From an uncultured Acetobacteraceae bacterium (GTDB lineage Bacteria; Pseudomonadota; Alphaproteobacteria; Acetobacterales; Acetobacteraceae): 38,032 bases of DNA. Below the pieces are notes generated by a model. That model did no database searches, was not told the origin of the DNA, and saw nothing but the letters and a program-made list of their open reading frames with translations. The stretch is from the NCBI GenBank assembly GCA_903895595.1, contig CAITUP010000062.1:1-38032 (forward strand), read 5' to 3'. The first letter of the stretch is position 1; each line of letters begins with the position of its first letter. A program made the position numbers and the translations under genes. Positions 1 through 38,032 of this stretch are shown here, piece after piece.

Positions 1-3
1 AGA

Positions 4-80
4 GCTTGTCCCGGGGACCAATACGGGCAGGGAATCGCGAGTTTGTGCTTGTCCTGGTCCCCGGGACAAGCCCGGGATGA
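4..80. repeat. Dispersed palindromic intergenic repeat downstream of rpoC
   Basis: A perfect 17-nt inverted repeat (4-20 against 55-71; GCTTGTCCCGGGGACCA) is separated by 34 nt and followed by CCCGGGATGACG. The pattern (GTCATCCCGGGCTTGTCCCG on the opposite strand) matches a type of short palindromic element scattered in many alphaproteobacterial intergenic regions. That likeness is from general knowledge, and no second copy is visible in this window. The element lies outside the rpoC terminator and could be truncated by the window edge. Confidence 0.6.
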
Positions 81-145
81 CGGGTTGGGTAGGCCAATGC
101 CCCAATGCAGTGGTCCGGGGACCTTCAAGCGATTGCCCTGAAGCC

Positions 146-181
146 AAAAGGGCACCGAATGGCTTGCGCCATCCGGTGCCC
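146..181 (-). terminator. Intrinsic terminator of the rplKAJL-rpoBC operon
   Basis: Read on the minus strand, the stem GGGCACCGGATGGC pairs with GCCATTCGGTGCCC (14 bp with one G-U wobble) across a GCAA tetraloop of the GNRA type, and TTTT follows directly. It begins 23 nt beyond the rpoC stop codon. The stem strength, stable tetraloop and U-tract make this a convincing Rho-independent terminator. Confidence 0.9.
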
Positions 182-204
182 CGTTGTCTGGATTTGGTCC
201 AGCC

Positions 205-4353
<4,149 letters not shown>

Positions 4354-4410
4354 GCGTCTGACATCCTATCGAACACGTGTGTCATTCATTCCATGGAAGC
4401 CACGCCGCCC

Positions 4411-8583
<4,173 letters not shown>

Positions 8584-8629
8584 CGCATATCCTGCCTGCT
8601 ATCGTCGGGAACCGTAAAAACGGAGATGG

Positions 8630-8655
8630 GGGCGGGAATCAGCTGATTCCCGCCC
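8630..8655 (-). promoter_or_regulatory. 26-nt perfect palindrome between rplL and rpoB (candidate attenuator or RNA-processing hairpin)
   Basis: GGGCGGGAATC followed by AGCT and GATTCCCGCCC form an uninterrupted palindrome. On the minus strand a run of five T follows about 8 nt after the stem, so this could be a leaky terminator. In E. coli the rplL-rpoB gap holds a partial terminator and an RNase III site that lower polymerase-subunit expression relative to ribosomal proteins. The position here matches; the function is inferred. Confidence 0.55.
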
Positions 8656-8722
8656 ACATTCCGGTCAGACGATCCGGCCGCCCCGAGGGGAAGCCGGACC
8701 GGTATGGTGTCGCAGGGGCGCG

Positions 8723-9097
8723 TTACTTCACCTCCACGGTGGCGCCGGCCTCTTCGAGCATCTTCTTGAACTTCGCCACGTCGTCCTTGCTCACGCCTTC
8801 CTTCACGGCCTTGGGCGCGGCTTCCACCAGGTCCTTGGCTTCCTTCAGGCCCAGGCCCGTGATGGTGCGGACTTCCTTAATGACGTTGATCTTCTTGTCG
8901 CCGGCTTTCGCCAGGATCACCGTGAACTCGGTCTGCTCTTCGACCGGGGCAGCGGCGACGGCGGCAACCGGCGCGGCGGCGGCGGCCGGCGCGGCGGCGG
9001 AGACGCCCCACTTCTCTTCCAACAGCTTGGAGAGCTCGGCGGCTTCGAGAACCGTCAGCGCGGACAGTTGATCGACGAGATTGTTCAGATCGGCCAT
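8723..9097 (-). CDS. rplL: 50S ribosomal protein L7/L12
   Basis: The stalk protein of the large ribosomal subunit, which recruits translation factors and is present in several copies bound to L10. At 124 aa it is of usual length: an N-terminal dimerisation helix ([20 protein letters not shown]), an Ala/Pro/Val-rich flexible hinge at about 35-53, and the globular C-terminal domain ([20 protein letters not shown]). The start MADLNN at 9097 is chosen because AAGGT lies 8 nt upstream; an ATG two codons earlier (9103) would leave only 2 nt of spacing. It sits 73 nt after rplJ, whose product anchors it. Confidence 0.98.
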
Positions 9098-9170
9098 GTT
9101 CATCTACCTTGTATAATGGTGCAGTGGTTGGTTCCAGGCAAGCCGGATCGTCCGGCCGCCCAATGAGTCG

Positions 9171-9701
9171 TCACGCCGCTTCGGCTGCCGCCTCGTCCTT
9201 GGTTGCATAGGCCGCCAACACGCGAGCCAGCTGTGCGCCGGGTGCCTGAAGAATGCCGGCGATCCGCGTGGCGGGGGTCGAAATCATCCCCAACAGCCTT
9301 GCGCGCAGCACATCCAGGCTCGGCAGTTCGGCCAAGGCCCTGATCCCATCCGCATCCAGCGTCTGGGTACCCAGGGCACCGCCGATCAACACGAGCTTCT
9401 CGTTGGTCTTGGCGAAGTCGACGGCGGTCTTCGCCACTGCCACCGGATCGGTCGACCACGCGAGCGCGGTCGGGCCGGTGAGCATCGGCTTGATGCCTTC
9501 GAATCGGGTCCCATCCAAAGCGAGGGTGGCCAACCGGTTCTTCGCGACTTTGTAGTTCGCGCCCGCGGCTCGCATCTTGCGCCGTAGATCGGTCGCCTCG
9601 GCCACCGTGAGACCCGCATTGCGAGTGACCACGATCATCGAAGTGTCGACCAGCGCCGAATTGAGCCCCGCGACGAACTCCCGCTTCTCCGTACGGTCCA
9701 C
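9171..9701 (-). CDS. rplJ: 50S ribosomal protein L10
   Basis: The stalk-base protein that holds L7/L12 dimers on 23S rRNA and, in well-studied bacteria, represses translation of its own mRNA. At 176 aa it has the N-terminal rRNA-binding domain (DRTEKREFVAGL, then YKVAKNRLATLAL) and an Ala-rich C-terminal helix for L7/L12 binding. The GTG start at 9701 is chosen because GGAG lies 7 nt upstream and the family normally begins here. The frame stays open further upstream (to 9824), but those residues are not L10-like and fall in the leader. Gene order rplJ-rplL is canonical. Confidence 0.97.
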   Translation of the reverse strand: MDRTEKREFVAGLNSALVDTSMIVVTRNAGLTVAEATDLRRKMRAAGANYKVAKNRLATLALDGTRFEGIKPMLTGPTALAWSTDPVAVAKTAVDFAKTNEKLVLIGGALGTQTLDADGIRALAELPSLDVLRARLLGMISTPATRIAGILQAPGAQLARVLAAYATKDEAAAEAA

Positions 9702-9985
9702 GTATCGTCTCCGTTCTGGCCCGCGACACCGAAGCGCCACGGGCGGGGTTACCAATGGGTCTTTCGACCCCGTTCGCCTGTCCTGAGGCGGCCGAAGCCA
9801 CCCCTTGCAAGCCGGAACCACCACAATCCACCCCAGCGAAGGGGTCTATCCTGGCTTCCCCGTCTTTCGCGCGCGAACCCTGGGGTTCCTTAATCTCACG
9901 AGGAGAACGAGCGGTCTCGGACAGGTTCGGGGAAACATCGCTGCCTCCCCTGCCCGCCGGTTCATGCGAACCGGCGAATTTCGTA
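9702..9985 (-). promoter_or_regulatory. rplJ leader region, probable L10-binding autoregulatory leader
   Basis: There is no gene in these 284 nt between rplA and rplJ. On the minus strand the segment can form a chain of hairpins: a perfect 8-bp stem with a 4-nt loop at 9956-9975 (GCCGGTTC/GAACCGGC), GAACCC/GGGTTC at 9875-9888, ACCCC/GGGGT at 9830-9845, and GGGTC-GAAA-GACCC at 9757-9770. Bacterial L10 leaders are structured RNAs at exactly this place that bind L10-L7/L12. The structures are seen; their role as an L10 leader, and a possible internal promoter, are inferred. Confidence 0.55.
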
Positions 9986-10678
9986 TCAGACGCCGAGGCT
10001 GGAAATATCCACCTTGATGCCGGGGCCCATCGACGAGCTAATCGCGACGCCCTTCACATAGGTGCCCTTGGCGCCGGTCGGCTTCGCCTTCTGGATGGCG
10101 TCCGCGAGGGCGCGGGCATTTTCCAGCAGCTTGTCGACGTCGAAGCTGACCTTGCCGATGCCGGCATGGATGATACCGGCCTTCTCAGCGCGGAATTCGA
10201 CCTGACCGGCCTTGGCGGCGGTGATCGCACCCTTGACGTCCATGGTCACGGTGCCCAGACGCGGGTTCGGCATCAGGCCGCGCGGCCCGAGAATCTTACC
10301 CAGACGCCCGACCACGCCCATCATGTCGGGGGTGGCGATGCAGCGGTCGAAGTTGATTTCGCCGGCCTGAATCTTCTCGGCGAGGTCGTCCGCGCCCACC
10401 ACGTCGGCGCCGGCGGCCAGCGCCTCATCGGCTTTGGGGCCACGGGCGAACACGCCCACGCGCACCGTCTTGCCGGTGCCGTTCGGCAGGCTGGTCAGCC
10501 CGCGCACCATCTGATCGGCGTGCCGCGGGTCGATCCCGAGGTTCATCGACATCTCGACGGTTTCGTCGAATTTCGCCTTGGAGACCGACTTGATCAGCGC
10601 GATCGCGTCGTTCAGCGCATAGGACTTGTTCTTCTCGACCGCGGCCTGGGCAGCAGCCAAACGCTTGTTCTTCGCCAT
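9986..10678 (-). CDS. rplA: 50S ribosomal protein L1
   Basis: A large-subunit protein of the L1 stalk, which moves with E-site tRNA; in E. coli L1 also represses translation of the rplK-rplA mRNA. At 230 aa it is full length and begins [11 protein letters not shown]. Family landmarks include [12 protein letters not shown], the signature around [20 protein letters not shown], and the C-terminal [17 protein letters not shown]. It lies 4 nt after rplK, so the two are surely cotranscribed and probably translationally coupled. A perfect hairpin begins 10 nt after its stop codon. Confidence 0.99.
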
Positions 10679-10682
10679 GATC

Positions 10683-11117
10683 TTAGCCCTCCACCACGGT
10701 CAGACCCATGGACCGGGCGGACCCGGTCAGCATGCGCACGGCGCCATCGATGTCGTTGGCGTTCATGTCTTTCATCTTGATTTCGGCGATTTCGCGCAGC
10801 TGGGTCATGGTGACCCGCCCGACCGGGGCGCCCTTGCCGACGGTGGTGCTGCCCTTGTCGATCTTCGCCGCCTTCTTCAGGAAGTAGGTGTTCGGCGGGG
10901 TCTTCATCACGAAGGTAAAGCTGCGATCGCCGAACGCGGTGATAACCACGGGGATTGGCATCCCGGGTTCCATGTTCTGCGTGACCGCGTTGAATTCCTT
11001 CACGAACGCCATGATGTTCAGGCCGCGCTGACCCAGCGCCGGGCCGACGGGCGGGGACGGGTTCGCCTTACCGGCGGGAATTTGCAGTTTGATGTAGCCG
11101 ACGATCTTCTTCGCCAT
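10683..11117 (-). CDS. rplK: 50S ribosomal protein L11
   Basis: A large-subunit protein of the GTPase-associated centre that binds the thiostrepton region of 23S rRNA. The 144 aa are typical: [32 protein letters not shown] is the N-terminal Pro-rich domain, in which the [11 protein letters not shown] segment is diagnostic, followed by the RNA-binding C-terminal domain. The start is supported by AAAGGA about 9-10 nt upstream. It is the first gene of the operon visible here. In most bacteria secE-nusG precede it; here they do not, and a Uma2-family gene lies 151 nt upstream on the same strand. Confidence 0.99.
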
Positions 11118-11268
11118 GATCCCTGGTCCTTTCCAAGGGACCGCGGTTCCTGCGAACGCCCATCCGCCATACCGATGGCGACGGGTGTTCTCCCGCGTTC
11201 CGAGTGAGCGGGGGCGTTTAGAGGGTTGGAGGGGGGCTGTCCAGGGGAAAAGTGGGCGGCGACCTCCG

Positions 11269-11853
11269 TTAAGCCGGTATCGCGCCCAACGTCCCGAATT
11301 CGACGCCTTCGTAAAGCTCGGCCACCGGGATTTCGATGCCGATTTCCGGCAGCATCAGCGTCTCATCCGCCGTGGCCGAGGTGGCCGTCCACCGCTGTCC
11401 GGCCGCTTGTCGCATATTGACCGTCAGGCCGGCACTCGCGGACTCGACGATGACATAACGGCGGATGGAAGCAACGGCGGCGTACCCGCGCAGCTTTACG
11501 ATCCGGTCCATGTGGCCGGATGTCGGGCCGATAACCTCGAACACCACGACCGGGTTTGGGGCCAAGCGGCTGGTACCCGCCATCGGGGAACAGGTGATCA
11601 CCCCGTCCGGGTAGCGGACAGTATCGCCAACCGTCGCGACACCCATGTCCATGCCGAACGACTGGCACTTGGTTCCGCGCAGGCGGCCGTGGAGAGCGAC
11701 GTGGATGTTGAGCGCAATGCGATTATGATTGGCATTCCCCCCGGTCATGGCAACCGGCTGAAATCCATCGAATTCATATCGTCCCCCCTGGGCCTCAGCC
11801 CAGTCGAAGAATTGGTCGCGGGTCATGGTTGGGACGCGGAGGGTCAGGCTCAT
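11269..11853 (-). CDS. Uma2 family (DUF820) PD-(D/E)XK endonuclease-like protein
   Basis: A 194-aa single-domain protein of the Uma2/DUF820 family, which has a restriction-endonuclease fold and is abundant in cyanobacteria and some alphaproteobacteria; its cellular role is not established. Landmarks are the N-terminal YEFDG (Glu 27), YPDGVI (Asp 83), [11 protein letters not shown] (Glu 106) and [10 protein letters not shown] (Lys 120), which match the expected metal-binding and catalytic positions, so it looks intact. The start [11 protein letters not shown] at 11853 is chosen because it matches the family's beginning. No good ribosome-binding site is seen, and the frame is open 22 codons further upstream. 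It lies on the same strand as rplK, in the place often held by nusG. Confidence 0.8.
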
Positions 11854-11928
11854 GACGGGTACGCTAACGGAAGATGGGCGGATTGTCTCTGTGTTTCCGG
11901 TGGCTTGCCGCCGGGACAACGATACGTG

Positions 11929-12097
11929 ATACCAACCGACCTAACCGCTGACGCATCAGAATTCGCGACATCGTCATGCTGACGCAGGTCGGCATCCACG
12001 ACTTTCTCGGTAGCGGCCAGCAAGTCGTGGATGCCGACCTGCGTCAGCATGACGATTTGCCATACGCCGATGTGTCAATGGTTAGGTCCGCTGGTAT
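11929..12097. repeat. 169-nt palindromic (MITE-like) intergenic element
   Basis: Two 76-nt arms flank a 17-nt centre (12005-12021). The inner 35 nt of each arm (11970-12004 against 12022-12056) are perfectly complementary. The middle 23 nt match at about 12 positions, and the outer 18 nt (11929-11946 against 12080-12097; ATACCAACCGACCTAACC) match at 16. Each inner arm is itself a near-palindrome (ATGCTGAC-gcag-GTCGGCAT). No target-site duplication is evident. It occupies most of the 390-nt gap between 11853 and 12244; the rest of that gap shows no gene or clear signal. Confidence 0.8.
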
Positions 12098-12243
12098 GAG
12101 ACGCGATCGTCTTCGCGAGTCGGCATAGCGGCTATGGGCCCCCGGCAAGACGAGGGAAAAAATCGCGGACACCCCTTGAATCCCGATGAAGACATCATAT
12201 CTGACTCACTTCGTTATTTTATCTTCCGATTGGGGCTTTTACC

Positions 12244-12903
12244 ATGCTCGACGCCACCGCTTTACAAGACGATTTCGCCCGCACCCGCGCGGGCTACTAC
12301 GAGTTGGTGCGCCAGCTCTCCCTGGAACTGCCGCAGCCGCCCAAAGAAACCCCGGCGATGCAACGGCTACGGCTAGCGGCGGCGATCGCGACGATTGCCG
12401 GGCTTTGCCCCGTCACCCTGGCCGAGGCGCGCCTCGCCGCTCGGCATGTCTCCGCAGCCGAGCATGCGGGAGAATGTTTGCAGCAAATCAACCAGTTACG
12501 CAAAGCCCCGGAAATGCAGGCGAAGATGAGGGCGCAGTCCAGCAGCATGGAGCGGCAGTCGGCCAGCGCGCTGCGGTCCCTCCAGCGGCTGAAAGCCGAA
12601 CGGATCAAGCGCGATGGGGATGCGAAGCAGGCCGATGCCGCGGTTTGGGCCGAGCACCTCGCCGCCTCGGCGATGGAGGCGGCGTTGGAGGCGATGATGC
12701 CGGAAGAAACCGCCAGGGCATCGAACGCGCCGGACGACGCGCCGGACAACGCGCCGGTTGGGACCGAGACGGCGTCCGTCGGGAGCGACGCGCGGGCGGA
12801 CTCGCCGGATGAGAATGAGATGATACGGGAATTGGCCGATCGGCTGGCACGGGTCCGGGAAGATCATGTTTTTGAGACACAATCCCATGAACCGTCGCAT
12901 TGA
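12244..12903 (+). CDS. Hypothetical Ala-rich helical protein
   Basis: I do not recognise this 219-aa protein. The first 140 residues are rich in Ala, Leu, Gln, Glu and Arg and look almost wholly alpha-helical. A stretch at 41-60 (RLRLAAAIATIAGLCPVTLA) is mildly hydrophobic but probably not a membrane segment. Residues 85-150 may form a coiled coil (QINQLRKAPEMQAKMRAQSS). Then comes an acidic, Pro-containing low-complexity linker (DDAPDDAPDNAP type), and a final helix (ENEMIRELADRLARVRED). There is no signal peptide. The ATG follows only a weak GGGGC. GC-rich codon use and a steady frame suggest a real gene standing alone, with an AT-richer upstream stretch (12195-12243) that could hold its promoter. 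Confidence 0.6.
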   Translation: MLDATALQDDFARTRAGYYELVRQLSLELPQPPKETPAMQRLRLAAAIATIAGLCPVTLAEARLAARHVSAAEHAGECLQQINQLRKAPEMQAKMRAQSSSMERQSASALRSLQRLKAERIKRDGDAKQADAAVWAEHLAASAMEAALEAMMPEETARASNAPDDAPDNAPVGTETASVGSDARADSPDENEMIRELADRLARVREDHVFETQSHEPSH

Positions 12904-12943
12904 GACGAATATGGGACTGGACGCCTGCCCTCACCCGAGCACC

Positions 12944-13408
12944 TCAGATCGGTAAGGGGGCGTCCTTCATCCGCTCCATGCTGAAGCGGGAGCTGACATT
13001 CCGCAGCGGAATGGCGGCGATCAGCTTGCGATAGAAGCCATCGTAGGCCGCGATGTCGGGCACCACGACGTGCAGCAGGTAGTCGACGTCCCCGCTCATG
13101 CGCCAAGCGTCCACGATTTCGGGGAATTCAGCGACGACTTTGGCGAAACGGCCGAGCCATTCGGCGGAGTGGTCGGCGGTTTCGACGCCAACGAAGACCG
13201 AGACGGGCAGGCCGATCTTGGCGGGGTCGAGCACCGCGATACGCCGCTGGACGATGCCTTCCTGCTCCATACGGCGGATGCGTTTCCAGCAGGGCGTGGG
13301 GGTCAAGCCGACCTTGGTCGCGATCTCCTGGAGCGACAGCGACGCGTCGACGGCGATCAATCGCAGGATCTCGCGATCCAGGCGGTCCAGGTCTTTGTCG
13401 GCGGCCAT
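12944..13408 (-). CDS. Lrp/AsnC family transcriptional regulator
   Basis: A 154-aa regulator of the leucine-responsive family. It has an N-terminal helix-turn-helix (LDREILRLIAVDASLSLQEI, then VGLTPTPCWKRIRRMEQEG, at about 7-55) and a C-terminal RAM/ligand-binding domain (SGDVDYLLHVVVPDIAAYD). Start 13408 (MAADKDLD) is chosen because AAGGG lies 8 nt upstream; the longer start at 13435 has no ribosome-binding site. It is divergent from a rhodanese and a sulfur-transporter gene, so it probably controls them and itself. Some Lrp-family proteins respond to cysteine; that this one senses a sulfur compound is inference from context only. Confidence 0.93.
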   Translation of the reverse strand: MAADKDLDRLDREILRLIAVDASLSLQEIATKVGLTPTPCWKRIRRMEQEGIVQRRIAVLDPAKIGLPVSVFVGVETADHSAEWLGRFAKVVAEFPEIVDAWRMSGDVDYLLHVVVPDIAAYDGFYRKLIAAIPLRNVSSRFSMERMKDAPLPI

Positions 13409-13442
13409 GCGTGTTACCCTTGTCTGATCCGCCATTTTGAGG

Positions 13443-13456
13443 CAGAATTTTTCCTG
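13443..13456. promoter_or_regulatory. Candidate Lrp-type operator
   Basis: The dyad CAG-AATTTTTC-CTG sits in the only AT-rich patch of the 112-nt divergent region between the Lrp-family gene and the rhodanese gene. It resembles the general form of Lrp sites (CAG/CTG ends around an AT core). A second AT patch, GAAGAAAATACC, follows about 25 nt later. It is suggestive, not proven. Confidence 0.35.
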
Positions 13457-13520
13457 AGGGACGTCTATACGGTTCCATGAGAGAAGAAAATACCAAACCT
13501 TGGGAAATCAGGAGTTTCCG

Positions 13521-14390
13521 ATGCCGCGTCTTTCGATCCTTGCCGTTGTCGCCGCGCTGCTGTGCGTCGGCACCGCGTCCGCGCAGCCGCTGGTGCAGCC
13601 GGACTGGCTGAAAGCCCATTTGCGCGATCGTGGCGTGGTGGTGCTGGACATTCGTCCGCACGATCAGACCGCCGGGGGGCATATTCCCGGTGCGGTGCCG
13701 GCCGATTACGAAAAAGCGGGCTGGCGGGTGAAGACGCCGGACGGGGCGGGTGGGGCGCTGCCGCCGATCGAGCAGATCGCCGCGACCATCGCCGGCTTCG
13801 GCGTCGGCGATAAGGACCATCCGGTCATCGTCGGCGACGATTTCGGCGCGACGGCTCGGGTTTACTGGACGTTCAAGGTGCTGGGGCACGCGAACGTGTC
13901 CATCCTCGACGGCGGCTGGAAGCGTTGGTCCACCGGCCATTACCCGGTGGAGGCCGCTGCCGCCCCGGTGCGCCATGCCGCGCGGTTTACGCCGCGTTAC
14001 GACGGGTCGATCCGAGCGGAACTGCCGGAGGTGGAGCGGACTTTGGCGGATGGGAAGCGGACGTTGATCGATGCCCGCCCGCCGGGACAGTGGGAGGGTA
14101 CCGCCAAATCCCCGGCCGTGAAGGCCTTCGGACGGCTGCCGCATGCGGTGTGGATCGATCAGTCCGACGCGCTGACCGCCGACGGCACGGCGCTGAAGCC
14201 TCGGGCCGAACTGGTGAAATTGTTTGGGAAGGCGGGCGCGGCGCCGATCACGACGTATTGCAATACGGGCCACCTCGCCGCGACCGATTGGTTCGTGCTG
14301 TCGGAGGTTCTGCATCACCCGGATGTCCGGTTGTACGACGCATCTTTGTCGCAATGGGCGAACGACCCGTCGCGACCGATCGTCCGCTGA
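13521..14390 (+). CDS. Periplasmic sulfurtransferase with two rhodanese domains
   Basis: A 289-aa thiosulfate/3-mercaptopyruvate sulfurtransferase-like protein. Residues 1-22 are a signal peptide (LSILAVVAALLCVGTASAQ), so it acts in the periplasm. The N-terminal rhodanese domain (about 25-145) has GDDFGA where an active loop would carry Cys and is probably structural. The C-terminal domain (about 165-285) keeps the catalytic Cys 247 in YCNTGHLA. The start MPRLS is chosen because CAGGAG lies 6 nt upstream; an ATG seven codons earlier lacks this. It is 4 nt before a YeeE/YedE-type transporter gene, so sulfane sulfur made or consumed in the periplasm may be linked to uptake. Confidence 0.9.
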   Translation: MPRLSILAVVAALLCVGTASAQPLVQPDWLKAHLRDRGVVVLDIRPHDQTAGGHIPGAVPADYEKAGWRVKTPDGAGGALPPIEQIAATIAGFGVGDKDHPVIVGDDFGATARVYWTFKVLGHANVSILDGGWKRWSTGHYPVEAAAAPVRHAARFTPRYDGSIRAELPEVERTLADGKRTLIDARPPGQWEGTAKSPAVKAFGRLPHAVWIDQSDALTADGTALKPRAELVKLFGKAGAAPITTYCNTGHLAATDWFVLSEVLHHPDVRLYDASLSQWANDPSRPIVR

Positions 14391-14394
14391 TCCC

Positions 14395-15507
14395 ATGAGT
14401 GTGTCCGCGACGTTGCACCGTCCGGTTCTCGACCGGCCGGTATTGGCGGTGTCGGTCGCCGCTTTGGCCGGAGTCGCGGCGATCCTGGCGGTCGATGGGG
14501 CGTGGCGGTCCGTGTCGTTGTTGGCGATCGCGGCGGCGCTGGGCGCGCTGTTTCTGACCACCGGGTTCGGGTTCACGGGCGCGTTTCGGTCCTGGCTGAC
14601 GCGTGGCGACGGGTCGGGTCTGGTGGCTGGGATCGTGGTCGCGATGGTGGCGGCGGTCGCGATCGTCCCCGTCGCGGCGCTGGTGCCCGGCTATAACGGG
14701 TTCGAGGCCCCGATCGGCCTGCCACTGATCGGCGGGGCGATGCTGTTCGGCGCGGGGATGCAATGGGGCAACGGGTGCGGCTCCGGCACCCTCTACACGG
14801 CCGGCGGCGGATCGCGGCGGATGTGGGTCGTGCTGCCGTTCTTTTGCGTGGGCGGGTTGTTGGGCTCGCTGATGCTGCCCGCCGCATTCGCTTTACCGGC
14901 CCTGCCGGAGGTTGTGCTTCCGCGGTTGCTGGGCCCTTGGGGCGGGTTGGCCGCCACATTGGTGCTCGCCGGCGTATTGGCGCGGTTCGTCCTGGGACGA
15001 GGCCCTCGGCCGAATGGCGCCATTCTGGGCGCGGCCTGTGCCATCGGGATGCTGGCGGCGCTGGCGTTTCTGGTTTCCGGCCAGCCCTGGGGCGTGACCA
15101 CGGGCCTGACTCTTTGGGGCGCGAAGGCTGCTTCGGCGTTGGGTTTCGGGGTCGCCGGCACCGAATACTGGTCATGGGACGGTCCGAAACAGGCGCTGGC
15201 CGGGTCGGTGCTGGCGCAGGACTCGTCCCTGATGGATATCGGCATGATCTTGGGCGCGACGATTGCCGCCGCGCGTGCCAACAGCTTTCGGTCGCAGACA
15301 TGGCCACCGGCGCGAGGATTGGTGGGGGCCGCGCTGGGTGGGCTGCTGATGGGGATCGGTGCCCGGCTGTCGTTCGGGTGCAACATCGGCGCCATGGTCG
15401 GCGGCATTGCCTCGGGCAGTCTGCACGGGTTCGTCTGGTTCTTCGCGGTGCTGCCGGGATGCTGGATCGGGATCCGTCTGCGGCCGTGGTTCGGTTTGGC
15501 GCGCTAA
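14395..15507 (+). CDS. YeeE/YedE family sulfur-compound transporter
   Basis: A 370-aa polytopic inner-membrane protein with about nine or ten hydrophobic segments. It carries the two Cys/Gly-rich repeats typical of this family (DUF395, sulphur_transp): GNGCGSGTLYTAGGGSRR about one third along and RLSFGCNIGAMVGGIASGS near the end. Characterised YeeE homologues pass thiosulfate inward by relay on conserved cysteines. The ATG at 14395 lies 4 nt after the rhodanese stop codon, so the pair is one transcription unit; the frame is open further upstream but would run through the rhodanese gene. Its TAA overlaps the stop codon of the convergent S41 protease gene by 4 nt. Confidence 0.9.
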   Translation: MSVSATLHRPVLDRPVLAVSVAALAGVAAILAVDGAWRSVSLLAIAAALGALFLTTGFGFTGAFRSWLTRGDGSGLVAGIVVAMVAAVAIVPVAALVPGYNGFEAPIGLPLIGGAMLFGAGMQWGNGCGSGTLYTAGGGSRRMWVVLPFFCVGGLLGSLMLPAAFALPALPEVVLPRLLGPWGGLAATLVLAGVLARFVLGRGPRPNGAILGAACAIGMLAALAFLVSGQPWGVTTGLTLWGAKAASALGFGVAGTEYWSWDGPKQALAGSVLAQDSSLMDIGMILGATIAAARANSFRSQTWPPARGLVGAALGGLLMGIGARLSFGCNIGAMVGGIASGSLHGFVWFFAVLPGCWIGIRLRPWFGLAR

Positions 15508-17030
15508 CGCATCGGCGGCAGCAGGGCGGCGGCGTAGGCGACGGGGTCGGCGATCAGGATGCGCGCGGCGGCCAGATCGGCATCGCCGCCCACCGCCGCA
15601 GGGCAGGCATCGCGGATCGCGGGGACACGCGCCGGCGGAACGGGGGCGCGGGCGTTGCGGTGAGCGATGATAGCCGCCTTCATCGACTGATCGCCGTCCA
15701 CCAGCGAGTCCAGTTGCCGCTGCGTCGCGGCGTCCCCGAGGCTGGTACACAGCTGCGGCATCACGCCCAGGCCCTGAATGGGCCAGCCCCGCGGCGCCAG
15801 AATGCGGCTCCAGGTGACAAACAGTTCCCCGCCGTCCGGCAGCGGGGCGATGGTCTGCACCAGCCCCTTGCCGAAGGTCGAGCTGCCGACGACGACCGCC
15901 CTGCCCCGATCGGCCAATGCCGCCGCCAAAACCTCCGCCGCGCTGGCGGTGCGGCCGTCTACCAGGATGACGACCGGAACGCCTTCCGCCAATTCGCCGG
16001 GGGTGGAGTTCCAGACATGCTCCGCTTCCGGCGCGCGGCCGGATGTGGATGCGACCAAGCCATCCGGCAGCAGCATGTCGGCGATGGTCACGGCTTGGCG
16101 CAGCACGCCGCCGCGATTGCCGCGGAGATCGAGCACGATGCCCTCGGTCGGCCGGTCGCCCGCCAGCCCGTCCTGCAGTGTGTGCGCCAGCTGGGTATCG
16201 GTCGTATTGTTGAAGCCCGCGATCCGCACGATCAGCAGCTCGTCGTCGCGGTTGCCGAAGACCGTGTCGGGGGGCACGAGGACCCGGACAAAGGCGGATT
16301 CGTGCTGCTTCCCGTCCTTGCCGCGCCAAGTCATCGTCAGGCTGGTGTTCTCCGGCCCGGCGATCTGAGCGGAGACCAGGGCCGCGTCCACACCGCGCAC
16401 CGACTCCCCGTCCACGGCAACGATGGTATCGCCTGGGCGCACGCCGGCCACCGCTGCCGGCCCGTCGCGGACGACGTCGGCCACGGTCGCCACCTTGCCC
16501 TTCTGCATCACGCTCATGCCGATTCCGGCTCGGCCGGCGCGGCGTTCGCGGTCCTCCCCGGCTTCGGCGGGGGCGACATAGCGGGAGTAGACGTCGATAT
16601 GGCTGAACAATTCGTCGAAGAAGGCCTGCACGATCCCGGTCGTGCCGGCGCGGCGGACCGGCAGCGACACCGCCACGGCGGCGTTGGTCAGGCCGACGGC
16701 GGCCTGCACCCACCCGGCGACGGCCTCATCCTTGGGGACCGGAATTTCCGTGAGCATCCGGCCCTGGGAGAGCAGGCGCAGCCGAGAATCGCGGAGTTCG
16801 GTGGCGAGCTTGGGATCGAGCGCGGTCAGCCCCCGCAGCCCCCATTGCGTCAGCCGCGACACCGGTTCGGGATCGAGGATACGCGGCACCATGAACGACA
16901 GCGCCGCGGTGTAGACGCTGGTCGCTACCTGCGTATCGAAGCCGCTGAGTGCCTGAGGGTCCGCGTGCGCGGCGTGTCCGCCCCATTGGGCGGCCAGCAG
17001 CAGCACAAGCAGAAGGCCGGTGCGGATCAT
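15504..17030 (-). CDS. S41 family (C-terminal processing) serine protease
   Basis: A 508-aa exported protease of the CtpA/tail-specific family. Residues 1-23 are a signal peptide (MIRTGLLLVLLLAAQ, cleavage near AHA-D). An N-terminal helical region is followed by a PDZ domain at about 165-250 (GIGMSVMQKGK and VAGVRPGDTIVAVDGESV), then the catalytic domain with DLRGNRGG at 301-308, nucleophile Ser 363 (GRTASAAEV) and general base Lys 388 (STFGKGLVQT). Both catalytic residues are present. Its ATG overlaps the rnr stop codon in ATGA, so it is translationally coupled to RNase R. It probably processes periplasmic or membrane proteins. Confidence 0.93.
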   Translation of the reverse strand: MIRTGLLLVLLLAAQWGGHAAHADPQALSGFDTQVATSVYTAALSFMVPRILDPEPVSRLTQWGLRGLTALDPKLATELRDSRLRLLSQGRMLTEIPVPKDEAVAGWVQAAVGLTNAAVAVSLPVRRAGTTGIVQAFFDELFSHIDVYSRYVAPAEAGEDRERRAGRAGIGMSVMQKGKVATVADVVRDGPAAVAGVRPGDTIVAVDGESVRGVDAALVSAQIAGPENTSLTMTWRGKDGKQHESAFVRVLVPPDTVFGNRDDELLIVRIAGFNNTTDTQLAHTLQDGLAGDRPTEGIVLDLRGNRGGVLRQAVTIADMLLPDGLVASTSGRAPEAEHVWNSTPGELAEGVPVVILVDGRTASAAEVLAAALADRGRAVVVGSSTFGKGLVQTIAPLPDGGELFVTWSRILAPRGWPIQGLGVMPQLCTSLGDAATQRQLDSLVDGDQSMKAAIIAHRNARAPVPPARVPAIRDACPAAVGGDADLAAARILIADPVAYAAALLPPMR

Positions 17031-19033
17031 CCGCGGCGGGACCGCTTCCGCTCCGGCACGCCCTGCATGATGTGGAACACCAACCCGCCGGTGACGGGTG
17101 TGGCTTCCACGAGGCGCACCTCCACATCCTGCGCCAATCTGAAGACCAGGTGGCTGCGTCGGCCGGTCAATGTCTGCTCCCCCTCATCGTGTTGCCAGTA
17201 GTCGTCGGGCAGGCTGGAGATCGGAACGATCCCGCTGGCGCCGCTGTCGGAGATAGTGACGAAAAGGCCGAATCGCGTCACCCCGGAAATGCGGGCATCG
17301 AAGCGTTCGCCCACTTTTTCCGCCATATATGCGGCGAGGTAACGGTCGATCGCGTCCCGTTCGGCCAGTTGCGCCCGACGTTCGGTGCCGGTGATGTGGT
17401 CGGCGGTGTCGGGGAAGTCGGCGGTTTGACTTTGGACAAGTCCATCGTCCCCGAGTCGCAAGCCCGCGATCAGTGCCCGGTGCACCAGCAGGTCCGCGTA
17501 ACGGCGGATCGGGCTGGTGAAATGGGCATAGCGGGTCAGCGCGAGGCCGAAATGACCGATATTGTCGGGGCTGTAGGCGGCTTGGGATTGGCTGCGGAGC
17601 ATGACCTCGTTCACCATCGGCGCTTCCGGGGTGTCGGCCACGAGTTTCAGGACATGGTCCAGGTCGCGCGGATGCACCTGGTCGCCGGGCGGCAGGGAAA
17701 TGCCCATGGCGGACAGGAAGGTGCGGAGGTTCGCGAGCTTCTCCTCCGTCGGCGGGGCGTGGACGCGGTACATGCAGGGTTGGTGGAGGCGTTCCAACTC
17801 CTCGGCCGCGGCGACGTTGGCCAGGACCATGAACTCCTCGATCAGGCGGTGGCTGTCGAGGCGGGCGCGGGGTTCGACGGACAGGACCTTGCCAGCGTCG
17901 CTCAGGACGACCTTCCGTTCCGGCAGATCGAGGTCCAGCGTGCCCCGCCGCGTCCGTTCCGCGATCAGCGCTCGGTACGCCGCGTACAAGGACGGGAACT
18001 GCTCGGGGTCCATTTGTTCGTAGGTCATGCGGGCGGCGCTGCGCATCAGGCCGCGGCCGAAACGGTGGCGGGTTTTGCGGCCGGCGGCGTCGATGCGCAT
18101 CTCGACGAACAGGCAGCCGCGATCCTCGTTGGGGCGGAGCGAGCACCAGCCGTTGGAGAGAGCCTCCGGCAGCATCGGCACGACGCGGTCGGGGAAGTAG
18201 ACGCTGTTGCCGCGGGTGCGGCCGGAATGATCGAGGGCGGAGTCCGGGCGGACGTAGTGGGCGACATCGGCGATGGCGACGATCAGGCGGAAACCGTCGC
18301 CGTCCGGTTCGGCGAAGACGGCGTCGTCGAAGTCGCGGGCGTCCTCGCCGTCGATGGTGATCAGGGGGATGTCGCGCAGGTCGGTGCGGTCGCCGAGGGC
18401 GACTGCCTCGGCGGTCTCGGCTTCGACGATGGCGGCTTCGGGGAAGACGACGGGGATGTCGTGGGTGTGGATGCAGATCAGGCTGACGGAGCGGGCGTCG
18501 CCCATGTGGCCCAGGACCTCGATCACGCGGGCGGGTTTCAGACCGAGGCGGTGGTGGTCGGGCAGCGGTTCGGCCAGCACGATCTCCCCATCCTTGGCGC
18601 CGTTTTCGCCGCCGATGGGCACGATCCATTCGGCTTTGGAGCGGCGGTCGGTGGGGACGATGCGGTGCTCGAAGCGGCCGGGTTTGAAGACGCCCAGCAC
18701 GCGGGCAGGGGTTTCGGAGATGCGCTTGATGGTGCGGCCGTCGTAATGGCCGGGGCCGGCGGGGGACAGGCGGGCGAGAATCCGTTCCCCCGGCGCGAGG
18801 GCGGCTCGGCCGGGTTGTTCGGGGCGCATGTGGATGACGGGGGGCGGGCCTTGGTCGGAGTCCCACTCGACCGGGCGGGCCATGGCGTCGCCGTCGTTGT
18901 CGGTGCCGACGATGCGGACGATGGCGGTTTCGGGGAGGGAGGCACCGTAGCGGCGGCGCGGGGCTTTGCCTTCCCGGTCCTTGTAGGACGGACGGCCGGC
19001 CTTGCGGCCCCGGTGCGGGATCTTCTTCGCCAT
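17027..19033 (-). CDS. rnr: Ribonuclease R, lacking the N-terminal helix-turn-helix
   Basis: A 3'-to-5' processive exoribonuclease of the RNB/RNase II family that degrades structured RNA. The 668 aa contain a basic tail at 1-30, cold-shock-like domains (ASLPETAIVRIVGTDNDGDA onward), the RNB domain with catalytic acidic residues in IDGEDARDFDDA (Asp 228, 231, 234, 236, 237), and a C-terminal S1 domain (ARISGVTRFGLFVTISDSG). RNase R usually has about 80-100 more residues at the start, forming a winged helix; these are missing. ATG 19033 is chosen because AAGGA lies 6 nt upstream; the TTG just before it is less likely. The product is therefore short by design or by loss. Confidence 0.95.
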   Translation of the reverse strand: MAKKIPHRGRKAGRPSYKDREGKAPRRRYGASLPETAIVRIVGTDNDGDAMARPVEWDSDQGPPPVIHMRPEQPGRAALAPGERILARLSPAGPGHYDGRTIKRISETPARVLGVFKPGRFEHRIVPTDRRSKAEWIVPIGGENGAKDGEIVLAEPLPDHHRLGLKPARVIEVLGHMGDARSVSLICIHTHDIPVVFPEAAIVEAETAEAVALGDRTDLRDIPLITIDGEDARDFDDAVFAEPDGDGFRLIVAIADVAHYVRPDSALDHSGRTRGNSVYFPDRVVPMLPEALSNGWCSLRPNEDRGCLFVEMRIDAAGRKTRHRFGRGLMRSAARMTYEQMDPEQFPSLYAAYRALIAERTRRGTLDLDLPERKVVLSDAGKVLSVEPRARLDSHRLIEEFMVLANVAAAEELERLHQPCMYRVHAPPTEEKLANLRTFLSAMGISLPPGDQVHPRDLDHVLKLVADTPEAPMVNEVMLRSQSQAAYSPDNIGHFGLALTRYAHFTSPIRRYADLLVHRALIAGLRLGDDGLVQSQTADFPDTADHITGTERRAQLAERDAIDRYLAAYMAEKVGERFDARISGVTRFGLFVTISDSGASGIVPISSLPDDYWQHDEGEQTLTGRRSHLVFRLAQDVEVRLVEATPVTGGLVFHIMQGVPERKRSRRG

Positions 19034-19169
19034 CAAGCTTCCTTTGGCTGCGTTCCCGCGTTCATGATAGCCGGTGCGACGAGCTTATAGCACGCCGCTG
19101 GGGAGTCGTCGGTGGGTTTCATGCCTTCCGCAACCGCGATACCATGCCCCCCTGTACCCGAGACACAGC

Positions 19170-19330
19170 ATGATCGTCGGTCTGACCATCCGCAATTTCA
19201 AAGGTATCCGGTAGATCGTGGGCCTGCCGTTGCGCGCCTTTGTTGGTCGGGTCGAACGGGTCGGGGACGACGTCGTTCCTGGATGCGGTGGATTGTGTCC
19301 GGGATTGTCGGATCGGCGGGCCGACCTTCG
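19170..19330 (+). pseudogene. Remnant of an AAA-family (RecF/OLD-like) ATPase gene
   Basis: From 19170 the frame reads MIVGLTIRNFKGIR, the usual start of AAA_21/RecF-like ATPases, then meets a TAG stop at 19212 and runs on as IVGLPLRAF. After a frame change near 19239 comes LVGSNGSGTTSFLDAVDCVRDC, a Walker A region in which the essential Lys is replaced by Thr (GSNGSGTT). Nothing recognisable follows past about 19330. A stop codon, a frameshift and a lost P-loop lysine together show a dead fragment. The rest of the 511-nt gap between rnr and the CoA-transferase gene shows no gene. Confidence 0.65.
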
Positions 19331-19544
19331 CGCCGCGGCTCGAGCCTATCCAAAATCTTGTGCGATCGGTCATTCCAGCGCCTGAGATCAGGCGTCGAAG
19401 TGGCCGGTCACACAGGATTCCGGTTAAGCTCGGACGGATGTTCGAACCTCTCCTCCGCCCGACCAGACTTACGGCACGATACCGAGCAACCACCTCGCCC
19501 CCCTTCGACAGGCTAGGATTTTAGCGCCCGTGCACGGCTCCTAC

Positions 19545-20792
19545 CTACCCCATCTTCACCGCCCCACTCCCCCGCAACCCCTCAACTGCTGCATCCCCGT
19601 AGCCCAACACCTCCCGCAGCACCCATTCCGAGTGCTCCCCCAGCCCCGGCGCCGCAACGGGGTCGGCCAGCGGCGTGCCCTCCATCCGGAACGGCAGCCG
19701 AATGTTCGGTACAAAACCCTCCACAGGGTGCGGGATCGTGCTCATCAGTTCCCTGTCCCGCATTTCCGTGGACCCGAACGCCTCGGCAATGGAATTGATT
19801 GCCCCGCCCGGCACCCCTGCCTCCCGCATCCGTCCGAGCCAATGCGTTCGGCTCTTTTTCAACAGAATGCCGGAGACAACGGCTAGGATCTCATCCCGGT
19901 GCTCGATCCGGCCCGATGTCGAGGCATAAACCGCATTATCCGCCAGATCCGGCCGGTCCAGGACCCGCGCGGCCAGCCGGTTCCAGGTGCGATCGTTGGC
20001 ACAGGCGATGAACAGCGGTCCATCGGCGGTATCGAACGCCGCCGTCGGCACGGTGTCGCGGCTGGCGTTGCCGAAACGGGACGGTTCCTGCCCGCTGAGC
20101 AAATAGTTCAGCGCGTGGAACCCGACCATGGTCACGGCGGTGTCGAACAGCGCGTTCTCGATATACTGCCCGCGCCCCAAACGCTCCCGAGCGAACAGGG
20201 CGGCCTGGACGGCGTTGCAGGTCATCATCGCGGTCGCCATGTCCATGATCGACGGTCCCGCGCGCACGCCGACGCGGTCCGCGTCCCCGTTCATCGCCAT
20301 GAAACCGGACTCCGCCTGGGTGATGGGATCGAACCCCAGCCGGTCCTTCAGCGGCCCGCTGCGCCCGTAGGCGGACACGGAACAATAGATCAGCCGGGGG
20401 TTCCCCGCCGACACGGTCGGATAGTCCAACCCGAACCGCGCCATGACTCCGGTGGAGAAATTCTCCAACACGACGTCGGATTTGGCGACGATGTCGCGGG
20501 CCACCGCGATCCCGGCCTCCTGCTTCAAATCGATGGCGATGGAGCGCTTGTTACGGTTGGTCCACAGGAACGGGCCGCTCTGGTCGTTGCCCACCTTGGG
20601 GCGGAGGTTGCGAAAATCGTCGCCGCCGTCGGCTTTCTCGATCTTGATCACCTCGGCGCCGAGGTCGGCGAGGATCATGCTGCACAGCGGCCCGGCGATG
20701 AAATGGCTGAAATCCGCGACGCGAATGCCGGCCAGGGCCAAGGGGGCGCCGGCGGGGCGGGGCGTGTGGGGTGAGAGTACCGGTCGGTTCAT
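19545..20792 (-). CDS. CaiB/BaiF (family III) CoA-transferase
   Basis: A 415-aa enzyme that moves CoA from one acyl-CoA to a carboxylic acid, of the formyl-CoA/carnitine CoA-transferase fold. Landmarks are LAGIRVADFSHFIAGPLCSMILADLGAEVIKIE near the start, NRNKRSIAIDLK, the probable catalytic Asp 184 in GPSIMDMATAM, and GVPGGAINSIAEAF in the C-terminal part. Length is normal. AGGAGG sits 5 nt before the ATG, an excellent ribosome-binding site. Its substrate cannot be told from sequence. The upstream region holds an operator-like motif shared with the LysR/DUF1127 region, so it may belong to the same regulon as the pca genes. Confidence 0.93.
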   Translation of the reverse strand: MNRPVLSPHTPRPAGAPLALAGIRVADFSHFIAGPLCSMILADLGAEVIKIEKADGGDDFRNLRPKVGNDQSGPFLWTNRNKRSIAIDLKQEAGIAVARDIVAKSDVVLENFSTGVMARFGLDYPTVSAGNPRLIYCSVSAYGRSGPLKDRLGFDPITQAESGFMAMNGDADRVGVRAGPSIMDMATAMMTCNAVQAALFARERLGRGQYIENALFDTAVTMVGFHALNYLLSGQEPSRFGNASRDTVPTAAFDTADGPLFIACANDRTWNRLAARVLDRPDLADNAVYASTSGRIEHRDEILAVVSGILLKKSRTHWLGRMREAGVPGGAINSIAEAFGSTEMRDRELMSTIPHPVEGFVPNIRLPFRMEGTPLADPVAAPGLGEHSEWVLREVLGYGDAAVEGLRGSGAVKMG

Positions 20793-20860
20793 GGCGTCCT
20801 CCTGGAGATTGGGGGCAGCATCGCGCGAATTACCGGGGTTGCCCAGGGTGTCGTGGTGTT

Positions 20861-20881
20861 ATCGATAATATCGATGTATCG
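20861..20881 (+). promoter_or_regulatory. Operator-like motif, copy A (CoA-transferase / small-protein divergent region)
   Basis: ATCGA-N6-CGATGTATCG lies in a marked AT-rich island. The same 21-nt pattern, in the same orientation and with the same internal spacing, occurs at 22092-22112 (17 of 21 identical), and the next 18 nt are also alike (12 of 18). The dyad CGAT-GT-ATCG suits a dimeric regulator. The best candidate protein is the LysR product encoded between the two copies. Confidence 0.6.
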
Positions 20882-20969
20882 TATGTTGTTTATCTATTTC
20901 CAAGATACAGACCAGCCGCCCTATCTTTCTCCCGACGGCAAGAGATGCCGGAACCTATGGAGAAAAACG

Positions 20970-21149
20970 ATGTTCATGCTCCTGCCCACCCAGCCCGACC
21001 TCGAACCCAGCGAAAACCCCGCCGTCCTGCTGCGGGAAGCGTTCCAGTCCATCGCCGAAACGCTGAAGGGCGCGGCGAAATCCATGTTCGCCGCACCGAT
21101 CCGGTTTTCCTCGGTCGATCACGACGCGATGATGCGGATGCCATTCTGA
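20970..21149 (+). CDS. Small protein of unknown function (59 aa)
   Basis: I do not recognise this family. The 59-residue product begins MFMLLPTQPDLEPSENP, has an amphipathic helical middle (AVLLREAFQSIAETLKGAAK) and ends MMRMPF. It has no signal peptide or membrane span. It is supported as a real gene by GGAG placed 7 nt before the ATG, by an upstream region resembling that of the DUF1127 gene, and by its fit in the space between two minus-strand genes, ending 3 nt before the LysR stop codon. The frame is open earlier, but those residues fall in the AT-rich regulatory region. It could be a small regulatory or stress protein like the DUF1127 group, though no homology is visible. Confidence 0.55.
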   Translation: MFMLLPTQPDLEPSENPAVLLREAFQSIAETLKGAAKSMFAAPIRFSSVDHDAMMRMPF

Positions 21150-21152
21150 CCG

Positions 21153-22079
21153 TTACGCGGCACCTTCGATATCCCGGCCGATCTGGAACAACTGCTCCCG
21201 CAGCCATTTCGCGCCGGGTTCGGCGTCCGACACTCCGCCCCAGAACAGTTCGGAATTCCACGGCGGCAGCGAGACGGGTGGCTGCAGCACCGCCAAATCC
21301 TCAGTGCCCGCCAGCAATTCCGCGATCCGTTTCGGCATGTGCCCGATCAGATCCGTCCGCGCCACGATATGCGGGACCAGATGAAAATCCGAGACCGTCA
21401 CCGCCACCCGCCGTCGCAGCCCCTGAGTCGCCAAAACCTCGTCCACGATCCCGCGATCGTCGGCCGCCAGAGTCACCAGCACATGCGGCGCGGCGACATA
21501 GGCCTCCAGCGATAATGTCCCATCGGCGGACAGCAGCGGATGATGCGCGCAAACCACGCACAGGTAAGAGTCGGAATAGAGCGCCCGCCGCCGGATGCGC
21601 TTCGGCACGTTGCGGAACGAACCGATCAGCAGATCCATCTCCCCCCGATCGAGCAGATCGAACGCATCGCGCTTGTCCAGCACCGAAATCCGCACGTCGA
21701 TCCCCGGTGCCTTCTCCCGCAGCACCGCCAGAAACCGAGGCAGCACCAGCGTCGCCGGGTGATCGCTCGTCGCGATCCGATACACCGCGCGCGCCACGGA
21801 CGGATCGAACCCCGCCTCGGCATCGAACACCTCCCGCACCCGAGCGAGAACCTCGCTGACGGAACGGTTCAGCGCTACGGCTTTTTCAGTGGGGCGCATC
21901 GCCGCGCCGGGCACCCGCACCAACAGTTCGTCCTTGAACGTCAACCGCAACCGGCCGAGCGCCGCACTCATCGCCGGCTGCCCCAGCCCTACCCGCAATC
22001 CCGCGCGGGTCACGTTCCGCTCGGCCATCAAAGCCTCGAACGCCACCAGCAGGTTGAGATCGACGGATGCGAGGTTCAT
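21153..22079 (-). CDS. LysR family transcriptional regulator
   Basis: A 308-aa regulator with the N-terminal winged helix-turn-helix (VDLNLLVAFEALMAERNVTR, then LGQPAMSAALGRLRLTFKDELLVR, about 5-62) and a periplasmic-binding-type effector domain (about 90-300). The style is that of the NodD/NahR-like group. Start 22079 (MNLASVDLNLL) is chosen by fit to the family; an ATG four codons earlier (22091) is possible and neither has a strong ribosome-binding site. It is divergent from the DUF1127-phasin-pcaHGB operon, the usual arrangement for a LysR activator of aromatic breakdown. Copies of an AT-rich motif flank its gene on both sides. Confidence 0.92.
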   Translation of the reverse strand: MNLASVDLNLLVAFEALMAERNVTRAGLRVGLGQPAMSAALGRLRLTFKDELLVRVPGAAMRPTEKAVALNRSVSEVLARVREVFDAEAGFDPSVARAVYRIATSDHPATLVLPRFLAVLREKAPGIDVRISVLDKRDAFDLLDRGEMDLLIGSFRNVPKRIRRRALYSDSYLCVVCAHHPLLSADGTLSLEAYVAAPHVLVTLAADDRGIVDEVLATQGLRRRVAVTVSDFHLVPHIVARTDLIGHMPKRIAELLAGTEDLAVLQPPVSLPPWNSELFWGGVSDAEPGAKWLREQLFQIGRDIEGAA

Positions 22080-22091
22080 GGCATTGTCCAT

Positions 22092-22112
22092 ATCGAAAAA
22101 TACGATGTATCG
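22092..22112 (+). promoter_or_regulatory. Operator-like motif, copy B (LysR / DUF1127-phasin-pca divergent region)
   Basis: The second copy of ATCGA-N6-CGATGTATCG, 75 nt before the DUF1127 start codon and at the 5' edge of the LysR gene, where an autoregulatory site would be expected. A further ATCGAT palindrome follows at 22123-22128. It overlaps the alternative upstream start codon of the LysR gene, which argues for the shorter start. Confidence 0.6.
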
Positions 22113-22186
22113 AATATCATCTATCGATTTTAACAATTCCCGGCAAGGCGGCATTCTGCGTTCGCACCCCAACAGGAGCCAATCCA

Positions 22187-22402
22187 ATGTCCACCACCAC
22201 CTCCCACCCGCACATCCCGGCCATTACGATGCCGTCGTTCCGGGCCGCTATCGGGACCCTGCGGACCTGGGTCCAGCGGGCCCGCAAGCGGGCGCGGGAT
22301 CGCGACGCCTTGGCCTTGCTGAGCGACCGGGAACTCCGCGACTTCTCCGCCGACCGCTGGACGATTGGGCAGGAAGTGTCGAAACCCTTCTGGCGCGGTT
22401 AA
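22187..22402 (+). CDS. DUF1127 domain-containing small protein
   Basis: A 71-aa protein whose C-terminal half (DRDALALLSDRELRDF, then KPFWRG) fits DUF1127, a small Arg-rich alpha/gammaproteobacterial domain sometimes linked to RNA turnover and to phosphate or carbon metabolism. The N-terminal half is poorly conserved (MSTTTSHPHIPAITMPSF). AGGAG lies 8 nt before the ATG. It is 63 nt before the phasin gene with no terminator seen, so it is likely the first gene of the phasin-pca transcript. The upstream AT-rich region carries the motif shared with the 59-aa small-protein gene. Confidence 0.8.
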   Translation: MSTTTSHPHIPAITMPSFRAAIGTLRTWVQRARKRARDRDALALLSDRELRDFSADRWTIGQEVSKPFWRG

Positions 22403-22465
22403 ACTGTCGCTTGAGTCGCCCCCTCCGCGCGCGTAGTTTGACGCTCCGTAGCGAAGGACGATCCC

Positions 22466-22876
22466 ATGCCCGACTTCAGCGATTTCACGAAGCTGTTCGC
22501 CAATATGAAGCTGCCGGCGGCCCCGAATATGGACGCGTTCGTCTCGGCCAGCCGCCGGAATATGGAGGCGTTTACCGCCGCCAACCGCATCGCGCTGGAA
22601 GGCGCTCAGGCCGTCGCGAAGCGGCACATGGAAATCATGCAGCAAGGCATGACGGACATGTCCGACGCCATGCGGTCGATGGCGCTGCCGGAAGACCCGC
22701 AGGCCAAGGCCGCCAAACAGGCGGAAATGCTGAAGCACGCGTATGAGCAGGCGGCGGCAAACATTAAAGAACTCGGCGACCTGATCCAACGCTCCAACGC
22801 CGAGGCGATCGAACTGCTGAACCGGCGCTTCGCGGAGTCCATGGAAGAGGTCAAAGCACTGTCCGAGAAGGCCTGA
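22466..22876 (+). CDS. Phasin family protein
   Basis: A 136-aa helical protein of the phasin family, members of which coat polyhydroxyalkanoate granules. The sequence is Met/Ala/Gln-rich with typical phasin stretches: MDAFVSASRRNMEAFTAANR, AVAKRHMEIMQQGMTDMSDA, and a C-terminal helix, SNAEAIELLNRRFAESMEEV. GAAGGA lies about 7 nt before the ATG. Its stop codon is 1 nt before the pcaH start, so the two are cotranscribed. A phasin in an aromatic-degradation operon suggests that acetyl-CoA from ring cleavage is stored as polymer; this is inference. Confidence 0.88.
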   Translation: MPDFSDFTKLFANMKLPAAPNMDAFVSASRRNMEAFTAANRIALEGAQAVAKRHMEIMQQGMTDMSDAMRSMALPEDPQAKAAKQAEMLKHAYEQAAANIKELGDLIQRSNAEAIELLNRRFAESMEEVKALSEKA

Positions 22877-22877
22877 G

Positions 22878-23576
22878 ATGACCGAAGACTACCGCCCTTA
22901 CGCCGCTGGCAGCCAGCCGTCGCTGGACACGCCTGACTACCGGAGTACCGCCAAGCGGCATCCGCTGCGGCCGCGCCACCCGATGCCGCAGACGATCACG
23001 GAAACCTCCGGCCCGCGGTTTTCGCAACGGCTGTTTCCGGCCACGACCGATCTGACCACCAGCACCAACGGCAAACAGGCGCTGGGCGAGCGGATCGTCG
23101 TCGCCGGCCGCGTCCTGGATGAGGACGGGCGCCCGGTGCCGCACACGATGATCGAGGTTTGGCAGGCAGGTGCCTCCGGCCGATACGACCATCCTGGCGA
23201 CCAGCACGATGCACCGTTGGATCCGAACTTCCATGGCGACGGACGAGTCTACACGGATGCGGATGGCGCGTACTCCTTCCTGACCATCCGCCCCGGCGCC
23301 TATCCGTGGCCGAACCATCGCAACGCGTGGCGACCCACCCATATCCATTTCTCGTTCTTCGGCCCGGCCTTCGCCACACGGCTGATCACCCAGATGTATT
23401 TCCCCGGCGATCCGCTGCTGCCCTTGGACCCGATCTTCAACGGCGTCCCCGATCCCGTCGCCCGCGACCGCCTGATCGCCCAGTTCGACATCGGCCTTAC
23501 CCAGCCCGATTACGCGCTCGGCTACCGCTTCGACGTGGTCCTGCGCGGCCGCGGCGCCACGCCGATGGAGGGTTGA
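22878..23576 (+). CDS. pcaH: Protocatechuate 3,4-dioxygenase beta subunit
   Basis: The iron-bearing subunit of the intradiol dioxygenase that opens protocatechuate to 3-carboxy-cis,cis-muconate. At 232 aa it has all four ferric-iron ligands at the canonical spacing (39, 13 and 2): Tyr 103 (SGRYDH), Tyr 142 (GAYPWPN), His 155 and His 157 (WRPTHIHFS), with Arg 152 in the usual active-site position. The N-terminal extension (HPLRPRHPMPQTITETSGP) is typical of the beta chain. It starts 1 nt after the phasin stop codon and ends 3 nt before pcaG. Confidence 0.97.
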   Translation: MTEDYRPYAAGSQPSLDTPDYRSTAKRHPLRPRHPMPQTITETSGPRFSQRLFPATTDLTTSTNGKQALGERIVVAGRVLDEDGRPVPHTMIEVWQAGASGRYDHPGDQHDAPLDPNFHGDGRVYTDADGAYSFLTIRPGAYPWPNHRNAWRPTHIHFSFFGPAFATRLITQMYFPGDPLLPLDPIFNGVPDPVARDRLIAQFDIGLTQPDYALGYRFDVVLRGRGATPMEG

Positions 23577-23579
23577 GCG

Positions 23580-24101
23580 ATGCCCGTCGCAACGGCAAAC
23601 CAGACGATCGGGCCGTACTGGCACATCATCGAGGACAAAACCCTCGCCGACCTCACCCGCTTTGGCGCGGCCGGCGAGACAATCGTGCTGACCGGCCGCG
23701 TCCTGGACGGCGACGGCGCCCCGTGCTCCGCCGCCTGCGTGGAAATCTGGCAGTCCGATCCTCCGGCGTCGGACGATTTCCCTGGCTGGGGCCGCGCGAA
23801 CACCGACGATAACGGCGAATTTCGGCTGATCACGCTAAAACCCGGGCCGGTTGCCGGCCGCGGCAACGTGCAGCAGGCACCGCATATCGCGATCTGCCTG
23901 TTGTCCCGTGGCCTGATGACGCATCTGGTGACGAGGGCGTATTTCAAAGGCGAGGCACTGAACGAAACCGATCCCCTGCTGACCTCCATCGAGAACCCGG
24001 CACATCGCGCGACGCTGGTCGCGGTGCCCGAAGGGGCAGGGGTCTGGCGGTTGGATATCCGGCTGCAAGGCGAAAACGAAACGGTCTTTCTGGACGTCTG
24101 A
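23580..24101 (+). CDS. pcaG: Protocatechuate 3,4-dioxygenase alpha subunit
   Basis: The non-catalytic partner of PcaH in the alpha-beta dioxygenase. The 173 aa share the intradiol dioxygenase fold (TIGPYWHI, VLTGRVLDGDGAPCSAACVEIWQSD, PHIAICLLSRGLMTHLVTRAYF), but the iron ligands are lacking, as normal for the alpha chain. It is a little shorter than the Pseudomonas chain. Start 3 nt after pcaH; its TGA overlaps the ATG of pcaB in TGATG, so translation is coupled. Confidence 0.96.
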   Translation: MPVATANQTIGPYWHIIEDKTLADLTRFGAAGETIVLTGRVLDGDGAPCSAACVEIWQSDPPASDDFPGWGRANTDDNGEFRLITLKPGPVAGRGNVQQAPHIAICLLSRGLMTHLVTRAYFKGEALNETDPLLTSIENPAHRATLVAVPEGAGVWRLDIRLQGENETVFLDV

Positions 24102-25456
24102 TGCCCATCAACCCCAGTGACGGCCCGATCCTGGGCACGCTTTACGGCACCGACGCCATGCGGGCCGTGTTCGCCGAAACCGCTTACTTCCAGCGTATGC
24201 TGGATGTTGAAGCGGCCCTCGCTCGCGTGCAGGCCCGGCTTGGAATCATCCCGGCCGAAGCCGCCGATGCCATCGTGGCCGCAGCCCAGGTGGGCAATCT
24301 GAGCACCGAAGCCCTCGCCGCGAGCGCACGTAATGTCGGCTATCCCGTGATCGGTCTGGTGACCGGCCTGTCCGAAGCCGCGGGCGAGGCAGGGGCCTGG
24401 ACCCATTGGGGCGCCACCACCCAAGACATCATGGACACCGCGACCGTGTTGCAGGTGCGCGCGGGTCTCGACCTGATCGAGGAAGAACTCCGCGCGATTC
24501 TCCGCGCCTTGGTGGCGCAGGCGGAAACCCATCGCGACACCGTCATGGCCGGGCGCACCCATCTGCAACAGGCCTTGCCCACCACCTTTGGCTTGAAGTG
24601 CGCCACCTGGGCGCAGCCGTTTCTGCATCACCTGCCGCGCCTCGCGCAGTTGCGTCCCCGGGTCGAGCAGGTGGAATTCGGCGGCGCTGCCGGCACCCTC
24701 GCCAGCCTGGGTGACCAGGGTATCCCGGCGATGGAAGGGCTTGCGACAGAACTGGGTCTCACCGCCCCCGCCGCCCCGTGGCATGTCTGCCGGGACGCTT
24801 TGGCCGAAACGGTGGCTTGGTTGGGCGTCTTGTGCGGCAGCCTGGCCAAGATCGCCACCGACATCACGCTGCTGGCACAAACCGAGGTCGCGGAAGTCAC
24901 CGAACCCTACATCGCCGGGCGTGGCGCGTCCTCCACCATGCCGCAGAAGCGTAATCCCATCGCGGCGGAATACATCCTCGCATCCACCCGCACCGTCCAA
25001 GCCCTGGTTCCTGTCATGCTCGGCGCCATGGCACAGGACCACGAGCGCGCGACCGGCCCCTGGCAAGGCGAAGCCCTGGCGCTGCCGCAATGTTTCGTGC
25101 TCACCCATGGCGCGCTGAAACACACGCGTTTCATCGCCGAGGGTATGGTGGTGGACGCCGACCGCATGCGCGCCAACCTGGATATCACGCGCGGGCTGAT
25201 CGTCTCCGAGGCCGTGATGATGGGCCTCGCCCCGATGCTCGGGCGGTTGGAGGCGCATCATGTCGTGAAACACGCCTGCGATCTGGCACTGACCGCCCGC
25301 ATCTCGCTCGCCGATGCCCTGGAGAAGGATGAGGCCGTGGCCTCCCGCCTGGATCGGGCAGCCATCGAGGCGCTGATCGATCCGCGGAACTATCTGGGCA
25401 GCACCGGCGCATTCATCGACCGCGTCGCCGCGGCAGCGAAGGCGGTTTTGGGTTAG
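24101..25456 (+). CDS. pcaB: 3-carboxy-cis,cis-muconate cycloisomerase
   Basis: The second enzyme of the protocatechuate branch of the beta-ketoadipate pathway, closing 3-carboxymuconate to 4-carboxymuconolactone. The 451 aa belong to the fumarase/aspartase superfamily: THWGATTQDIMDT (His 102), GRTHLQQALP (His 154) and the signature SSTMPQKRNP at 277-286. Length is normal. It overlaps pcaG by one base. The following steps (pcaC, pcaD, pcaI/J) are not in the window. A short stem (AGCCT/AGGCT) and a T run lie immediately after the stop codon. Confidence 0.97.
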   Translation: MPINPSDGPILGTLYGTDAMRAVFAETAYFQRMLDVEAALARVQARLGIIPAEAADAIVAAAQVGNLSTEALAASARNVGYPVIGLVTGLSEAAGEAGAWTHWGATTQDIMDTATVLQVRAGLDLIEEELRAILRALVAQAETHRDTVMAGRTHLQQALPTTFGLKCATWAQPFLHHLPRLAQLRPRVEQVEFGGAAGTLASLGDQGIPAMEGLATELGLTAPAAPWHVCRDALAETVAWLGVLCGSLAKIATDITLLAQTEVAEVTEPYIAGRGASSTMPQKRNPIAAEYILASTRTVQALVPVMLGAMAQDHERATGPWQGEALALPQCFVLTHGALKHTRFIAEGMVVDADRMRANLDITRGLIVSEAVMMGLAPMLGRLEAHHVVKHACDLALTARISLADALEKDEAVASRLDRAAIEALIDPRNYLGSTGAFIDRVAAAAKAVLG

Positions 25457-25474
25457 CCTGTCAGGCTCCTTTTT
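25455..25474 (+). terminator. Weak intrinsic terminator after pcaB
   Basis: AGCCT-GTC-AGGCT followed by CC and TTTTT begins inside the pcaB stop codon. The stem is only 5 bp, so strength is doubtful, but it lies in the 34-nt gap between convergent genes where a terminator would be expected. Confidence 0.4.
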
Positions 25475-25490
25475 CGATCTGAGGGCTCGC

Positions 25491-26579
25491 CTATCCCTCC
25501 AATACTGCCCTGACCTTGTCGTTCCAAGCGCGCTTCAGGCTTGTTGGAATGTCTCGCTCTTTGAGGAGTGTCAGGATTCGAACCATGAAATCAGGTCGGA
25601 AGCGGGATCCGATGGTCACCAACGAGTGCAGCAGCCACGCCCGCACCGACAGGAAATTCATTTCATGCCCCTGTCCGAAATACCGTTTCGCAAGTTCCCG
25701 TGCAACTGGTTCCGGTGGGGTATCGCCATACAGAAACAAGTAATCGGTCAGATGGTGTGTCAAAATCTTGGTGTTGAACGTTGCCTCCACGCGGGCCCTG
25801 TCGATCAGGCGCTCGGTCACCTCGACCGACAGCACCGTGGCACCATCGGATTGGATAGTGATGTCGCCGCCGGTGTCCGACGCCCGGTCGGCGACATTGA
25901 TCCCCTGCCACTCGATTTGCCAATCCAAGCCGAAGGCCTGTTTGATGGTTTGGAACATCGCGATCGCGAGAATGACCGGCATTCTTCCGCCACTTTGCAC
26001 CTTCAGCAGGTCGGTCAACAACGATTCGAACTGATCTTGACTGAGGCGCTGAACATGTACCAAAGCGACATTCGAGGCGTCGCGTAAATGCAACAGTCCA
26101 GTCAGCAAGTGAGTTAAGGCTGCTCGTGCCAGATCGGGATCGGCGGAAGCCAGCGTGTCGATAAATGCCAACATGGCATCGAAAGCAAGTTTGTCGCGCA
26201 AGCCGGCGCGCGTTTCGGGAACGAATGCGACACTGCGCCTGAACACCGATAAAAACGGGCCTCGCGACGCTGGAATTTCGGCGGATTGCAGAAACGGATT
26301 GACCACCGTCTCATCGAGCGTGCGCCCATTGTAGGCGTTCTCTCCCTGATTGACATACGGCAGGCGGACATCGACCAAAGGATCGACGATACGCGCCAAG
26401 CAACATCCCACCAAAACCTCCCGGTATGCCTGGGTCGCGGAATTCATCAGCGGATCGATGGCCTGCGTAATGGAATCGGGCACCGGCGGTAACGGGCCGG
26501 TGCCAAATAAGCCGTCCGCCGTAGCGAAAACCGTATCCAACACCGCCCTCGCCGCCGCATAGTCGATGATTCGAGCCAT
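25491..26579 (-). CDS. Type II restriction endonuclease, SacI-like family
   Basis: A 362-aa protein that I assign to the SacI restriction-enzyme family from its central motifs: YVNQGENAYNGRTLDETVVNPF, IPASRGPFLSVFRRSVAFV, and a PD-(D/E)XK-like site GGDITIQ...VLSVEVTER (Asp 239, Glu 253), where the usual Lys is replaced by Thr in E-V-T. VEATFNTKI and TDYLFLY follow. The assignment is from memory of the family, not a search. GAGGGG lies 8 nt before the ATG. It is 12 nt after a DNA adenine methylase gene, the natural partner. Base composition looks lower in GC than neighbouring genes, which fits recent transfer. The recognition site cannot be read from sequence. Confidence 0.72.
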   Translation of the reverse strand: MARIIDYAAARAVLDTVFATADGLFGTGPLPPVPDSITQAIDPLMNSATQAYREVLVGCCLARIVDPLVDVRLPYVNQGENAYNGRTLDETVVNPFLQSAEIPASRGPFLSVFRRSVAFVPETRAGLRDKLAFDAMLAFIDTLASADPDLARAALTHLLTGLLHLRDASNVALVHVQRLSQDQFESLLTDLLKVQSGGRMPVILAIAMFQTIKQAFGLDWQIEWQGINVADRASDTGGDITIQSDGATVLSVEVTERLIDRARVEATFNTKILTHHLTDYLFLYGDTPPEPVARELAKRYFGQGHEMNFLSVRAWLLHSLVTIGSRFRPDFMVRILTLLKERDIPTSLKRAWNDKVRAVLEG

Positions 26580-26591
26580 TGGCGCGTCCCC

Positions 26592-27578
26592 TCAGTAGTT
26601 CATCCAGACGCTTTCCTGGCGCAGTTGTTTGATCGAGTGGCAGTGCTTCTCGTCGGCATCGAACCGGCGCCACCCTTCATACAGCCGGTCCATCAAATCG
26701 CAGCGATAACCGGAAATCGCTGCCTTCCCCTTAATATCCCGCAACGTCGCCGCCAAGGCCTTATGCTCGGCTTGGTCCATTTCGAACCCATAGGCCTTAC
26801 TGTCGCCCCGCGTCTCGTGCAGATAAGGCGGATCGCAGTAGAATAAGGTTTCGGCGCTGTCGTACAGCTTGATGACATCGGCCGCCGGCCGGTTTTCGAT
26901 CTGCACCCGCAGCAGGCGAGCGCCGATATCGCTCAGGCCCTCAATCCCGCCGAACCAGCGGGAAATCACCCCGGACATCCCGGCGCGGCTGGTATTCTTG
27001 CAATTGGCCCAACGTCCCAGCGTCGCGGTTTGCGCCAGACCGGTACGCGCCTGACGTGCCCGCACATAAAAACGGCGGGCGCGCTCCAATGAAGTAACCT
27101 CGGGGGCGTTCGGTGTGACCGCGACGTAGAACTCCTCGCGTGAGAACGGCGTCAGCGCGATCAGCCGGGTCAACTCGTCAGGATCCTCCCGCAGAACGCG
27201 AAAGAAGTTCACAACCTCGCCGTCGATGTCGTTGTAGGTTTCCACGGGCGCAGGTGCCCGGTTGATCAGCACAGCGCCGGACCCCGCGAAGGGTTCGCAG
27301 TAGTGATGGGCTTCCGGCAACAACGGCAGCAGCCATTCCAAATGGCTGAATTTTCCACCGTACCATCCGAACACCAAGCGTTTGCGTGCACGGCCTCTGG
27401 GCGCCGCCCCGCTCGTATTCAGATACAGCGGGGACAACCCGCGCTTCCCTGTCGCTACGACCATATGCTCCGCGACTCCGCCTCGATTCCTTGAGTCTGA
27501 ACGACCGGGGGCGCCGGCGCCAGTCCCGCCCGAGGGATCGAGGCTCCAGAGCGGAAGTTGGCGGGGCGGGGGTTCCAT
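26592..27578 (-). CDS. D12-class DNA N6-adenine methyltransferase of a restriction-modification system
   Basis: A Dam-family modification enzyme of 328 aa that protects host DNA from the neighbouring nuclease. Landmarks are FGWYGGK (70-76; motif X), CEPFAGSGAVL (SAM-binding motif I, about 94-104) and FYCDPPY (catalytic motif IV, DPPY at 249-252). The first 65 residues are Arg/Gly/Pro-rich and not part of the known fold. ATG 27578 is preferred because GGTGA lies 5 nt upstream; a GTG three codons earlier (27587) is possible, as is a start further inside. The presumed ribosome-binding site lies in the stem of a 19-bp hairpin, so translation may be controlled. It stands first, with the nuclease gene downstream. 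Confidence 0.88.
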   Translation of the reverse strand: MEPPPRQLPLWSLDPSGGTGAGAPGRSDSRNRGGVAEHMVVATGKRGLSPLYLNTSGAAPRGRARKRLVFGWYGGKFSHLEWLLPLLPEAHHYCEPFAGSGAVLINRAPAPVETYNDIDGEVVNFFRVLREDPDELTRLIALTPFSREEFYVAVTPNAPEVTSLERARRFYVRARQARTGLAQTATLGRWANCKNTSRAGMSGVISRWFGGIEGLSDIGARLLRVQIENRPAADVIKLYDSAETLFYCDPPYLHETRGDSKAYGFEMDQAEHKALAATLRDIKGKAAISGYRCDLMDRLYEGWRRFDADEKHCHSIKQLRQESVWMNY

Positions 27579-27581
27579 AAT

Positions 27582-27623
27582 GGTCACCGGTTATGCTGCG
27601 TAAGCGCAGCATAACCGGTGACC
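27582..27623 (-). promoter_or_regulatory. Perfect 19-bp hairpin at the methylase ribosome-binding site
   Basis: GGTCACCGGTTATGCTGCG (27582-27600) and its exact complement (27605-27623) flank the 4-nt loop TAAG. On the minus strand the stem ends 3 nt before the methylase ATG and contains the presumed Shine-Dalgarno GGTGA. It could be an RNA switch, a dimer-binding operator, or both; transcription-unit ends at restriction-modification loci often carry such control sites. Confidence 0.7.
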
Positions 27624-27643
27624 CGTTAAGAAAAGGTTAACGG
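27623..27643. promoter_or_regulatory. Second inverted repeat upstream of the methylase
   Basis: CCGTTAA and TTAACGG (7 bp each) are separated by GAAAAGG. The repeat directly adjoins the 19-bp hairpin, sharing its last base, and lies between it and the end of the upstream RraA-family gene. It may be an operator, or part of an RraA transcription end. Function is not known. Confidence 0.4.
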
Positions 27644-27651
27644 CGACAGAT

Positions 27652-28347
27652 TCAGTGAATCTCCCCCGACCGCTTCAGCGCATCCCGCAATTTCGCCGGC
27701 GTGAACCCCGGGTCGTTGCACACATCCAGGATTACCTTTTCCCGGCGGGAAATCAGATCGATCGCCGCCGGCAGCTTACGCACCGCGTCGGCCGGCACCA
27801 CGACAGCGCCGTGGAAATCGGCATGGATCACGTCGTCATGCCCGACCTGCATCCCGAAAATGTTCACCGGCTTCCCGAAATCGACCATATGCACATGCGC
27901 ATGGCTCGGTCCCACCCGGCCGCCGATCATCTGGAACCCCGGCGCCCACATGTCCAGATCGCGGAACGACCCGTTGGTCACGCAGCCGATGGAACCGAGT
28001 GCCTTATGGATGGTGGACTGGACTTCGCCCCAATAGGCGCCGTAGCCCTCCCGCCCGTCGATGTCCTGCAACACCGCGATGGTCGGCAGATCGACGCGCG
28101 CGACGTAATCGTACCAGTCGGCGCGGTCGGTCACCTTGCCGCGCGGCGGCTCCTTCGAGCGTATCATGCCGACACGCGCCAGCCCGACGATCGGCTTGGC
28201 CTTCGGATCGATGCACACCATGGGTTCGACCGTGAAGCCGATCGCCCGGCGTTCGGGGTTCGTGATCTCCAGCCCGTTGCAGATGGTGGGCGTGTCCCAC
28301 TGGGCCAGCACATCGAGGTCCGCCTGGGTAAAGGGCCGGTCGGTCAT
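27652..28347 (-). CDS. RraA family protein (HMG/CHA aldolase-like)
   Basis: A 231-aa protein of the RraA-like family, which includes metal-dependent 4-hydroxy-4-methyl-2-oxoglutarate/4-carboxy-4-hydroxy-2-oxoadipate aldolases and oxaloacetate decarboxylases; older annotation calls these dimethylmenaquinone methyltransferases. Landmarks are WDTPTICNGLEI at the start, GSFRDLD (Arg 129, Asp 130, Asp 132: substrate and metal site) and VGHDDVIHADFHGAVVVP. Start 28347 is fixed by AGGAGA 8 nt upstream. It is divergent from an Asp/Glu-racemase-family gene. An aldolase of this type acts in some protocatechuate (4,5-cleavage) routes, but the nearby pca genes encode the 3,4 route, so a link is uncertain. 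Confidence 0.87.
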   Translation of the reverse strand: MTDRPFTQADLDVLAQWDTPTICNGLEITNPERRAIGFTVEPMVCIDPKAKPIVGLARVGMIRSKEPPRGKVTDRADWYDYVARVDLPTIAVLQDIDGREGYGAYWGEVQSTIHKALGSIGCVTNGSFRDLDMWAPGFQMIGGRVGPSHAHVHMVDFGKPVNIFGMQVGHDDVIHADFHGAVVVPADAVRKLPAAIDLISRREKVILDVCNDPGFTPAKLRDALKRSGEIH

Positions 28348-28416
28348 GGAACGCGTCTCCTGGATAAAGCAGCGGACGCCCTCGCCCGCCACGGTGGTTT
28401 CAGGCAAACTACCCGC

Positions 28417-29190
28417 ATGAGCACGACAGCGAAAGGCGGCAAGGCCGTCTACGGCGCCCCCCTCGGCATCCTGATGCTGGAGGCGAAGTTCCCCCGTATC
28501 CCCGGCGACATGGGCAACGCCACTACTTGGCCGTTCCCGGTGATGTACCGCGTGGTGAAAGGCGCCAGCCCGGAGAAGGTGGTGCTGAACGGCGCCAACG
28601 GGCTGCTGCAGGACTTCCTCGACGCTGCCGCCGATCTGGTCGCGCAGGGGGCCGAGGCGATCACCACCAATTGCGGCTTCCTGGCGCTGTTTCAGAAGGA
28701 GCTCGCGGCACATTTGCAAGTGCCGGTGGCTACCAGTTCGTTAATGCAGGTGCCTTGGGTGCAAGCGACGCTGCCACCCGGCAAGCGGGTCGGCATCGTC
28801 AGCGTCTCCGCCAAATCCCTGACGCCGGCGCATCTCAAAGCCGCCAACGTGCCCCTCGATACCCCCATCGCCGGGACCGAAGGCGGGCAGGAATTCTTCC
28901 GCGTCCTTATCCTTGGCGAGAAGCAGGACATGGATATCGCCCTCGCTGCTCAGGACATCCTGGCCGCTGCGACGAAGCTGGTTACGGAAAACCCCGATAT
29001 CGGTGCCATCGTGCTGGAATGCACCAACATGCCCCCATATGCGCATGCGATCCGCGAAGCCCTCGGCATCCCCGTCTACGACATCTACTCGTTGATCACG
29101 TGGCTCCACGCCGGCCTGCGTCCGCGCGATTTCGGCCCCCCAGCGGACAGAGCAACATGCTTACCGCTTGCATCCCCCCATCGCATTTGA
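28417..29190 (+). CDS. Aspartate/glutamate racemase family protein
   Basis: A 257-aa protein of the Asp/Glu/hydantoin racemase superfamily. The two catalytic cysteines are at 86 (TTNCGFLALFQ) and 202 (LECTNMPPYA), the expected pair of acid-base residues. GILMLEAKFPRIPGDMGNA near the N-terminus is typical of an uncharacterised subgroup in proteobacterial catabolic loci. The substrate is unknown. It is divergent from the RraA-family gene over 69 nt, so the two may act on the same pathway. The ATG at 28417 was taken as the only start that fits the family; no strong ribosome-binding site is seen. Confidence 0.85.
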   Translation: MSTTAKGGKAVYGAPLGILMLEAKFPRIPGDMGNATTWPFPVMYRVVKGASPEKVVLNGANGLLQDFLDAAADLVAQGAEAITTNCGFLALFQKELAAHLQVPVATSSLMQVPWVQATLPPGKRVGIVSVSAKSLTPAHLKAANVPLDTPIAGTEGGQEFFRVLILGEKQDMDIALAAQDILAAATKLVTENPDIGAIVLECTNMPPYAHAIREALGIPVYDIYSLITWLHAGLRPRDFGPPADRATCLPLASPHRI

Positions 29191-29226
29191 CAGTTTGCCG
29201 TCTATCATTCAACCAAAGGTTGTCCA

Positions 29227-30204
29227 ATGCCGTTGACTCGTAAACGCGTTCTCGTCACCGGCGGTGCCGGATTCCTCGGCTCGCATCTGTGCGAGCGGCT
29301 GGTGCGCGAAGGCGCCGACGTGCTTTGCGTGGACAACTATTTCACCGGCCGTAAAGACAACATCGCCCATCTGCTCGACAAGCCGAACTTCGAGGCGATG
29401 CGCCACGACGTCACCTTCCCCCTCTATGTGGAGGTGGACGAGATTTACAATCTCGCCTGCCCGGCCTCCCCGGTGCACTACCAGTTCGACCCGGTGCAGA
29501 CGACCAAGACCAGCGTCATCGGCGCCATCAACATGCTGGGCATGGCCAAGCGCGTCGGCGCCAAGATCCTCCAGGCCTCCACCAGCGAGGTCTACGGCGA
29601 CCCCACTGTCCACCCCCAGACCGAAGACTACCGCGGCAACGTCAACACACTCGGCCCGCGCGCCTGCTACGATGAAGGCAAGCGCTGCGCCGAGACGCTG
29701 TTCTTCGACTATCATCGCCAGCATCAGGTGCGGATCAAGGTCGCCCGTATTTTCAACACCTACGGTCCGCGTATGCACCCCAACGACGGCCGCGTGGTAT
29801 CGAACTTCATCGTCCAGTCCCTGCGCGGCGAGGACATTACGCTCTATGGCGACGGCATGCAGACGCGCGCCTTCTGCTACGTCGACGACTTGATCGACGG
29901 ATTGATGCGTCTGATGGCCACCGGGCCGGAGACGACCGGTCCGATCAACATCGGTAACCCGCACGAAATTCCGGTGCGTGAATTGGCAGAGCGGGTGATC
30001 CGCCTGACCGGCTCGTCATCCAAGATCGTCCATCGCCCGTTGCCGCAGGACGATCCGATGCAGCGCTGCCCGGATATCGCACTGGCGCGTTCGGTCCTGG
30101 GTTGGGCACCGAAGGTGGCGTTGGACGACGGCCTGACCAAGGCCGCCGCGTATTTCCGGCAATTGCTGGTGGAATCACAGACCCGCGAGCACGCGTCGGC
30201 TTAA
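29227..30204 (+). CDS. uxs: UDP-glucuronate decarboxylase (UDP-xylose synthase)
   Basis: A 325-aa short-chain dehydrogenase/reductase that converts UDP-glucuronate to UDP-xylose with bound NAD, providing sugars for polysaccharide. It shows the NAD-binding GGAGFLGSH (12-20), the catalytic Tyr 148 and Lys 152 in [11 protein letters not shown], with Thr/Ser/Glu in ASTSEVYGD (117-125), and the substrate-binding [23 protein letters not shown] lies 7 nt before the ATG. Its TAA shares the TTAA tetranucleotide with the stop codon of the convergent ABC-transporter gene. Neighbouring genes do not show a polysaccharide cluster. Confidence 0.94.
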
Positions 30205-31190
30205 CCCATAACCAACGCGCCCGGCGCATGCGTCAGATGGCACGCCGAGGCATGCCCATCGCCCACCGGCCGCAGCACCGGTTCTTCCGTCCGGCAACGG
30301 TCGTGCACCAACGGACACCGTGTATGGAACCGGCACCCCGACGGCGGATTGATCGGGCTCGGCACGTCGCCCGTCAGGATCACCCGGTTGCGCGGCGCCG
30401 TCGGATCGGGCACCGGCACGGCCGACAGCAGCGCCTTCGTGTAGGGATGGTGCGGCTTGGCGAACAACGTGCGCCGGTCCGTCAGTTCCACGATTTTGCC
30501 CAGGTACATCACGGCCACGCGATGCGTCAGATGCTCCACCGTCGCCAGATCGTGGCTGATGAACAACAGCGCCAGCCCCAATTCGTCCTGCAGGTCCACC
30601 AGCAGATTGATGATTTGCGCCTTGACCGACACGTCCAGCGCGGACACGGCCTCATCGCAGATGATCAGATCGGCGCCGGGAGCCAAAGCGCGCGCGATAC
30701 CGATGCGCTGGCGCTGGCCGCCGGAGAATTCGTGCGGGAAGCGGTCGATGGCATCGCGCGGCAGGCGCACTTTGTCCATTAACGCCTCGATCTCGGCGGT
30801 TCCATGCGGCATGCCGAAATTGGTCAGCGGCTCGCCCAGAATGTCGCGGATTTTCATGCGCGGGTTCAGGCTGCTGAACGGGTCCTGAAACACCACCTGC
30901 ATCCGCTGGCGGATCGGGCGCAACTTGCTGGCCGGCATGTTGTCGATGCGCTGGCCGTCCAGATAGACCTCGCCATCTGTCACCGGATACAGCCGCAGCA
31001 GCGCCTTGCCGACAGTGGATTTACCGCAGCCCGATTCGCCAACGAGCGAAAGGGTCTCCCCGCGGTTGATATCGAAGCTGACGCCATCGACGGCGTAGAC
31101 CTTCGCGGTGACCCGTCCCAGCAGGCCACCGTGAATGGGAAAGTGCTTCTTGAGGCCTTTGACCTCAAGCAAAGGGCGGGTCGTGCTCAT
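30201..31190 (-). CDS. Dipeptide/oligopeptide ABC transporter ATP-binding protein (DppF/OppF type)
   Basis: The second ATPase subunit of a peptide-type importer, 329 aa. Walker A is GESGCGKS (51-58), the signature is [15 protein letters not shown], and Walker B is [12 protein letters not shown], with Ala where Pro is usual. The C-terminal extension ([14 protein letters not shown], then [14 protein letters not shown]) is the oligopeptide-type domain that often holds a 4Fe-4S cluster. Its ATG overlaps the preceding ATPase stop codon by 4 nt. It is the last gene of the five-gene operon. Confidence 0.95.
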
Positions 31191-32176
31191 GCGGCCATCC
31201 GGCGTTCGGCGAAGTGGCAGGCAACCGAGTGCTCCGGCGCCTTAAGTTCGATCGCGGGTGCGACCGACCGGCAAAGATCGGTGGCGGAGGCACAGCGGCC
31301 GGCAAAGGCGCAGCCGATGATCGGCTTGCGCAGGCTGGGCACCAGACCGGGGATTTCCGCCAACCGGCCGCGCGGCCCTTCCTGGAGCGACGATCCCAGC
31401 AGCGGCACCGCGCCGATCAGTCCGCGGGTGTAGGGATGCAGCGGACGAGCAAAGATTTCCCGGACGGGCGCTTCCTCGACCTTGCGGCCGGCGTACATCA
31501 CCACGACCCGTTCGGCCATTTCCGCGACCACGCCCAGATCGTGGGTGATCAGCATGATGGCCGATCCCAAGCGCGTCTTCAGATCGCGCATCAAATCGAG
31601 AATCTGCGCCTGAATCGTCACGTCAAGCGCGGTGGTCGGCTCATCCGCGATCAGCAGCTTGGGATTGCAGGCCAGCGCCATCGCGATCATCACCCGTTGT
31701 CGCATACCGCCTGACAGTTGATGCGGATATTCGCGCACGCGCCGGCCAGGCGCGGGGATGCCGACCAGCGTCAGCATTTCCACGGCTTTGGCCTCCGCGT
31801 CCTTGGCGTTCATGCCTTGGTGCAGCTGCACCGTTTCCCCGATCTGCTTGCCCACGGTCAGCACCGGGTTCAGCGAGGTCATCGGCTCCTGAAAGATCAT
31901 GGAAATCGCGTTGCCGCGGATTTTCCGCATCTCCGGTTCGGGCAGATCGAGCAGGTTTTGGCCCAGGAAGCTGATCCGGCCCGCGATCTTGCCGGGTGGT
32001 TCGGCGATCAGCCGCAGCACCGACATCGACGTGACCGATTTTCCACACCCGGATTCGCCCACGATCGCCAAGGTTTCCCCGGCATCGACATGAAAGGACA
32101 GCCCGTCGACCGCCCTCACCACCCCATCGGGCGTGGCGAAATGGGTCTGTAAATTCTCGACTTCGAGCAATGCCAT
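31187..32176 (-). CDS. Dipeptide/oligopeptide ABC transporter ATP-binding protein (DppD/OppD type)
   Basis: The first ATPase subunit of the importer, 329 aa. Walker A is GESGCGKS (40-47), the signature [15 protein letters not shown], Walker [13 protein letters not shown], and the C-terminal oligopeptide domain has the conserved cysteines ([10 protein letters not shown]). Start 32176 ([10 protein letters not shown]) is chosen by family fit; the frame stays open 17 codons upstream, inside the permease gene. It starts 4 nt after the permease stop codon and overlaps the next ATPase gene by 4 nt in ATGA. Confidence 0.95.
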
Positions 32177-32180
32177 GATT

Positions 32181-33089
32181 TTATAACCGCTTGGCCAGCC
32201 GGGGATCGAGCGCATCGCGCAACCCATCGCCCAGCAGATTCACCGCGAGCACGGTGATGGACAGGAAAATTGCCGGGAAGAACACGATGTAGGGTTTCAC
32301 CTGCCATAGCGCCCGCCCCTCCGCCATGATGTTCCCCCAGCTGGGGATAATCGGCGGCGTGCCCGCGCCGATGAAGGACAGCGTAGCTTCCGTGATCATC
32401 GCCGAAGCGCAGATGAAGGTCGCCTGCACCATCAGCGGCGCCAGCGTGTTGGGCAGAATGTGCTTCCAAATGATGACCGGAACCTTGGTGCCGGACGCGA
32501 TGGCGGCTTCCACATAGGGTTGCTCGCGCAGCGACAGCACAACGCCCCGCACCAGCCGGCAGACGCGTGGCGATTCAGTGATGCTGATCGCGATGATCAC
32601 GTTCTGCACCGACGCCCGCGTCAGCGCCATCAGCGCGATGGCCAGCAGGATTTGCGGGATCGACATCAGCCCGTCCATCGCACGCATCACGACGGCGTCG
32701 ATCCGCCGCGTGAAACCCGAAATCAGCCCAATGGTGGTCCCGACGATGCCGGCGCAAAAGGCGACCGAGAAGCCCACGGTCAGTGACACCCGAGCGCCGT
32801 AGAGCACGCGGGAGTAGACGTCGCGGCCGAGCATGTCGGTGCCGAACCAATAGAGCGCCGAAGGCTCCCGCGTGCGTTTGGCCGGTGCCAGCGACGTCGG
32901 GTCCTTGGTGAACAGGTACGGCGCGAAGATCGCGATCAGGATCATGATCCCGACCAGCACGCCGCCGACCACGATGGTCGGGTGCCGGTTGACGAAGGTC
33001 ATGACCCGCCCGCGCACTTTCGGCGTGGGCAGGATTTCCGGCAGCACGGGCGCGGCCGTGTAGCCGGACGGAACGATGGTGGCGCTCAA
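32181..33089 (-). CDS. Dipeptide/oligopeptide ABC transporter permease (DppC/OppC type)
   Basis: An inner-membrane permease subunit of 302 aa with about six membrane spans and an N-terminal DppC-type arm. The inner-loop EAA motif is visible in [25 protein letters not shown] start at 33089 is chosen: GAGGA sits 7 nt upstream and TTG overlaps the TGA stop of the upstream permease gene in TTGA, the coupled arrangement seen elsewhere in this operon. An ATG 15 codons further upstream would run through the preceding gene and lacks support. Confidence 0.93.
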
Positions 33090-34027
33090 TAGCGGATCCT
33101 CGGATCGAACACGGTGTAGAGCAGGTCCACACACAGGTTAACGACGACGTAGACAAAGCTGAACATCAGCACGACGCCCTGAATGACCGGGTAATCGCGG
33201 CGCAGAATGGCGTCCACCGTCAGGCGGCCGAGGCCGGGGATAGCGAACACGCTTTCCGTCACCACCGCGCCGCCGATCAAAGCGGCGAAGCCGATGCCGA
33301 CGATGGTGACGATCGGCACGGCGGCGTTCTTCAGCGCGTGGATGAACAGCACGCCGCGCTGGCCAACGCCCTTGGCCTTGGCGGTGCGGACATAATCCTG
33401 CGACAGCACGTCCAGCATGGTGGCCCGCGTGATGCGCGCGATCAGCGCCATGTAAACCAGCCCCAAGGCCGTCGCCGGCAGGATCAGGTTACGCAGGAAC
33501 GGCACCAGCCCGTTGCTGATGGAGGTGAACCCCTGCACCGGCAGCCAATCCAGATACAGCGCGAACACGAACGCCAGCAGATAGCCGACGACGAATACGG
33601 GTGTGGAGAACCCGAACACCGCCATCATCATGACCAGACGGTCGATCCAGGTGCCGTGCTTCCAGGCCGCGATCACCCCCATCGGAATGGCGCAGGACAG
33701 CGACAGGATCAGCGTCAGGCACATCAGCGACACCGTCGGCTCGATCCGCTGCGCGATCATGTGACTGACCGGCAGGTTGGTGAAGATCGATACCCCCAGG
33801 TCGCCGCCGATCACATGCCAGAACCAGTCGCCGAAGCGGATCAGGAACGGCCGGTCGAGCCCCAACGATGCTCGGATACGATCCACGTCGGCGGGCGTCG
33901 CCTGATCGCCGGCGATGATTGCAGCCGGGTCGCCGGGCGCGAGGTACAGCAGGCTGAAGACGAACAGCGCCACCAGCAGGATCACCGGAATGGTGGCCAC
34001 GACGCGGCGGACGATATAGGCGAACAT
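33086..34027 (-). CDS. Dipeptide/oligopeptide ABC transporter permease (DppB/OppB type)
   Basis: The other permease subunit, 313 aa, with about six membrane spans. Residues MFAYIVRRVVATIPVILLVA and the periplasmic segment LAPGDPAAIIAG are typical of DppB. The cytoplasmic coupling loop is RTAKAKGVGQRGVLFIHALKN. GGAG lies about 10 nt before the ATG. The gene follows the binding-protein gene after 16 nt and overlaps the next permease gene by 4 nt. Confidence 0.95.
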   Translation of the reverse strand: MFAYIVRRVVATIPVILLVALFVFSLLYLAPGDPAAIIAGDQATPADVDRIRASLGLDRPFLIRFGDWFWHVIGGDLGVSIFTNLPVSHMIAQRIEPTVSLMCLTLILSLSCAIPMGVIAAWKHGTWIDRLVMMMAVFGFSTPVFVVGYLLAFVFALYLDWLPVQGFTSISNGLVPFLRNLILPATALGLVYMALIARITRATMLDVLSQDYVRTAKAKGVGQRGVLFIHALKNAAVPIVTIVGIGFAALIGGAVVTESVFAIPGLGRLTVDAILRRDYPVIQGVVLMFSFVYVVVNLCVDLLYTVFDPRIRY

Positions 34028-34043
34028 TCTTGGACTGCTCCGC

Positions 34044-35636
34044 TCAGGTCTTGGTCACGTCCCAAAACACCGGGAACGGTGCCTTGACGATGCCAGAGAG
34101 GTTCTTACGCCAAGCTTGGTACCCTTTGAAGAACCCCGTCGGCACATAGACGACGTGTTCCATGGCCGCTTTATTCAGGTCCTCGATGGCTTTCTTTTCG
34201 GCCGCGAGGTCGGGGGCGCCATACCACGCGGCGATCTTCTCTTGCACGACATCGGATTTCGGCCAGCCGAACCACGCCGAGTCGCCGCTGGCATCCAGCG
34301 CGATATAGGGCGCCGGGTTCACGCAGTCGGCGCCCGCGTGCCATGTGTGAAAAATGTTCCAGCCCCCCTCGGCCGGGGGTTCCTTCTTGGCGCGCCGCTG
34401 TCCGACGGTGCCCCAATCCAGCGCTTGGTACTGCACGTTCATGCCGATGCGCTTCAACAGATCGGCGGTCACGTCGCCCTGTGCCTTGGTGATGGCGACG
34501 TCGGTGGCGACCAGCAGCACGATCGGCTCGTTCTTATAACCCGCTTCCGCCAGCAGCTTCTTCGCGAGGTCGTAGTCGCGGGGACCTTTCAACCGGTCGC
34601 CGCCCATTTCGGTATAGAGCGGGGTATCCGGGGTAAAGTAGCCGGGAACGGTTTTCCACAGGCTCTCGTCCGATCCGACCACGGCCTGCATATAATCGGC
34701 CTGGCTCAGCGCGATCTGGATCGCCTGACGGGCGCGAACATCGTTGAACGGCGGATGCAGATGGTTGATCCGGAACGACCCAATATTGCCAAGGGGATCG
34801 GCAATATCCACCAACACGCCAGCCTTCTTCTTTAGCAGCGGCACGAGATCCGGCAGCGGTGTTTCCCACCAATCCACTTCGCCGTTTTCCAGAGCCCCGG
34901 CGGCGGTCGCGCCATCGGGCACGATGTTCCACTCGATCCGGTCGAAATTGATCCGCTTGCCGCCGGCCAGCCAGTTGGCTTTTTCCGAACGTGGCACATA
35001 GTCGCCGAATCGCTCGAAGATCGCCTTGGCACCCGGGACCCATTCGTCCTTTTTGAAGCGCATCGGGCCGGAGCCGACGTATTCGGAAATCTGCTTGAAC
35101 GGGTCCGTCGCCGCGATCCGCTCCGGCATCACGAACAGGCAGGGCGTGCTGCTTTTGCCCAGTGCGAACAGCATTTTGGGATAGGGCTTGTTCAGGCGGA
35201 ACCGAAAGGTGCGGTCGTCCAACGCTTCCAGCGCGTCCAGCCGCTGTTTGATCGGCCGGCCCATCGTCGAGTCGCGGGCCATCCAGCGATTGATGCTGGC
35301 GACCGCGTCCTTGGCGCGCACCGGTTCCCCGTCGTGGAATTTCAGACCCGCGCGCAGCTTGAAGGTCCAGGTCTGGAAATCGGCGGAGACCTCGTGCCCC
35401 TCCACCATCTGCGGCTGAGGTTCCAGCTTGTCGTTGACCCCGTACAGCATGTCCCAGATCAGCAGGGCGCCATTACGGACGACGTACTGAGTCGTCCAAA
35501 CCGGATCGAGATTCGCGAGGTTGGCTTGCGGGATGAACCGCAGCACCTTGGAATCGGCGGCTGTGGCAATATGGGGCGCGGCCATTCCGGCCACGGCGCC
35601 CACGGCGGCGGTCTTCAAAAACGCGCGACGATCCAT
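34044..35636 (-). CDS. ABC transporter substrate-binding protein (SBP_bac_5, dipeptide/oligopeptide type)
   Basis: A 530-aa periplasmic receptor of the family 5 binding proteins, which deliver peptides, nickel or opine-like ligands. Residues 1-27 are a signal peptide with a twin-arginine motif (RRAFLK at 3-8, then AAVGAVAGMAAPHIATA), so export by Tat is likely. Family landmarks are PQPQMVEGHEVSADFQTWTF, LRAGLKFHDGEPVRAKDA and FNDVRARQAIQIALSQADY. It is the first gene of the five-gene operon and sets the ligand; the exact ligand cannot be told. Confidence 0.95.
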   Translation of the reverse strand: MDRRAFLKTAAVGAVAGMAAPHIATAADSKVLRFIPQANLANLDPVWTTQYVVRNGALLIWDMLYGVNDKLEPQPQMVEGHEVSADFQTWTFKLRAGLKFHDGEPVRAKDAVASINRWMARDSTMGRPIKQRLDALEALDDRTFRFRLNKPYPKMLFALGKSSTPCLFVMPERIAATDPFKQISEYVGSGPMRFKKDEWVPGAKAIFERFGDYVPRSEKANWLAGGKRINFDRIEWNIVPDGATAAGALENGEVDWWETPLPDLVPLLKKKAGVLVDIADPLGNIGSFRINHLHPPFNDVRARQAIQIALSQADYMQAVVGSDESLWKTVPGYFTPDTPLYTEMGGDRLKGPRDYDLAKKLLAEAGYKNEPIVLLVATDVAITKAQGDVTADLLKRIGMNVQYQALDWGTVGQRRAKKEPPAEGGWNIFHTWHAGADCVNPAPYIALDASGDSAWFGWPKSDVVQEKIAAWYGAPDLAAEKKAIEDLNKAAMEHVVYVPTGFFKGYQAWRKNLSGIVKAPFPVFWDVTKT

Positions 35637-35843
35637 TCTGCGGTTGGCCCCTGTGCCCGTTTTGTTGTGTACCGTCCCAGACCCGGCATTTCCGTAACTT
35701 GCCTCAGCCCGAGTGGAAAGGCCAGCACCGAATGAAGTTGGTTTCGACCGAGCGGGGACCGTCTCGGGCTTCGGCGGGATCGCTCTACACTTTGTGACTA
35801 TAAGGTGGTTTGAGCTGGACGATATGCGCGCTACAGTTGCGGC

Positions 35844-36680
35844 ATGCAGGCAACGAACAACGCGCCAGGGTCCAACAGGCAGGTGGGTGGGCTGATACGG
35901 GACTGGCGACTCCGTCGCCGGTTGACCCAGCTCGCGCTTGCCGTTTCCGCGGCGCTTCCCCCCCGCGCGCTCGCTGCGTGGGAGAGTGGAAAGGCGCAGC
36001 CGCCGTTCGATGCGATTTTACGGCTGGCCGAGCGGATGGACCTGCCGCTCCGCGACCGGAACCGGCTGCTGGTGGCCGCGGGCTACCCGCCGCACTTTCC
36101 GGTGCGCCGTCTGACCGATGCCGCGATGGCCAGCGTGAAGGGGGCAATCGACCGGATGTTGGCGCGCCAGCAACCCTATCCGGCTTTGGCGATCGATGGG
36201 CGTTGGATCGTGGTGGCGGCAAACGACGCGCTGCGTGGCCTGATTGCCGGCGTCGATCCGGCCTTGCTGCGACCGCCGGTCAATTGGGCGCGGCTGTTGC
36301 TGCATCCCGCCGGCCTCGCCCCGCGGATCGCGAACCTGTCCGTCTGCCGAGCCCATTTGTTGGCGCGACTCAGTCGTCAGTTCGAGATGATCGGGGAGCC
36401 TGTGCTGGCCGATCTGCTGGAGGAAATAGGCGACTACCCGGTCCTGAAGACCGAAGAGGCCGAGGATGAGATCGAACCGGACGCGGCCGCGCAGGCGCTT
36501 TGTCTTATGACGGTCGACGGGCCCTTGCGCCTTTTCGGGACCTCGACGGTTTTCGGCATGGCCACCGACATTACCCTGGCGGAGCTGACGATCGAAAGCT
36601 TCTTTCCCGCCGATGCCGATGCCGCCGCGATCATGCTCCGGCAGAGGGAGACCGCGGTGCCGCGAGCAGCAAGCGGTTGA
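35844..36680 (+). CDS. XRE family transcriptional regulator, MmyB-like
   Basis: A 278-aa regulator with an N-terminal Cro/CI-type helix-turn-helix (IRDWRLRRRLTQLALAVSAA through LAAWESGKAQPPFDAILRLA, about 18-62) and a C-terminal domain resembling the MmyB ligand-binding (PAS-like) domain: NRLLVAAGYPPHF, WIVVAANDALRGLIAGVD, LLHPAGLAPRIANL. The target is unknown. No strong ribosome-binding site precedes the ATG. The 207 nt between it and the divergent ABC operon form its promoter region; no clear signals are seen there. Its 3' end overlaps the convergent methyltransferase gene by 50 nt. Confidence 0.85.
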   Translation: MQATNNAPGSNRQVGGLIRDWRLRRRLTQLALAVSAALPPRALAAWESGKAQPPFDAILRLAERMDLPLRDRNRLLVAAGYPPHFPVRRLTDAAMASVKGAIDRMLARQQPYPALAIDGRWIVVAANDALRGLIAGVDPALLRPPVNWARLLLHPAGLAPRIANLSVCRAHLLARLSRQFEMIGEPVLADLLEEIGDYPVLKTEEAEDEIEPDAAAQALCLMTVDGPLRLFGTSTVFGMATDITLAELTIESFFPADADAAAIMLRQRETAVPRAASG

Positions 36681-37893
36681 CCCCTTCCAGCGCCGTGTAA
36701 GTCGCGCGCCAAGCGCGTGCGAACCCCTCTGGCCCCGTGCCCGATGCGGCCAGTGCGGCGCCGATCTCGCCGACGCTCCGGCGCCCGTCCACCTGCCGTA
36801 GGATCGCGACCGCCAAGGGGGGCAGCGGCACGGGAATCTGGAGGCCATCCAGACCGAAAATCAAGGTTCCGTCAGGACGGATGGCCTTCGCGAGCGTATC
36901 GCCGGTCACCTCCCGCAACACCGGCACGGTTTCCGGCGCGAACGGGTCGGCACGATCGGGCGCATCGCCGGCCCGCACGCAATAGACGATATGGACCGAC
37001 ATGTTCCCGGCGAGCGACTCCGCCAGCGCGGCGCGCGCGATGGGATCCATGTCCGCCAGGCGGGCGCGCAATTTCGGATCCGGCATCAGCGGCGCCGGAT
37101 CGTAGCGCAGCGGCTCCACCCAGCAGGCCGGGCGCAGTCCGGCATCGGCCAACAGGGTGTTCAATGCCGGCACCGTGAAAGACTGATCCCGCGGATTGAG
37201 CAGCAGGTCGTAAAGCCCGGCGTCGCCGCCTTTGCTTTGATCGTCCACGTTTCGGTTCAGCCGCAACCAGGCCGTTTCAGGCAGATGCCGCATCACCCGG
37301 CGCGCGATATCCAGACGCTCCGCTGGCGGCCGGTCGGGCGGCGCGAGCGTCCGCAGCGCGTCCTGGATCATGTAAACGCCGGTGCGCCCATGCGGTGCGT
37401 AAACCATCAGGCCGAGACCGCCCCCCGGTGCCAGGACGGACACCAATGCCCGCAACCCCTCGGCCGGGTCAGGCAGATGGTGCAGCACGCCGCAGCAGTC
37501 GATGTAGTCGTACGGACCAAGACCCGAATCCGGCAGGTCCAGCAGCGACCGCTGTTCCCACACGATATTGTCCAGTTTCCGCACCGTCGCGCGGGCTCGG
37601 GCGATGCGCAATGAGGCCGACGAGCGGTCCAGCCACGTGACGCTGCCGGGGCGCCCGTCGCGCGCCATCTGCTGCGCCAGCATGATGGTCGCATCGCCGG
37701 TCCCGCCGCCCGCGATCAGCGCGTTCAGCGGTTTGTCGGCCGGACGGGTGGACCCGAACACCCAGTGATCGACCTCGTACAGATGGCCGGGGCTGCCGGC
37801 GATCAGGCGTTTGGCCTCATCCCGCGGGTCCCGCTGGGGGTAGGGGTAGGACTCATATTGCGTGGCCAGTTGGACATCGGTTGCATCGGTCAT
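36631..37893 (-). CDS. Class I SAM-dependent methyltransferase with C-terminal PqqD-like domain
   Basis: A 420-aa protein. The N-terminal methyltransferase domain (about 50-200) has the SAM-binding loop AGGGTGDAT (61-69), VTWLDRSSASLRIA, and the post-motif CCGVLHHLPDPAEGL. A middle region (about 200-320) is unassigned. The C-terminal 80 residues (VAILRQVDGRRSVGEIGAAL) resemble a PqqD-like or winged-helix recognition domain; this is tentative. Tyr/Pro-rich QYESYPYPQRDP near the start is found in related enzymes. The substrate is unknown. The stop codon lies inside the convergent XRE gene. Confidence 0.82.
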   Translation of the reverse strand: MTDATDVQLATQYESYPYPQRDPRDEAKRLIAGSPGHLYEVDHWVFGSTRPADKPLNALIAGGGTGDATIMLAQQMARDGRPGSVTWLDRSSASLRIARARATVRKLDNIVWEQRSLLDLPDSGLGPYDYIDCCGVLHHLPDPAEGLRALVSVLAPGGGLGLMVYAPHGRTGVYMIQDALRTLAPPDRPPAERLDIARRVMRHLPETAWLRLNRNVDDQSKGGDAGLYDLLLNPRDQSFTVPALNTLLADAGLRPACWVEPLRYDPAPLMPDPKLRARLADMDPIARAALAESLAGNMSVHIVYCVRAGDAPDRADPFAPETVPVLREVTGDTLAKAIRPDGTLIFGLDGLQIPVPLPPLAVAILRQVDGRRSVGEIGAALAASGTGPEGFARAWRATYTALEGVNRLLLAAPRSPSAGA

Positions 37894-37904
37894 GATGCGG
37901 GCTT

Positions 37905-37980
37905 AGAGCGTGATCGCCGTAGGTGGCAACACGCGATCGAACGAAGCGATAGAGCGCGACGACCGTTTACGGTCAGCCTG
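37905..37980. repeat. Possible degenerate intergenic repeat upstream of the methyltransferase
   Basis: AGAGCGTGATCGCCGT (37905-37920) and AGAGCGCGACGACCGT (37951-37966) match at 12 of 16 positions as direct repeats 46 nt apart. The second is followed by the small hairpin GACCG-TTTA-CGGTC (37961-37974). Similar AGAGCG-type elements are scattered in alphaproteobacterial intergenic DNA, so this may be a repeat rather than a control site. The remainder of the window to 38032 shows no gene. Confidence 0.3.
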
Positions 37981-38032
37981 AAGGCGCTCCAGACCGCCGG
38001 AAAGGGCGAGGCCAGAGGTTCCCCATGGATTC

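Follow-up and report, generated by a model that had tools for sequence, protein, structure and literature searches.

The window analyzed here (the whole 38,032-nt stretch of DNA) carries a gene for a LysR-type regulator with one copy of a candidate operator on either side of it, each copy standing beside the gene of a small protein. In the following list of features, sites 1 and 2 denote the two copies.

19545-20792, minus strand: family III CoA-transferase (Pfam CoA_transf_3, 412.9 bits), divergent from site 1; a possible but unsupported target
20861-20899, plus strand: operator site 1; left pair ATC-N9-GAT at 20861-20875, right pair AT-N10-TAT at 20883-20897, then TT; 1 mismatch to the four-site pattern
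20898-20927, plus strand: putative promoter of the 59-aa ORF; -35-like TTCCAA (20898-20903), N18, -10-like TATCTT (20922-20927); weak consensus match
20970-21149, plus strand: orphan ORF of 59 aa, GGAG before the ATG; likely main target of site 1
21153-22079, minus strand: LysR-type regulator, 308 aa (Pfam HTH_1 41.3 bits, cut-off 26.6; LysR_substrate 94.5 bits, cut-off 28); aligns with its orthologues in loci L048 and L049 from the same first residue
22092-22130, plus strand: operator site 2; left pair ATC-N9-GAT at 22092-22106, right pair AT-N10-GAT at 22114-22128, then TT; 0 mismatches; conserved in L048 and L049
22129-22157, plus strand: putative promoter of the DUF1127-like gene; -35-like TTTAAC (22129-22134), N17, -10-like CATTCT (22152-22157); weak consensus match
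22187-22402, plus strand: DUF1127-like protein, 71 aa (Pfam DUF1127 19.9 bits, below the cut-off of 23.3); likely main target of site 2
22411-22439, plus strand: promoter-like element of phasin-pcaHGB, TTGAGT-N17-TAGTTT, after the DUF1127 stop and 55 nt before the phasin ATG
22466-25456, plus strand: phasin, pcaH, pcaG and pcaB; neighbours, probably not primary targets

Both motifs exist, far beyond chance. Site 1 begins with the 21-mer ATCGATAATATCGATGTATCG (20861-20881, plus strand) and site 2 with ATCGAAAAATACGATGTATCG (22092-22112, plus strand); the two are identical at 17 of 21 positions, and 12 of the next 18 bases are alike. A sequence-only reading of this DNA had described these two 21-nt motifs, in one orientation and flanking the LysR gene, and its coordinates and both counts agree with the window. 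When the two intergenic regions are compared, the best ungapped 39-mer is identical at 29/39 positions, a value reached in 0/100 dinucleotide shuffles. The 21-mer pattern has five matches in the window with up to three mismatches (1.44 expected; two of 100 shuffles reach five), and only sites 1 and 2 match it with 0 mismatches. Similarly, the 15-base core pattern matches the window's own genome 17 times with up to two mismatches, with 0 mismatches only at sites 1 and 2 and with exactly one nowhere. The backwards pattern gives four matches, which is a weak control, since reversal removes the CG-containing half-sites, and we therefore placed weight on other genomes and loci instead. The AT-rich islands of the sequence-only reading are likewise borne out: the G+C content of the 39-bp sites is 26% and 28%, compared with 64% for the window, and no other 70-bp stretch of the 38-kb window is as AT-rich as those at sites 1 and 2.

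A scan of GTDB genomes yielded 12 relatives of the LysR protein, including two clear orthologues, L048 (82% identity) and L049 (72%), both in Acetobacteraceae MAGs. The same two orthologues were returned by a search of 145 relatives, where their genomes are labelled G002 and G058, and among 397 family genomes an E value of 1e-70 was passed only by the own genome and G058. Thus, the orthologue sample consists of two loci, both from MAGs sharing one project prefix. In both, lysR diverges from a DUF1127-like gene (tblastn, 40% and 37%; the divergent small genes are 41% and 39% identical to that of the window). The PF06568 gathering score of 23.3 is exceeded by the L049 protein (28.8) and is missed by those of the window (19.9) and L048 (18.8). 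Since the window protein falls below this cut-off while the three proteins are interrelated, we use the label “DUF1127-like”. The two orthologous loci have no match to the phasin, pca, CoA-transferase, or 59-aa genes, with the L049 locus ending just inside the 3′ end of lysR and thus covering only the DUF1127 side.

Ungapped alignment of four sites, i.e., sites 1 and 2 of the window plus those of the L048 and L049 LysR loci, gives the 39-bp consensus ATCGA-N6-CGAT-N15-TATCGATTT, of which the 21-mers are the left part. It contains two half-site pairs, each with the T-N11-A box of LysR-type transcriptional regulators (LTTRs). The left pair (operator positions 1-15) is exactly ATC-N9-GAT in three of the four sites (site 1, site 2, and L048) and ATT-N9-GAT in L049, whereas the right pair (positions 23-37), 22 bp beyond the left, is AT-N10-GAT, or AT-N10-TAT in site 1. 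Both boxes are invariant in the four sites (T2 and A14 in the left pair, T24 and A36 in the right). This is the layout of an LTTR operator, in which a half-site pair holds a T-N11-A box and a second pair follows about two turns away, near the inferred -35 region. The motif of the sequence-only reading is therefore real, but its 21-nt extent is too short: the feature spans 39 bp, and in the proposed core CGATGTATCG only the CGAT half is conserved (4/4 sites), whereas the right half, GTATCG, is not conserved in the orthologues.

The best four-way 39-mer has 19/39 invariant columns, compared with at most 9 in 40 joint shuffles, a null in which pruning may have depressed values under 10. In pairwise comparisons, site 2 and site 1 share 29 positions, site 2 and L048 27, and L048 and L049 27, each reached in 0/100 shuffles; the weaker pairs (site 2 with L049, and site 1 with L048 and with L049) share 24/39 and are near chance, with 1, 2, and 1 of 100 shuffles attaining this value. 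Beyond the operator, site 1 shows no clear conservation with the other sites (fractions 0.037 to 0.508), and a duplication of promoter or leader between sites 1 and 2 is unsupported (fraction 0.037 anchored at the operator and 0.508 at the ATG). The extended pattern matches the window twice with up to three mismatches, compared with 0.03 expected and 0/100 shuffles, a result that is partly circular because the pattern was derived from the sites.

For the same reason, the fit of the operator pattern to its own sites proves nothing; what is informative is that the genomes holding these sites show no other close match. The sequence-only reading had named, among others, two findings that would speak against its motif, namely loss of conservation at orthologous genes and random occurrence across the genome. 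Neither was observed: the operator is present in the divergent LysR/DUF1127 intergenic region of both orthologous loci found (2/2), and in the own genome only sites 1 and 2 match it with fewer than three mismatches. Taking genomes G000, G002, and G058 together, there are 17 matches with up to three mismatches, of which four are the sites themselves (0, 1, 0, and 1 mismatches), one has two mismatches, and twelve have three; each of the two orthologous genomes has one site with 0-1 mismatches. Across 150 family genomes, 0-1 mismatches occur at sites 1 and 2, at the LysR site of G058, and at a single place in each of 4 further genomes out of the remaining 148.

We also scanned 98 deduplicated upstream regions of LysR relatives, of which seven match with up to two mismatches: three orthologues and L055, L038, L042, and L181. 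The latter four were not counted as evidence of wide conservation, since by eye their left pair seems to lie within the LysR coding start, where coding constraint could give the match (e.g., a frame reading IDHFN). These four loci carry AAATCGAT shortly before the LysR start, which could belong to an operator of this type or reflect chance plus coding constraint. As controls on the 98 regions, the reverse-complement orientation gave one match at two mismatches, and the reversed motif none below six. Upstream of the non-orthologous relatives, paired AT-N10-GAT elements occur with a spacer of 7 in five regions forward and six reverse, while other spacers between 0 and 15 occur in at most three either way. 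This spacer-7 excess is at most suggestive, since three of the forward five are coding-start cases.

The distance from operator base 1 to the ATG of the small gene is 109 nt at site 1, L048, and L049, and 95 nt at site 2. Since this distance is the same in three of the four sites, the polarity of the operator points to the small-protein genes. At the level of sequence comparison, four points can be regarded as demonstrated: the operator exists, it is conserved with LysR and DUF1127 in three genomes, close matches to it are rare, and it stands at a fixed distance from the start of the small gene in three of the four sites. The 59-aa ORF has no family match, and among 145 relatives and 397 family genomes (the own genome being included in both), relatives of it were found in the own genome only. 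In addition, an Rfam search of 20700-22600 with E up to 1 gave no match to an RNA element.

Measured from operator base 1, the -35-like hexamer lies at 38-43 in the four sites and the -10-like hexamer at 61-66 (62-67 in site 1). The best hexamer settings near the sites score 6-8 of 12, with the best placement in L048 being elsewhere, and a generic sigma-70 and terminator scan picked neither the DUF1127 nor the 59-aa promoter. The scan reported one promoter-like site overlapping each operator, at 22093-22120 (plus) and 20892-20865 (minus), two where 0.5 are expected; the latter faces the CoA-transferase. Given the poor hexamer scores and the preference of the scan for other sites, we treat the listed promoters as putative.

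We infer that the LysR protein encoded here is the binder, and with it the promoters, targets, activation, and autorepression described below. A LysR tetramer would bridge the left pair ATC-N9-GAT and the right pair AT-N10-GAT, the latter abutting the -35 region, and in this state, together with some inducer, it would activate the small gene on that side, so that site 2 would serve the DUF1127-like gene and site 1 the 59-aa ORF. Transcription would start near operator position 73, with the center of the left pair near -65, where the recognition site of an LTTR usually lies (PMC8407307). Binding at site 2, close to the lysR start codon, would also repress lysR. On the side facing lysR, the operator stops 12 bp short of the start ATG in the window and 32 bp short of it in L048, and in L049 it shares two bases with that ATG. 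Being near or over the start codon in all three loci, the operator fits autorepression; in the window, an in-frame ATG at 22091-22089 would set the lysR start directly against it. Altogether, we consider it probable that the LysR protein encoded between sites 1 and 2 uses both as ordinary autoregulatory/activator operators, with the DUF1127-like and 59-aa genes as targets and phasin-pcaHGB probably under a promoter of its own.

The neighbouring genes call for separate treatment. An element of the pattern TTGNNN-N17-[TC]A[TG]NT[TG] precedes the phasin gene in 7/7 distinct loci, the window included, the pattern having been written after some of the loci were seen. In the other six loci, it lies 58-59 nt before an in-frame ATG, and its background density is 0.008 per 110 nt. 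The phasin-pcaHGB genes therefore probably have their own promoter, as judged from this element. In G010 and G026, which hold the closest phasin-pcaHGB blocks, the fetched loci have no DUF1127, LysR, or 59-aa match, and by eye the divergent gene differs from that of the window. In four of 14 other CoA-transferase loci (L114, L116, L117, and L118), a phasin gene lies near the CoA-transferase with no match to LysR, DUF1127, or the 59-aa ORF, so that 20861-22402 gives the impression of an independent unit flanked by two neighbours. The gap between CoA-transferase and phasin in these loci is about 115 to 245 bp in L116, L117, and L118 and 925 bp in L114. The phasin leaders in these relatives carry TGCTGCACTGCA or TGTTGCACTGCA, which are reminiscent of a PhaR-type site, and the window's phasin leader has neither.

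The sequence-only reading had proposed a single LysR regulon joining ring cleavage, storage granules, a CoA-transferase, and two small proteins. Its core is supported, in that a LysR-type operator is found in two copies with two small genes beside them, but the joining of the metabolic genes is not. In its full form, the LysR protein would sense protocatechuate or a related aromatic compound, and the two sites would control the CoA-transferase, the 59-aa ORF, the DUF1127-like gene, and the whole phasin-pcaHGB block. The adjacency of these genes favors such a regulon, as does the 63-bp gap between DUF1127 and phasin, in which no terminator-like site was found, so that read-through from DUF1127 into phasin-pca is possible. 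The promoter-like site overlapping site 1 faces the CoA-transferase, which could be co-regulated by geometry alone, and the solved relatives of the LysR protein include an activator of PCP degradation (4rns) as well as 2uye and 1utb, which we take to be DntR, a regulator of nitroaromatic degradation. Nevertheless, we did not retain it as the main reading and consider it unlikely, since phasin-pca carries its own conserved promoter-like element, the G010 and G026 blocks occur without LysR, DUF1127, and operator, and the two orthologous LysR loci have no match to these genes. Moreover, pcaH is present in 30/33 genus genomes (E 1e-40 or better), whereas the genus genomes searched yielded one LysR orthologue besides that of the window. 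Nor does the operator occur at the other pcaH loci (29) and CoA-transferase loci (14) of the genus, where the best match has at least four mismatches. Even in G002, which has a LysR orthologue, none of the eight operator matches with up to three mismatches is on a pcaH or CoA-transferase contig.

Two further explanations concern the sites themselves. The 59-aa ORF, being an orphan, may be no gene at all; in that case, site 1 would have no gene of its own, and both sites would autoregulate lysR, for example through DNA looping between tetramers bound 1231 bp from each other or through a decoy function of the copy 3′ of lysR. According to an excerpt on this family, LysR regulators bind as dimers of dimers (PMC5002191). 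We regard this as quite unlikely, because site 1, located behind the 59-aa ORF, is not part of the lysR transcription unit, because its polarity and its 109 nt to an ATG with a ribosome site equal those of the orthologous DUF1127 genes, and because each orthologous genome has a single site with 0-1 mismatches. Alternatively, the operator could belong to another regulator with ATCGAT-type half-sites and flank lysR by chance. CGAT-rich patterns are not rare: 29/150 family genomes match the operator pattern with up to two mismatches, and of 28 such loci examined, three are beside a LysR relative and 25 are not. However, the operator accompanies the lysR orthologue in 3/3 genomes, in which no other 0-1 mismatch site occurs except site 1, and the layout is that of an LTTR operator, which makes a foreign regulator very improbable. 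As for the preferred reading of two operators with two small-gene targets, it can be extended, tentatively and with more doubt than conviction, to a self-contained small-protein cassette, in which a LysR gene has an operator of the same polarity on each side, each driving one small protein, the whole lying between a CoA-transferase and phasin-pcaHGB, with the 59-aa protein being either a second, fast-diverged DUF1127-type protein or a new family. If this were true, the acquisition of an operator would have brought a new small gene under the same switch; only one genome is known to carry site 1.

Judged by its parts, this kind of switch is ordinary and already known, the nearest analogues being the NodD nod box for the layout and VtlR/LsrB for a LysR regulator controlling DUF1127 proteins. 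Like the locus described here, the nod box combines a LysR protein, a divergent target, and a palindromic ATC-N9-GAT, found exactly here as the left pair in three of the four sites. In Bradyrhizobium, 11 bp separate the nod box from the start of nodD1, whose predicted promoter it overlaps (PMC5596368); the corresponding distance to the lysR start here is 12 bp. The differences are that the conserved nod box is 47 bp rather than 39 bp, that the genes examined here are not nod genes, and that a second site lies beyond lysR. VtlR is a LysR activator whose main targets, according to an excerpt, include three DUF1127 small proteins (PMC12595884), similar to the target predicted here. Its motif CAATGCAGCCATGCA is at neither site; the single match in the window, with three mismatches, is at 95-109 (1.31 expected). 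An sRNA is also under VtlR control, whereas no Rfam match was found in 20700-22600, and LsrB is described in the text excerpted as solely found in Rhizobiales (PMC11975290).

PcaQ shares with the present protein that it is a LysR regulator near pca genes. Presuming its ATAACC-type site to be ATAACC-N4-GGTTAA, we found nine matches in the window at three mismatches (6.92 expected); just one of them is near the sites, at 20776-20791, where the CoA-transferase starts. The LysR protein scores 52.1 bits against the PcaQ equivalog TIGR02424 (cut-off 303.8), and the PcaQ site ATAaccgggggatTAT, as given in an excerpted source (PMC5002191), differs from the operator, in agreement with the view of the sequence-only reading that this is not a PcaQ-type site. 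The same excerpt places the center of the PcaQ site 65.5 bp upstream in one S. meliloti target. Among NCBIfam models, the best scores are both sub-threshold, namely BsrA (NF050187) at 186.9 bits (cut-off 480) and LeuO at 130.5 bits (cut-off 262). BsrA binds a T-N11-A box and, in the part of the source consulted, has 765 bound regions in Pseudomonas aeruginosa (PMC8407307), compared with two close operator matches in the window's genome. By sequence, the solved structures nearest to the LysR protein are 2uye, 1utb, and kin (E 3.9e-37), annotated as LysR-type or regulatory proteins and taken here to be DntR; no nitroaromatic genes are among those examined in the window. Among named plasmid relatives, the 15 of 1215 records listed are about 40-43% identical, and in two of these the neighbours are an aldo/keto reductase and an MFS transporter. 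The literature excerpts obtained on DUF1127 together with LysR contained no report of this operator system.

Our analysis thus offers an exact operator for an uncharacterised LysR protein, of Acetobacteraceae by its relatives, and predicts two small-protein targets, one of them an orphan. It suggests that VtlR is not the only LysR regulator to control DUF1127 small proteins, and it warns against inferring a shared regulon from adjacency, since the adjoining pca genes seem to have their own promoter. Behind pcaB, the minus-strand stretch 25491-27587 encodes a SacI-like restriction endonuclease (Pfam RE_SacI, 34.8 bits); the ORF 26592-27587, which adjoins the RE_SacI gene, reads by eye like an adenine DNA methyltransferase, and the two probably form a restriction-modification pair.
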